Shown piece after piece: positions 1 through 64,000 of a stretch of DNA of 64,000 nucleotides (the stretch's first letter is position 1; each line of letters starts with the position of its first letter). Position numbers and translations under genes: made by a program. The stretch is from Spiroplasma poulsonii (lineage in GTDB: Bacteria; Bacillota_I; Bacilli_A; Mycoplasmatales; Mycoplasmataceae), in assembly GCF_009866525.1 (NCBI RefSeq), contig NZ_CM020866.1, forward strand, positions 498,260-562,259. Reading direction: 5' to 3'. The notes beneath the pieces were generated by a model that was not told the origin of the DNA, made no database searches, and saw nothing but the letters and a program-made list of their open reading frames with translations.

Positions 1-118
1 ATTTTTCTATTTCAGCAACTTTTAAAATATCTAACATTTTATTAAAAGTGAATTTTTTTATTCCTGTTAATCTTAACCATTCTCTATCATTAAGAGTATT
101 AAATTTATTATTGTTCAT
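1..118 (-). CDS. IS5-like transposase, N-terminal part (copy A, partial)
   Basis: The start codon is the complement of 116-118, and the protein begins MNNNKFNTLND as in the other copies. The frame is open to the window edge. Relative to the other copies there is one base change in the run AAATCCACT (TCC to TTC), which replaces Ser by Phe in the helix-turn-helix region. The remainder lies outside the window. Confidence 0.8.
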   Translation of the reverse strand, partial: MNNNKFNTLNDREWLRLTGIKKFTFNKMLDILKVAEIEK

Positions 119-185
119 ATTTTTATGTCCTCATAAATTATATTTTATAATAATATTTTAATAAAAAAGGGTATCGCAAGAAGTC
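1..185 (-). mobile_element. IS5-like element, copy A (cut by window start)
   Basis: This is the transposase-start end of the IS found nine times in the window. Its terminal sequence GCAAGAAGTC ends at 185 and is followed by TA, as in every other copy. Only the first 185 bp of about 1065 are inside the window, so the state of the whole copy cannot be judged. Confidence 0.9.
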
Positions 186-194
186 TAATAAAAG

Positions 195-222
195 AAAAAA
201 AGCAATAAATATTGCTTTTTTT
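195..222 (-). terminator. Rho-independent terminator
   Basis: The hairpin AAAAAGCAAT / ATTGCTTTTT has A-runs on the left, which give a U-tract for leftward transcription. It lies just past the end of the protease pseudogene at 252 and is probably its terminator. Confidence 0.6.
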
Positions 223-251
223 AATATATTTTTTGAATATTAATGTGTAGG

Positions 252-1078
252 TTAATTATTTTTAATAATATTTTGAATTCAATCACTAAAAGCTCCAACA
301 GCAGTAAAAACAGTTGGTAATGGTGTTGTTCAATCATAAACACCGTGGCTAACAATTCCTTCTGTTACTCATTGGTTATTAATTTTTTGAATTACAGGAC
401 CACCACTATCACCAAGGGCAGAGCTTATTCTTTTGCCAGTAATTGTTTCACCTAAAAAATCATAATTTTGATCAAAATCAGAAATTTGGTATTTTGGGTC
501 TTTCGCAATTGCGGGGTCTTGAATTGGCATTAATGCTTTTTTCATATGTGTTGGTCAAATTGGTTGTCCTTGTGAATCAAGACCACTAATTCCAAAACCA
601 GTTACAATTGCATTTTGTCCTGCTTGGGGGATTTGTGATTTATTTGCAACTTGAATTGGTGTAATATCAGTAACGGGATGATCTAATTTAACTAGAACAA
701 TATCTTTTTCATATCATAATGACTGCCACCATAGACAAAATATTGGTTAGCATATACCGTTTCTGGTTGATAAGGTGTTACTTTATCATAAAGGCCAAAT
801 GTAACTTGCATTGGTAACTGTGCAAATTGAAAATCACTAGCAACATGCGCTGCTGTTAAAAGTCAATTTGGAGAAATTAAAACACCACCACCAATTCCGG
901 TGGTTGTAATTGGTGCGCCCTTATTACTTATAAGACCATATTATGGAAATTCACCATTTTTAACATCAACACCATTGGTAACTTCAACATTATTATTTTT
1001 ATTATTGATAACGATTGTACTAATTGTACTTGTGCTAGCCATTGCTAGACTAGTAAAAAGAACCAGTATTTTTTTCAT
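252..1078 (-). pseudogene. Trypsin-like serine protease (S1 family), broken
   Basis: Reverse-strand reading gives a secreted S1-type protease. It starts MKKILVLFTSLAMAS (signal peptide), then LLTAAHV (catalytic His), DIVLVKL (catalytic Asp), and GDSGGP (catalytic Ser) near the C-terminus, ending IQNIIKNN. So the full triad is recognisable. Two lesions break it. There is an in-frame TAA about 45 codons in, where a Tyr is expected (FP-stop-YG). There is also a frameshift around 705-725, just before the DIVLVKL segment. The rest reads cleanly with UGA as Trp. The 827-bp span corresponds to about 275 residues, normal for the family. Family membership is confident from the motifs; loss of function is inferred from the two lesions. 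Confidence 0.8.
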
Positions 1079-1153
1079 AGTTACATCTTCTTTCTTAAAT
1101 TATTGGTTCTGAGATGAGGGTGGTTAATTCTCACTTATTTTATAACCGGCTTC

Positions 1154-1159
1154 ATTATA
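1154..1159 (-). promoter_or_regulatory. Possible -10 box for the protease pseudogene
   Basis: The complement reads TATAAT, about 75 bp upstream of the protease start codon. I see no good -35 at normal spacing. The rest of the 1079-1338 gap between the divergent protease and smc is AT-rich, with no other gene. Confidence 0.35.
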
Positions 1160-1338
1160 TCCTTAATAATCTGCAAAAAAATTGCTTTAACTTTTTTTAT
1201 TGTAAAAATTATTTCCCTAATTTTGTTATTTATCAATGATTTTAAAAAATTTAGTTGCAAATAGTTAACTTTTATAGAATAATTAATAAGGAATAATTCA
1301 GTTTGTTATTAGGTTAAATTTTAAGGAAGTGAAAATCA

Positions 1339-4293
1339 GTGCTATTTTTGAAAAAACTGGAGGCGTTTGGATTTAAGTCATTTGCTGACCCATTAACTGT
1401 CAATTTTGATCATGAAATGATTGGAATTGTTGGACCTAATGGGAGTGGAAAATCAAATATTAATGATGCAATTCGTTGATGTTTAGGTGAACAATCAATT
1501 AAATCACTGCGTGGAAATAATAGTGAAGATGTTATCTTTAATGGTTCTGAAACAAAATCAGCTTTAAATATGGCAGAAGTAAAATTAACTTTTGATAATA
1601 CAAAACGAATTTTTGCAATGGATTATGATGAGATTGAAATTGTTCGTCGTGTTTTTCGAGGAACAGGAGAAAATGAATATTTTATTAACAAACAACGGGT
1701 ATGTTTAAAAGATGTGCAAGATTTTGCGATGGATAGTGGTTTAACAAAATCATCATTAGCTATTATTTCACAAGGCAATATTAATGTTTTTGCAGAAGCA
1801 AAACCATTAGATCGTCGTACTTTATTTGAAGAAGCGGCGGGGGTTTTAAAATACAAACGACGAAAATTAGAATCATTAAAAAAATTAGAACGTTCAAATG
1901 AAAATTTAGCTCGTCTAAAAGATATTTTAAATGAAATTGAACGAAAGTTACCAAGTTTAAAATGTCAAAGTGAAAAAGCTTTAAAATATACTACCTTAAA
2001 GGATAAATTAAATGAAATTGAATTAGCAGTTTTGGTTAAGGATATTACTTTTTTTAATGATAAATTATTTGAATTACGTGAACAACAAAAAACAATTACA
2101 AGTACAAAACAAGAAGCAGATCGTGAATTAAAAAATAAAGAAATTGAATATAATGAATTGAATAAAGAAAATTTTAACTTAGATACAAAAATTAGTACTT
2201 TAAGTAGAGAATTTCAGAGTTTAGTTTCAGAAATTAGTGATTTAAAAGTTCATAAAATTGAATTAGATAATAAAGAAGCTGCTTTAAAAATGTCAAATAA
2301 TGATATCACAATTACTAATATGCTTAGTGATTACAATGAACTAACTTTTAATCTCCAAAATGAACAAGAAAAATTAGAAATTTTGGAAAAACAACAACTT
2401 GAATATCGTAATCAGCGCAATGATTTTAATGTAATTCAAGCTAAATTAAATGAGAATCTAGGGGCAATTAATAAAACAATCGTTCGTTTAGAAAGCGATT
2501 TAGAACGAGCACAACATAAGTTTGAAAATCAAGATAATTTGCATGAAGGGGTTAAAAATATTATCAACAATAAAAATGTTTTACCTGGTATTATTGGGTT
2601 AGTACAAGAAATAATTAATGTTGATAATAAGTATGAACAAGCAATTGTGACAGCTTTAACGGGGCGGTTACAAGATATTTTAGTTAAAAATGTTGATAGT
2701 GCAAAACGAGCAATTTTATATTTAAAACAAAATCGCGCTGGACGGGCAACTTTTATTCCATTGGATGTTATTTCGCCGCGTTTTCTTAGCGGTGATGAAG
2801 AATTTGTGATTAAGTCAGTACCCGGATATTTAGGTTTAGGAAATAATTTAGTTAAAACAAGCAAAGAATATCGCATTGCAATTGATTATTTATTAAGCCG
2901 TTATATTATTTGTGCCGATTTTGATAGTGCCCAAGAAGTTGGAAGATTAACAAAATATCGTTACAATATTGTTACTTTGGATGGGGAGGTAATTCGCCCA
3001 CAAGGAGCTGTTTCGGGTGGTTCGCGCCGTACTAAAATGACAATTGTAAATCCAGAAAAAGAGCTTAATGAAATTAATGGGCATTTAGCAGTTAAGGGTG
3101 ATGAACAACAAGGAATTATCCAACAGTTAAGTACAATTCGCCATCAATTAGATGAAGTTAATGAAATTATTGCTGAAAATCAGGCTTCAATTGGTGCGGC
3201 AAAGCGGCAAATTGAAATTATTAAGCATAATCAGATGAAATTGCAAAGTGAATACCATTTGTTAACAGCAAAAAATATTGATGAAACAAAATTAGAAGAA
3301 AATCAAGAGGTTCTTAATATTGTTGATAAAATTAAGCAAAAAGAACTTTTAAAAACAAAATTAGAACAACAATTAAATGTTGCCCATAGTTTGAAAGATA
3401 AACAATCATTCACCATTAATGAATTGAATAATTATATTTCAGAAAAACGTTATTATATTTCCGCTTTACAAGACCAAATTAGTAAAATCAACACTGATTT
3501 ATCGATTATTAATGTTAAAATTCAACAAAATTTAACACGATTAACAGAAGAGTATCAAATGACATATGATCATGCCAAAACATTAGAATTAAAAGTAATT
3601 GATAATGAAGACTTGATTCGTGATGAAATTAAACAATTACGAAGTGATTTAGCGCAAATTGGTAGTGTTAATTTAGAAGCAATTGATGAGTATAAGGAAG
3701 AATATGAACGTTTCCAGTTTATGAATAATGAATATAATGATTTAAATGATTCAGTTAAAAATTTATTAAAGTCGATTGATGAAATGGATGCTATTATGGA
3801 AGAACAATTTGATAAAACAATCAAAGAGGTTAATAAAAATTTACCATCAACTTTTGAAGTTTTATTTGGTGGTGGGTCAGCAAAAATTATTTATACTGAA
3901 CCAGAAAATTTATTAGAAACTGGTGTTGATATTAAAGTATCACCACCGGGAAAAAATATTACTAATTTAAATTTATTATCTGGTGGTGAAAAATCATTGG
4001 TTGCGTTATCAGTTCTATTTGCGATTTTAAAAGTTCGCCCAATTCCGTTAGTTATTTTAGATGAAGCAGAAGCACCGTTAGATCCAGCAAATGTTGAGCG
4101 TTTTGCTAAATACATTCGTACGTTTGTTGAGACAACCCAGTTTATTGTTGTTACTCATCGAGTTAGAACAATGGAAAATTGTGATGTCTTATATGGGGTA
4201 ACAATGCAACAAAAAGGGGTAACAAAGATTGTGGGAATTAAATTGCAACAAGCTGAGGAAATGATTCAAGATTTTGAAAATAAAAAAGCATAA
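1339..4293 (+). CDS. smc: Chromosome segregation protein SMC
   Basis: ATPase that compacts and helps segregate the chromosome, acting as a dimer with ScpA/ScpB. The 984-residue product has the whole SMC layout: Walker A GPNGSGKSN at residues 32-40, long Lys/Glu/Gln-rich coiled coils, a hinge around residues 410-550 (VLPGIIGLV through SGGSRR), a second coiled coil, the ABC signature LSGGEKS near 880, and Walker B VILDEAEAPLD near 908. The start is a GTG at 1339 preceded by AAGGAAG. Starting at the ATG at 1570 would remove Walker A, so that start is wrong. An internal UGA (1478-1480, RWCLG) reads as Trp. Length is typical for Mollicutes. It appears to be transcribed alone. Confidence 0.96.
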
Positions 4294-4312
4294 GATATTT
4301 TATGATTTTTTA
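4270..4312 (+). terminator. Possible weak terminator after smc
   Basis: CATAA / TTATG forms a short stem over the smc stop codon, flanked by A- and T-runs and followed by a long T-rich tract. The stem is short, so this is tentative. Confidence 0.35.
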
Positions 4313-4322
4313 TTTTTTTTGA

Positions 4323-4328
4323 TACAAT
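4323..4328 (+). promoter_or_regulatory. Possible -10 box of the pst operon
   Basis: TACAAT lies about 58 bp before the pstS start in the short gap after smc. No convincing -35 is seen and no Pho-box-like repeat was noticed. Confidence 0.3.
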
Positions 4329-4385
4329 TAATGTAAATAAATGAGCAAAGTTAAAAATATATTACAGCGGGAGGAAACTTAACGG

Positions 4386-5705
4386 ATGAAGCCAAACGAA
4401 TCTACTAAAGCTGTTTCAAAAAAACAAGAAAAGAAAAATTTCTTTAAAACTTTAGTAGGAGAGATTAGCAACCATAAAATGATTACTTTAATTGGTTTTG
4501 TTTTAGTGTTAGTAATATCAATTGTTATTTGAACAGTTGCTTCGGCGAATAATGTTATTGTCGCGGGGGGAAGTACTTCTGTTGCACAAGTGATGGCAAA
4601 TATTACCGAGCAGTATAAACGTGATAAAAAAGAAGACATTCTATATAATTCATTAGGAAGTGCAGCTGCTTTAGTCGGCGTTAAAAATGGGAGTTATGCT
4701 TTTGGGTTTTTATCAAAAGATGTTAATTCTACGCCAACTCAAGGTGATAATCGTGCTAATGCCCAACAATTATGAGAAGATTATCAAACATCTCGTTTTG
4801 TGTTTGCCCGTGATTATATTGTGCTGTTTTATCATTTACCAGCTGGTTGTCAAATTAATCCTACGCAAGATTCATTACATTTTGAAAGTTTTTATGGTGG
4901 AAAAGGAACAGAATTGATCCGTCGAATTTATACGGATCCTAATTTTACTTGACAACAAGCTTTTGGTTCACAACTAACTTGTAGTGGTGGGAGCAATAAG
5001 TTTTATACTTTAACCCGAGAAGCAGGAAGTGGAACAAGAGATTTCTTTGAATCAGCAGTAATTAAAACCAAAAACTATGATACAAATCAAGTTGCAGCAT
5101 CAAATGGTGCGATGTATCAAGCTGTTTCAACTACGCCAGGATCAATTGGCTTTATTTCGTTTTCGTATCTTAAAACAATTATTGATGATAGTCGCTTAGG
5201 AATACAATCAATTGCAAGTTTGATTGGCCAAAGCACAACGACACCAGAATTACCATATAAGATTATTGATAAAAATTTAGAATTTAATCCAAAGTATTCT
5301 TTAACCCGACCATTTACCGGAATTATTAATTATCGTGGTTCACAATTTGATAAGGCATTAGCTTTTATTGCTTGAATGTTAGACCCGTTGCCATATGCAA
5401 AAACAAAGCAGTATTTGCGTAATGGTCAGATTAATCCGTATTATGACTCGAATTTTAAATTAAGTGTTCATGATGCAGCATATTGATATATTGAAGAAGG
5501 AGAAGAACCCTTAACATTTGATGATATTTTCTTCCGAAAATATAATAATACAGAATTTGCAAAAAGCGGCAAAGCAACACCTAATGAAAAAGTTCCATGG
5601 AATTTTAGCGCAAATTATAGTAGTATTTGAGATACTATTTTACAAAAATTCCCTGGTAAATATCAGGCGTATCCTGGTTATGAATATAATGGATTGGAGA
5701 ATTAA
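4386..5705 (+). CDS. pstS: Phosphate ABC transporter, substrate-binding protein
   Basis: Captures phosphate outside the membrane for the PstCAB transporter. The 439-residue product has a basic N-terminus and one membrane segment (ITLIGFVLVLVISIVIW, about residues 34-50). The binding domain follows with GGSTSV and REAGSGTRDFF, both typical of PstS phosphate-contact loops. There is no lipobox Cys, so it seems to be held by an uncleaved N-terminal anchor rather than by lipid. Several UGA codons read as Trp. A GGGAGG ribosome-binding site lies a little far (about 11 bp) from the ATG. It is the first gene of an operon; the permease gene starts 2 bp after its stop. Confidence 0.9.
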
Positions 5706-5707
5706 CG

Positions 5708-7810
5708 ATGGCAAATAAAGATGTTAAAGAAGTTATGACAGCATATAGAAAACCAGTGCGGGAAAAAATGCGCATGTGACGTATTTGCTTTGCCAATAAT
5801 TTTCGTGGTCGAAAACAATTAACTGATTTTGGATCTAAAATTATTATTTATAGTTTTGCGATTTTAACAATTTTAATTTTATTAACTTTAGTTGGTTTTA
5901 TTATTTATAAATCAATTTATTTTTTTCAACATTATCCAGGTGGTTTTTGAGGATTTTTATCTGGTCAAACCTGAAATGCTAATAATAATCAATTTGGAAT
6001 TTGACGAATTGTTATTGCTACTTTCTTTGTTTTATTAATTGCGTTACTTTTTGCAATTCCGTTAACAATTTTTTCTTCATTATATATTTCAGAATATTTA
6101 AGTCCAACGATTAAACGTCGTGTGATAGGAATTATTCAATTGCTAGCAGGAATTCCTTCGGTTGTTTTTGGGTTATTTGCCTTAGCTATTTTAGGACCGT
6201 TATTTATGTTAATGGGAGCACCATCAACATCAAACTTATTGGTAACATCAATTACGTTAGCATTTATGGGTTTACCAATTATGATTTCTTTATCAATAAA
6301 TGCGTTAGAAAACGTTCCCGATTCATATCGGTTTGGATCATTAGCATTAGGTTTGAGTAAAACACATACCACTTATCGCATTGTGTTACGATCAGCATGG
6401 TTTAAAATTATTACAGCCATTATGATGGGGGTTGCTCGAATTATTGGGGAAACAATGGCTGTTATGATGATTGCCGGGAATGCACCTGATGGATTAAAAG
6501 TTGGGAATGGTTTTCTTAATTTTATTTTTTCATCAATTGCGACATTAGCTTCAACAATTGGGTTAGAAATGTTAGAAAACTCGGGACCAATGTATGAGTC
6601 AGCTTTATATGCTATTGGTTTGGTTTTATTTATAATTGTTTGTATTATTAATATTTTTATTATTTCATCGCAAGCTTTTAATAAGCGTAAACGAAATTAT
6701 CATACTCGTAAAACAACAAAAAGTTTACGTTTAAGTAAATCATATAATGGTAATAAAATTAATAAATTATTTTATGAACGAATTAAAAAAACACGGGGAA
6801 TTAAAAAATTTAAAGATGGTTTAGGAATGTTCTTCCTAATTTCATCAACAGTGATTGTGGTGTTTTTTACCTTAATTATTTTAATTACTATCATTTGAAA
6901 AGGTTTATTTGGAATGGTTTGGCACGACTTAATTTCGACTTCAACATTTGATGGCGGTGCGGGAATTCTTTCAACCTTTTTTGTCACCTTGTTATTAGTT
7001 ATTTGTTCAATGATCTTTGCAGTGCCATTAGGTTTAATGGTTGCGATTTATTTAAATGAATATGCTCGTCAAAGTAGTATTTTTGCCAAAGCAGTTCGCT
7101 TTGCAATTGATGTTTTATCATCAACACCAAGTATTATTTATGGAACATTTGGATTAGCATTCTTTATTGGTGTTTGTCGATTGCCCCTATCAGTTTTAGC
7201 ATCAGGATTAACTTTAACAATTGTTATTTTGCCAATTATGATTCGTAGTATTGAAGAAGCTTTAGCGGGAGTCGAAAATTCAATGCGAAATGCTTCGTTA
7301 GCTTTAGGGGCAAATAAAACATCAACAACCTTAAAAGTTGTTTTACCAAACGCAATGCCAGGAATTGTAACAGCAATTATCTTAGCAATTGGGCGAGTAA
7401 TTGGGGAGTCAGCCCCAGTTTATTTAACATTGGGAACCGCTGTCCGGTTGCCAATTGCTGGGTTTATGTCCCCAGGAGCAAGTATGACAACGCAAATTTT
7501 AATGTTATCAAAGGAAGGCGCAACAGCTGATGCGATGCGGATTATGTTTGAATTAGCTTTTGCCATTATGGTGTTAATTTGGTTATCAAATAGTTTTGCC
7601 CATATTTTAGGGAAAAAATTTGCTCCAAATTATGTTAAAATTGGATTTAAGCAGAAGTGAAAAATGCGAATTAATAGTTTAAAATTTTTCTTTTCAAAAG
7701 AAAACTATCTTCATCAAAAAGAAAACGTTACTAATTTTTGAAGAAAAATTGGACCTAAGAAAAAACAAACAGCAAAAGAAGACAAAGATGATAATAAGGG
7801 AGAACAATAA
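5708..7810 (+). CDS. pstCA: Phosphate ABC transporter permease, fused PstC-PstA
   Basis: Forms the membrane channel of the phosphate importer. With UGA as Trp, the frame runs unbroken from the ATG at 5708 to TAA at 7808-7810 (700 aa). Two complete permease halves follow each other. The first ends around residue 320 and carries the ABC-contact loop ALGLSKTHTTYR. The second begins around residue 375 and carries ALGANKTSTTLK. Both contain an RIIGE/RVIGE element after the loop, and each half has about six membrane segments. The halves are joined by a basic linker (about residues 325-370). A charged tail of about 50 residues (KKKQTAKEDKDD) follows the last helix. pstB starts on the last base of the stop codon, so translation is probably coupled. 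Confidence 0.92.
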
Positions 7811-8619
7811 TGGATCCGAAAGTAATCATTAATAATCCAACATTTGATTCATCAGACAATAATCCAGATTTAATTGAAGTAAAACATGTTGATTTTTTCT
7901 ATAAAGGAAATAAACAAGCCCTTTTTAACATTTCAATGAAAATTAAAGAAAATACGGTAACTTCTTTTATTGGTTCATCAGGGTCGGGGAAATCAACATT
8001 ATTACGATTATTTAATCGAATGAATGATGTTGAGCCAAAATCCGTTGTTAAAGGTGAAATTCTAATTAATGGAAAAAATATTTATAGTCCTGAAACAGAT
8101 ATTGTCAAATTAAGAACTGATATTGGTATGGTTTTTCAAAAACCTTCACCATTTCCAATGTCCATTTATGATAATGTTGCTTATGGACCACGAAACCAAG
8201 GGATTCGTGATCGAAAACTTATTAATAGTATTGTTGTTGAAAGTTTAAAACGAGCAGCATTGTGAGATGAAGTAAAAGATAATTTAAGAGATTCTGCTTT
8301 TGCTTTGTCAGGTGGTCAACAACAACGACTTTGTATTGCTCGTGCCATTGCGATGAAACCAAAAATTTTATTAATGGATGAGCCAACAAGTGCGTTAGAT
8401 CCAATATCAACATCAAAGATTGAAGAATTAATTACACAATTGAAAAAAGATTTTACAATTATTTTAGTAACCCACCATATGCAACAAGCAGCACGTGTTG
8501 CTGATTATACTGCTTTTTTTGCAAAAGGGAAATTAATTGAATATAATAAAACTAAGATTATTTTTTCACGTCCGGCTAATAAAAAAACAGAAGATTATAT
8601 TACTGGTCGTTTTGAATAA
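7810..8619 (+). CDS. pstB: Phosphate ABC transporter ATP-binding protein
   Basis: Energises phosphate import by hydrolysing ATP at the PstCA permease. The 269-residue product has Walker [10 protein letters not shown] near residue 57, the Q-loop [15 protein letters not shown] typical of PstB, the signature LSGGQQQR, Walker [14 protein letters not shown], and the H-loop VTHH. Two UGA codons, one of them in LWDEV, read as Trp. The start ATG overlaps the stop of the permease gene by one base, and the stop overlaps a possible phoU start, so the operon is tightly packed. Confidence 0.96.
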
Positions 8620-8645
8620 TGACAGAAAGGAGAAGGAAGGAAACG

Positions 8646-9305
8646 ATGAGCGTTAAAATTGAAAATGATCTAGCCCAAACAAAACAAATGATTATTGATA
8701 TTATTGCGATGACAAAAAATCAATATGATGATATGGTTAAGTGTCTTGAGGGAAATGATATTGAACTTGGGAAAAATGTGATTTCTTCTGATGAGACAAT
8801 TAATAAAATGCAAGAAGCTTTTATTGAAGTTTCATTATGAAAAATTGCAAAACAACAAATGGTAGCAAAAGATTTGCGACGAGCAGTTGGTTTTATCTTA
8901 ATTGTTAAAGAGGTTGAACGGATTGCTGACTATGCAAAAAGTATTTGTCGCTACTATATTAAATATAAACCCTCAACTAAATTAATTAATTTTTTAAAAA
9001 AATTAGTTGCTAAAGTTATTGAAATGCTAACTGAAGTATCAAATATTTTTGAAGAAGAACGAATTGAATCGGCATATAATATTTTAAAATATGATACTGA
9101 ATTGGATAAACTTTATAAAGTTGAAAATGATGCATTAATTGAAAAAATCCGAGAAGCAAAAACTAAAGAAGAAATTAAAGTTATTACACTAACAATGCAA
9201 CAATTACGTTCAATTGAACGAGCAGGAACACATATTATTAACATTGCAGAAACTTTAATTTATATTATTGAGGGAAAAATCTATGACTTTGAATTACCAA
9301 TTTAA
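8646..9305 (+). CDS. phoU: Phosphate transport regulator PhoU
   Basis: PhoU proteins restrain Pst transport and signal phosphate status. The 219-residue, all-helical product contains two repeats with E/D-rich metal-site helices: RRAVGFILIVKEVERIADYAKSI in the first half region and QLRSIERAGTHIINIAETLIYI in the second. The ATG at 8646 is chosen because AGGAAGG precedes it at good spacing; an ATG at 8619, overlapping the pstB stop, would add nine residues (MTERRRKET). No PhoR/PhoB pair is visible here, so the Mollicute PhoU probably acts on the transporter directly (inference). Confidence 0.9.
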
Positions 9306-9335
9306 AATAATCTTCTTTATGAAGATTATTTTTTA
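9306..9335 (+). terminator. Terminator of the pst operon
   Basis: A perfect 10-bp stem, AATAATCTTC / GAAGATTATT, with loop TTTAT and a T-run, begins right after the phoU stop codon. Confidence 0.85.
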
Positions 9336-9434
9336 TTAATAACATTATTGAAAATAAATAGTGATTTACTAGTAATTTGTTATAAATATTATAAAATAAA
9401 ATTGTTAAAAAGGTGATTTTAAAGGAGAATTGAT

Positions 9435-11111
9435 ATGTCATATTTAGATAATTTAAAGTTATGGAAAAATGCTAAAAACTTAGATCCAACATTAGCAACT
9501 GAATTTCAACAAATGTCTGAGGTTGAATTAATTGCTGCTTTTTCGAATGATCTGGAATTTGGAACAGCTGGGTTACGAGGATTACTTGGTCCTGGAACGG
9601 GCAAAATGAATTTATATACAATTAGAAGAGCAACATTGGCATTTATGCAATATTTAAAGAAAATTTATTCAGAAACTGATTTAAAAACAAAGGGTGTCGT
9701 AATTGGCCATGATAATCGTCATTTTTCTACTGAGTTTGCACAAGAGGTTGCTGATATTTTTGCTACTAATAATATTAAAGCAATTTTATTTAATAATAAT
9801 GATGTACGACCAACACCAGTTGTTTCCTATATTGTTCGTAAAATAAAAGCTGCTGCCGGGGTCATTATTACAGCTAGTCATAATTCACGTGAGTACAATG
9901 GTTATAAGATTTATGATCATAATGGTTGCCAATTTTTACCAGTGGCAACCGATATTATTGGAGCAAATTATTTGAAAATTAAAGAAGAAGTTTTTAATTT
10001 AACATTAAAACCAGATCCAAGTTTAATTACTAATGTTTCTTTAACAATTGAAGAAAATTATATTGCCGATGTTAAAGCAATGCAGTTTTATCCAAATCAA
10101 AAACGTAATATTAAAATTGTTTTTTCTAATTTACATGGCACAAGTAAAGACTGAACACCACGAATTTTACAAGACTGTGGATATGAAGTTATTATTGTTG
10201 AAGAACAATTTGCCAATGACCCTAATTTTACTTTTGCGCCTAATCCAAATCCAGAATTAACTGAATGTTATGATTTAGCATTAAAATATGCCAAAAAGGT
10301 TGATGCGGATGTTATTATTTTAAATGATCCAGATGCTGATCGGTTGGGAATTGGGGTTAAGATTGCGGATAAGGAATACTACTTAATGACAGGGAATGAA
10401 ACTGCCCCAGTTTTAATTGAATATTTATTTTCACATTATAAAAAGAGCAACACACTACCTCAAAATGGTGTATTATATAATACTTTTGTCACCGGTAATT
10501 TATCAGATAAAGTTGCTGAAAGTTATGGTGTTAAGGTTATTAAAACATTAACTGGTTTTAAATGAATTGGTGATCAAATGAGTAAAGCAGATAGCAACGG
10601 AGTTCAGTTTTTATTTGGTTTTGAAGAAGCATATGGTTATGTTTTAAAAGATATTACTCGTGATAAAGATGGAATTCAATCATCGGTGGTATTAGCTGAA
10701 GCTTGTTGATATTATCATCAACAAGGAAAAACACTTTTTGATGTCTTAGTTGAACAATATGATAAATTTGGATATTTTTACTGTAATACCGTTAATTTGG
10801 TTCGTGATAGTGTTGATGGAAAGACAATTATTAAGAGGATGTTGCAAAAATTGCGACAAGAAGAGATTGCTAGTTTAAACGGAATTAAATGTATTAAAAA
10901 GGAAGATTATCTAAACGGGTTATATAATATGCCAGGACAAGATTTACTAAAATTTTATTTTGAAGATGGTAGTTGATTTGCTGTTCGGGCAAGTGGGACA
11001 GAACCAAAAATTAAGTTTTACTTTGTTTGTGTTGATAAAACAAATGAACAAGCAAAAGCAAAAATGGAAGCAATGTATCAAGAATTAGAAACTAATTATT
11101 TAAATACTTAA
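9435..11111 (+). CDS. Phosphohexomutase (phosphoglucomutase/phosphomannomutase)
   Basis: Interconverts hexose 1- and 6-phosphates. The 558-residue product follows the alpha-D-phosphohexomutase plan: FGTAGLRG near residue 41, the phosphoserine loop TASHNSREYNGYK near residue 145, the metal loop DPDADRLG near residue 300, the sugar-specificity loop GFEEAYGY near 395, and the phosphate-binding loop RASGTEPK near 515. The length suits the PgcA-like group (phosphoglucomutase, also acting in phosphopentomutase-like annotations); the exact sugar cannot be told from motifs. AAAGGAGAA precedes the ATG. UGA codons read as Trp throughout. It seems to be a single-gene unit after the pst terminator. Confidence 0.9.
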
Positions 11112-11151
11112 AAGTATGCTAAGATATATTTAGAAAATAGGGGGTTACTAA

Positions 11152-13440
11152 ATGGCAAAGATTATATTTGAAGCTGATGACAATCGTAAAGGTATTATCG
11201 ATAAACTTTTTGCTAAAAATCAACAAAAGGTGCAAGCAGGAGATAAAATCGTTAATGTCATCACTCAAAATAAAGTATATGAAATAAAAACGCCAGAAGC
11301 TGGTGAAGTACAAAATCTTATTGCTTATGAAAATAAAGTTATTAATAGTGGCGATTTTTTATTAGAAATTGTGCCACTAGAACCCGCTCTTAATGACCAA
11401 AAATATGAAACTAGTCAAGATTATAATACTAGTTCTTTTCTTGGTTCATCAAGATATAATGCAGCTAATAATCCATCAATTGATATTAAAAAATCAGAAA
11501 CTGAAATTTTTCGTGAAGAATTAATTGAAACATTATTAGCTCGTGAAGTTACCGGTGAAAACCCTAAAAATGATTTTGAACCGACAATTGAGCTAAACTC
11601 AGAAGGAACAACACCGCAACAAGAGAAACAAAATTTATTTCAAGATAATGTTAGTACAACATCATTTTTATTAAAAGATAAAGTTGAAAATGTTATTGAA
11701 AATATTCCAAATGAAAATAATATTGAAACCTTGAAAAAGGATCTTGGCCAATTAAAAGACAATTTAACAACAGTTAAAGATGATTTAGAAACAATTAATA
11801 TTCAAGAAGAAATTATTGAAGATATTGCACATTTAGAGCGAGACTTAGCATTATCAGCAGAAATGAAAGAAAAAACGCAAAACTATGATGAAATATCAAA
11901 TACGTTGATTCACCGTATGTATACAGATATTCAAGAAGAGTTAAATCAAGAAAGTAATGAAAAAGAATTAATTTTAGATGATGATAATCCCGAAACAATT
12001 TATTTTAGTGAAGATTTAACATTAGAAGAGTTGGGAGAAGATATTGCTTTATCTGCCTCAAATATTGATGAAATGAAGACTGATTCAAAGTTAGGATATG
12101 ATGTTTTAAGGGTAACAGACGTAGTTTCAACAAAACAATATGATAATGGACCTTCCGAATCCCATCCTCATCATTCAGAATCTGTTGTTTATCATAGAGA
12201 ACCAAAACCTCATACAGAATCTCACACAATGTCTACAATCCATCATAAAGAAGTAAAACATGATGAGCCAGTAAAAACACATCATTCTGTTTCGGATCCA
12301 AAGACCCATAGTAGTCATAGTGAATCTGCTCCAGATCGAACAGAAGTAAAAGGACATTCTGCTCATTCTGAAACGCACCCGGTTTTGCATTCTGACACCT
12401 CTGAAGGTTTAAAAACACATTTTTCGCATTCAAAACCAGTAACTCATTTGAGCTCTCATGTTGATGAAGATGCTAGTTCTGGTTCAGAAACTGTTTCGCA
12501 CCCAAAACCACATGCACATGCTGGGTCTCATTCAACATCTACGGTTCACCATAAAGAAGTAAAACATGATGAAGAAGTAAAAACACATCATGCTGCTTCA
12601 CATTCAAAGGTACATAGTGGTCATAGTGAATCTGCTTCGCATTCTGTTGAAACAAAAGCACATTCGGCAGGACATTCAAAATCACATGTTGAAACATCAG
12701 AACATATGCCAGACAAAGCAGTTCTTGACCATAATGGTAAAATATTACAAGCTGACCAAATTAAATTAAATCATCAAGCAATCACCCGGGCAAAAGTAAT
12801 TATGGAAAGCAGAAAGAATATTGCTCATAGTTTTATTGATGTTGAGGTTGATGTTAGTGAATTAGTTAGTTTATTATCAATCATGCGAGAAGCATATTTA
12901 TCAAATGAGCTTGAATTAACATTATTACCATTTTATATTAAGGCAGTTTATGAGGGTTTAAAAAAATTCCCAATTTTAAATGCATCATTTATTAGTAAAG
13001 AACATGCCCTTTTATTAAAATGATTTTATAATATTGCTTTTAGTGTTGATATTGATGCGGGGATTAAAATGCCTGTTTTATCTAATTTAAAAAATGAATC
13101 AATTAAAGAAATTGCGGTAAAAGCAACAAAATTAATTGAACAAACTATTAATGATAAATTAACCGACAAAGATTATCAAGATGCATCATTTTCAATTGTA
13201 AATTATGGTGAATATGGAATTATGCGGGGAACTTTTACCATTCCAGAAGACAATGTTGCTGGAATTGCAATGGGAATTATCTTTAAAAAACCAGTTGTTG
13301 TTGAAAAAAACGATATTACAATTCGTGATATTATGATAATTACCCTTGGTTATAATGAAGCTGTGATTGATATTACTGAAGCAAGTAAGTTTGTACATTA
13401 TGTTGCATATTTATTATCAAATCCAGGATTATTGTTATAA
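11152..13440 (+). CDS. E2-like protein with lipoyl-like domain, His-rich linker and degenerate acyltransferase domain
   Basis: The 762-residue product has three parts. Residues 1-80 resemble a biotinyl/lipoyl domain (DKIVNV, TPEAGEV, NSGDFLLEI), but the usual DKV lysine site reads QNKV and may be shifted. Residues 80-340 are acidic and partly coiled-coil. Residues 341-525 are His/Ser/Glu-rich with a repeated HHKEVKHDE unit at about 12241 and 12547. Residues 525-762 align by eye with the catalytic domain of PdhC at 19177: PFYIKAV against PFFMKAC, FPILNASF against FPILNSSY, and the same NPGLLL/SPALLL end. The catalytic DHRLIDG motif is replaced by GYNEAVID, so the active-site His is missing. 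It is therefore probably not an acyltransferase. Its role is unknown; a scaffold, metal-binding or structural role is possible. It lies away from the pdh operon. Confidence 0.75.
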
Positions 13441-13502
13441 AACAAGAAAGTGATGTTTTTCTTCATTATGCATTTCTTTATTTTTAGAAAGGAAAAAAGA
13501 CA

Positions 13503-14444
13503 ATGAATATTAAGGACTTAACGAAAGAGACCAATAATATTGAATTAGTGGTCCTTGCTGATAAGGTAACACAAGGAACTGCTTCAAATGGGAGTACTTA
13601 TTTGTCAATAACATTAAAAGACCGCACAGGAACAATTGAAGCACGATTATGAGATGCTCGTCCTGCTGATATTGAATGTTGAATTAAAGGAAATTGTTAT
13701 AAAGTAAATATTAATATTATTGAATATCGAAAAGTGTTACAAGCAAAAATTAATACTTATGACATTATTGATAATGATAGTATTAACTTAGAAGATTTTA
13801 TTGAAGTAGCACCACTTCCACCTGATGTAATGTATGATGAAATTATTACTACAGTGCAAGCAATGCAGACAACAGAATATCGTGAAATTATGACTTTAAT
13901 TTTATCAAAATATGGGGAACAATTTAAAATTTGACCAGCAGCAGTTCGCAACCACCATGAAATTAAATCAGGATTAATTTGACATAGTTTAACAATGTTA
14001 AAAATGGCAAAGAATGTTGCTAATGTATATTCTGATCGGTTAATTGATGCTGAACTTTTATATTGTGGTGTTATTTTACATGATTTGGGAAAAGTTATTG
14101 AAATTACAAGTGGAGCAACTAATGATTTTTCATTAGAAGGAAAATTAATTGGTCATATTTCAATTATGGCAAATGAATTAAACCATATGGCTAAAATTAA
14201 TGATTTAAATTCTGAGAAGATTATTTTATTAGAGCATATGATTTTAGCTAGTCATGGTCGTTTAGAATATGGGTCACCAGTTGAACCACATTTACTAGAA
14301 GCTGAAATTTTATCATTTTTAGATAATTTAGATGCGCGAATTTATCGAATTGATAAAGAATTAAAAAAAACGTCAGTTAATGAGCAAACACAACGTTTAT
14401 TAGCGGTTGAAGGACGTTGATTCTTAAAACACTTTGAAAAATAA
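13503..14444 (+). CDS. yhaM: 3'-5' exoribonuclease YhaM family (OB fold + HD domain)
   Basis: RNA 3'-end trimming enzyme. The 313-residue product, the usual YhaM length, begins with an OB-type nucleic-acid-binding domain (residues 1-90: LVVLADKVTQGTASNGSTYL and the strand GTIEARLW). An HD metal-phosphohydrolase domain follows, with the site HHEIKSGLIWHS, the HD pair in VILHDLGK, a further GHI, and ILASHG. UGA codons read as Trp (RLWDA, IWPAA, IWHS). The RBS AGAAAGG precedes the ATG. The gene is followed by a strong terminator. Confidence 0.92.
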
Positions 14445-14458
14445 GTGATATCATAGTC

Positions 14459-14497
14459 AAAAAATACCAAAATTTTTCAAAAATTTTGGTATTTTTT
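14459..14497 (+). terminator. Terminator after yhaM
   Basis: AAAATACCAAAATTTTT and AAAAATTTTGGTATTTTTT form a long near-perfect hairpin with loop CA and a 3' T-run, 15 bp after the stop codon. Confidence 0.85.
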
Positions 14498-14550
14498 CAG
14501 TTTTCTTACCTTTTTCGTGTGTTTTTCTTTTCTATTTTTTATGGCAGGTA

Positions 14551-14682
14551 TATAATAAAGGTACGGTATGATTTAATTTTCAGGAATAGATGCCAAATTT
14601 TTAAATATAACTATGCGCATTTTTTTAGTTAGTTATATCGAAAAAACTAAAAATACTATGAGAACAGAGAAGGAGAATATAA
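14551..14682 (+). promoter_or_regulatory. nox promoter -10 and long 5' leader with hairpin
   Basis: TATAAT at 14551-14556 is the best -10 before nox, giving a leader of about 120 nt, long for this genome. Near 14623-14656 the leader holds a 9-bp inverted repeat, TTTTTAGTT / AACTAAAAA. It ends about 20 bp before the AGAAGGAGAA ribosome-binding site. Regulation by this hairpin is only a possibility. Confidence 0.4.
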
Positions 14683-16041
14683 ATGAAAGTTATTGTAGTC
14701 GGAACTAATCATGCGGGGACAACTGCTGTTAGAACCCTAAGAAGATTAGACCCTAAAGCAGAAATTGTTACTTATGATAAAAACAACAATATTTCGTTTT
14801 TGGGATGTGGAATTGCATTATGAGTTTCAGGAGAGGTAAAGGATCCAAAAGGCTTATTTTATGCTTCACCAGAGATTTTACAAAGTGAAGGTATTAAAGT
14901 AAATATGGAACATGAAGTATTATCAGTTGATAATAAAAGTCAAAAAATTCGTGTTAAAGATTTAAAAACTGGCAAAGAATTTGATGACAATTATGACAAA
15001 TTGATTTTAGCAATTGGTTCATGACCAATTATTACAAACATTGAGGGTATTAACCAAGAAGGTGTTCATATTGTTAAATGATACCAACACGGGGAATTGG
15101 TAAAAAAAGCAAATGATGATAAAAATATTAAAAATGTGGTTGTGTGTGGAGCGGGATACATTGGCGTTGAATTAGTTGATGCTTTTCACCAAAAAGGAAA
15201 AAATGTGACCCTAGTTGATATTTTAGATCGTATTATGCCACGTTACTACGATAAACCATTTACTGATAAAGTTGAAAACGCAATGCGGGAAGCAGGCGTT
15301 AATTTACGTGGTGGCGAAAAAGTTATTAAATTCGAAGGAAACAATAACAAGGTAACAAAAGTAGTAACCGATAAAGGTTCATATGATGCTGATTTAGTAA
15401 TTTGATCAGTTGGATTTAAACCTTCCACAGAAATTCTAAATGGTGTTATTGATTTAGATAAAAATGCCGCAATTATGGTTGATCAATATATGAGAACTTC
15501 AGATCCAAATATTTTTGCAATTGGAGATTGTGTTGAAGTTTATGATAACGCTAAAAAAGCACCAGCATATATTGCTTTAGCAACAAATGCTGTTCGAACA
15601 GGAGTTATTGCTGCTGTTAACGCTTTAAAACCAGAAGGTTTAGCATCACCAGGATTCCAAGGTTCAAATGCAATTAATGTTTTTGGTTGAGCATTAGCTT
15701 CAACAGGAGTAACAGAAACAGTTGCAAAAGATCTTGGTTTTGATTATGAACAAATTACTTTTACCGATAATGATCGTCCAGAGTTTATGGAATCTTATCA
15801 AGAAGTTTTAATTAAGATTCTTTGAGATAAAAAAACAAGAAAAATTATTGGAGCACAAGTTGGTTCAGTAGCTAATCATACAGAAGTTATGTATATGTTT
15901 TCATTGGCTATTATGAAAGGAGTTACAATTGATGAATTACCATTAGTTGATATTTTCTTCTTGCCACACTTTAATAAACCATATAACTTTATTACTTTGC
16001 CAGCATTAGAGGTATTAGGTTTAAATTACTTTAAAAAATAA
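14683..16041 (+). CDS. nox: NADH oxidase (FAD-dependent, CoA-disulfide-reductase-like family)
   Basis: Reoxidises NADH with oxygen, which lets fermentation by pyruvate dehydrogenase continue. The 452-residue flavoprotein has an N-terminal FAD dinucleotide fold (VIVVGTNHAG), the single redox Cys42 in SFLGCGIALW typical of NADH oxidase and peroxidase, an NAD fold (VVCGAGYIGVELVDAF near residue 145), the FAD-contact motif IFAIGDCVE near 280, and the C-terminal dimer domain. UGA reads as Trp. AGAAGGAGAA precedes the ATG. lplA starts 2 bp after the stop, so nox heads the lipoate/pdh gene string. Water- versus peroxide-forming activity cannot be told from sequence alone. Confidence 0.94.
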
Positions 16042-16043
16042 CT

Positions 16044-17030
16044 ATGATCTGTTTTAAAAATCCTTCTACAGATGTCTATTTTAATTTGGCTTTAGATGAA
16101 TATCTCTTAAAAAGTGAAATTAAGGACAATATTTTCTTTTTGTGAAAAAACTCGAATACAATTGTAATTGGTCGTAACCAAAATACAATTGAAGAAATTA
16201 ATTTACAAGCAGTTGAGACTGATAAAGTAAATGTTGTTAGACGGATTACTGGGGGAGGAGCTGTTTATCAAGATGATGGAAATCTATGTTTTTCCATCAT
16301 TGTTGATAAAGATAATGAAATCGCGAAAAATTATGAAAGTATTTTGCAACCTATTATCAATGTTTTACAAAAGCTTGGTTTAAATGCTAAGTTTGCTGGT
16401 AAAAATGATATTGAAATTGCTGGTAAAAAAATTTCTGGAAATGCTCAAATAAAATATAAAAATCGCTTATTACATCATGGAACATTTTTGTTTGATGTTG
16501 ATTTAAGAAAGATGCAAAAATATTTGAATGTTGATCAGAGTAAAATTGTTTCAAAAGGAATTAAATCAATTCCAGCGCGAGTAACAAATATTCGCCCATT
16601 GTTAGAAACAGATATTACAATTGATCAGTTTATGGATTTTATTACAAAAGAACTATTAGCCCAAGGAACAACAGTGGTTGATTTACCACCCGATATTATT
16701 GCTGCTGCTAATAAATTAGCGGATGAAAAATATCGAACATGAAACTGAAATTTTGGTAATTCACCAGAATTTAGTTATCAAAATAAAATCCGTTATGAAG
16801 GAAAAGGAACTGTTGATGTTCGTTTAAGTGTTAATGAAGGAAAAATCACAAATATTAAATTTTATGGTGACTTTTTAGGTTCAGGTGGAACAGATCACCT
16901 TGAAACGCTTCTAACGGGTTGCAAATATAGTCCGGACAAAATTACAAAAGAATTATTAAAAATTAATATTAAAGAAATTTTTGGAGAGAAATTTGAAACA
17001 CAAGAAATCTTAGATGTTATTTTTAATTAA
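16044..17030 (+). CDS. lplA: Lipoate-protein ligase A
   Basis: Activates lipoate with ATP and attaches it to the lipoyl lysine of E2 proteins. The 328-residue product has the family motifs: VIGRNQNTIEEIN near residue 40, RRITGGGAVYQDDGNLCFS near residue 65, and KISGNAQ with HHGTFLFD near residues 130-155. A C-terminal accessory domain starts near residue 235 (WNFGNSPEFSYQ), as in the long LplA form. It sits directly between nox and pdhA, which points to lipoylation of PdhC at 19177. There is no clear separate promoter, so it is probably co-transcribed with nox. Confidence 0.93.
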
Positions 17031-17065
17031 AAACTTATATAGAAACAGAAAGGATGGAATTAAAA

Positions 17066-18169
17066 ATGTATTTTGACAAGTTTAATTCGTTAAAAAATGA
17101 AATGCTTCAAATTATGGATGCAACAGGAAAAATTGTTAAACCAGACTTGATGCCAAAAATTAGCGATGATGAAATTTTAACCGCGTATAAATTAATGTGT
17201 TTATCTCGTCGCCAAGATGATTTTCAAAATAAAATTCAACGTCAAGGGCGAATGTTATCATTTTTATCTTCGACGGGGCAAGAAGCAACTGAAGTAGCAT
17301 ATGGAATGCAAATCATTAAAGGAAAAGATTGATTTTCTTCAGCTTACCGAAATAATGCTGCTTGATTAGCAAGTGGTGTGCCAATGCGAAACATTATGTT
17401 ATATTGATGTGGAAATGAAATGGGGAGTAAAATGCCAGAAGGAATCAATACTTTGCCAGTAAATATTCCAATTGCAACACAATATTCCCATGCAACTGGT
17501 TTAGCATTTGCCGAAAAGTATAATAAACGTGATGGTGTTGCTATTACAACCACTGGTGATGGAGGTACATCAGAAGGAGAATTCTATGAGGCAATTAACT
17601 TTGCGCAATTACATGAAGTTCCAGCGATCTTTATTGTTGAAAATAACCAATATGCTATTTCAACACCACGCCGAAAAGCAACAAAAACAATTAACTTTGC
17701 TGTTAAAGGAGTTGGTATTGGAATGCGTAATATTTTAGTTGATGGAAATGATTTTTTTGCTGTTTATGGTGCCGTTCAAGAAGCAATTAGTCTTGCTCGT
17801 AAGGGCAAAGGACCATCATTAATTGAATGTAATACATATCGTTTAGGAGCTCACTCATCAGCTGATGACCCAAAAGTTTATCGTGATGAAAAATTACACG
17901 AAGAAGCCTTAAAAAAAGATCCTCTAATTCGTTTAAAAGCATACTTAATTGCAAAGAAAAAATGATCAGAAAAAGAACAAGAAGCATTAGATGCTGAGCA
18001 GGATAAATTTATTAAAGGTGAATTTGCTTGAGTTGAAGAAAACAATAATGTTTCAATTCGTGATATTTTTGCTTACACATATGCTGAAATGCCAAAATTT
18101 TTAGAAGAACAATATCAAGAAGCAGAGGCATTCTTTGCAAAATATCCAAGTAAAGGAGGACATCACTAA
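17066..18169 (+). CDS. pdhA: Pyruvate dehydrogenase E1 component, alpha subunit
   Basis: With PdhB it decarboxylates pyruvate using thiamine diphosphate and passes the acetyl group to lipoyl-PdhC. The 367-residue product shows the SSTGQEA segment, QYSHATGLA, the ThDP motif GDGGTSEGEFYEAINFA, NNQYAIS, and the phospho-loop-like YRLGAHSSADDP. The ATG at 17066 gives better spacing to AGAAAGGA than the ATG at 17054, which touches the ribosome-binding site. UGA codons read as Trp. The stop codon overlaps the pdhB start by one base. Confidence 0.95.
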
Positions 18170-19158
18170 TGCCAGTTGTAAATAATATTCAAGCATTAAC
18201 ACATGCTTTAGATCTAGCAATGGAAAAACATCAAAATGTTGTTGTGTATGGAGAAGACGCTGGTTTTGAAGGCGGAGTTTTTCGAGCAACAGTTGGATTA
18301 CAAGAAAAATATGGTGAAGACCGTTGTTTTGATGCGCCAATTGCTGAGGCAACTTTAGTTGGAAGTGCGGTTGGAATGGCAATTAATGGGATGAAACCAA
18401 TTGTTGAAATGCAATTTGAAGGATTTTCATATCCTGCTTTACAACAACTTTTCACTCATGTTGCTCGTATGCGTAATCGTTCACGTGGGCGTTTCACTTG
18501 TCCCCTAATTGTTCGTATGCCAATGGGGGGAGGAATTCGTGCGTTAGAACACCACTCTGAAGCAATGGAAGCAATGTTTTCACATAATCCGGGATTAAAA
18601 GTGATTATTCCTTCAAGTCCATATGATATGAAAGGATTATTATTAGCGGCTGTTGAATCACCAGATCCAGTAATCTTTTTAGAACCAACAAAAATTTATC
18701 GTGCCTTTAAACAAGAAATTCCTGATGAATATTATACTTTACCAATTGGTGAAGGTTATAAAATTCAAGAAGGTGATGATTTAACAATTGTTACTTATGG
18801 GGCACAGGTTGGTGACTGTGAAAAAGCATTGGCCCAACTAAAAGAAGAAGGAGTCAATGTTAATGTTGATCTAATTGATTTACGAACAATTCAACCATGA
18901 GATCGTGATATGGTTATTGAATCAGTTAAAAAAACTGGTCGTATTTTAGTTGTTCATGAAGCAGTTCGTTCATTTTCAGTTGCCTCAGAAGTAATTACAA
19001 CCGTTAATGAAAATTGTTTTGAATATTTAAGAGCCCCCGCTGGACGGGTAACAGGTTATGATATTATTATTCCGTTTGATCGTGGAGAACATTATCATCA
19101 ACCATCAGTACAAAAAATTGCTGTTAAAATTAAAGAATTAATTAACTACCAATTTTAG
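18169..19158 (+). CDS. pdhB: Pyruvate dehydrogenase E1 component, beta subunit
   Basis: Partner of PdhA in the alpha2-beta2 thiamine-diphosphate enzyme. The 329-residue product has the standard marks: VVVYGEDAGFEGGVFR near residue 24, FDAPIAEATLVGSAVGMA, EMQFEGFSYPALQQ, RMPMGGGIRALEHHSEAMEA (given in parts), and the transketolase C-terminal domain with VTYGAQV and VDLIDLRTIQPWD. The ATG overlaps the pdhA stop (taATG), so translation is coupled. It lies 18 bp before pdhC. Confidence 0.96.
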
Positions 19159-19176
19159 AGAGGAGTTGTAAGAAAA

Positions 19177-21854
<2,678 letters not shown>

Positions 21855-21856
<2 letters not shown>

Positions 21857-21881
21857 AGTTACAAAAAGTAACTTTTTTTTA
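21855..21881 (+). terminator. Terminator of the pdh operon
   Basis: AAAGTTAC / GTAACTTT forms an 8-bp stem with loop AAAAA, followed by a T-run. It overlaps the pdhD stop codon. Confidence 0.8.
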
Positions 21882-21916
21882 TTAATTAATTGTAAAAAAT
21901 CTAATCTAATCTTTAA

Positions 21917-21944
21917 TTGCATTTATTCTTAATTTTGCTATAAT
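21917..21944 (+). promoter_or_regulatory. Promoter of the surface-protein region
   Basis: TTGCAT at 21917-21922 and TATAAT at 21939-21944 are 16 bp apart. A TGC just before the -10 makes it an extended -10. It lies 53 bp before the ATG at 21998. Confidence 0.65.
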
Positions 21945-21997
21945 GAGTCCATATTAGAGCACGTAGGTTATATAAAGGGGAATTAAGGAAGAAACTA

Positions 21998-24043
21998 ATG
22001 GCAAAAAAACCAGGAAGTTGAGATAAACTTAATAAATTAACGAAAAACGTTACTGTTGCTTCGCGAAAAAGAGGGTGAATTGCGGCAATTTGTGTATTGT
22101 TATATATCGCAGTTTTAATTCCGTCGGCTTATTTTGCTGTGTCATTTTTAGCGAAAATCTTAAGTTATGGGGGAATTCAAACGGATGGTCCTTTACCAGA
22201 CTTTGAGACAGGGGATTATTTTCAAGTTAATTTTGCTAAAACTGAACTACGGGATAATACTAAAAAAACTCCTGTTTTTGCAACATATGAACTGCTACCT
22301 GATTCAACAACTGGCGGTGTTGCACAAACACGAGTTCAAACGACATCATTACGATTAGAATATGCTTATAATTATATTTTTGCAAATGCCCCAAAAATGT
22401 ATATTGCGAATAATATCTTTTTTAAAGGAAAATATGGTGATGTTAACCAAATTCAAATTTTAAATATTTACACTAATCCGCAAGGAACAAAATCATTGGG
22501 ACTTGCTGATGTTCAACAAAATAAATTAAATTTAATGGAAAATATGTTGTATTTAAAAATTAAATATAAAGGTGAAGAACAATTAACATTAATTTGAATG
22601 CCAACGCTTTTTGTTGGAATTGAAGGATTTTTATCAAACTTTTTAAATTTTAAAACAGCAGAAACAATGAACAAGGATAAACCTGACCCAACAATTTGAG
22701 AAAATCAGACAAAAATTCTTGGTAGTCAAGCAAATAATATTATGTTAAATGGAAGCAATAATAGTTTAACTTTAGATGATGAAGTTTATGCGGCTTATAA
22801 AACAAAATTTGCTGCTTTTTACAACGAAAATAAAGGGACAGATAAAGAATTTATTGGTGATTATAATCCATACAGTAATTTTGCTATTTCAAGTGTTAAT
22901 CCACAAGATCAAATTTTACCAGGGGTATTTTTTGATAGTGTTGGCTATATGTTTGATATGAATCGAGTGATTCAATCAGCACAACAAAATAATCCTGATT
23001 TTAGCGGATCACTAGCAAAAAAAGACATTAATATTGGAGGTCAATACATTCCGCAATTATTAATTTTCTTAATTAATGTTTTAGAAACATCAGAAAATCG
23101 GGGGTTAGTTTTACCCGAAGATTTAGTACCAAATGATTGAAAAGATTGATATCAATTAATTCAACCGAAACGATTAGACGTCACTAAACAAGAACAATTT
23201 TATTTTATGTTCTTGCCAAAAGATGAAACAATTCAAAATATCATTGGTAATCTTTTACGCAATCAGGTAACAGATGTCTTAAGCGGGAAAGAGACACTAG
23301 CAACTGCTGTTAAAGATTTACAACGTGATGTTTTGAGCAATCCTAATGATTCAAAATATAAATGGGTTTATGATTGAAATATTTTACCATTTCAATCATA
23401 TGGTTTTATTGAAAAAAGTGATTATACTGTCATTAAACGAACAATTCAAGAAAATAAAAATTTAGTAATTGATTTTCTTGGTAATTCTGTGCCAGGAACA
23501 GAATTTGTTACAATTGACCAACCATCATTACACTCAGTCACTAATTTAGTTCATCCAGGAAATGTTGATGCGTATACCATTGATGATCCTCAAAAACGAA
23601 ATACATTATTTACAAAATATTGAAGTGCTAACTTATATGGAGCAACAACAACACTAAATCAAATTAATATTGATGTAAGAAATATTAGTCTTGATCAAAA
23701 GGCATTTGAAACAATGTTGATGAATCAAATTATTGACCAAACATGAGCGTTTATCAAAAATATTGCCCAAGTAGCAGGAAATAAATTAAATATTATTAAT
23801 GGTATTTCAAAAGCACAATATGAAACAACTTTCAAAAAGGATTATCAAACAACATTTACCCCAGTTAATAATTATCATAGTAGTGCTGGCACATTCCTTG
23901 AATGATTTAATACCCTTCTTGCTAATGATGAAACTCGTTATAGTCTTTTTACGGTCCTTGATATTAAATTAGCATTACAAGTAGGTGGGAATATCCCAGA
24001 GAGTTTAAAGGCGGTCACTTTCCGCTTTAACATTAATTATTAA
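21998..24043 (+). CDS. Membrane-anchored surface protein, function unknown
   Basis: I do not recognise this 681-residue protein. The N-terminus is short and basic (KLTKNVTVASRKRGW). One membrane segment follows, about residues 28-52 (AAICVLLYIAVLIPSAYFAV). The remainder is a long hydrophilic region with no Cys lipobox, probably outside the cell. It contains many Asn, Thr and Tyr, as is usual for spiroplasma surface proteins. AAGGAAG precedes the ATG. The frame is open to TAA at 24041 with UGA as Trp (about a dozen codons). It has the same plan (basic tail, single anchor, long exterior) as the interrupted gene starting at 30687. IS copy B sits 17 bp past its stop. Confidence 0.75.
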
Positions 24044-24060
24044 TAAGATAATAAACAGTA

Positions 24061-25125
24061 GATTTCTTGCATTACTTGTTAAAAAATTGCAAATATTTGT
24101 AAAAAAGATATTAATAGAAAAATATAATTTTAATTAATTATGTTTTTTATTTAAAAATTTAATATTTTTCCACAACGAAAAATTAATTTATTATTTAAAT
24201 TATTTAATTTTAAATAAATATTTTATGTTAAATATAATAATTGTAAATTATAAATTGAGGCAATTAAATTAAATCTTAAACCAAATCTTTTTCTTCGATT
24301 ACGATATTTTTCTGTAATAATTTTAAATTTTTTAAGAATAGCAAAAATATTTTCAATAATAATTCTCATTTTTGAAACTAGTCTATTATATTGCTTTTGT
24401 TCTTTGTTTAAAGGGTTTTTCTTTGTTTTCTTTGTAGGTATTAGAACATTATTGTGATTTTTTTGTATTCCTTGATAACCACTATCAACTATTAATTTGG
24501 TATTTTTTAAAATTGGGATTTTTGATTCTTTAAATAAAGCATAATCATGTTTTTTTCCGAGCGAAAAACTTGTTGCAATAATTTTTTTGGTTTCTTGTTA
24601 GATAATTACTTGTGTTTTGATCGTGTGTTTTTTCTTTTTACCAGAATAAGATTGTTTTTGTCTTTTTTTGGGCGTTGGATTGGAGTTTCGGTAGCATCAA
24701 TAATAATAGTTTTATCATTAAAATAATCATTTATTAGTGCTTTTTTACCAGCAAGTTGTTGAAAATCAGAGTTTTTAATTAAAATATCTTCAATTCACTT
24801 AATATTACGATAACAATTAGCCTCACTAATATCAAAACTTTTACCAAGATGAAAATAAGTCTGATATTCTCGTCAATATAATAAAGTCATCAATAATCTA
24901 TTTTCTAATGATAATTTATTAGTTTTACCACCTTTTTTAAATTTTTCTATTTCAGCAACTTTTAAAATATCTAACATTTTATTAAAAGTGGATTTTTTTA
25001 TTCCTGTTAATCTTAACCATTCTCTATCATTAAGAGTATTAAATTTATTATTGTTCATATTTTTATGTCCTCATAAATTATATTTTATAATAATATTTTA
25101 ATAAAAAAGGGTATCGCAAGAAGTC
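24061..25125 (-). mobile_element. IS5-like element, copy B
   Basis: A full 1065-bp copy between TA at 24059-24060 and TA at 25126-25127. The left inverted end reads GATTTCTTGC, with one base changed from GACTTCTTGC. Its transposase carries a nonsense change, so this copy is probably not autonomous. It separates the 681-aa surface protein gene from the lipoprotein gene at 25175. Confidence 0.95.
24223..25058 (-). pseudogene. IS5-like transposase, copy B, nonsense mutation in second frame
   Basis: It has the two-frame layout described for copy F, joined at an A7 run. At 24598-24600 the codon GAA of the other copies has become TAA (the A at 24600 on the plus strand is C elsewhere). This stops the second frame soon after the frameshift site. 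The DDE residues Asp (VDSGYQG) and Glu (IIENIF) lie beyond the stop, so no active transposase can be made. Confidence 0.8.
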
Positions 25126-25174
25126 TAGTGTATAATTATACTAGTAAATACTTAGGGAAGGAGAGATGTTCTCA

Positions 25175-27382
25175 ATGCCAAAAATTTTAGCACTTTTAAC
25201 AGCAACTGTTTTGGTAAGTGGTTCAACAGCTAGTGTAATAGGATGTGGAACACCTTCACCTTCAAAAATTAATGGAAAAGAAAATCTTGCGACAGAATTT
25301 ACTTTGACAAATAATGTCATTGTTACTGATGACAATATTCCTGTTCTTGATTCAATTTTTGAGCAAGCAAAAACAGAACAACGAATTGCTTCAACTTTGA
25401 CAGTAGATATTTTTACTGTTACTGATTCTGCAAATTTGGAAAAACCGGTTAATGATAACACTCCACAAGAGGGTTATGTTGTTTTAATAGTTCGTGATGA
25501 TAATGATATTCCGTATATTGGTTCAATTATTATTCATTTTACTGTTATTAAAACAGCATCAATTGACCTTAGCCAAACAATTCAGTTAAAAGATCTTTGG
25601 GATATTACAAAATATGATTCAATTAATGATTTATACCAAGATATTTGAAAAGTAGCAGTTAATGATTTGCAACCAGATACACCAAAGAGTTACGATACGT
25701 ACGATATGTCATGGTTTAAGATACCACCGGTAACTTTTAACCAAAAATTAGATGTTGAAATGCAGGCCGCTTATAATGGTAAAGCGAATACACCAACTGC
25801 AATGTATAGTGGAACAATTGTTATTAAGTTAGCGGTCATTAGTTATCGTGCGCAAGTTAACTTAAAATTACAACAAAATAACTTACCACCAGATGCACTA
25901 TATGATTTAGTTTGAACAGAAGTTAAAAAATATTTTGCCACTGATGTAAGAGTTTCAAATGATCGAAATGACTATTTAATTGACTGAAATAGTGTGACAG
26001 AACCCCCAGTTGGAGAAGCTGTTTATTTATACTTTTTAGCAACGCCAAAAGATGAGAATGCACACCATTATATTCGTGCTGTTGGAGGTGTTACTAAATA
26101 TCCAATATTGTTACCACCAACAATAAAACTAACGGTGCCAGTTGTTGTAACGCAAAGAGAACGTCCAAATGTTAATAAAGATTATATCTGGGCGATGGAA
26201 ATGCAAGAAGCAAACTTAGTAAATGGACCAGAACTAAAAGACTTTGATGTAACGAGTTGAACGACAACTTTAAATCAAAATTGACCTAGCATTAGTGGGT
26301 CAAGAGTTGTGACATTAAATGCAATTAACCTTAATACAAATCCAATGTTTAAAGGTGATGTTGCAATTGAAGTTGAGTTAATTAATCAAGGAACGGCTAT
26401 TAGTTTATTACCAGTTGATTCAATTTTATTAGTTCGTCAAGATCATCATACTGTTGATTCGGTGCTAAATTTAGTTTGAAATAATGTTATTAATACCCCA
26501 GAATGAGGTCCTAGTTTATCAAACCAATTAAGTAATTTTAGAATTAAACGAAAAGACGATTTAAAACGAGCATTAGAAGCAACCGAGCGTAATGGTGATT
26601 GAGCAACTTATGTTATTTCAATTCTTGGTAATCAAGAAGATGGATCAGGGCGTGATGTTGATGTTCTTGTTCAAGGAAAAATTAAAATGATTGATAATCC
26701 AATAACAGTTGATTTACCAATTGATTTAACAAGTAAAAATTATCGTTTTAATGCAACAAAATTAGAGACATGAAAAGAACAGGGATCTTATTTTAAACAT
26801 CAAATTTGAAAAGACGTTATTAAACAACCACCATTTGTTGATCAGAACGAACTTACTTTTGGGATTTCCAAAAATGAAGCTGATTGAAATGTAACAGAAT
26901 TAGGAACACTGATTGGTGAAGCGATTAAAAATTATGACCCTAATACAGCAAAAGACATTTCTTTACAATTCGATCTGATGTTATTAAATCCAACAAATTA
27001 TGGTGGTAAAATAACACTTGATTTTAAATTAACACCAGGAATACCAACTGCTTTTGGAGATATTGATTTAACTAATAAAGTAGAACCAATTTTTGTTCGT
27101 AAGTTACCAGCAACTGAAGACGAGAAAACTGCTTTGTTGGTAAAAATTATGGAAACATTATTAGATCAAAGCATTACAAAAAATCCTGCTTTACATAATA
27201 AGTATCCAAATGTACCATTAGATTTAAATGTGTATAATGCCTTTACAAATGAAGTTTTAAACGAACTAGTCTTGCCGATAGCAACAGATTCTATTAAGGA
27301 ATCAATTATTACAATTCAGCCAAATATTCCGGTATTTGAAGGAACAGTTAAACTTAAAGTAAAACTTATTTATCAACCATAA
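25175..27382 (+). CDS. Surface lipoprotein with internal repeats, function unknown
   Basis: The 735-residue product starts with a lipoprotein signal peptide ending in VIGC, so it should be lipid-anchored on the outside. The frame is open to TAA at 27380 with many UGA Trp codons. At least four units of about 110 residues recur. Each opens with a short beta segment and a helix with a Trp: LYQDIWKVAV, LYDLVWTEVKKYF, VLNLVWNNVI and HQIWKDVI. These are followed by hydrophobic strands such as TIKLTV or KITLDFKL. AAGGAG at 25158-25163 lies only 2 bp before an ATG at 25166 and 11 bp before the one at 25175. The second fits a lipoprotein signal better, but the choice is open. A terminator follows. The role is unknown. 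Confidence 0.75.
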
Positions 27383-27417
27383 AAAATTCTTCTAAGCTAG
27401 AAGAATTTTTTATTTTT
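27381..27417 (+). terminator. Terminator after the repeat lipoprotein gene
   Basis: AAAAAATTCTTCT / AGAAGAATTTTTT forms a perfect 13-bp stem with loop AAGCT and a T-run. It overlaps the stop codon. Confidence 0.88.
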
Positions 27418-27442
27418 AGGTGATAGTATTTTTTGAAGAAAA

Positions 27443-27451
27443 TGCTATAAT
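27443..27451 (+). promoter_or_regulatory. Extended -10 promoter before the four-helix membrane genes
   Basis: TGCTATAAT lies 43 bp before the ATG at 27494 and right after a terminator, so a new transcript should start here. No clear -35 is visible. Confidence 0.55.
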
Positions 27452-27493
27452 CATTGTAAATAAAAGGAAAAGTAGTAATTTTGGGTGATATTG

Positions 27494-28078
27494 ATGAGCA
27501 AACAGGACAAATGAACGATAAAAGCAAGTTCGCAAGAACAAGATATTCGTTTAACACGAATGTATTTTAATAATGCAATGGAAATTGTTGGCCGTATTTT
27601 GATTTTACTTGGTCAAGGAATTATGCTGGGGGTGATTATCATTGTGTCAGCCTCATTAGCAATGATTGCAACTAGTAAGCTTCCAATTCCAGCTGTTTTT
27701 AATAATTTTGGTGTTGCTGATGGTGTTTTTCGTGGGATGACAATTATGCTTGCTTTGTTAGGCATTATCTTTTCGTTAGTTTTTGTTATTCCAACGTTAA
27801 TTGTTCGTAATATTAAAACAATAAAATTAACAGGAATTATTTTTATTACCTTAGGGTCTTTCTTTACTTTATTAATGTTAGCAATAAGTGTTGTTGCTTA
27901 TCTTTATATTCCAGTGCGCTTAAATTTCCCGGGGGTTATTATGGCTGGAATTTGTGCATTAGTTTTGTTTTGAGGGAGTTTTTTATTATGACTTTCAGCA
28001 TGACAGCAACAAAAACGGATTAATATTGCAATGGCGGAAAGTTTAGATTTTAGATCACAGTTAAAAGTGGTTGAGTAG
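27494..28078 (+). CDS. Four-helix membrane protein (family of four in this region)
   Basis: Unknown 194-residue integral membrane protein with four hydrophobic segments: ILILLGQGIMLGVII, MTIMLALLGIIFSLVFVI, IIFITLGSFFTLLMLAI and VIMAGICALVLFWGSFL. A short polar tail follows. The first helix is preceded by EIVGR and contains ILLGQ. Equivalent E-x3-R-x2-I-I-x-G-Q segments begin the first helix of the proteins at 28090, 28837 and 38344, so I take them as paralogues. The start ATG at 27494 includes a UGA Trp at codon 7. It is the first gene of a three-gene run; the next start is 11 bp after the stop. Confidence 0.7.
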
Positions 28079-28089
28079 GAAGGTGTCAA

Positions 28090-28824
28090 ATGAAAAAAGA
28101 GAAAACAATATTGTCAAAAGGTGAGACCGCATCAAAAATGGTTCAGAAAATTCAATTTGTGGAAGATAATCGCCCAGCGTCATTAAAAAGTTTGGACAAA
28201 ACGGTGGTGGATAAAACAGTTAAATCATTAGGTGAGTATGAATTAAAACGCAAAAAACAAAATAAACCTTTGCCTTATCATTATAACGTTGATGCAACTA
28301 AATATTATTTTGCAACAAAAGGAGAAACTTTAGCCCGCATAATGATTATTTTTGGGCAATTAATGTTAATTGTTGTTTCATTGGTATATATTCCAACTTT
28401 AAGTCAAGTTCTTGCCCATTTTCTGATGTCTTTGGTTTCAAAATTAAACACTTCTTTTACGGGGCCAATTGTTATTGCCTTAATTATTTTATTATCAATT
28501 GCCTGAGTATCAACATTCTTTTTCTTAACAATTCCAATTTTAACGGCTCAGACCTTACGAACTGTTCACATTTGAACAATTATCGTAAGCATTGTTGGCA
28601 ACATTAATTTTATAATTGTTTTTTTAATTGCGGTCCTACAAGTGCTTTATATTAAAGGTTCGGTTGCTGGATTAAATATTAACCCATTTATTTTATCAGG
28701 AATCATTCTTGCTGCTTTTGTTTGTTTTGCAATTGGATGTATGGCTTTACAAAATAACCGTAAGAAATATCAACGAAAAGTTGAAAATGAATTAGCAAAT
28801 CAAATTCGTGCAACAAGAGGATAA
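28090..28824 (+). CDS. Four-helix membrane protein (family of four in this region)
   Basis: Unknown 244-residue protein. A charged cytoplasmic-like N-terminus of about 80 residues (KGETASKMV to NVDATKYYF) precedes four membrane segments, the first being ARIMIIFGQLMLIVVSLV. The others are IVIALIILLSIAWVSTFF, IIVSIVGNINFIIVFLIAV and FILSGIILAAFVCFAIG. A basic tail (NRKKYQRK) ends it. GETLAR plus IIFGQ matches the shared helix-1 pattern. AGGAAGG precedes the ATG, and the next gene starts 12 bp after the stop behind AAGGAGAG, so the genes form an operon. Confidence 0.72.
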
Positions 28825-28836
28825 GGAGAGATTAGG

Positions 28837-29466
28837 ATGTTAACAAAAATTAGTTCAAAACGCGATGAATTAGCATTACAATGAAACACTCGAGTTGAAG
28901 TTGCAACACGGTTATTAATCATTGGTTTTTCTATTTTAGGTACTTTTATGGGTTATTTTATTAGTGCTGGTTGTGCGATGGCTTACAATAATATGAAAAA
29001 TTTAACGGGAGTTATTTCACATCGAACTTATGAAATTAATTATATTATTGCTGGTGTAATTGGCCTTGTTTGTGCCTTCTTTTTCTTTTGTTTTATTGGT
29101 TTGCCCTATCTTAAATTAAAAAGAGCGGCAAGTTTTAAAAGTTGAATTATTATTTCCACTGTTTTTGCCATCATATATTATACAGTTTGTTTTATTTTAG
29201 CAGTTACTTATATTGGAATGTTTAATACAATTAATAATTATTTTATTGTTGCTTTTACTTTAATTAGTGTTTGTATTCTAGTGATTTTTCCTTCCTATGT
29301 TTTACTGTGACGAGAAGTTAAAAAACAATGAATTTTACGAAAAAAATTTGAATATTTAACAGATGAAACACAAATGAAAAAAGTTGAAACAAAGTTAGTG
29401 ACATTAGAACAAGAACGACAACATCTTGTTGAATTAGAAACAATTAAGTATAATAAAGAAAAATAG
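28837..29466 (+). CDS. Four-helix membrane protein, C-terminus cut by IS copy C
   Basis: Unknown 209-residue product in its present form. There are four membrane segments (LLIIGFSILGTFMGYFI, IIAGVIGLVCAFFFFCFIG, IIISTVFAIIYYTVCFIL and FTLISVCILVIFPSYVL), then a charged coiled-coil-like tail (LEQERQHLVELE). VEVATRLLIIG matches the helix-1 pattern of its neighbours. The stop TAG at 29464-29466 is made by the TA target plus the first base of IS copy C. Sequence right after the IS (30552-30662) can encode a Lys/Gln-rich tail, so the native protein was probably longer. Confidence 0.7.
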
Positions 29467-30534
29467 ACTTCTTGCATTACTTACTTGTTAAAAAATTGCA
29501 AATATTTGTAAAAAAGATACTAATAGAAAAATATAATTTTAATTAATTATGTTTTTTATTTAAAAATTTAATATTTTTCCACAACGAAAAATTAATTTAT
29601 TATTTAAATTATTTAATTTTAAATAAATATTTTATGTTAAATATAATAATTGTAAATTATAAATTGAGGCAATTAAATTAAATCTTAAACCAAATCTTTT
29701 TCTTCGATTACGATATTTTTCTGTAATAATTTTAAATTTTTTAAGAATAGCAAAAATATTTTCAATAATAATTCTCATTTTTGAAACTAGTCTATTATAT
29801 TGCTTTTGTTCTTTGTTTAAAGGGTTTTTCTTTGTTTTCTTTGTAGGTATTAGAACATTATTGTGATTTTTTTGTATTCCTTGATAACCACTATCAACTA
29901 TTAATTTGGTATTTTTTAAAATTGGGATTTTTGATTCTTTAAATAAAGCATAATCATGTTTTTTTCCGAGCGAAAAACTTGTTGCAATAATTTTTTTGGT
30001 TTCTTGTTCGATAATTACTTGTGTTTTGATCGTGTGTTTTTTCTTTTTACCAGAATAAGATTGTTTTTGTCTTTTTTTGGGCGTTGGATTGGAGTTTCGG
30101 TAGCATCAATAATAATAGTTTTATCATTAAAATAATCATTTATTAGTGCTTTTTTACCAGCAAGTTGTTGAAAATCAGAGTTTTTAATTAAAATATCTTC
30201 AATTCACTTAATATTACGATAACAATTAGCCTCACTAATATCAAAACTTTTACCAAGATGAAAATAAGTCTGATATTCTCGTCAATATAATAAAGTCATC
30301 AATAATCTATTTTCTAATGATAATTTATTAGTTTTACCACCTTTTTTAAATTTTTCTATTTCAGCAACTTTTAAAATATCTAACATTTTATTAAAAGTGG
30401 ATTTTTTTATTCCTGTTAATCTTAACCATTCTCTATCATTAAGAGTATTAAATTTATTATTGTTCATATTTTTATGTCCTCATAAATTATATTTTATAAT
30501 AATATTTTAATAAAAAAGGGTATCGCAAGAAGTC
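29466..30534 (-). mobile_element. IS5-like element, copy C
   Basis: A full copy of 1069 bp, flanked by TA at 29464-29465 and 30535-30536. It carries an extra TTAC near the left end (ATTACTTACTTG), outside the transposase gene, which explains the four extra bases. The ends are GACTTCTTGC and GCAAGAAGTC. It appears intact. Confidence 0.95.
29632..30467 (-). CDS. IS5-like transposase (two frames, -1 shift), copy C
   Basis: The first frame starts at 30467 and the second ends at 29632. Both match copy F by eye, with the same A7 junction and no nonsense change, so this copy may be active. DDE residues lie in IDATE, VDSGYQG and IIENIF. Confidence 0.85.
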
Positions 30535-30551
30535 TAATATAATTTAAATAA

Positions 30552-30662
30552 TTTAAAAGAAAAAAACAGCGGGTGTATGTTCAAAAACCAGTTTTAGAAC
30601 AACAAGAAAAAAAGCAAGCAGGAAGAAAAAAAGAGTTTAAAGCAGATTTAAAAAATGATTAA
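30552..30662 (+). pseudogene. Stranded C-terminal remnant of the gene at 28837
   Basis: A frame open from 30552 to TAA at 30660-30662 reads KKQRVYVQKPVLEQQEKK then a basic end KADLKND. It has no start codon or ribosome-binding site. Its Lys/Gln/Glu composition continues the tail of the 28837 product. The bases between the IS and this frame are AT-rich and contain stops, so the junction is not a clean excision, unlike the other IS sites. The assignment is inference. Confidence 0.5.
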
Positions 30663-30686
30663 TGTGTATGGAAGGAAAGGCTATTA

Positions 30687-31976
30687 ATGGTAAAAGAAGA
30701 TAAGACTAATAATATTTTAGAATCACCAGTACCAATGCGTCGAAAATTATCGCGAAAAACTAATTTAAAGATTTTTGCCATTTATTGGAACAGTTGCGAT
30801 TGCAGCTGGTCTAGGTGGTGTTATTTATTCTGTTGTTGCACCCTCTTATTATCATAATAAAAATCCATGAGCTAATGCTACTTTGTTGGATGATAAAATT
30901 ACTAGAATGATAAATCAACAATTATCAAAACCATTACTTGATTTTAATGGTGATCCAAGGCCAGAACATTTAGCGAGTTATGTTTCTTTTAATACTGGTG
31001 AAAAAGATGGGATTGATATTTATCCTAATTTAGATAATATTAAAATTATTCAAGAAATTTTTGCAAAAAACGATTGAATTAAAAATAATTTAAGTACTGT
31101 TGAAACAATGTTAAAAGGAACAGGGGCCAACTTTGTCAGGAACTCGAATAATTTATCAAGGAAATCGATTGAATTTAATTTTACGACCAAAAATTTTAAC
31201 TTATCCCTATAATAATGGTGATGATAAATATGGGTTAGTAACAGTTACTCCTGTTGATAAAGACCGCGGATTATTTACTTATAAAATTAGATTTGTTTTG
31301 CAACTAATTGGAACTGATAATGCTGGTTATTATGTTGATTTAGAGAAAACTTTTGATTATACATATGATACAACACAAGCGGCAGTACCAACATTATTAA
31401 TTTTAAGTCAAATGTTAAATTTAATGAGTAATAGCAAAATTGTGACATTAGTTCAGAAATATGGCCTTGCGTTAGACACTAATAATGAAATAATTTTAAA
31501 TGCACTTTTAACAGAATATTATCCAATCGCAAAGGCTGATAATAGTATTATTATTAATGAGCAAGTTGTTAATAAAAATGGAACTCCATTTGCAGCAATT
31601 ACAGATAACCCTTCTGCAAGTAATTTAACATTAAATATTAAGTATAATGTTAAAAAATTTAATCCCTTACAACAATTTGGTGCTAGTTTTTTTGATTATC
31701 ATAGTAATAATTACGGGGTAATTGCCAATATTTTTACCAAAATTGGAATTAAAATGCCAACCTTTGTTAATGTTAAGAATAGTTATGATTTATATGATCG
31801 AAATACTGATCAAACATTTTTAAATGGCGTAATGCAAGATCAACGGGTTGATTCTTATCAAGGTTATATTAAAGAAATGGGATTAAGTTCTGATAATGTC
31901 TCTGATAATGTTAACTATGAAAATAATGATTTTAGTTCATATGTATGAGGTTCTGAACACCAAATTTTTTATAATA
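30687..31976 (+). pseudogene. Interrupted anchored surface protein, part 1 (N-terminal)
   Basis: First piece of a gene that once ran to 38257 and encoded roughly 915 residues. AAGGAAAGG precedes the ATG. The N-terminus is charged, then a membrane anchor follows (IGTVAIAAGLGGVIYSVVA) and a long exterior region. Two frameshifts are present: near 30770-30784, before the anchor, and near 31120-31134, before the segment beginning SGTRIIYQG. IS copy D then interrupts it at TA 31975-31976. Joining 31976 to 34655 with one TA removed continues the frame exactly (QIFYN to NEVLIQF). The plan resembles the surface protein at 21998; function unknown. Confidence 0.8.
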
Positions 31977-33041
31977 GACTTCTTGCATTACTTGTTAAAA
32001 AATTGCAAATATTTGTAAAAAAGATACTAATAGAAAAATATAATTTTAATTAATTATGTTTTTTATTTAAAAATTTAATATTTTTCCACAACGAAAAATT
32101 AATTTATTATTTAAATTATTTAATTTTAAATAAATATTTTATGTTAAATATAATAATTGTAAATTATAAATTGAGGCAATTAAATTAAATCTTAAACCAA
32201 ATCTTTTTCTTCGATTACGATATTTTTCTGTAATAATTTTAAATTTTTTAAGAATAGCAAAAATATTTTCAATAATAATTCTCATTTTTGAAACTAGTCT
32301 ATTATATTGCTTTTGTTCTTTGTTTAAAGGGTTTTTCTTTGTTTTCTTTGTAGGTATTAGAACATTATTGTGATTTTTTTGTATTCCTTTATAACCACTA
32401 TCAACTATTAATTTGGTATTTTTTAAAATTGGGATTTTTGATTCTTTAAATAAAGCATAATCATGTTTTTTTCCGAGCGAAAAACTTGTTGCAATAATTT
32501 TTTTGGTTTCTTGTTCGATAATTACTTGTGTTTTGATAGTGTGTTTTTTCTTTTTACCAGAATAAGATTGTTTTTGTCTTTTTTTGGGCGTTGGATTGGA
32601 GTTTCGGTAGCATCAATAATAATAGTTTTATCATTAAAATAATCATTTATTAGTGCTTTTTTACCAGCAAGTTGTTGAAAATCAGAGTTTTTAATTAAAA
32701 TATCTTCAATTCACTTAATATTACGATAACAATTAGCCTCACTAATATCAAAACTTTTACCAAGATGAAAATAAGTCTGATATTCTCGTCAATATAATAA
32801 AGTCATCAATAATCTATTTTCTAATGATAATTTATTAGTTTTACCACCTTTTTTAAATTTTTCTATTTCAGCAACTTTTAAAATATCTAACATTTTATTA
32901 AAAGTGGATTTTTTTATTCCTGTTAATCTTAACCATTCTCTATCATTAAGAGTATTAAATTTATTATTGTTCATATTTTTATGTCCTCATAAATTATATT
33001 TTATAATAATATTTTAATAAAAAAGGGTATCGCAAGAAGTC
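31977..33041 (-). mobile_element. IS5-like element, copy D
   Basis: A full 1065-bp copy between TA at 31975-31976 and TA at 33042-33043. It is the outer left end of the large inverted repeat and is the mirror of copy G. Against copy G I found two differences: T at 32390 (mirror of 37191) and A at 32538 (mirror of 37043). Confidence 0.95.
32139..32974 (-). CDS. IS5-like transposase (two frames), copy D
   Basis: It has the same two-frame layout and A7 run as copy F. The base change at 32390 turns VDSGYQG into VDSGYKG, next to the second catalytic Asp, which could affect activity. The change at 32538 is silent in the second frame. Confidence 0.8.
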
Positions 33042-33589
33042 TATTATATGTTCCTACCCGCAAATTAGTATTATTATAGCGTCCAACATTAAGTTCATTT
33101 ACTGCAATATTAAAAGCATTACTATGCAAACTTTCAACGGGATAATTATTACCTGGTTATCCACTACCCGTTGGATTACGATATTCTCAATCATTGGCAG
33201 CTTGAAGAATTGCTTGTTGATAATCATTATATAGGTCTTTCACCCTATCCAAGGTTGTGTATGTTTTCGATAAAGCAAAAGTTGATTGTAAAACATTAAG
33301 ATTGTTTTTATCAACGCCCCATGGATCTTTCACAACTTTAGTTGGGAGTTCATATTCATAAGATAAATCATAAAGTTTATTAAACGTTCCATCATATGAA
33401 AATTGCACATTAATAACAATGCTTGGAAAACTTAAAAGTTTATCTTGATACACCTTATTATTATTTCCTCGTAACATTCCATTGATTGGCGGTTGTTTAG
33501 TAAAAGTTGTTCCCACAATTGTTGTGGGATTTCTCCCAACACCAACGGTAATGTCCTTAACAATCTTGTTAATATCAATATATTGATTA
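33042..33589 (-). pseudogene. Inverted duplicate of surface-protein fragment (part 3)
   Basis: Between IS copies D and E. It is the reverse complement of 35992-36539 and encodes the same fragment (TTFTKQPPINGML onward), including the same in-frame TAA at 33157-33159. It faces opposite to the gene it came from and has no start of its own, so it is a displaced duplicate, not a separate gene. Confidence 0.85.
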
Positions 33590-34654
33590 GACTTCTTGCA
33601 TTACTTGTTAAAAAATTGCAAATATTTGTAAAAAAGATACTAATAGAAAAATATAATTTTAATTAATTATGTTTTTTATTTAAAAATTTAATATTTTTCC
33701 ACAACGAAAAATTAATTTATTATTTAAATTATTTAATTTTAAATAAATATTTTATGTTAAATATAATAATTGTAAATTATAAATTGAGGCAATTAAATTA
33801 AATCTTAAACCAAATCTTTTTCTTCGATTACGATATTTTTCTGTAATAATTTTAAATTTTTTAAGAATAGCAAAAATATTTTCAATAATAATTCTCATTT
33901 TTGAAACTAGTCTATTATATTGCTTTTGTTCTTTGTTTAAAGGGTTTTTCTTTGTTTTCTTTGTAGGTATTAGAACATTATTGTGATTTTTTTGTATTCC
34001 TTGATAACCACTATCAACTATTAATTTGGTATTTTTTAAAATTGGGATTTTTGATTCTTTAAATAAAGCATAATCATGTTTTTTTCCGAGCGAAAAACTT
34101 GTTGCAATAATTTTTTTGGTTTCTTGTTCGATAATTACTTGTGTTTTGATCGTGTGTTTTTTCTTTTTACCAGAATAAGATTGTTTTTGTCTTTTTTTGG
34201 GCGTTGGATTGGAGTTTCGGTAGCATCAATAATAATAGTTTTATCATTAAAATAATCATTTATTAGTGCTTTTTTACCAGCAAGTTGTTGAAAATCAGAG
34301 TTTTTAATTAAAATATCTTCAATTCACTTAATATTACGATAACAATTAGCCTCACTAATATCAAAACTTTTACCAAGATGAAAATAAGTCTGATATTCTC
34401 GTCAATATAATAAAGTCATCAATAATCTATTTTCTAATGATAATTTATTAGTTTTACCACCTTTTTTAAATTTTTCTATTTCAGCAACTTTTAAAATATC
34501 TAACATTTTATTAAAAGTGGATTTTTTTATTCCTGTTAATCTTAACCATTCTCTATCATTAAGAGTATTAAATTTATTATTGTTCATATTTTTATGTCCT
34601 CATAAATTATATTTTATAATAATATTTTAATAAAAAAGGGTATCGCAAGAAGTC
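33590..34654 (-). mobile_element. IS5-like element, copy E
   Basis: A full 1065-bp copy between TA at 33588-33589 and TA at 34655-34656. It mirrors copy F across the 272-bp spacer, and I found no difference between them by eye. Confidence 0.95.
33752..34587 (-). CDS. IS5-like transposase (two frames), copy E
   Basis: Starts at 34587. The first frame and the second frame (ending at 33752) match copy F with no nonsense change, so it is potentially active. Confidence 0.85.
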
Positions 34655-34926
34655 TAATGAAGTATTAATTCAGTTTTTAAATATTAATAATAATGGTTTG
34701 CCAGATAAAATTAACCGGGATCCAACAAAAATGTATTATGATCAACAAAGTTATACTGCTCGTTCCATTAATTATCAAGAATTTAACTTAGTTGCTAATG
34801 TTAAAGATGTGATTGAAAATATTAAATATGATGATTCAGAACAAGCAATTGATCTTCGTTTAACAAATAAGATTGATGATATTAAATCAAGTTTAAAAAG
34901 CTATTTGTTAGAAAATTTAAATAATA
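34655..34926 (+). pseudogene. Interrupted surface protein, part 2; spacer of the inverted repeat
   Basis: This 272-bp piece is the loop between the two inverted composite units. It reads in frame as NEVLIQFLNINN through SYLLENLNN with no stop. It joins in frame to part 1 upstream (31976) and to 35992 downstream once the IS copies and one TA per junction are removed. The present frame runs on into copy F, which adds RLLAIPFFIKILL and a stop. Confidence 0.8.
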
Positions 34927-35991
34927 GACTTCTTGCGATACCCTTTTTTATTAAAATATTATTATAAAATATAATTTATGAGGACATAAAAATATGAACA
35001 ATAATAAATTTAATACTCTTAATGATAGAGAATGGTTAAGATTAACAGGAATAAAAAAATCCACTTTTAATAAAATGTTAGATATTTTAAAAGTTGCTGA
35101 AATAGAAAAATTTAAAAAAGGTGGTAAAACTAATAAATTATCATTAGAAAATAGATTATTGATGACTTTATTATATTGACGAGAATATCAGACTTATTTT
35201 CATCTTGGTAAAAGTTTTGATATTAGTGAGGCTAATTGTTATCGTAATATTAAGTGAATTGAAGATATTTTAATTAAAAACTCTGATTTTCAACAACTTG
35301 CTGGTAAAAAAGCACTAATAAATGATTATTTTAATGATAAAACTATTATTATTGATGCTACCGAAACTCCAATCCAACGCCCAAAAAAAGACAAAAACAA
35401 TCTTATTCTGGTAAAAAGAAAAAACACACGATCAAAACACAAGTAATTATCGAACAAGAAACCAAAAAAATTATTGCAACAAGTTTTTCGCTCGGAAAAA
35501 AACATGATTATGCTTTATTTAAAGAATCAAAAATCCCAATTTTAAAAAATACCAAATTAATAGTTGATAGTGGTTATCAAGGAATACAAAAAAATCACAA
35601 TAATGTTCTAATACCTACAAAGAAAACAAAGAAAAACCCTTTAAACAAAGAACAAAAGCAATATAATAGACTAGTTTCAAAAATGAGAATTATTATTGAA
35701 AATATTTTTGCTATTCTTAAAAAATTTAAAATTATTACAGAAAAATATCGTAATCGAAGAAAAAGATTTGGTTTAAGATTTAATTTAATTGCCTCAATTT
35801 ATAATTTACAATTATTATATTTAACATAAAATATTTATTTAAAATTAAATAATTTAAATAATAAATTAATTTTTCGTTGTGGAAAAATATTAAATTTTTA
35901 AATAAAAAACATAATTAATTAAAATTATATTTTTCTATTAGTATCTTTTTTACAAATATTTGCAATTTTTTAACAAGTAATGCAAGAAGTC
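34927..35991 (+). mobile_element. IS5-like element, copy F (reference copy)
   Basis: A full 1065-bp copy between TA at 34925-34926 and TA at 35992-35993. Its ends are GACTTCTTGC and GCAAGAAGTC, which are 10-bp inverted ends. I use this copy to describe the element: the transposase start is 67 bp from the left end and the second-frame stop is at offset 902. The last 160 bp are AT-rich and non-coding. Confidence 0.96.
34994..35829 (+). CDS. IS5-like DDE transposase, two frames joined by probable -1 frameshift
   Basis: The first frame (34994-35446, 150 aa with UGA as Trp in LLYWREY and IKWIEDI) holds a helix-turn-helix domain (TGIKKSTFNKMLDIL) and the first acidic residue in IDATETPIQ. The second frame, one base back, has YSGKKKKHTIK, FSLGKKHDY, VDSGYQG (second Asp) and MRIIIENIFAILK (Glu, with the following Lys), ending at 35829. 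The frames meet at A7 (35383-35389), read CCA AAA AAA GAC in frame one, a classic A-AAA-AAA-type slip site. The fused product would be 278 aa. AGGACATAAAAAT precedes the ATG, giving a weak ribosome-binding site. The A7 is the same in all copies, so it is unlikely to be a random mutation. Confidence 0.9.
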
Positions 35992-36539
35992 TAATCAATA
36001 TATTGATATTAACAAGATTGTTAAGGACATTACCGTTGGTGTTGGGAGAAATCCCACAACAATTGTGGGAACAACTTTTACTAAACAACCGCCAATCAAT
36101 GGAATGTTACGAGGAAATAATAATAAGGTGTATCAAGATAAACTTTTAAGTTTTCCAAGCATTGTTATTAATGTGCAATTTTCATATGATGGAACGTTTA
36201 ATAAACTTTATGATTTATCTTATGAATATGAACTCCCAACTAAAGTTGTGAAAGATCCATGGGGCGTTGATAAAAACAATCTTAATGTTTTACAATCAAC
36301 TTTTGCTTTATCGAAAACATACACAACCTTGGATAGGGTGAAAGACCTATATAATGATTATCAACAAGCAATTCTTCAAGCTGCCAATGATTGAGAATAT
36401 CGTAATCCAACGGGTAGTGGATAACCAGGTAATAATTATCCCGTTGAAAGTTTGCATAGTAATGCTTTTAATATTGCAGTAAATGAACTTAATGTTGGAC
36501 GCTATAATAATACTAATTTGCGGGTAGGAACATATAATA
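35992..36539 (+). pseudogene. Interrupted surface protein, part 3 (native orientation)
   Basis: Continues the gene in frame from 34926 (LNN to QYIDINKIVKDI) and ends in frame with 37605 (GTYN to NAIITATKD). An in-frame TAA at 36422-36424 (PTGSG-stop-PGNNYP) is an additional lesion, also present in the inverted duplicate. So this stop is older than the duplication. Confidence 0.85.
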
Positions 36540-37604
36540 GACTTCTTGCGATACCCTTTTTTATTAAAATATTATTATAAAATATAATTTATGAGGACAT
36601 AAAAATATGAACAATAATAAATTTAATACTCTTAATGATAGAGAATGGTTAAGATTAACAGGAATAAAAAAATCCACTTTTAATAAAATGTTAGATATTT
36701 TAAAAGTTGCTGAAATAGAAAAATTTAAAAAAGGTGGTAAAACTAATAAATTATCATTAGAAAATAGATTATTGATGACTTTATTATATTGACGAGAATA
36801 TCAGACTTATTTTCATCTTGGTAAAAGTTTTGATATTAGTGAGGCTAATTGTTATCGTAATATTAAGTGAATTGAAGATATTTTAATTAAAAACTCTGAT
36901 TTTCAACAACTTGCTGGTAAAAAAGCACTAATAAATGATTATTTTAATGATAAAACTATTATTATTGATGCTACCGAAACTCCAATCCAACGCCCAAAAA
37001 AAGACAAAAACAATCTTATTCTGGTAAAAAGAAAAAACACACGATCAAAACACAAGTAATTATCGAACAAGAAACCAAAAAAATTATTGCAACAAGTTTT
37101 TCGCTCGGAAAAAAACATGATTATGCTTTATTTAAAGAATCAAAAATCCCAATTTTAAAAAATACCAAATTAATAGTTGATAGTGGTTATCAAGGAATAC
37201 AAAAAAATCACAATAATGTTCTAATACCTACAAAGAAAACAAAGAAAAACCCTTTAAACAAAGAACAAAAGCAATATAATAGACTAGTTTCAAAAATGAG
37301 AATTATTATTGAAAATATTTTTGCTATTCTTAAAAAATTTAAAATTATTACAGAAAAATATCGTAATCGAAGAAAAAGATTTGGTTTAAGATTTAATTTA
37401 ATTGCCTCAATTTATAATTTACAATTATTATATTTAACATAAAATATTTATTTAAAATTAAATAATTTAAATAATAAATTAATTTTTCGTTGTGGAAAAA
37501 TATTAAATTTTTAAATAAAAAACATAATTAATTAAAATTATATTTTTCTATTAGTATCTTTTTTACAAATATTTGCAATTTTTTAACAAGTAATGCAAGA
37601 AGTC
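36540..37604 (+). mobile_element. IS5-like element, copy G
   Basis: A full 1065-bp copy between TA at 36538-36539 and TA at 37605-37606. It is the outer right end of the inverted repeat and apparently intact. Confidence 0.95.
36607..37442 (+). CDS. IS5-like transposase (two frames), copy G
   Basis: The same two-frame gene as copy F with no nonsense change; the second frame ends at 37440-37442. It is potentially active. Confidence 0.85.
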
Positions 37605-38257
37605 TAATGCAATAATTACGGCAACGAAAGACTCATTAAATTATCAAGGCAGTTTTAAAACAGGGGTTATTCGGATTACAGCAGCACCAATTAGTGCCAT
37701 TTCCTTGTCACAATTAGTGGTGGATAGTTCTTGGACCCAACAGCGTGCCTATCGTGAAATTAAAGCACAAATTCTAGCACGAGCACAAAGTAGGGGGTTA
37801 AATTTAAATGATTCTGATTTTAGCATTAGTGGTATTACAGAAAATAGTTTAATAAAATTAACAATCGGTCAAAAGACAATTACAATTACTGCCCTTGGCA
37901 ATGATAATGTTGTAACGGGGATAACAACCTTTAATTTAACTGTGGAGCCTGTTTCAATTAATAAATATTATAATAAGATTAATCCTGGGCAGCAAAAAGT
38001 TGGTAATTCGGTTCGAAATGTCGTAATCACCATCATGAATCAACTAAAAGCAGCTATTAATAGGGATGGTTATAATATTAATAATATTACTAATTATTTT
38101 ACAATTGTTATTACGGGATGGAAATGGCCGCCGATTAAATGATAGTAGTATTTTTCAAGTGTTAGGAAGATATTGGTATGATATTGCAGTAACAGCAACG
38201 GATGGTTCAAAATATTTTGATGGGATAATATCACGTGATTTTATTGTTGAAAAGTAG
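37605..38257 (+). pseudogene. Interrupted surface protein, part 4 (C-terminal)
   Basis: Last piece of the gene that began at 30687. It reads NAIITATKDSLNY and on through a unit like those in the lipoprotein at 25175: a SLSQLVVDSS strand, then a helix RAYREIKAQILARA, then TIGQKTITITAL. A frameshift near 38110-38140 (VITGWKWPPIK against RLNDSSIFQVLG) separates the final 40 residues, which end DFIVEK at 38257. It has no start of its own. Confidence 0.78.
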
Positions 38258-38273
38258 GAAAAATGTAATTTAA

Positions 38274-38303
38274 TTGTTTAAATTTATGAAAAAATGCTAA
38301 AAT
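38274..38303 (+). promoter_or_regulatory. Promoter of the 38344 - dut operon
   Basis: TTGTTT at 38274-38279 and TAAAAT at 38298-38303 are 18 bp apart, with TGC before the -10. It lies 40 bp before the ATG at 38344, which has AGGGGG in front. The promoter probably also drives the ravA-viaA-dut genes, since no terminator lies between. Confidence 0.55.
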
Positions 38304-38343
38304 AATAACAATATGGTTTATATGTAGCAAAAGGGGGTTCAAG

Positions 38344-39012
38344 ATGAATAAAAATAAGCCAACATATGGAAGTAAATTTCCTGATTTAGAACTGCTTGAT
38401 ACAGAGGAAGAACGACGAAAATACGAAGAAGAAGTTAAAGAATTATCAAAACAAGAACAAAAACGTTTTAGTTATATTTCACCAACCCAAAATAATGATT
38501 TTTCTCAACGTCGAATGTTTTGAGATAGTCCGTTAGAACGAGTTGGGCGTAGTTTTATTATTCTTGGGCAAGTGTTCGCAATTACTTTGGCATATTTTAT
38601 TGGTCAAAAAGCAATATTAATTGCTTTAAGTAACTATGTTGATCCTAGTATTAAAGTTTTTGCCAATATTTATGTTAAGGATTTTTTAAGTTATGGATTT
38701 TTATTTATCACATTGTTATTTAGTTTATTATATTTTATTCCAATGGGAATGGCACGAACTGCGGGGGCGGTTTATGGGTGGGCAATTGCCTACATTATGT
38801 TAGCAATTTTGTACTTTTTATTTGTTGAAATTCTATGTGCGGCTTTATTAATTTTAGGTAGTATTAAAGCAAATACCTCAGAACCAGTTAGTCAATGATT
38901 ATTAATATTTATTGTGTTAGTTTTAGTAATTACCTCAATTTGAATTGTTGGGGCATGTATGTTAATTGTTAAATCAGATGATGTCAAACGAAAAATTAAT
39001 TTAGAAGTTTAA
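38344..39012 (+). CDS. Four-helix membrane protein (family of four in this region)
   Basis: Unknown 222-residue protein. A charged N-terminal region of about 65 residues (EEERRKYEEEV, then SPTQNNDFSQRRMFW) precedes four membrane segments, the first being RSFIILGQVFAITLAYFIG. The others are FLFITLLFSLLYFIPMG, IMLAILYFLFVEILCAALLIL and LLIFIVLVLVITSIWIVGACML. SPLERVGRSFIILGQ matches the helix-1 pattern of the proteins at 27494, 28090 and 28837. It is 13 bp before the RavA-like gene and probably in one operon with it, which may link the membrane family to that AAA/VWA pair. Confidence 0.72.
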
Positions 39013-39025
39013 GGAGTAAAGAAAA

Positions 39026-40570
39026 ATGATGACGCTTACAGAAAGATTAGAAGAATTAACAAAACAATTACAGCAAAATGTTTATGAAAAAGAAGAAATT
39101 TTTAATTTAGCAATGTTAGCAATGCTAAGTGGAGAATCTATTTTTCTTTTAGGAAAACCAGGAATTGCAAAATCATTAGTTTCACGACGTTTAAAACATG
39201 CTTTTAAAAATGGGACTATTTTTGAGTATTTAATGAATCGTTTTTCAACACCAGAAGAAATTTTTGGACCAATTTCAATTGAGGATTTACAAAAGGGAGT
39301 CTATAAACGGTTGATTAATAAATATTTACCAATTGCGGAAATTGTCTTTTTAGATGAAATTTGAAAGGCAGGACCTTCAATTCAAAATACATTATTAACA
39401 ATTATTAATGAAAAGATTTTTCGTAATGCGGGGGTTGATATTAAAGTTCCAATGAAATTATTGATTTCTGCGTCAAATGAGTTACCAGCAGAGGGCCAAG
39501 GTTTAGAAGCCTTATATGATCGTTTTATTATTCGTTATATTGCCCATGGCTTAAAAGATGAAACAAATTTTAATGATATGATTGCTGGAGTAACAGAATT
39601 AGATGTTAAAGTTGATGAAGCTTTACAGATTACCCATGAAGAATATGATGTGTGACGAAAAGAAATTAATAAAGTTAAAATGACCCAATCAACATTTGAT
39701 TTTATTTCACGGTTTCGAAAAGCAATGTATATTGCAACTGATGGGGAATATTATATTTCTGATCGCCGATGAAAAAAGATTGCCCATTTAATGAAAGCAT
39801 CAGCTTTTTATAATGGTCGTGATACGGTTGATAAAGCTGATTGATTAGTTATTCCCTATTGTATTTGAGATGACGAACAACAAGAAGAAGAATATAATGC
39901 TATTTTTAACGAGTTTTATCTAGATGCGTTAACTTATGATGTTCGTGAAAAAAAGATTCGTTTAAGTAAAGAATTAGAAGAATTATCAGCACAGTATGAA
40001 GATATTCAAGAAGTTAATAGTCGTAAAAGTGAGTATTTGGATGTTTTTGATGAAAAATTACAAGGAACTTTTCATCGTATTCTTTGAAAAAATCAACAAT
40101 ATCCGATTTGTTTTATTCGCGTTGAAGATTTGATTGATGCTCGTCATAATAAAACACAACCAACATTAGTTGAATTATATTATGGCGAAGACTTAGATAA
40201 TATGGTTGATGTGTTACAAACTGAAATTAGTTATGTCAATGATAGTACTTTTAAAATTATTAAAACAGATGAGGAAATTAGAGTTGAAATTAAAAATTCA
40301 AAAGTTGAGGATAATAATTCTAAACTTGAAAAAAGAATTTTAGAAGTTGAACGTGAAATTGATAAGTTAGCAACTGCTTTTCCTGATGAAAAAGAACGTT
40401 TATTAGAATTAAATTGTATCTTTTTTAGAGACCGTTTTATCTTAGCTGTTAATAATGTTTTTAATGATGACAAACTGAATTTTAATGAGGATATTATTGA
40501 AGTTGATTATCGTTCAAAAGATAATACCGAACCTAATTCTGGCAGTTTATCAAATTTAGTTAAAAATTAA
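39026..40570 (+). CDS. ravA: MoxR-family AAA+ ATPase, RavA-like
   Basis: Probable chaperone-like ATPase that works with the VWA protein encoded next. The 514-residue product has Walker [17 protein letters not shown] near residue 45, the segment [17 protein letters not shown], Walker [13 protein letters not shown] near residue 108, sensor-1 [21 protein letters not shown] (in parts), and an arginine-finger region. This is the MoxR/RavA plan. The C-terminal half is Glu/Lys-rich and coiled-coil-like, with a small beta segment before the end. UGA reads as Trp inside Walker B. AAGGAGTAAAG precedes ATGATG; either ATG could be the start. E. coli RavA-ViaA is the best-known pair of this type; the target here is unknown. 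Confidence 0.85.
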
Positions 40571-40596
40571 TTTTGTAAAACAAAGGAGTATTCATT

Positions 40597-42156
40597 ATGA
40601 ATCCATATTTAGAGCAAAAAGCAGGGGTTAAATTAGCGGAAAAATTAACAGAATTAAAAAAGACTGATTTAGCTAGTCCAAATTTTGCTCTGGTTAAAAA
40701 ATCAAATCGATGATTAAGTGATATTTTTGATCAAGAAATTAATAATTTTTATGATAAAAAAATTGAAGATGAAATTATGAAAATTAAATTGAGTCCAAAT
40801 ATTGAAAAAGAAATTTATTTATTTCATTGAATTAAAGTTAATGGGTATGAAGGATTAAAAAAGAATTATGCTTCAACACAGGATTTTTTATTTAAAGTCA
40901 ATTCACCGTTTTATGATCGGTTAAACTATTATCGTTATGAATTTAATAAGAAAAATAATAATCCTAATATGTTATTTCGAGATTTTGTTGGGATGTGAGA
41001 ATCCATTTTAATTAAAAGAATTAATGATTATCGGTTCACTAAAATTGAAGAGTTACGCAGTAAATTTATGCAAGATTTGTACAATAAGATTGCAATTTAT
41101 CATCAAGCAAATAGTTTATTAAAGACAGTATGAAATTTTTTTGGAAAAATGTGAAATCCAGCAGAACTATTAAAACCAGGTGTTGATATGACAGCAATTG
41201 ATAAATTTGCTAAATTTTTAGAAAGTAACCCCGCAATTATGGAAATTGCAACTTTATTAGGACGTTATCAGGGTGAAAGTAATTTAATTGAACAACGAAT
41301 TTTAGAAGAAATTGTAATGGATTTTGAGTGAAAACCAGTTGGTTCATCGCCAGAAGAAATCATTGGGGCGACTGAATCAAAAGATTTAGAACATATGTTT
41401 CCTGCTGAATTAGTTTTATTACGTGACCCTATTTTAAAATATATTTTTTATAAAAAATATATTGAAGGAAAATTAACAACATTTGAATTTTTATCACAAG
41501 ATAAGGTTCCAAAAGAACAAATTAAATTAAAGATAGTTGAATCATATGTTCCTGAAGAGAAAGGGCCAATTGTGTTGTCAATTGATACATCTTCTTCAAT
41601 GCGTGGTAGTCCGGAACAAATTGCTAAAGCATTGGCGTTGGCGATTGCTAAAATTGCTTTATCAGAACATCGTCCGTGTTATATGATTAATTTTTCAAAA
41701 AGTTTAGATGTTTATAACTTATCCCAACTAAAAGATTCTGTTCCAAAGTTAATTGATTTTTTATCAAAAAGTTTTGGCGGTGATACGGATGTTGAGCCAG
41801 CATTGCAACATACTTTAACGGCAATGGATAGTAATGAATATTTTAATGCGGATTTATTATTAATTAGTGATTTTATGACATCAGATTTATCATCTGATAT
41901 TATTGAAAAAATTAAGATATTAAGAAAAAGACGTAATCGTTTCCACGCCATTATTATTGGGACAATGGGAGAAGAAAAGTCGACAACAGTTTTTGACAAC
42001 GCATGAATTTATGATCCTCGTGATCCGTTTGCTTCAGAACGGATTATTGCTTCATTAACGGGGGAAGTTGTTAAGAAATATGATAAAATTCCAGGAGCAA
42101 AAACTATTTTAAACAAAATTAGAACAGAACAGGGGGTCAATAACAATGTTAAGTAA
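40597..42156 (+). CDS. viaA: VWA-domain protein, ViaA-like partner of RavA
   Basis: The 519-residue product has an all-helical N-terminal half (residues 1-300) and a von Willebrand A domain with a complete metal-ion site: DTSSSM near residue 330, GGDTD near 395, and ISDFM near 430. This is the arrangement of ViaA/CoxE-like partners of MoxR ATPases. It follows ravA by 26 bp behind AAAGGAG, and many UGA codons read as Trp. The next gene overlaps its end by 11 bp, so dUTPase translation is probably coupled to it. The metal-site residues are all present, so it is presumably functional. Confidence 0.85.
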
Positions 42157-42655
42157 CGCAACTTTTGCATATTTACTTGAAAATCAAAAAAAGCTAGATC
42201 ATCATATTTTAACAAAATTTAAGTTAAATGATGAACAAACCTTAGATAAACGAATTTTGGCTTTTCTAGTTGAACTAGCCGAATTTATTAATGAACAACG
42301 TGATTTTAAATATTGAAGTATCAAACCAGCTTCAGAACAAGATGTTTTGTTAGAAGAATATATTGATGGAATTCATTTTTTAATTAGTATTGGTAGTAGT
42401 TTACAAGTTGATTTTAATAAATTTCATTATCAAAATAAATACTTTGGTAAAGTAGTTAGTTTAACAAAACTTTATTTAGAATGTTTTGCTGCTTGTGCTA
42501 AATTAATTAAAAAACAAATAACTAAAATTTATTTTCAAGTTTTAAACCAATATTTAATTATTGCTGCGCAGTTAAAGTTTACGGAAACTGATTTAATTAC
42601 AGCATATAATAAGAAAAATGAAATTAACTTTGCTCGTCAAGAAAATAATTATTAA
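42146..42655 (+). CDS. dUTP diphosphatase, dimeric (dUTPase_2 / MazG-like) family
   Basis: Hydrolyses dUTP to dUMP, keeping uracil out of DNA. The 169-residue helical product has the dimeric-dUTPase motif run: FLVELAEFINEQRDFKYWS, then EEYIDGIHFLISIG with its metal-binding acidic residues, then LYLECFAAC further on. It starts inside the end of the viaA-like gene (11-bp overlap in a different frame). A long bidirectional hairpin follows. The family is unrelated to the common trimeric dUTPase. Confidence 0.85.
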
Positions 42656-42691
42656 AAAATGTTTTATAAATATTTATAAAACATTTTTTAA
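42652..42691. terminator. Bidirectional terminator between dUTPase and ferredoxin genes
   Basis: A 20-bp perfect inverted repeat, TTAAAAAATG through to CATTTTTTAA, lies between two convergent genes. It overlaps the ends of both coding regions and has T-runs in both directions. Confidence 0.8.
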
Positions 42692-42933
42692 TCAGTATCA
42701 AGACTACTTTTTCGATTTTCTTTAAATTCTTCTAATGTTTTAATAAAAATGGCAGCCGTTGGACAAACCATTTGTGCTTCAACTAGTTCTTGAATATTTT
42801 TAGTTGTATTTGCAAAACCATCATCATCCATAAAGAATGTTTCGGTTTCATCAATCATAATACAGCTTCCACAAGAAATACACAAGTCAGTGTTAACATA
42901 TGTTCTTTTCTTTGAAATATCGCGGTCTGCCAT
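42688..42933 (-). CDS. Ferredoxin, single 4Fe-4S type
   Basis: A small acidic electron carrier of 81 residues. CISCGSC near residue 19 and VCP near residue 56 give the C-x2-C-x2-C ... CP set for one 4Fe-4S cluster, as in Bacillus-type ferredoxins. The ATG at 42931-42933 has GGAGGG at good spacing; a TTG one codon upstream is also possible but unneeded. It stands alone on the minus strand and its redox partner is not evident here. Confidence 0.88.
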   Translation of the reverse strand: MADRDISKKRTYVNTDLCISCGSCIMIDETETFFMDDDGFANTTKNIQELVEAQMVCPTAAIFIKTLEEFKENRKSSLDTD

Positions 42934-42993
42934 CAAGATCCCTCCATTATCTTATTTATTACTATAATGATAACAAAAATTTTAATAATAATA

Positions 42994-42999
42994 TATAAT
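42994..42999 (+). promoter_or_regulatory. -10 box for the 43033 - gpsA gene string
   Basis: TATAAT lies 33 bp before the ATG at 43033, in the divergent gap with the ferredoxin gene. No clear -35 is seen. Confidence 0.4.
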
Positions 43000-43032
43000 T
43001 TTAATGTAGTTTGAAAAAGTTGGAGGAGTACA

Positions 43033-43734
43033 ATGGAAACTAGAATGGAAAAATTTGCCCAACTACGTGAGATGATCAAGAAGGAAATTGAATTAGATCA
43101 AGAAATTAATCAGGCAAATCAAGTAATTAATAGTTATATGGCAAAATTAAATGTCATTGATGCTACTTTCTTTAACAATGTTAAATCAGATTTTGAACAA
43201 GAATTTAGCTGAGAAAAAGTATATTTGGATAAAAATCCAGATGAACAACCATATCCATCTGATTTTAAATATGATTTACAGCAATTATTAGAACAAGTTG
43301 TTAGTACAACAAATCTATCCGCTCAAGTTAATTTAAAAAATGATCAAGATGCTGGTGATATTATGCATAATATTTTAATTGCTGAAACATTGTTAAATAA
43401 ACCAACTTATCAAAAATATCAGACAATTTTAGAAAGTATTCTAGCTGAAAAAATTACATATCACCGTTTAAGTGATAAAATCCAAGAAGAAAATAGTGAT
43501 TTTAAAATTAATTCAACAAACATTGAATTTAGTACAATTGCTCATATGCGCAAAAATGACAATCGTAGTACAGCAGAAATGTTAAAGGAATCAAGTATTT
43601 TATTAGAAGAAAAACATAATAATGTTCTAGTTACTTATCGTAAAATAAAACTACACTATAAAATGTTATTATTAACAATACTTTTGCTTGTTATTTTATT
43701 AGGTGCTTGTTTGGCACTAATCTTTGTGTTATAG
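43033..43734 (+). CDS. Tail-anchored membrane protein, unknown
   Basis: I do not recognise this 233-residue protein. Most of it is charged and helical, with coiled-coil character near residues 5-50 and 120-200. The last 24 residues form a single hydrophobic segment (LLLTILLLVILLGACLALIFVL), which would leave the soluble part in the cytoplasm. TTGGAGGAG precedes the ATG. cmk begins 16 bp after its stop, so it probably shares a transcript with cmk, der and gpsA. Confidence 0.7.
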
Positions 43735-43750
43735 AAAATGGGAGAAGATA

Positions 43751-44419
43751 ATGAAATTAAATATAGCTATTGATGGTCCAGCTGGTAGTGGTAAGTCTTC
43801 TGCTGGTTATGAATTGGCCAAAAAATTAAACTATCAATTTATTGACACCGGATTAACTTACCGTGCTTTTACTTATTTTTGTGCAAAGGCACAGATTGAT
43901 TTTAGTAATAATCAGCAGTTACAAGTTCTATTAACAAAGTTTAATTATCAAGTGTTAAACAATAAAATTTATGTTAATAATGAAGATGTCACAGCAATAC
44001 TTCAAACAAGTTTAGTTTTGGATAATATTAATAAAATTACCGGTCTTGAGTTTATTCGAACAGCAATGGTAGCATTACAACGCCAATTAGTTACTAAGAA
44101 GGGTAATGTTGTTGTTGGTCGTGATATTACAACTGTTGTTTTGCCGTATGCAGAAATAAAAATTTATTTAACAGCTAGTATTGCTGCTCGCGCTAAACGA
44201 AGATGAAGTCAAAATAATGAAAATGATATTACACCAAATAATTTAACAGAAATTACTACAAAATTAAGAGAACGTGATCATGTTGATACAAGTCGGACAG
44301 TTGGATCATTAAAAATTGCTGCTGATGCAATTGTAATAGATACTAGTAGTTTAACCTTTGAACAAACAGTCGCTGCAATTTATCAAGTTGTAATGGAATA
44401 TAAGAAAGTAGGAAAATAA
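43751..44419 (+). CDS. cmk: Cytidylate kinase
   Basis: Phosphorylates CMP and dCMP with ATP. The 222-residue product has the P-loop IDGPAGSGKSSAGYELA at residues 7-23, FIDTGLTYRAF, GRDITTVVLP, and the lid region RAKRRW with RDHVDTSRTV. The ATG at 43751 follows GGAGAAG; a further upstream start would remove the natural N-terminus MKLNIAIDGP. The stop is directly followed by the der start. Confidence 0.94.
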
Positions 44420-45736
44420 ATGGCACAAAAAGGAACCGTAGCAATTGTAGGACGACCAAATGTTGGGAAATCAACATTATTTAATCGTATTATTAAAAAC
44501 CGTCTTGCAATTGTTGAAGATACTCCTGGTGTTACACGGGATCGAATTTATGCCTTTTCGGAATGATTAACGCGTGAATTTTTAATGATTGACACCGGAG
44601 GAATTACTTTAGATAATGAAGCAATGTTTGCCCAAGAAATTAAAATGCAAGCAGAAATTGCGATTGCGGAAGCCGATGTTATTATTTTTGTTTTATCATA
44701 TAAAGAAGGAATTACCCCAGATGATGAAATGATTGCAAAAATATTATATCGGGCAAAGAAACCAGTTTTATTAGTTATTAATAAATATGATAAACAAGAA
44801 AAAGAAAGTGAATTATATGAATATATGACATTAGGATTTGGTGAACCAATTGCCGTTTCAGCAACGCATGGGATTGGGATTGGTGATTTATTGGACAAAG
44901 TCATTTCTTATTTAGACCAAATTCCAATTCAACCAAAAACGGAAGGAATTCATTTTTCTTTAATTGGAAAACCAAATGTTGGGAAATCATCATTAACAAA
45001 TGCGATTTTAGGAGAAGAACGAGTAATTGTCTCACCAATTGCAGGAACAACAACTGATTCAATTAACACAACCTTTAAACGAAATGATCACCTTTATACG
45101 GTTATTGATACAACGGGGATTAGACGGAAGGGGAAGGTTTATGAAAAATTAGAAAAATATAGTGTTCTTCGTGCCGTTAGTGCCATTGAAAGAAGTGATC
45201 TTGTTCTATTAATCATTGATGGGACAGTACCAATTACTGATCAAGACACTAATATTGCTGGAATTGCTTTTGAACAAAACAAGCCAATTATTTTAGCTGT
45301 TAATAAATGAGATGCTGTTGTCGAAAAAAACGACCGTTCAATGCAGATAATTGAAAGTCAAATTCGTGGTTATTTTAAATATTTAAGTTATGCAAAAATG
45401 GTTTTTGTTTCAGCATTAGAAAAAAAACGTTTGCATATATTATTTCAAACAATTGACGAGGTTTATACTGGTTTAACGCAACGCATCAAAACAAGCGTTT
45501 TAAATGAAATTTTAGTTAAAGCACAATTGTTAAATCCACCGCCAGATTTTAATGGTGGTCGAATAAAAATTTATTATGCAACACAACCCGAAAGTATGAT
45601 TCCAACTTTTATTATGTTTTGTAACAACCCTAAATATATTCATTTTTCTTATAAACGGTTTCTTGAAAATCAAATTCGTGAACATTTTGGGTTTGATGGT
45701 GTACCAATTAAAATATTATTTAGAGAAAGAAAGTAA
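44420..45736 (+). CDS. der: Ribosome-associated GTPase Der (EngA)
   Basis: Assists large-subunit ribosome assembly. The 438-residue product contains two GTPase domains in tandem, the hallmark of Der: GRPNVGKST at 11-19 with DTGG and NKYD, and GKPNVGKSS near 183 with [10 protein letters not shown] and NKWD (UGA as Trp). A KH-like C-terminal domain follows ([14 protein letters not shown]). It starts immediately after the cmk stop. Confidence 0.96.
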
Positions 45737-45750
45737 TGAGGTAAGTAATA

Positions 45751-46758
45751 ATGAGAAAAGAACAAAAGAATATTACTATTATCGGAACGGGAGCATATGG
45801 TACTGTTTTGGCTAATGTTTTAACAGATAATGATCATAATGTTATAATGTATGGCATTGATAGTAAAGAAGTTAATGATATTAACGATGAACATTTAAAT
45901 AGTCATTTTTTTGGTGATTTAAAAATTAATCGGGAAATTAAAGCAACAACTAATTTTACCGAAGCTGTTGAAGACGCTGAATATATTATTTTGGGAATTC
46001 CAGTTATTGCTATTAAACCAATTATTGAAAGAATTAATCAAACAGTAACAAAACCAGTTGTTATTATTAATGTTTCAAAAGGATTAGATCCTGAAACACA
46101 TGAAGTATTATCACGTTCAATTGGAAAATTAATTAATAATCAAATTTTAAAAGCATATGCTGGAATTTATGGTCCAAGTATTGCTAAAGAAGTTTTACAA
46201 CGAAAACCAACGTGCATTATGGCAGTTTCAAATGAAATTGCAATGGCCCAAGAAGTTCGTAATTTATTTAATAATGAGTATTTTGTTACCTTCGCAAATA
46301 CCGATGTTGTTGGTGCTGAATATGCTGTTGCCCTAAAAAATGCTGTTGCAATTGCATCGGGGATTTTTAACGGTCTTTATGCATCAGATAACGCTAAAGC
46401 AGCATTAATTACGATGGGATTAAATGAAATTCAACTTTTTGCAAAAGCAAAAGGTGCTCGGATTGAAACTTTTTTAAATTTTGCCGGATTAGCAGATTTA
46501 ATTTTAACTGCAACTTCAAGCAAATCACGAAATTACTCACTTGGTTTTGAAATTTCACAAGCAGATGATGCTAAAAAAGTCTTAGCAAGTCATGCTAAGA
46601 CAGTTGAAGGTGTTTTAACTTGTAAAACAATTGTTTTAGATGCTCGTGCTAATAAAATCGTATTACCATTGTTTGAAGCGTTATACGATATTTTATATAA
46701 CAATAAGCGTCCAAGTGCGATTATCAATAGTGTTTTTACAAAAGCAATATTGGCATAG
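45751..46758 (+). CDS. gpsA: Glycerol-3-phosphate dehydrogenase [NAD(P)+]
   Basis: Reduces dihydroxyacetone phosphate to glycerol 3-phosphate for phospholipid synthesis. The 335-residue product has the NAD fold IIGTGAYGTVLANVL at residues 10-24, ILGIPVIAIKP, NVSKGLD, YGPSIAKEV, the catalytic Lys in YAVALKNAVAIASG, and FAGLADLILTATSSKSRNY. It is the last of the cmk-der-gpsA run, 14 bp after der. Confidence 0.95.
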   Translation: MRKEQKNITIIGTGAYGTVLANVLTDNDHNVIMYGIDSKEVNDINDEHLNSHFFGDLKINREIKATTNFTEAVEDAEYIILGIPVIAIKPIIERINQTVTKPVVIINVSKGLDPETHEVLSRSIGKLINNQILKAYAGIYGPSIAKEVLQRKPTCIMAVSNEIAMAQEVRNLFNNEYFVTFANTDVVGAEYAVALKNAVAIASGIFNGLYASDNAKAALITMGLNEIQLFAKAKGARIETFLNFAGLADLILTATSSKSRNYSLGFEISQADDAKKVLASHAKTVEGVLTCKTIVLDARANKIVLPLFEALYDILYNNKRPSAIINSVFTKAILA

Positions 46759-46775
46759 CAAAAATCCTCATTTTA

Positions 46776-46784
46776 TGGTATAAT
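46776..46784 (+). promoter_or_regulatory. Extended -10 promoter of the Q-rich gene
   Basis: TGGTATAAT lies 44 bp before the ATG at 46829. TTGGCA at 46750 is too far upstream to be a standard -35. Confidence 0.5.
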
Positions 46785-46828
46785 TTTTATACAATAGTGT
46801 ATGGCAATATATAGTGAGAGGGCATAAA

Positions 46829-47779
46829 ATGAGTTTACATCATACTTGAAATAATAATGGTTTAGAAAATAAACCTGACAATAATCAACAACAGCTTTCC
46901 CCTAATCAAGGGAATAATTTTAGTGCTGCACTGCAACAATATCAGCAGAATGTTGCACCACAGCAGTATCAACAACAACCATTAGCACAGCAATATTCAC
47001 AACAACAAAACTTGATGCAACAACCACCACAAAGTGTTGCCCCGCAGCAATATTCGCAGTCACAGCAGCAAACAGCTAGTGCGCCGCCGCAATATCAACA
47101 ACAACCATCAGCACAGCAATATTCACAGGCACAGCAATCAGGACAAAATACAGCGCCGCAACAACAGCATCAACAATATCAGCAACCAATTATGAATCAA
47201 CAACGTGCTAATTTTGCACCAACAGGGCAACAGAATTCACAAGGGATAAATCCAACGCCTAATGTGCAACAATCAGCGGCAGCTCCAACACAGAATCAAA
47301 CATTAGCGGAGCGAATTGCTAATTTACAAAGTGGTGGTTTAAATAAAAATGAAAATTATTATGGGCAAAAAAACATTAAACCATCCGATTTGTTAAATGT
47401 TCCAATTGATCCTAATATTAAGGTGGGTCTTGGTAAAAATATGAATATTGCAGCATCCTTACCAACCGATTTATTTGAAGATGAAAATGGCAAAGGAAGT
47501 CGTAAAAAAAATCGAAAATTAAATACTAATATTGAAAATGATGGAACACAATGTCAATGTAAAAATTGTACAAAAAAATCACGTCCTTGATTAACAGTCT
47601 TCGTTAGTGTTTTAATAATGTTAGCAATTTTAGGTGATTGTGTTGGAGCTATTTATGGTTTTCGCACCGAAATTAAAGATTGATTATTAGGAACAAACCT
47701 AACTGTTAGTAAAAGCGCGGGAGCATTAATGTCAGATAATAAATCAATATCACCAACTACTTATTATTTAAATTCATAA
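46829..47779 (+). CDS. Gln-rich low-complexity membrane protein with CxCxxC motif
   Basis: Unknown 316-residue protein. Residues 20-155 are dominated by Gln, Pro, Ser and Tyr with recurring QQYQQQP, AQQYSQ and APQQ units, a prion-like composition. Residues 155-240 are more ordered (LAERIANLQSGGLNKN, PSDLLNVPIDP). Then comes a basic patch (GSRKKNRK), QCQCKNC (C-x-C-x2-C) at about 244-250, and one membrane segment (LTVFVSVLIMLAILGDCVGAIY). The short C-terminus would be outside and the Q-rich part inside. Frequent CAG/CAA repeats could allow slippage. A terminator follows. Confidence 0.72.
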
Positions 47780-47804
47780 ACCATATTTAAAAATATGGTT
47801 TTTT
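47778..47804 (+). terminator. Terminator after the Q-rich gene
   Basis: AAACCATATTT and AATATGGTTTTTT form a hairpin next to a T-run, overlapping the stop codon. Confidence 0.75.
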
Positions 47805-47849
47805 CTTTTACAATATAATTATGGAATTTTTAATAGAAAGTAGGAAATT

Positions 47850-48490
47850 ATGAGAAATATTAAATTAATCGCATTAGATATGGATGGAACTGCGCTTGTA
47901 TTTATGATATTAAAACAAACAAGATTGTGCATCAACAAACGTTGTCTATCCTGCAAGTTAACTTTTTATTTCAATTAGCAACAAAATATCACAAAAAAAT
48001 ATGATGTTATATTGATGATTTAACAAAAGTAGTTGTTAATTTTGATCCTATTGCCGAAAATAACCTAGAATTAACTTTCTTTCATGGTGAATTTATTCAA
48101 TATGATAGTTTATCGGAAGTGAAAAATACTGCTTACAAATGTATTATAATGAATGTCCAGGAAACGGATGAATTTATTACTTTAGCACGTGCTGAAAACA
48201 TTGAAATTGCAATTGATGCTTCCCATACCGCTGAAGTAAATGCTCCTGGAATTAGTAAATTAGCAGGTTTAAAATGAATTTCACAACAGTGGGGGATTGC
48301 CCTATCAGAAATGATGGCAATTGGTGACAGTATGAACGATTATTGAATGATAAAAAATGTTGGGTTAGGAATTGCAATGAATAATGGGTAGGATCAAATT
48401 AAAGCAATCGCAAAAGATATTACTAGTAATGTTGAAGAAGGCGGCGTTGCAAAAATGATTGAAAAATATATTCTCAATAGTAAAAAATAA
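47850..48490 (+). pseudogene. HAD-superfamily (Cof-type) hydrolase, broken
   Basis: The start MRNIKLIALDMDGT is the motif-1 region of a Cof-type sugar/FMN phosphatase. The catalytic DxD motif continues only to DGT and then the frame is lost near 47900, with a large internal deletion. Later the frame is recognisable again: a cap part (DDLTKVVVNFDPI), APGISKLAGLKW (motif with Lys), and AIGDSMNDYWMI (motif 4). An in-frame TAG at about 48389 (MNNG-stop-DQIK) is a further lesion. The end is at 48488-48490. The sequence is too short for an intact Cof protein (typically about 270 aa). Confidence 0.75.
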
Positions 48491-48493
48491 TTA

Positions 48494-48499
48494 TATAAT
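48494..48499 (+). promoter_or_regulatory. -10 box of gpmI
   Basis: TATAAT lies 36 bp before the gpmI ATG, with GAGGAG as ribosome-binding site between them. No clear -35 is seen. Confidence 0.4.
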
Positions 48500-48534
48500 T
48501 GTTGAGGAAAAAGAAAAAGAGGAGAAATATTAAG

Positions 48535-50127
48535 ATGAAAGCTAAACAACCAATTTTATTAGCAATTCTTGATGGATGAGGAATTGCCCCTGATTCAAAA
48601 GGAAACGCTGTTACACAAGCACATATGACAAATGTTGAAATGTTAAAAGCAAAATACCCTTGAGTAGCTGCTCATGCATCGGGAGAATGAGTTGGGTTAC
48701 CAGCTGGGCAAATGGGAAATTCAGAAGTTGGTCATATTCATTTGGGCGCTGGTCGAATTAAATATGAGTCATTAACATTAATTAATAAATCTATTAAGGA
48801 TGAAACTTTTAATCAAAATCCAGAAATCTTAGCCGCAATTAATTTTGCAAAACAAAATAATAGTGCTTTTCATATAATGGGATTGTTTTCTGATGGTGGT
48901 GTTCATTCCCATCTTAACTATATCTTTGCCGCGTATCAATTAGCAGCAAAAGAGGGTGTTAAGGAAATTTATTTACATTTATTTGGTGATGGTCGTGATA
49001 CTAAACCAGAATGTATTAAAACATATATTGAACAATTTAACGCTTTACAAGCAGTTTTAAAAGTAGGGGTGATTGCTACAATTGGGGGTCGTTATTATGC
49101 AATGGATCGTGATAAAAAATATGACCGGGTGCAAGTTGCATATGATGTTTTAGTTTCACGAAAAGGAGCTGAGTTTAGTGACCCGTTAGCCTATATTGAT
49201 CAAGAATATGCGGCTGGTCGTAATGATGAGTTTTTAATGCCAGCTTATAATATCAATACCCCACAAGGATACATTAAAGCAGGCGACGGCGTATTTTTTG
49301 CTAACTTTCGTCCTGACCGGGCAATTGCGATTGCTTCAGCATTAACAAATGCTAATTTTCCTGTTAATGAAGCAGAAAGTTATTTTGTGCCAAAATTAAA
49401 TGACATTTATTTTGTGTCAATGATGGAATATGCTGAAACAGTTGGGTCAAAACATGTTGCTTTTCAACCAATTGAAGTTGTTAATGGCTTGGGAGAATGG
49501 TTAAGCAAAAAGGGTTATCGTCAGTTGCGAATTGCTGAAACAGAAAAAATTGCGCATGTGACGTTTTTCTTTGACGGAGGAAAAGACTATTTTAAAAATG
49601 GGTTAGCAACTCAAGCTGAAATTACATTACCAGGTGCTTCAGCTGATTTGATTCCATCACCAAAAATTGCAACATATGATTTAAAACCAGAAATGTCATC
49701 ATATGAGATTACTAATAAATTGATTGCTGAACTTGAACGTAATGAATTTGATGTTATTATTTTAAATTTTGCCAATTGTGATATGGTTGGTCATACTGGA
49801 ATTTTACCAGCAGCGATTGCAGCAGTAAAAACAATTGATGATTGTCTTGGTAAAATTTATCAAGCAATGCAGAAAGTTAATGGAATTATGATTATTACAG
49901 CTGATCATGGTAATGCTGAAGTTATGATTGATGAAACTGGGGGACCAAATAAAAAACATACTTCCCAATTAGTTCCAATTATTATCACTAAAGCAGGATT
50001 AAAATTACGTGATAAAGACCCAGCGATTGCTGATATTGCACCAACCATTTTAGAATTGTTGGATGAGAAAATTCCGGTTGAAATGACACAACCATCATTA
50101 ATTGTTAAATCAGAAGATATTATCTAA
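48535..50127 (+). CDS. gpmI: 2,3-bisphosphoglycerate-independent phosphoglycerate mutase
   Basis: Glycolytic step from 3- to 2-phosphoglycerate, Mn-dependent. The 530-residue product has the alkaline-phosphatase-fold metal motifs: LDGWG at residues 12-16, the phosphorylated Ser63 in QMGNSEVGHIHLGAGR, FSDGGVHSH near 120, DGRDT near 150, FANFRPDRA near 262, NFANCDMVGHTG near 415, and TADHGNAE near 460. The start ATG follows AGAGGAGAAA. UGA codons read as Trp. It is a stand-alone gene. Confidence 0.95.
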
Positions 50128-50218
50128 TATCTTTTTTATGAAAGAATTCGTAATTTTAACAATATTTTAGTTATAATCGGTATATAATTAACAAATAGGG
50201 TTTAAAGGAGTATTAAAG

Positions 50219-51184
50219 ATGAATGATAATGAAAATGTTTATAATAATTTTAAAAGACCATGATATGAATTAAAACCAACCTTAGTTGACCGTGCAGCAC
50301 CATTTGATTTTAAACTGGTGAATGTTCGTAATACTGGTTATATTTTTATCGGAACAGCAATCTTTGCTCCATTTTTTATTAGTATTTTAATTTCTTATTT
50401 ATTTGCGCATGATCAATATTCATTAGTTGGGATGAATTTTGTTAGTTTAATTATTGTTGCTATTGGTTCTTATTTTGTTATTAGTCGTGCTCAAAACGAA
50501 ATTATGCGTTCTGGGGCAATTGTATTTTATTATTTTTATTTTATTCCTAATATGGTTGGTTTAATAATTGGTATTATTGCTAATTTATTTCAACCATCTG
50601 CTGCTGCGTTAACAACAATTAATTTATTAACAAGTTTAATTGCTGCGTTGGTGACGATTTTTATTACTTACAAAACTTCGCCATTTATTTTTAAAAAAAT
50701 TAAATTAACTTTTAAACAAGACTATAAACGTTTATTGCTAGTTAGTGCAATTGCAATTGTTGTGGTTTTTCTTTTTAATCTTACTTTTGGTTATTTAAAA
50801 TCATTAATAACTCCAACTGCATCAAATAATCAAAATAGTTTAATTAAAGGGATTGATAAGTGGTGAAATATTGTTATTTTATCGATTTATACGGTTTTTG
50901 TTGCCCCAATTATTGAAGAGTTAGCTTGTCGGCATGGAATTTTTAGTTTAACAGGAAATAAATGAATTGCTTTTGCTGCTTCAATAATTTTCTTTGCTGG
51001 AATGCATGTTACGGCAACTGGTGATTGAGAACACCTTCTTGGTTATTTAGGCGCAGCACTAGCATTAGGGATGTTGTTCATTGTTGTTAATGGCAATGTA
51101 ACTTATAATATTATTGCTCATAGTGGTTTAAATTGTATTAGTACTATTTTAATTATTGCCGCACCAAGTTTTCTAACTAGATAA
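50219..51184 (+). CDS. CPBP-family intramembrane metalloprotease
   Basis: A polytopic protein of 321 residues with about eight membrane segments. The three CPBP (type II CAAX/Abi-like) motifs are all present in the C-terminal half: EELACRHGIF (EE-x3-R), FAGMHVTATG (F-x3-H), and HSGLNCIS (H-x3-N). The active-site Glu and His residues are therefore intact. The substrate is unknown. AAAGGAG precedes the ATG, and two TATAAT boxes (50172 and 50183) lie upstream. UGA codons read as Trp. A terminator follows. Confidence 0.82.
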
Positions 51185-51185
51185 A

Positions 51186-51214
51186 ATAAAAAGACCTTCT
51201 TGGTCTTTTTATTT
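51186..51214. terminator. Bidirectional terminator between CPBP gene and minus-strand gene
   Basis: AAATAAAAAGACC / GGTCTTTTTATTT forms a perfect 13-bp stem with loop TTCTT. It serves both converging genes and overlaps the end of the minus-strand gene. Confidence 0.85.
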
Positions 51215-52599
51215 TTTTAGAGTAGTTAATAATTGTTCTAAAAATAAATTAATTTCATTTTGATATGTAAAACTAATAAAGAATGGGGTTCCACCACCGG
51301 TAACTTTAAATTGTTCTTTATTTGTTTGTAAGAAATTATTAAGATTAAATTCAGTTTGATTTTTTTTCGTAAAACTAATAAAACCATACTTTAACCTTGT
51401 ATTAATAAAAATAATTAGGGTATTTTGATGTTCTTGTAAGTATTTATTTAATTTATTACGAACTAATTCAAGGGTTATTTTTTCATCATTAATAATAATT
51501 TCTTGCACTGTTAAATTATCGTTAATAGGAATTGTTTTAAATGGAAAAGTGGTTTCTTCAATAATTTGTAATAGTTGTTTATATTTCACTTTTGCTGTTT
51601 CATTTAAGTCTTTTTCTAATTTTTCAATATTAAGGTTTAAATTATTTTTTTCAATCAAAGTTGTTGGAACCGAAAAATTAGGAATGATAAAAGTAAAAGT
51701 TGGATCATAACCACTAATTTTTTTGACGCTTTGTTCTAATGCGGTTCTTTTTTGGTTAATTCAGTTCGTAAAATATGCTTGTGTTGTTGCTTTATTGGTT
51801 GAAAATTGAATTCTAACTTTCTTTTTATCAATTCAACAATCTCAAATTTCAAAAAAATCAATTTCTTGTAAATTATTAACATGGGTTCCACCACATAAAT
51901 CAATTGTTGCTGTAGGGAATTCAACAACGCGGACAATTGGGTCATATTCAAAATTTGGATGAGCAATTTTTAATTTTATTGCCTCGGCAATTGGCATTTG
52001 ATGTTCAATTTTAGCAATATCATGTTTAATTAAATCATTAATAATTTTTTCTCGTGCTGTTAAAATAATATCTAATCAATTATCAACTTTATTCATTGCC
52101 AATAAAGCATAATCCGTTTTAATTTGAACTGAATCTGTCATTTCACCATAATTTAAAATTTGCTCAATAATATATGACAGAAGATGCTGTGCTGTATGGT
52201 TTTTAGTAAGTTTAATGCGTCGTTCTTGGTCAATTTTTTGTTCTAAAGTATCATTAAGCTTAATTGTTGTTCCTTGTGTATCAACAAGATGAAGATATAC
52301 TTTTTTATAAATTTGTTTATTAAGATCAAAAACGCTAATTGTATGTGTATCTTTCATTAAAATACCAGTATCGGAGATTTGACCCCCACCAAGGGCATAA
52401 AAAACAGTATGATCAAAGGCGACAAAACCAATTCCATTTAATTTTGTTCAATAGGGTGGCCAGCTTCGTTAAAAAGCGCTAAAATAGTTCCTTTATCAGT
52501 TGTTTGTTGATACCTATGAAATTTTGTTAAGGGAATTATCACTTTGTTGTCTTGTTTTTTTAAGTTAGTTCATAATAATTCAATTTGTTAATTATTCAT
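51209..52599 (-). pseudogene. Alanyl-tRNA editing protein (AlaX-like with DHHA1-like end), broken
   Basis: Family members remove mis-attached Ser or Gly from tRNA-Ala. On the minus strand the editing-domain motifs are clear: DHTVFYALGGGQISDTG, KNHTAQHLLSYI (H-x3-H) and DLCGGTHV (C-x3-H). A coiled-coil linker and a C-terminal part ending VTGGGTPFFISF follow. The ATG at 52597-52599 is followed by TAA at codon 4. A one-base loss near 52440-52455 separates the first 50 residues (VIIPLTKFH) from GGGQISDTG. From about 52440 down to 51209 the frame is intact with UGA as Trp, so a shorter protein might still be made, though I see no ribosome-binding site for it. Confidence 0.75.
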
Positions 52600-52655
52600 A
52601 GTTAATAATATCCTTTCTTAGTATTAATTAAAATTATATGTCATTTTATAAAATA

Positions 52656-52690
52656 AAAAAGAATAATTAAAATATTCTTTTATTTTTTAT
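52656..52690 (-). terminator. Terminator of rnj
   Basis: AAAAAAGAATA / TATTCTTTT forms a hairpin with flanking A-run (U-run on the minus strand), touching the stop codon of rnj. Confidence 0.65.
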
Positions 52691-54443
52691 TTAAAATGAC
52701 AGGAATAATTAGCGGATTACGACGTTTATAACGGTAAATAAACGGCGATAATGATTGTTTGATTGCATTTTTAAGAGCACCAAAGGTTGGTTTTTGTGTT
52801 TTTAAAACTTCATTAACTGCTTCGGTTGCTAAGCGAATTGATTCATTAATAATATTTCCTGATTCTTTAACATAGAAACTTCCTCGTGAAATAATACGAG
52901 GAGGGGTTAATAACTGGTTATTTTGTGAATCAATTGAAATAACAACAGCAATTAAACCATCTTTTGACAAAATCTCACGATCACGAACAACGGCAGTTGT
53001 TTGTCCAGATAAGTCTTTTCCATCCACATACACTGCTTCAGCTTCAATTCGTTTTCCGATGGCAGCTGTCCCATTCAACATTTCAATTTGATCACCATTG
53101 GCACAAATAAAGACGTTTTCTTTTGGGACATTAACACTACTTGCGGTTTCACCGTGTTGACGTAACATACGATAATCCCCATGCATTGGCATAAAATATT
53201 TTGGTTTTAATAATGTAAATAATAGTTTTTGTTCTTCTTGTGAAGCATGTCCTGAGGTATGGATTTGATTTAACGGACTATTTTCTTGAACAATTGCGCC
53301 AGCACGAACTAGTTTATTAATAACACGTTCAACATCAGCTTGGTTACCGGGAATTGGCGATGATGAGAAAATAACAGTATCACCAGGAACAATTGAAATA
53401 TGTTGATGTTGATTATTTGCAATTCGTGATAAAGCAGCCATTGGTTCTCCTTGGCTTCCAGTACAAATAATTAAAATTTCGTTATCCGTATAGTTTTTAG
53501 CATCATTAGCTTTAATAAAGGCTTTATCAGAAATTTTTAAGTGTCCCATTTGTCGGATAATTTTAATAATTCGATCTAAACTTCTCCCGAAAACTAAAAT
53601 TTTACGACCATATTTATTCGCAATTTCAACAATGTGTTGAATCCGGTGAACATTTGAAGCAAATGTTGAAATTAGGATTCGTCCTTTTGCTTTTACGAAT
53701 AATTCTGCAATATTTTTAATAATTTTTGTTTCAGTTTGAGTATATCCCTCAACTTCGGCATTTGTACTGTCAGCCATTAGTAACATAACACCTTCTTGGC
53801 CCATATTTGCCATTCGTTCAATATCTGAACGATGTCCTAATGGTGTTCAGTCAAATTTATAGTCTCCTGTTGATACGACTTTTCCATTTGGTGTCATAAC
53901 TGAAATGCCAAAAGCATCAGGAATACTATGGTTAACAGCAAAAAAGTTAATCTTAAAGTTTTTTGTTTTAATAACACTCATATTGTCAACTTCTTTGACA
54001 ATAGTAGTTTGTTCTAACTTTGCTTCTTTTAATCGGTCACGAATTAAAGCAGCAGCTAGTCGAGGAGCATAAATGATTGGAATTGTTACTTCTCTTAATA
54101 AGTATGGAATTCCCCCAATATGGTCTTCATGCCCGTGGGTAATAAATAGGGCTTTTATTTTTCGTTGATTTTCTTTCAAATAATTGTAATTTGGAATAAC
54201 AGCATCTACTCCAAGCATTGTTGAACTAGGAAATTTAACTCCTGCATCAAGCATAATTAGTTCTTCATCATGTTCAATACAGTATGTATTTTTACCAACT
54301 TCTTCTAACCCTCCTAGGGCAAAGACTTTTGTTGGAAACTTATTTTTAATAATATTTTGTGTTGTTGTTTTTGGTACTATACTAGCTGGTTTTGTAGTTG
54401 CTGGTTTACTAATTTTATTTATTTCTTTGTTTTCTTCATTCAT
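52680..54443 (-). CDS. rnj: Ribonuclease J
   Basis: A metallo-beta-lactamase RNase with 5'-exonuclease and endonuclease action, central to RNA decay in Mollicutes, which lack RNase E. The 587-residue product has THGHEDHIGG (residues 102-111) as metal motif, VNHSIPDAFG, STGDYKFDWTP, the beta-CASP part with ADSTNAEVEG and FASNVHR, CTGSQGEPM, and the C-terminal MHGDYRML. The first 35 residues are a low-complexity Thr/Lys/Pro-rich extension. The ATG at 54443 is preferred because GAGGTGA lies at good spacing; a GTG at 54455 is possible. One UGA Trp occurs at KFDWTP. Confidence 0.94.
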
Positions 54444-54549
54444 TGAAATTATCACCTCATAATTCTAAAAATTCATAGTTTTTTCTTTATTAAATTTATT
54501 ATTTAATATTATTAAAAAGAAAAAAAGTTAATTTCCTAGTATCCAAAAA

Positions 54550-54555
54550 ATTATA
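54550..54555 (-). promoter_or_regulatory. Extended -10 promoter of rnj
   Basis: On the minus strand TGTTATAAT gives an extended -10 with a leader of about 100 nt to the rnj start. No clear -35 is seen. Confidence 0.4.
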
Positions 54556-54618
54556 ACACAAAGATTAATAAGTTTACAAAAAAATACTTTTTCTTAAAAA
54601 AGTTAAAAGTTATTAAAT

Positions 54619-55200
54619 TTATAAAATAATCCAATCAGAATTTTTTAATCAAGGATTCTTTTTATTAATTAAGTCATAATATAATTTACCTTCTAAATGT
54701 TCTTGTTCATGTTGAAAAACAATTGCTTCATAACTTCGAACGGTAATTGTTACCTTTTGTTGTTTTAGATAGTCATATCCTTCAATGATAATCCGAAAAC
54801 TACGGGGAACAAAACCTTCTTTATCACCATCAACACTTAAACAACCTTCTCCTTCTTCAATACAAGCTAATTGGCTACTTTTGCCACTAATTTTTGGATT
54901 AATCATGGCATGCTCAGTTATTTTTTTGGTTCCAGTTTCATCATCAGTATCTTCGATTCTAATATAATACATCTTAATATTATGACCAATTTGTGGGGAG
55001 GCAAGGCCAACGGCAGGTCTAATGGTTTGTTTATCATTTTTTTGTGGATCTTGTGAATATCGGACAAAATCAATTAGTTTTTGCATAACAAGTTCATTTT
55101 CAGGCGATAATGGGAATGAAACATCACTTGATGATTGTCGAATTGATGGTGTATCATCAAATACTAATCAGTCTTTACTTGGAATTTCATTTTGTAACAC
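54619..55200 (-). CDS. def: Peptide deformylase
   Basis: Removes the formyl group from new proteins, with a metal ion. The 193-residue product has the three family motifs: VGLASPQIG (motif 1), EGEGCLSV (metal Cys), and FQHEQEHLEG (HExxH). It starts with GTG at 55200 behind GAGGTGA. The end depends on the code: a UGA at 54649 is Trp, so translation goes on for nine more residues (WLKNSDWIIL) to TAA at 54619. It is divergent from rsmD. Confidence 0.93.
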
Positions 55201-55220
55201 TAAAAATCACCTCTTAAAAA

Positions 55221-55226
55221 ATTATA
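55221..55226 (-). promoter_or_regulatory. Extended -10 promoter of def
   Basis: On the minus strand TGTTATAAT lies about 20 bp before the GTG start of def, so the leader is very short. Confidence 0.5.
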
Positions 55227-55256
55227 ACATATCCCATAATTATTAAAAAAATTTAG

Positions 55257-55262
55257 TATAAT
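55257..55262 (+). promoter_or_regulatory. -10 box of the rsmD-gmk-rsmB operon
   Basis: TATAAT lies 29 bp before the rsmD ATG, back to back with the def promoter. The -35 is not clear. Confidence 0.45.
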
Positions 55263-55291
55263 TTAAAAAAGATAGAAAAGGGACTAAAACG

Positions 55292-55855
55292 ATGCGTGTA
55301 ATTAGGGGAAAATATAAGGGTTATCAAATTAAGACATTAGAGGGGATGAATACACGACCCATGACAGCCCGGGTAAAAGAGGATATGTTTAATATTTTAG
55401 ATAATTATTTTATTTATGAAAATAAAACTGGTTTAGATATTTTTGCTGGTAGTGGTCAACTAGGAATTGAAGGGTTATCACGTGGTTTACAGCAATGTTA
55501 TTTTAATGATTTTCATCAAGGTGCTTACCAAATAATTACAACTAATCTTCAAAACTTAAAAATTACGAATGGAAAAGTGTTAAATTATGATTATAATGTG
55601 TTATTAAATTGAATAATTCAAAACCATATCACAATTGATATTTTATTTTTGGATCCACCTTTTAAACAAATTGAATATTATTATGATATTATTACTATAA
55701 TATTGAAAAACAATATTATAAATAACTATGGAATAATAGTTTGTGAATCAAATCAAGAACTATCATTTGTTCAATTTGACTTAGTAATGTTACGTTACAA
55801 AAAATATAAAAAAAAGTATTTATATATACTACGTTTAGAAAAAGGAGAAAATTAG
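55292..55855 (+). CDS. rsmD: 16S rRNA (guanine-966-N2)-methyltransferase
   Basis: SAM-dependent methyltransferase of 187 residues. MRVIRGKYKG at the start and TRPMTARVKEDMFNIL are typical of RsmD. GLDIFAGSGQLGIEGLSRG (SAM loop, given in family form DLFAGSG) lies near residue 50, and the catalytic LDPPF appears near residue 120. AAAGGG precedes the ATG. The gmk GTG begins 1 bp after its stop, so the genes are coupled. Confidence 0.92.
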
Positions 55856-55856
55856 T

Positions 55857-56432
55857 GTGCAAAAAAAGGGTTTTTTAATTATCTTCTCTGGTCCATCAGG
55901 CGTTGGCAAAGGAACAATTTGTCAGGAGTTGTTCAAGTATGAAGAATTAAATTTAGCTTATTCAGTTTCAATGACAACAAGGGAAAAGAGGTCAGATGAA
56001 ATTGAGGGCTTAAATTATTTCTTTGTTGATCGGCCAACCTTTGAAAATGTAATTAAAAATGATGAGTTATTAGAATATGCAGAATTTGTTGGGAATTATT
56101 ATGGGACCCCAAAATCATATTGTCTTGAACAAATTGAAAAGGGAAAGAATGTTTTATTAGAAATTGAAGTTCAAGGAGCAACACAAGTATTAGAAAAAAT
56201 TACTGATGCAGTTTCAATTTTTTTAATTCCACCAAGTTTAGAAGAATTAGAGAGCCGAATTCGGGGTCGAAAAAGTGAACCGGAATCTGTTCTTCAAGCC
56301 CGGTTAGCAAAAGCAGCTGATGAACTTCCGTTACAAAGTAACTATAATTATGTTGTTGTGAATAATACCGTTGAACAAGCAGTGGCAGAAATTAAAACAA
56401 TTTTAGAGCAAGAAATTGCTAATCGTATATAA
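55857..56432 (+). CDS. gmk: Guanylate kinase
   Basis: Phosphorylates GMP to GDP. The 191-residue product has the P-loop FSGPSGVGKGTI (residues 10-21), SVSMTTREKRSDEIEGLNYFF (in the GMP site; TTR and E-G-x-x-Y-F are the key residues), EYAEFVGNYYGTP, and LEIEVQGA. It starts with GTG at 55857, with AAAGGAG upstream inside the end of rsmD; a GTG two bases earlier is out of frame. Confidence 0.95.
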   Translation: MQKKGFLIIFSGPSGVGKGTICQELFKYEELNLAYSVSMTTREKRSDEIEGLNYFFVDRPTFENVIKNDELLEYAEFVGNYYGTPKSYCLEQIEKGKNVLLEIEVQGATQVLEKITDAVSIFLIPPSLEELESRIRGRKSEPESVLQARLAKAADELPLQSNYNYVVVNNTVEQAVAEIKTILEQEIANRI

Positions 56433-56454
56433 GTTAACTAAAGGTGGTTAAGGT

Positions 56455-57699
56455 ATGCGAGCAAGAGAATTAGCCTGAGATATTCTGTGAAAAGTTTTTG
56501 CAAAGAATAAATTTAGTAATCATTTATTAGCAAAAACAATTGAACTAAATGCCAGTTTTACTGACCAGGATAAAACCTTAGCTTATCGAATTGTTTATGG
56601 CACTCTTAAAAACAAATTATATTTAGAATATATTGCTAATCAATTTATTGATAATAGAAAAACTAATCAAAAACTCCAAGTAATTTTATGAATGAGCATT
56701 TATCAATTTCGTTTTTTAGACCGCATTCCAAATTATGCTATTGTTAACGAAGCAGTTAATATTGGCAAAAAACTTAATCCAAAATATGCCGGGTTTGTTA
56801 ATGCTACTTTAAAAAAGATTTTTGAAAGTAAGGAAGATATTTTTGAAATTAAACTTACTGATGAAACAAAAAAGTTAAGTATTAAATATATTTTTCCTTT
56901 GTCATTATATTTAATTCTTCGGAATGAATATAACGAAGAAGTTGCCCGAAAAGTAATGGAAGATAATTTAACAATTCCAAAGATTGCTTTTCGTGTCAAT
57001 ACTTTAAAAATTACACAGGATGAATTATTAACAAAGTATGCTGGTTATAATTTAACAAAAAGTGTCGTTTCTCCGGTTGGTGTTATTGCCGAAAAACCAG
57101 TTATTAATTCAGAAATGTTTGAAGAGGGCTTAATTTTTATTCAAGATGAAATGAGTATGCGAATTGCCGAAGTATTAGATCCGCAAGAAACTGATCGTGT
57201 TTTAGATATGTGTAGTGCTCCTGGTGGTAAAACAACCCATTTAAGTCAGTTAATGAATAATAAGGGTATTATCGATGCATGTGATATTAGTGAAAGAAAA
57301 CTTAATTTAATTAAGACTAATGCAAAACGACTGGGAATTACAAATATTTATCCCCATTTATTAGATGCTAGAAAAATTACTGCATCAGTTAAATATGATA
57401 AAATTTTATGTGACGCACCATGTAGTGGTCTTGGTGTCATTAAACGAAAACCGGAAATCAAATATCATTCTTTTACAAATGAGAAGTTAGCTAATTTGGT
57501 CGAAATCCAAGAACAATTGTTAGAGAAAGCCTATGAATTATTAAAGCCAGGAGGTATTTTAGTTTACTCTACTTGTACATTTGAAGTATATGAAAACAAC
57601 CTCCAAATTAGGAATTTTTTAGCAAAATATAATGATCTTGAAATAATTGCAACTGAGCAAACTTTTGGGTATGAAAACAATACTGATGGATTTTATTAG
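56455..57699 (+). CDS. rsmB: 16S rRNA (cytosine-967-C5)-methyltransferase, C-terminus cut by IS copy H
   Basis: The 414-residue present product has an NusB-like N-terminal domain (residues 1-140), then the NOL1/NOP2/Sun methyltransferase domain with DMCSAPGGKTTHLSQL, CDAPCSGLGV (catalytic Cys and the PCS motif) and VYSTCTF (second Cys). The TAG at 57697-57699 is formed by the TA target plus the first G of IS copy H. Joining 57698 to 58740 (one TA removed) restores an ending FYYYCKIRKKDK that stops at 58770. So the insertion removed about ten native residues, including part of the usual final GFF-type strand. Whether the shortened enzyme works is unknown. Confidence 0.88.
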
Positions 57700-58737
57700 A
57701 CTTCTTGCATTACTTGTTAAAAAATTGCAAATATTTGTAAAAAAGATACTAATAGAAAAATATAATTTTAATTAATTATGTTTTTTATTTAAAAATTTAA
57801 TATTTTTCCACAACGAAAAATTAATTTATTATTTAAATTATTTAATTTTAAAATTGTAAATTATAAATTGAGGCAATTAAATTAAATCTTAAACCAAATC
57901 TTTTTCTTCGATTACGATATTTTTCTGTAATAATTTAAATTTTTTAAGAATAGCAAAAATATTTTCAATAATAATTCTCATTTTTGAAACTAGTCTATTA
58001 TATTGCTTTTGTTCTTTGTTTAAAGGGTTTTTCTTTGTTTTCTTTGTAGGTATTAGAACATTATTGTGATTTTTTTGTATTCCTTGATAACCACTATCAA
58101 CTATTAATTTGGTATTTTTTAAAATTGGGATTTTTGATTCTTTAAATAAAGCATAATCATGTTTTTTTCCGAGCGAAAAACTTGTTGCAATAATTTTTTT
58201 GGTTTCTTGTTCGATAATTACTTGTTTTTTGATCGTGTGTTTTTTCTTTTTACCAGAATAAGATTGTTTTTGTCTTTTTTTGGGCGTTGGATTGGAGTTT
58301 CGGTAGCATCAATAATAATAGTTTTATCATTAAAATAATCATTTATTAGTGCTTTTTTACCAGCAAGTTGTTGAAAATCAGAGTTTTTAATTAAAATATC
58401 TTCAATTCACTTAATATTACGATAACAATTAGCCTCACTAATATCAAAACTTTTACCAAGATGAAAATAAGTCTGATATTCTCGTCAATATAATAAAGTC
58501 ATCAATAATCTATTTTCTAATGATAATTTATTAGTTTTACCACCTTTTTTAAATTTTTCTATTTCAGCAACTTTTAAAATATCTAACATTTTATTAAAAG
58601 TGGATTTTTTTATTCCTGTTAATCTTAACCATTCTCTATCATTAAGAGTATTAAATTTATTATTGTTCATATTTTTATGTCCTCATAAATTATATTTTAT
58701 AATAATATTTTAATAAAAAAGGGTATCGCAAGAAGTC
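57699..58737 (-). mobile_element. IS5-like element, copy H (decayed)
   Basis: 1039 bp between TA at 57697-57698 and TA at 58738-58739. Against the 1065-bp copies it lacks 25 bp near the left end (after 57850) and one T near 57932. Both inverted ends are intact, so it could still be moved by transposase supplied by another copy. Confidence 0.92.
57889..58670 (-). pseudogene. IS5-like transposase, copy H, broken
   Basis: It begins normally at 58670 with the A7 junction present. A one-base deletion near 57932 shifts the second frame just after the Glu region (KKFK), and a stop follows at 57889-57891. The 25-bp deletion removes the native C-terminus as well. One Thr to Lys change (ATCAAAACA to ATCAAAAAA) is also present. 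Confidence 0.78.
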
Positions 58738-58770
58738 TATTATTGTAAAATTCGAAAAAAAGATAAGTAA
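58738..58770 (+). pseudogene. Stranded C-terminal end of rsmB
   Basis: These bases continue the rsmB frame across the IS site and encode YYCKIRKKDK then TAA at 58768. They lie just before the argS leader and have no start of their own. Confidence 0.7.
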
Positions 58771-58820
58771 TTATAAAAAGTATGTAAAATATATATAAGA
58801 ATAAGAAAGGAAGCGGAGTT

Positions 58821-60494
58821 ATGAATACGAACGTTAAACTGATTGAAGAACTTTTACAGCAATATTTAAAGGTCCACAATTTAACAAAAGAAGTGATGGT
58901 TGAAAAACCACGGCAAGAAGGGTTTGGGCACTTATCAACAAATCTAACTTTATTATTAGCTAAGGATTTAAAAAAAGCGCCAAACAAAATTGCTGCAGAA
59001 ATTATTGCCTTTATTGAAAAAAATAATAAACCGTATTTTAAAAAAATTGAAATTGCTGGGGCAGGATTTATTAATTTTACATTAGCTGATGAACAATTAC
59101 AGCACGTTATTAGTGATGTTTTAAAATTACAAACAAAATATGGTCATTCAGCCCCCAAAAACTTTATTTATAATTTAGAAATTGTATCAGCAAATCCTAC
59201 TGGTTTTTTACATATTGGGCATGCCCGAAACGGTGCAATTGGTGATAGTGTTGCTCGGATTTTACGTGCCGCTGGGTATAAAGTGCAAACTGAATATTAT
59301 GTTAATGATGCAGGTAATCAAATTAATAATCTTGCAGTAACTGTTTTTGTAAGTTATCTAAATTTATTAGGGAAAAAAACAGAACTACCACCAGAAGCAT
59401 ATCGCGGGGATATGTATGATGAGGTAGCACAATATTTTGTTGATAAGTATCAAGATAAATTTATTGATGTAACTTTTGATGAGGATTATAAACTTAGTGA
59501 TCCAGAAGTGCACGAAATGTTTCGTAAGAAGTCAGTTGATTTATTTTTAGATATTATTAAGGAACAATTAAAATTATTTCGTGTTGAAATCGAACACTAT
59601 TCTTCAGAAGCATCAATGTATGAAGGTGGTAAAATTCAAAGTACATTAGCACAATATGCGAAACTAAATAAAACATATAAGCTTGATGGTGCATTATGAT
59701 TAAAAACAACTGATTTTGGTGATGATAAAGATCGTGTTTTAGTTAAATCAAATGGCGATTTAACATATATTACACCAGATTTAGCTTCCCATAATGAACG
59801 CTTAATGCGGTCAAAAGCTGATAAATTAGTTAATTTTTGAGGTGGTGACCACCATGGGTACATTATCCGAATGCTAGTTGGTTTACAGTTATTAGGTTAT
59901 AAAAAAGATATTTTAGATATTGATATGATTCAAATGGTCCGTTTAATTAAAGATGGTGCTGAATATAAAATGAGTAAACGAAAAGGAACAGCAGTTTGAT
60001 TAATTGATTTAATTGAAGAAATTGGGGTTGACCCGATTCGTTATATGTTAGTTTCAAAGAGTGCCCAAAGTCATATGGATTTAGATATTGGTGTTTTAAA
60101 AGAGCATTCATCAAAAAACCCAGTTTATTATGCCCAATATGCAACAGCACGTTGCAATAGTGTTTTACAACAAGCTAAAGTTAATGATATTAAGGTTGAT
60201 GATGTCAAAACCTTTGAGTTATTAACTTCCCAAAAAGAATTAGATCTTTTAAATGATATTGATTTGTTTAATCGTTGTATTGAAGGAGCCGCAAAGTTAC
60301 GTCAACCGCATCTAATTTGTGATTATTTACAAAATATTGCACGGCAATTCCATTCGTATTATAATGAATCAAAAGTTATTAATTTAGATAACTTAGAATT
60401 AACAAAACAACGTTTAGTTTTTATTAAAGTAATTTATCAAATCTTAGCAAATGCCTTTAACTTATTAGGGGTTAATGTTATTGAACAGATGTAA
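58821..60494 (+). CDS. argS: Arginyl-tRNA synthetase
   Basis: Charges tRNA-Arg; class I enzyme. The 557-residue product has the ArgRS-specific N-terminal domain (residues 1-110), the HIGH signature at 131-134 in [18 protein letters not shown], the KMSKS-like loop MSKRKG near residue 385, and the DALR anticodon-binding domain starting near 430 (ATARCNSVL). The length is normal. AAGGAAGCGG precedes the ATG. UGA codons are frequent. Its promoter is not obvious, and IS copy H lies just upstream, so the insertion may have changed its expression. Confidence 0.95.
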
Positions 60495-60503
60495 ATTAAG
60501 TTG

Positions 60504-60512
60504 TGCTATAAT
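60504..60512 (+). promoter_or_regulatory. Extended -10 promoter
   Basis: TGCTATAAT lies 27 bp before the ATG at 60540. TTGAAC at 60481 is 20 bp upstream, a little far for a -35. Confidence 0.5.
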
Positions 60513-60539
60513 TTATCATAGAAGAAAGAGGGGCCAAGC

Positions 60540-62057
60540 ATGTTAAAGAATAATTGAGATGTTTTTATATTTAATCCATTAATGTTATTATTGTTATTTG
60601 TTCTTTATATTTTAATTTTAGCGAAAAACATTAAAATTAAACATGCTAGTCAAAAGGCATTTTTCGTTCAAACTTTTTTATATTGATTTGCGTTATCAGC
60701 CATTATTGGTGATAATTTAGAATTTAGAAATTTATTTTTTGCTGCTTCAATCAATAATTTTGAAGGGGTTGCGTTAATTGCCGTTACATTGCTGTCATTT
60801 TATGCATTTTTAGCAATGATTCCTTATGTTTTCTTACATAAGGTTTTTTCTCGTGTTGGGTGACATTTTGCGCAATATGGGATTTTCGCTGGTTCCGCAC
60901 TAGGGATTATTATTTTAATGGCTTATCCGTCGCTACCAACTTTAATTATTGCGGCGATTTTTTTAGGGTTTGGAATCATTAGTAAAGCTAGTTATTTTCT
61001 GTCATATAATGAAGTCTATGGTCGTAAGTTTTTTCCTTTTAAAATGGTTAGTTTAATTGCCCCATTAATGACTTTTGCCCTTATTTTTGGTAGTGAATTT
61101 AATAATTTGGTGACAACAAGAGGGAGCGATTTATCCAATCATTTACAAGTTGTAATAATTGGGGCAATTGCGGTTTGTGCGATTGGGATTGCCGCAATGT
61201 TATATTCGTTCTTTTCACATAAAGAATTTACTTCGCAGCCGTTTACCGTTGAACAACAAAAAATGTTTGAACCATTTAAATGAAAAAAAGTTTTAATTAT
61301 CTTTTTTATGTTTATTTTAATTATTGCCTTAAAAGAAATCTCCCAATCAAATATTTATATTTGATTATTGGGACAGCGGACTTGGGAAAAATACCATGAT
61401 GTTTTAAAAGTTAACCAATTTGTTCGTTTGAATGAACAGTTATTTTTAATTCCGCAATTTTTTGGGGCTTATTTAGCATGTCATTTACTTTATAATAAAA
61501 TCGGTGTTAAATATTGTTTTAGTTTAGGGTTGTTATTATGATTCTTGTTCTTTAGTGTTGCTGCTTTTAACCACTCTCCTGATGCATACTTATTTTTACA
61601 AATAATTAATGGTTTAGCTTATTCAATGTGTTTTAGTATTTTATTTGCAATGACTTGTGAGTGAAAATATCGTTCACCAACTAATCGTCCCGTTGTTGCT
61701 CAATTCCAATTATTGTGATTTGGTGTTGAATTTATTACAAAATTCTTTGATGACTTTGTTCGTGACAAACAAATTGGAATATTTAGTAATTATGTTGTTC
61801 CCGGGCAAAACTATATTCCAGTTGATAATTTTGCTGGTCAAATTGATAACATTACAACAATAATTTTTACAATTTGTGCATCAATTGTATTAATTATTCT
61901 GTTAATATTTTATTATACCTCAGACCTAATTTTAGCGGAATATCGCAATCATTTACGATTATTAGTTCCTAAAATTAACTTATTGCTACGTGAAAGCTTT
62001 ATTAGTCGGGTAAAGTCAAATATGGCAATTGGGGCAGATGAAAAAAATAAAAGTTAA
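60540..62057 (+). CDS. Polytopic membrane protein, probable transporter
   Basis: Unknown 505-residue protein with about 12 hydrophobic segments, resembling an MFS-type layout. There are two halves with a polar central loop (about residues 225-245, KEFTSQPFTVEQQKMFEPF). Segments include FNPLMLLLLFVLYILILA, IAVTLLSFYAFLAMIPYV, VLIIFFMFILIIALKEIS and the last IIFTICASIVLIILLIFYY. A charged tail follows (FISRVKSNMAIG). No substrate signature was recognised. The start ATG follows AGAGGGG. UGA codons read as Trp. Confidence 0.68.
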
Positions 62058-62133
62058 CATAATAATTAATTATTCCTTGGTTTAAGAAGCAATGTTTTTT
62101 ATTATTTTTAACTTATTTAAAAAGGAGTGTATA

Positions 62134-63375
62134 ATGAAAAAACTAATGAAGTTTATAATGGCGTTACAAATAGTTATTCCTTTAACTAGTTTTTTAACAG
62201 CTTGTTTAAAAAAACACCAATATATGAGTAATATTTGAGTTATTAGTAGTAGTACTATTAATGATAAGTCTTTTAATCAATCAGCGTGAGAAGGAGCTAG
62301 TCGATATCTTGTCACACATTCCGAACAGTCAGTTTCATCAAATTGACAAGATAGTAACATCCGTGCCAGTTACTTTGAACCAGTAGGATTAACCCCAGCG
62401 GAGTTTAAAACAGCTTATATTACAGCAAGTATTGCTGGTGCAAAAACATTAATTTTACCAGGTTTTATTCATGGTAATACCATTGGTTGAGCGGCGACAT
62501 TAGCAAATAATATCATTTTTATTGATGGTAGTGGTCAAAATATTCATAAGAATATGGATCAAAAAGAATCGTGAGTAGATAATGTTGTTGGAATTTTATT
62601 TCAAAAAGAAATTGCTGGTTTTTTAGCGGGACTTGTAACAGCAATGTGACTTAATTTGCATCAAACACAATTTAATGGTCAATTAGGGATTGGAACTTAT
62701 GGTGGGATGGATAATCCAATTGGGGTTTCAAATTACTTATGAGGCTTTTTATTATCAGCGGATATTTTTAATGAAATAATTAATAACAATAGTCTTTATC
62801 CTAACTTACATCACTTAAAACAAGATATTTTAACTCTCTTACAAGGAATTAGTCCAACATTGAAGGGATTACAACCAATTAATAAAGTACAAACAGTATT
62901 AAATAAAAACGAATCATGGTTTTCGCAATCATTTAATCAGGGGGATGGTAAAGTTATCTCAGACTACTTAATTAGTAAACAGGCGAATGTTATTTTTCCG
63001 GTTGCAGGACCACAAACGCAAGATACAATTGATCGAATTAAATATAATGAAGCAAAGGCAAAAGTAGTTGGTGTTGATACAGCCCAGGCAGAGATTTATG
63101 GTGATCAATATATTATTACGAGTGGCTTATTAAATATTGCTCAAGCAACAGAAGATGCTTTAATAAATATTTATTCACCAACATGTGGTTATCAAACAGA
63201 TAGTAAAATATGAGATGCTAAGAAAGCAACTAATAAATGTTGAATTAATACTGATCAATCATCAAGCACAAATGCTAATTGATTGGGTGTTGAAAAAACA
63301 AAATGAATTGATAGCAAAATTATTAATTACATTAGACTTCTTGCGATACCCCTTTTTATTAAAATATTATTATAA
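62134..63375 (+). CDS. BMP/Med-family lipoprotein (basic membrane protein), cut by IS copy I
   Basis: Probably a solute-binding lipoprotein of the BMP/PnrA type (nucleoside uptake in known members). The signal peptide ends TSFLTAC, with lipid attachment at Cys25. The mature part opens like the family (WVISSSTINDKSFNQSAWEGA). It continues with FIDGSGQN, ILFQKEIAGFLAGLVTA, GTYGGMDNPIGVSNYLWGF, and VIFPVAGPQTQDTI. AAAGGAG precedes the ATG. The frame runs into IS copy I at 63335 and ends at 63375 after IS-encoded RLLAIPLFIKILL. So the last native residue is about Ile400, and the natural C-terminus lies beyond the IS, outside the window. Confidence 0.85.
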
Positions 63376-64000
63376 AATATAATTTATGAGGACATAAAAA
63401 TATGAACAATAATAAATTTAATACTCTTAATGATAGAGAATGGTTAAGATTAACAGGAATAAAAAAATCCACTTTTAATAAAATGTTAGATATTTTAAAA
63501 GTTGCTGAAATAGAAAAATTTAAAAAAGGTGGTAAAACTAATAAATTATCATTAGAAAATAGATTATTGATGACTTTATTATATTGAAGAGAATATCAGA
63601 CTTATTTTCATCTTGGTAAAAGTTTTGATATTAGTGAGGCTAATTGTTATCGTAATATTAAGTGAATTGAAGATATTTTAATTAAAAACTCTGATTTTCA
63701 ACAACTTGCTGGTAAAAAAGCACTAATAAATGATTATTTTAATGATAAAACTATTATTATTGATGCTACCGAAACTCCAATCCAACGCCCAAAAAAAGAC
63801 AAAAACAATCTTATTCTGGTAAAAAGAAAAAACACACGATCAAAACACAAGTAATTATCGAACAAGAAACCAAAAAAATTATTGCAACAAGTTTTTCGCT
63901 CGGAAAAAAACATGATTATGCTTTATTTAAAGAATCAAAAATCCCAATTTTAAAAAATACCAAATTAATAGTTGATAGTGGTTATCAAGGAATACAAAAA
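63335..64000 (+). mobile_element. IS5-like element, copy I (cut by window end)
   Basis: The left end GACTTCTTGC starts at 63335 after TA at 63333-63334. The first 666 bp are present. Differences from copy F include CCCC for CCCT near 63350 and GAAGA for GACGA (silent, Arg) in the transposase. Confidence 0.95.
63402..64000 (+). CDS. IS5-like transposase, copy I (partial)
   Basis: Starts at 63402 like the other copies. The A7 frameshift run is present and the second frame is open to the window end. No nonsense change is visible in the part present. Confidence 0.85.

Follow-up and report, generated by a model that had tools for sequence, protein, structure and literature searches.

PseE2-A of Spiroplasma, a catalytically dead E2-type protein and candidate structural scaffold, and its relative PseE2-B, whose distribution appears to follow MreB

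The window analysed here, a stretch of 64,000 nucleotides from Spiroplasma poulsonii (NZ_CM020866.1, positions 498,260 to 562,259), encodes PseE2-A, a catalytically dead protein of the type of the E2 subunit of pyruvate dehydrogenase (PDH). A second dead E2 paralogue, PseE2-B, is encoded in the same genome, and its distribution appears to follow that of MreB and not that of PDH. The preferred explanation, to which we give an even chance of being correct, is that PseE2-A is a paralogue of the PDH E2 that can neither be lipoylated in the usual way nor transfer acetyl groups, that it is kept as a structural scaffold, and that the family to which it belongs serves MreB-based machinery.

The gene for PseE2-A occupies positions 11152..13440 of the forward strand (ATG at 11152, TAA at 13440) and encodes 762 amino acids in genetic code 4, with a single TGA decoded as Trp. 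A preliminary description of the window had reported an E2-like protein with an intact frame of 762 codons at this place, and this is confirmed by Pfam, which assigns residues 537-762 to the 2-oxoacid_dh family (PF00198, E=1.2e-41) and thereby identifies a C-terminal CAT-fold domain, and by an ungapped BLAST alignment to the PdhC of the window (205 residues, of which 29% are identical; E=5e-28), a similarity far beyond chance. This PdhC (19177..20454, forward strand) is an ordinary lipoyl- and E3-binding E2 with the motif DHRLIDG, for which 2-oxoacid_dh, Biotin_lipoyl and E3_binding (E=2.5e-12) are all matched in Pfam; it serves as the comparison paralogue and lies outside the finding. Four parts can be distinguished in PseE2-A. 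The N-terminal domain (residues 1-75, 11152..11376) is of the barrel-sandwich, lipoyl/biotinyl-like type: Biotin_lipoyl matches residues 13-73 with a marginal E=1.3e-4, just above its cut-off, a Biotin_lipoyl match is found in 13/13 PseE2-A orthologues, the domain can be aligned to PDB 3duf, and its model shows seven beta strands (pLDDT ~60-78). It is followed by an acidic linker (11377..12141) with the conserved motif KKSETEIFREELIETLLAREV (residues 113-133), which sits where an ordinary E2 has its peripheral-subunit-binding domain. The columns K113, K114, E116-E118, F120-L129, R131 and V133 are invariant or nearly so among 13 sequences, so that this motif is the conserved feature of the linker and may act as a docking segment. 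Next comes a His/Ser-rich repeat expansion (residues 331-530, 12142..12741), and finally the E2 catalytic-type domain (residues 531-762, 12742..13437), which ends with NPGLLL. This C-terminus is almost invariant among the orthologues and corresponds to the region through which E2 trimers contact one another. Since the AlphaFold models of full-length PseE2-A and PseE2-B computed from genus alignments are poor (mean pLDDT 35.4 and 37.8), the homology of both proteins rests on sequence profiles; the profile of 13 PseE2-A orthologues finds 3duf as the best of the solved E2 cores (E=2.9e-35). A promoter scan found sites no more numerous than in shuffled sequence.

The replacement of DHRLIDG by GYNEAVID, as the preliminary description had it, is present, and both the ungapped BLAST alignment and the profile alignment to solved E2 cores place the catalytic His of DHRxxDG at Glu736 (GYNE). 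In aligned columns this position is Glu in 12/12 PseE2-A and His in 12/12 PdhC sequences, which also answers the objection that the His might be retained elsewhere; nor are the homologues with the same architecture normal E2s. The column of the Ser/Thr partner contains Val, Ile or Phe in PseE2-A (Val683 in the window protein), as opposed to Thr or Ser in 12/12 PdhC; here the residue before the conserved Asn was assumed to be the equivalent of S558 of Azotobacter vinelandii E2p. The later Asp of the motif (Asp740 in the window protein) is retained in 11/12 PseE2-A sequences. In the N-terminal domain, the preliminary description had set QNKV against the TDKV of PdhC. No usable lipoyl lysine is present, and the register differs: the aligned lipoyl position is Asn40, and Ser or Asn across the orthologues, while the Lys of QNKV lies one residue further and is Arg in two of them. 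Furthermore, E3_binding (PF02817) gave no match in any of the 13 members at E values up to 10. By every sequence criterion tested PseE2-A thus appears to be a pseudoenzyme and not an active lipoylated E2, since the catalytic His, the Ser/Thr partner, the lipoyl Lys and the E3-binding domain are all missing, and its catalytic loss is well supported.

PseE2-B (P0004; L004:6207-9218, minus strand) has 1003 aa. Behind a head at the N-terminus follows a long middle part, in which several motifs are conserved, and then the C-terminal E2 domain, towards the end of which stands TVDQRIIDAAEAG. Its His column contains Gln in 19/20 and Arg in 1/20 sequences, the S558-equivalent is Ala in 18/20, and none of the PseE2-B proteins scanned has an E3_binding domain. 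The E2 domain is under very strong constraint (dN/dS ~0.02). All 14 genomes of the genus contain PseE2-B, and it is conserved in other helical Spiroplasma genera of the family: 20 additional genomes yielded full open reading frames of at least 855 aa with the DQR motif at their end, and shorter versions occur in two genomes of genus g10. In a tree of E2 domains PseE2-A, PseE2-B and PdhC form three separate clades (support 100, 99 and 93, respectively). The stem of PseE2-A is very long, so that the tree points to no exact parent. PseE2-B is best read as the older, larger and more widespread member of the family and PseE2-A as a younger, genus-level paralogue. A recent duplication of the neighbouring pdhC as the source of PseE2-A was also considered and is ruled out by this separate, long-stemmed clade. 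The pattern of substitutions bears on another explanation, according to which the E2 domain senses acyl-CoA, CoA or another ligand, or performs altered chemistry, with Glu or Gln in place of His allowing binding without transfer or a different reaction. Residues around the former active site show strong conservation, in PseE2-B especially, the Asp of the motif is mostly retained, and a His mutant of the yeast E2 reportedly stays active, which means that loss of the His alone need not abolish activity. However, each of the proteins has lost two catalytic residues, with different replacements, the lipoylated carrier domain is missing from both, and conservation of the fold explains the conserved residues equally well, so that we regard a sensor or altered enzyme as unlikely.

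A search of other Spiroplasma, as the preliminary description had proposed, found PseE2-A in 14/14 genomes of the genus, among them S. phoeniceum P40 (G007) and a S. phoeniceum isolate. The gene is intact in 13 and broken by stops and loss of frame in one (G011); an order-wide sample of 298 genomes contains no full-length PseE2-A outside the genus. Comparison of well-diverged pairs gives a dN/dS of 0.09-0.31 for the N-terminal domain and 0.04-0.15 for the E2 domain. These values lie far below 1 and, together with the intact frames, uphold the earlier claim that the frame is kept by selection. They also weigh heavily against the view that PseE2-A is a functionless, decaying duplicate of pdhC, for which the lost catalytic residues and the broken copy in G011 could be cited: one and the same catalytic substitution has become fixed throughout the PseE2-A sequences, and these form a deep clade of their own and no recent copy of pdhC. 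We therefore consider decay very improbable.

The linker differs from the folded domains in its evolution. It comprises ~455 residues (76-530) in the window protein, and its residues 331-530 include 39 His (20%) and 38 Ser. The preliminary description had placed about 180 residues rich in His, Ser, Glu and Lys between the two domains; the richness in His and Ser is borne out, whereas the length is not, the His-rich part alone amounting to ~200 residues. The two HHKEVKHDE motifs that it had mentioned are found at residues 364 and 466 and belong to a direct repeat of 177 nt, whose copies are 73% identical and start 306 nt apart. In the same divergent pairs in which the E2 domain is conserved, the His-rich part has a dN/dS of 0.55-0.98. 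The number of linker His falls from 37-43 in the closest relatives to 10-19 in the phoeniceum-like group and 6-7 in S. eriocheiris/mirum-like and chrysopicola-like genomes, and the repeat expansion is absent or short in distant orthologues. The His-rich stretch is thus a young, fast-evolving and lineage-specific repeat expansion. This bears directly on the earlier suggestion that PseE2-A may bind metal, and on the corresponding explanation that it is a metal-binding or metal-storage protein with the His-rich linker as its functional part. The abundance of His speaks for it, but a recent, fast-evolving stretch that is confined to some lineages, in a protein in which both folded domains are conserved, makes metal binding a most improbable core function; as such it was rejected on the variability of the linker and the dN/dS. 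The stretch may bind metal as a side effect.

Whether PseE2-A belongs to the PDH complex can be judged from genomes that have lost it. A search for PdhC found nothing in G004, G007, G008 and G011, and in G012 a copy that stops interrupt. The remnants at the pdh locus are fragments of lplA and pdhD in G004, a 5' fragment of pdhA in G007, and in G012 broken pdhC and pdhD together with a 3' fragment of pdhB; nothing is left in G008. PseE2-A is intact in four of these five genomes without working PdhC (G004, G007, G008 and G012), despite their deleted or broken pdh genes, as it is in 9/9 genomes that contain PdhC. In G011 PseE2-A is broken and PdhC is missing, but MreB, fibril and PseE2-B are retained. 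Among four pdh-less genomes pN/pS reaches 0.56 for the E2 domain of PseE2-A, compared with 0.18 for the neighbouring control gene yhaM and 0.17 for PseE2-B. Since the values for PseE2-B and yhaM are likewise higher than in other pairs (from 0.03 and 0.07, respectively), part of this change is genome-wide; the constraint on PseE2-A in the pdh-less group is weak. The survival of the gene in four genomes with ruined pdh genes speaks, short of a clean proof, against PseE2-A being a mere subunit of the complex, and makes the independence from PDH that the preliminary description had contemplated the better reading.

The same genomes bear on a further explanation, in which PseE2-A is an accessory of PDH like the E3-binding protein (E3BP, protein X), co-assembles with PdhC, maintains the shape of the complex or regulates it, and is slowly lost with it. 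Such inactive E2 paralogues exist in mammals and fungi (PMC10156792), the gene lies ~6 kb upstream of the pdh cluster, PseE2-A is always intact beside PdhC and broken in 1/5 genomes without working PdhC, and it is less constrained in the pdh-less group. On the other side stand the absence of the defining E3-binding domain from 13/13 orthologues, the absence of the lipoyl lysine, and the four intact copies beside deleted or broken pdh genes. An accessory of this kind therefore seems rather unlikely, although it deserves more weight than a ligand sensor.

Several observations on pdh genes and on other parts of the window stand by themselves. The deleted or broken pdh genes (L148, L147, L149 and L151) occur in a group that includes S. 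phoeniceum; nox is intact in G004 and G007, and lplA is intact in G007 and broken in G004. Just after pdhD, positions 21998-24043 of the window encode a 681-aa protein that has no Pfam match at E<0.001 and is 65% conserved in pdh-less relatives. In some other genera the E3 (PdhD) has its own N-terminal lipoyl domain (L157:2575-4002, L158:2571-4004 and L159:129-1961), and in L155 the lipoyl part of E2 (ORF 2117-2503) is encoded apart from its catalytic domain (1378-2163). Positions 31966-37615 of the window form a perfect inverted repeat with arms of 2691 nt and 268 nt between them, which could be either a real palindrome or an assembly artefact. It holds copies of a 150-aa ORF that is repeated in the window (also at 24606, 30015, 58218 and 63402) and is probably an insertion-sequence transposase.

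The distribution of PseE2-B bears on the role of the family. Among 60 genomes of the family, PseE2-B is present in 42/42 with 4-9 strong MreB matches and in 0/18 with only weak or distant ones. Five genomes of a second family were compared as well. In G035 four full MreBs accompany an intact PseE2-B of 692 aa; the MreBs of G022 contain stop codons and its PseE2-B of 670 aa is intact; G047 is down to a scrap of MreB, and its PseE2-B is broken; in G041 MreB is absent and PseE2-B survives as scraps; G029 has neither. Co-distribution with MreB is seen across all 60 genomes of the first family and in 4/5 of the second, where the two decay in parallel, but it goes back to few independent losses and is suggestive. 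The loci at successive stages of decay of the MreB and PseE2-B genes (L166, L167, L168 and L170) form a natural series for the loss of a cytoskeleton. As for PDH, the five genomes without working PdhC retain MreB and PseE2-B, and 16 genomes have an E2 yet neither a Spiroplasma-type MreB set nor PseE2-B. This is a double dissociation, which suggests that PseE2-B goes with MreB and not with PDH. It also counts against the E3BP-like explanation, since a relative with the same active-site losses persists where PdhC is gone and is lacking from genomes that have an E2 but no MreB. The fibril protein was found in all 42 PseE2-B-bearing genomes of the family, and a link of PseE2-B to fibril in place of MreB was considered as well; it is ruled out by the second family, in which none of the five genomes gave a full-length fibril match while those that bear MreB have PseE2-B. 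The correlation with MreB has exceptions and confounders. G029 and G041 also gave no match for PdhC, and reduced symbionts lose many genes together; PseE2-B is absent from G023, which has a single strong MreB, and from several genomes with divergent MreB-like genes. PseE2-A itself is confined to one genus and is broken in G011, which keeps MreB.

Proteomic tables for Spiroplasma help to delimit the role. The 16 proteins that have been identified in S. eriocheiris from its Triton-insoluble fraction (PMC5289999, Table 1) include neither PseE2-A nor PseE2-B, and the two are also missing from the table for the isolated ribbon (PMC9582952, Table 2); both tables cover major bands only. Their absence from the detergent-insoluble fraction indicates that neither is a major component of the ribbon there; a role as a low-abundance anchor, at the pole, at the membrane or in assembly, is possible.

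In known structures, E2 catalytic domains assemble as trimers, which in turn make up larger shells, and flexible arms carry the lipoyl heads. According to the scaffold explanation, PseE2-A and PseE2-B would have kept this layout and lost the chemistry, with the E2 domain as core and the linker as arms. The C-terminal domain of PseE2-A would trimerise and perhaps assemble further into a larger shell, in the manner of E2 cores, and its flexible arms would display the barrel-sandwich head and the docking motif at residues 113-133. One particle could thereby hold several partners and act as a multivalent hub, binding them through the head and the conserved linker motifs in either protein. Oligomerisation and docking are inferred, and a scaffold function of both proteins is likely. 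Since PseE2-B is present with the MreB set and decays with its loss, the home of the family would be the MreB-based machinery for cell shape and swimming, or an organisation that depends on it. PseE2-B would most likely serve MreB-dependent cell organisation, and PseE2-A the same structure or a related one. The cytoskeletal link is a good hypothesis for PseE2-B, and for PseE2-A by extension only. A bolder proposal, which we advance tentatively and hold to be less probable than the scaffold explanation, is that E2-derived pseudoenzymes have been overlooked as a structural component of the MreB cytoskeleton in Spiroplasma, in which PseE2-B would be ancient and near-universal, PseE2-A a later paralogue, and trimeric or cage-like cores with long arms would organise MreB filaments, the cell pole or membrane attachment.

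Word searches of the open literature, with subscription papers outside their scope, found no description of E2-like pseudoenzymes in Spiroplasma. Inactive E2 paralogues are already known as accessory subunits of PDH (PMC10156792); here a whole E2-derived family seems to have left the complex, with PseE2-A outliving the loss of PDH in some genomes and PseE2-B following MreB across two families. Where a species has lost the complex, its metabolic model is misled if these genes are automatically annotated as E2 subunits. Compared with the bacterial PDH E2 (PdhC/AceF; PDB 3duf, 1b5s), PseE2-A has the same succession of lipoyl-like head, linker and C-terminal CAT-fold domain, and the profile match spans the whole E2 domain. 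By contrast, it is without the catalytic His, the Ser/Thr, the lipoyl lysine and the peripheral-subunit-binding domain, its linker comprises 277-451 residues, and it is kept in some genomes without genes for E1, PdhC and E3. The E3BP of mammalian and fungal PDH is an inactive E2 paralogue with an E3-specific peripheral-subunit-binding domain (PMC10156792). PseE2-A resembles it as an E2 paralogue with an inactive C-terminal domain, and PDB 6h60 turns up among the matches of the profiles for PseE2-A (E=2.8e-15) and PseE2-B. However, PseE2-A has no E3-binding domain and its distribution is not tied to PDH, and the two occur in different organisms and probably arose independently. Although the inactive domain is shared, the missing E3-binding domain means that PseE2-A should not be filed as an E3BP; it may work like one in the sense of a structural relative of E2. 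The closest precedent comes from the same bacteria, in which the fibril protein is derived from an MTA/SAH nucleosidase and is thus a metabolic enzyme turned cytoskeletal protein (PMC8432965). Its fold is unrelated to that of PseE2-A and PseE2-B, and it is absent from the second family, where MreB-bearing genomes have PseE2-B. If the cytoskeletal link is true, the pseudo-E2 family would provide a conserved protein that is missing from current models of helical swimming, and, after the nucleosidase-derived fibril, the second enzyme-derived part of the Spiroplasma cell-shape machinery.
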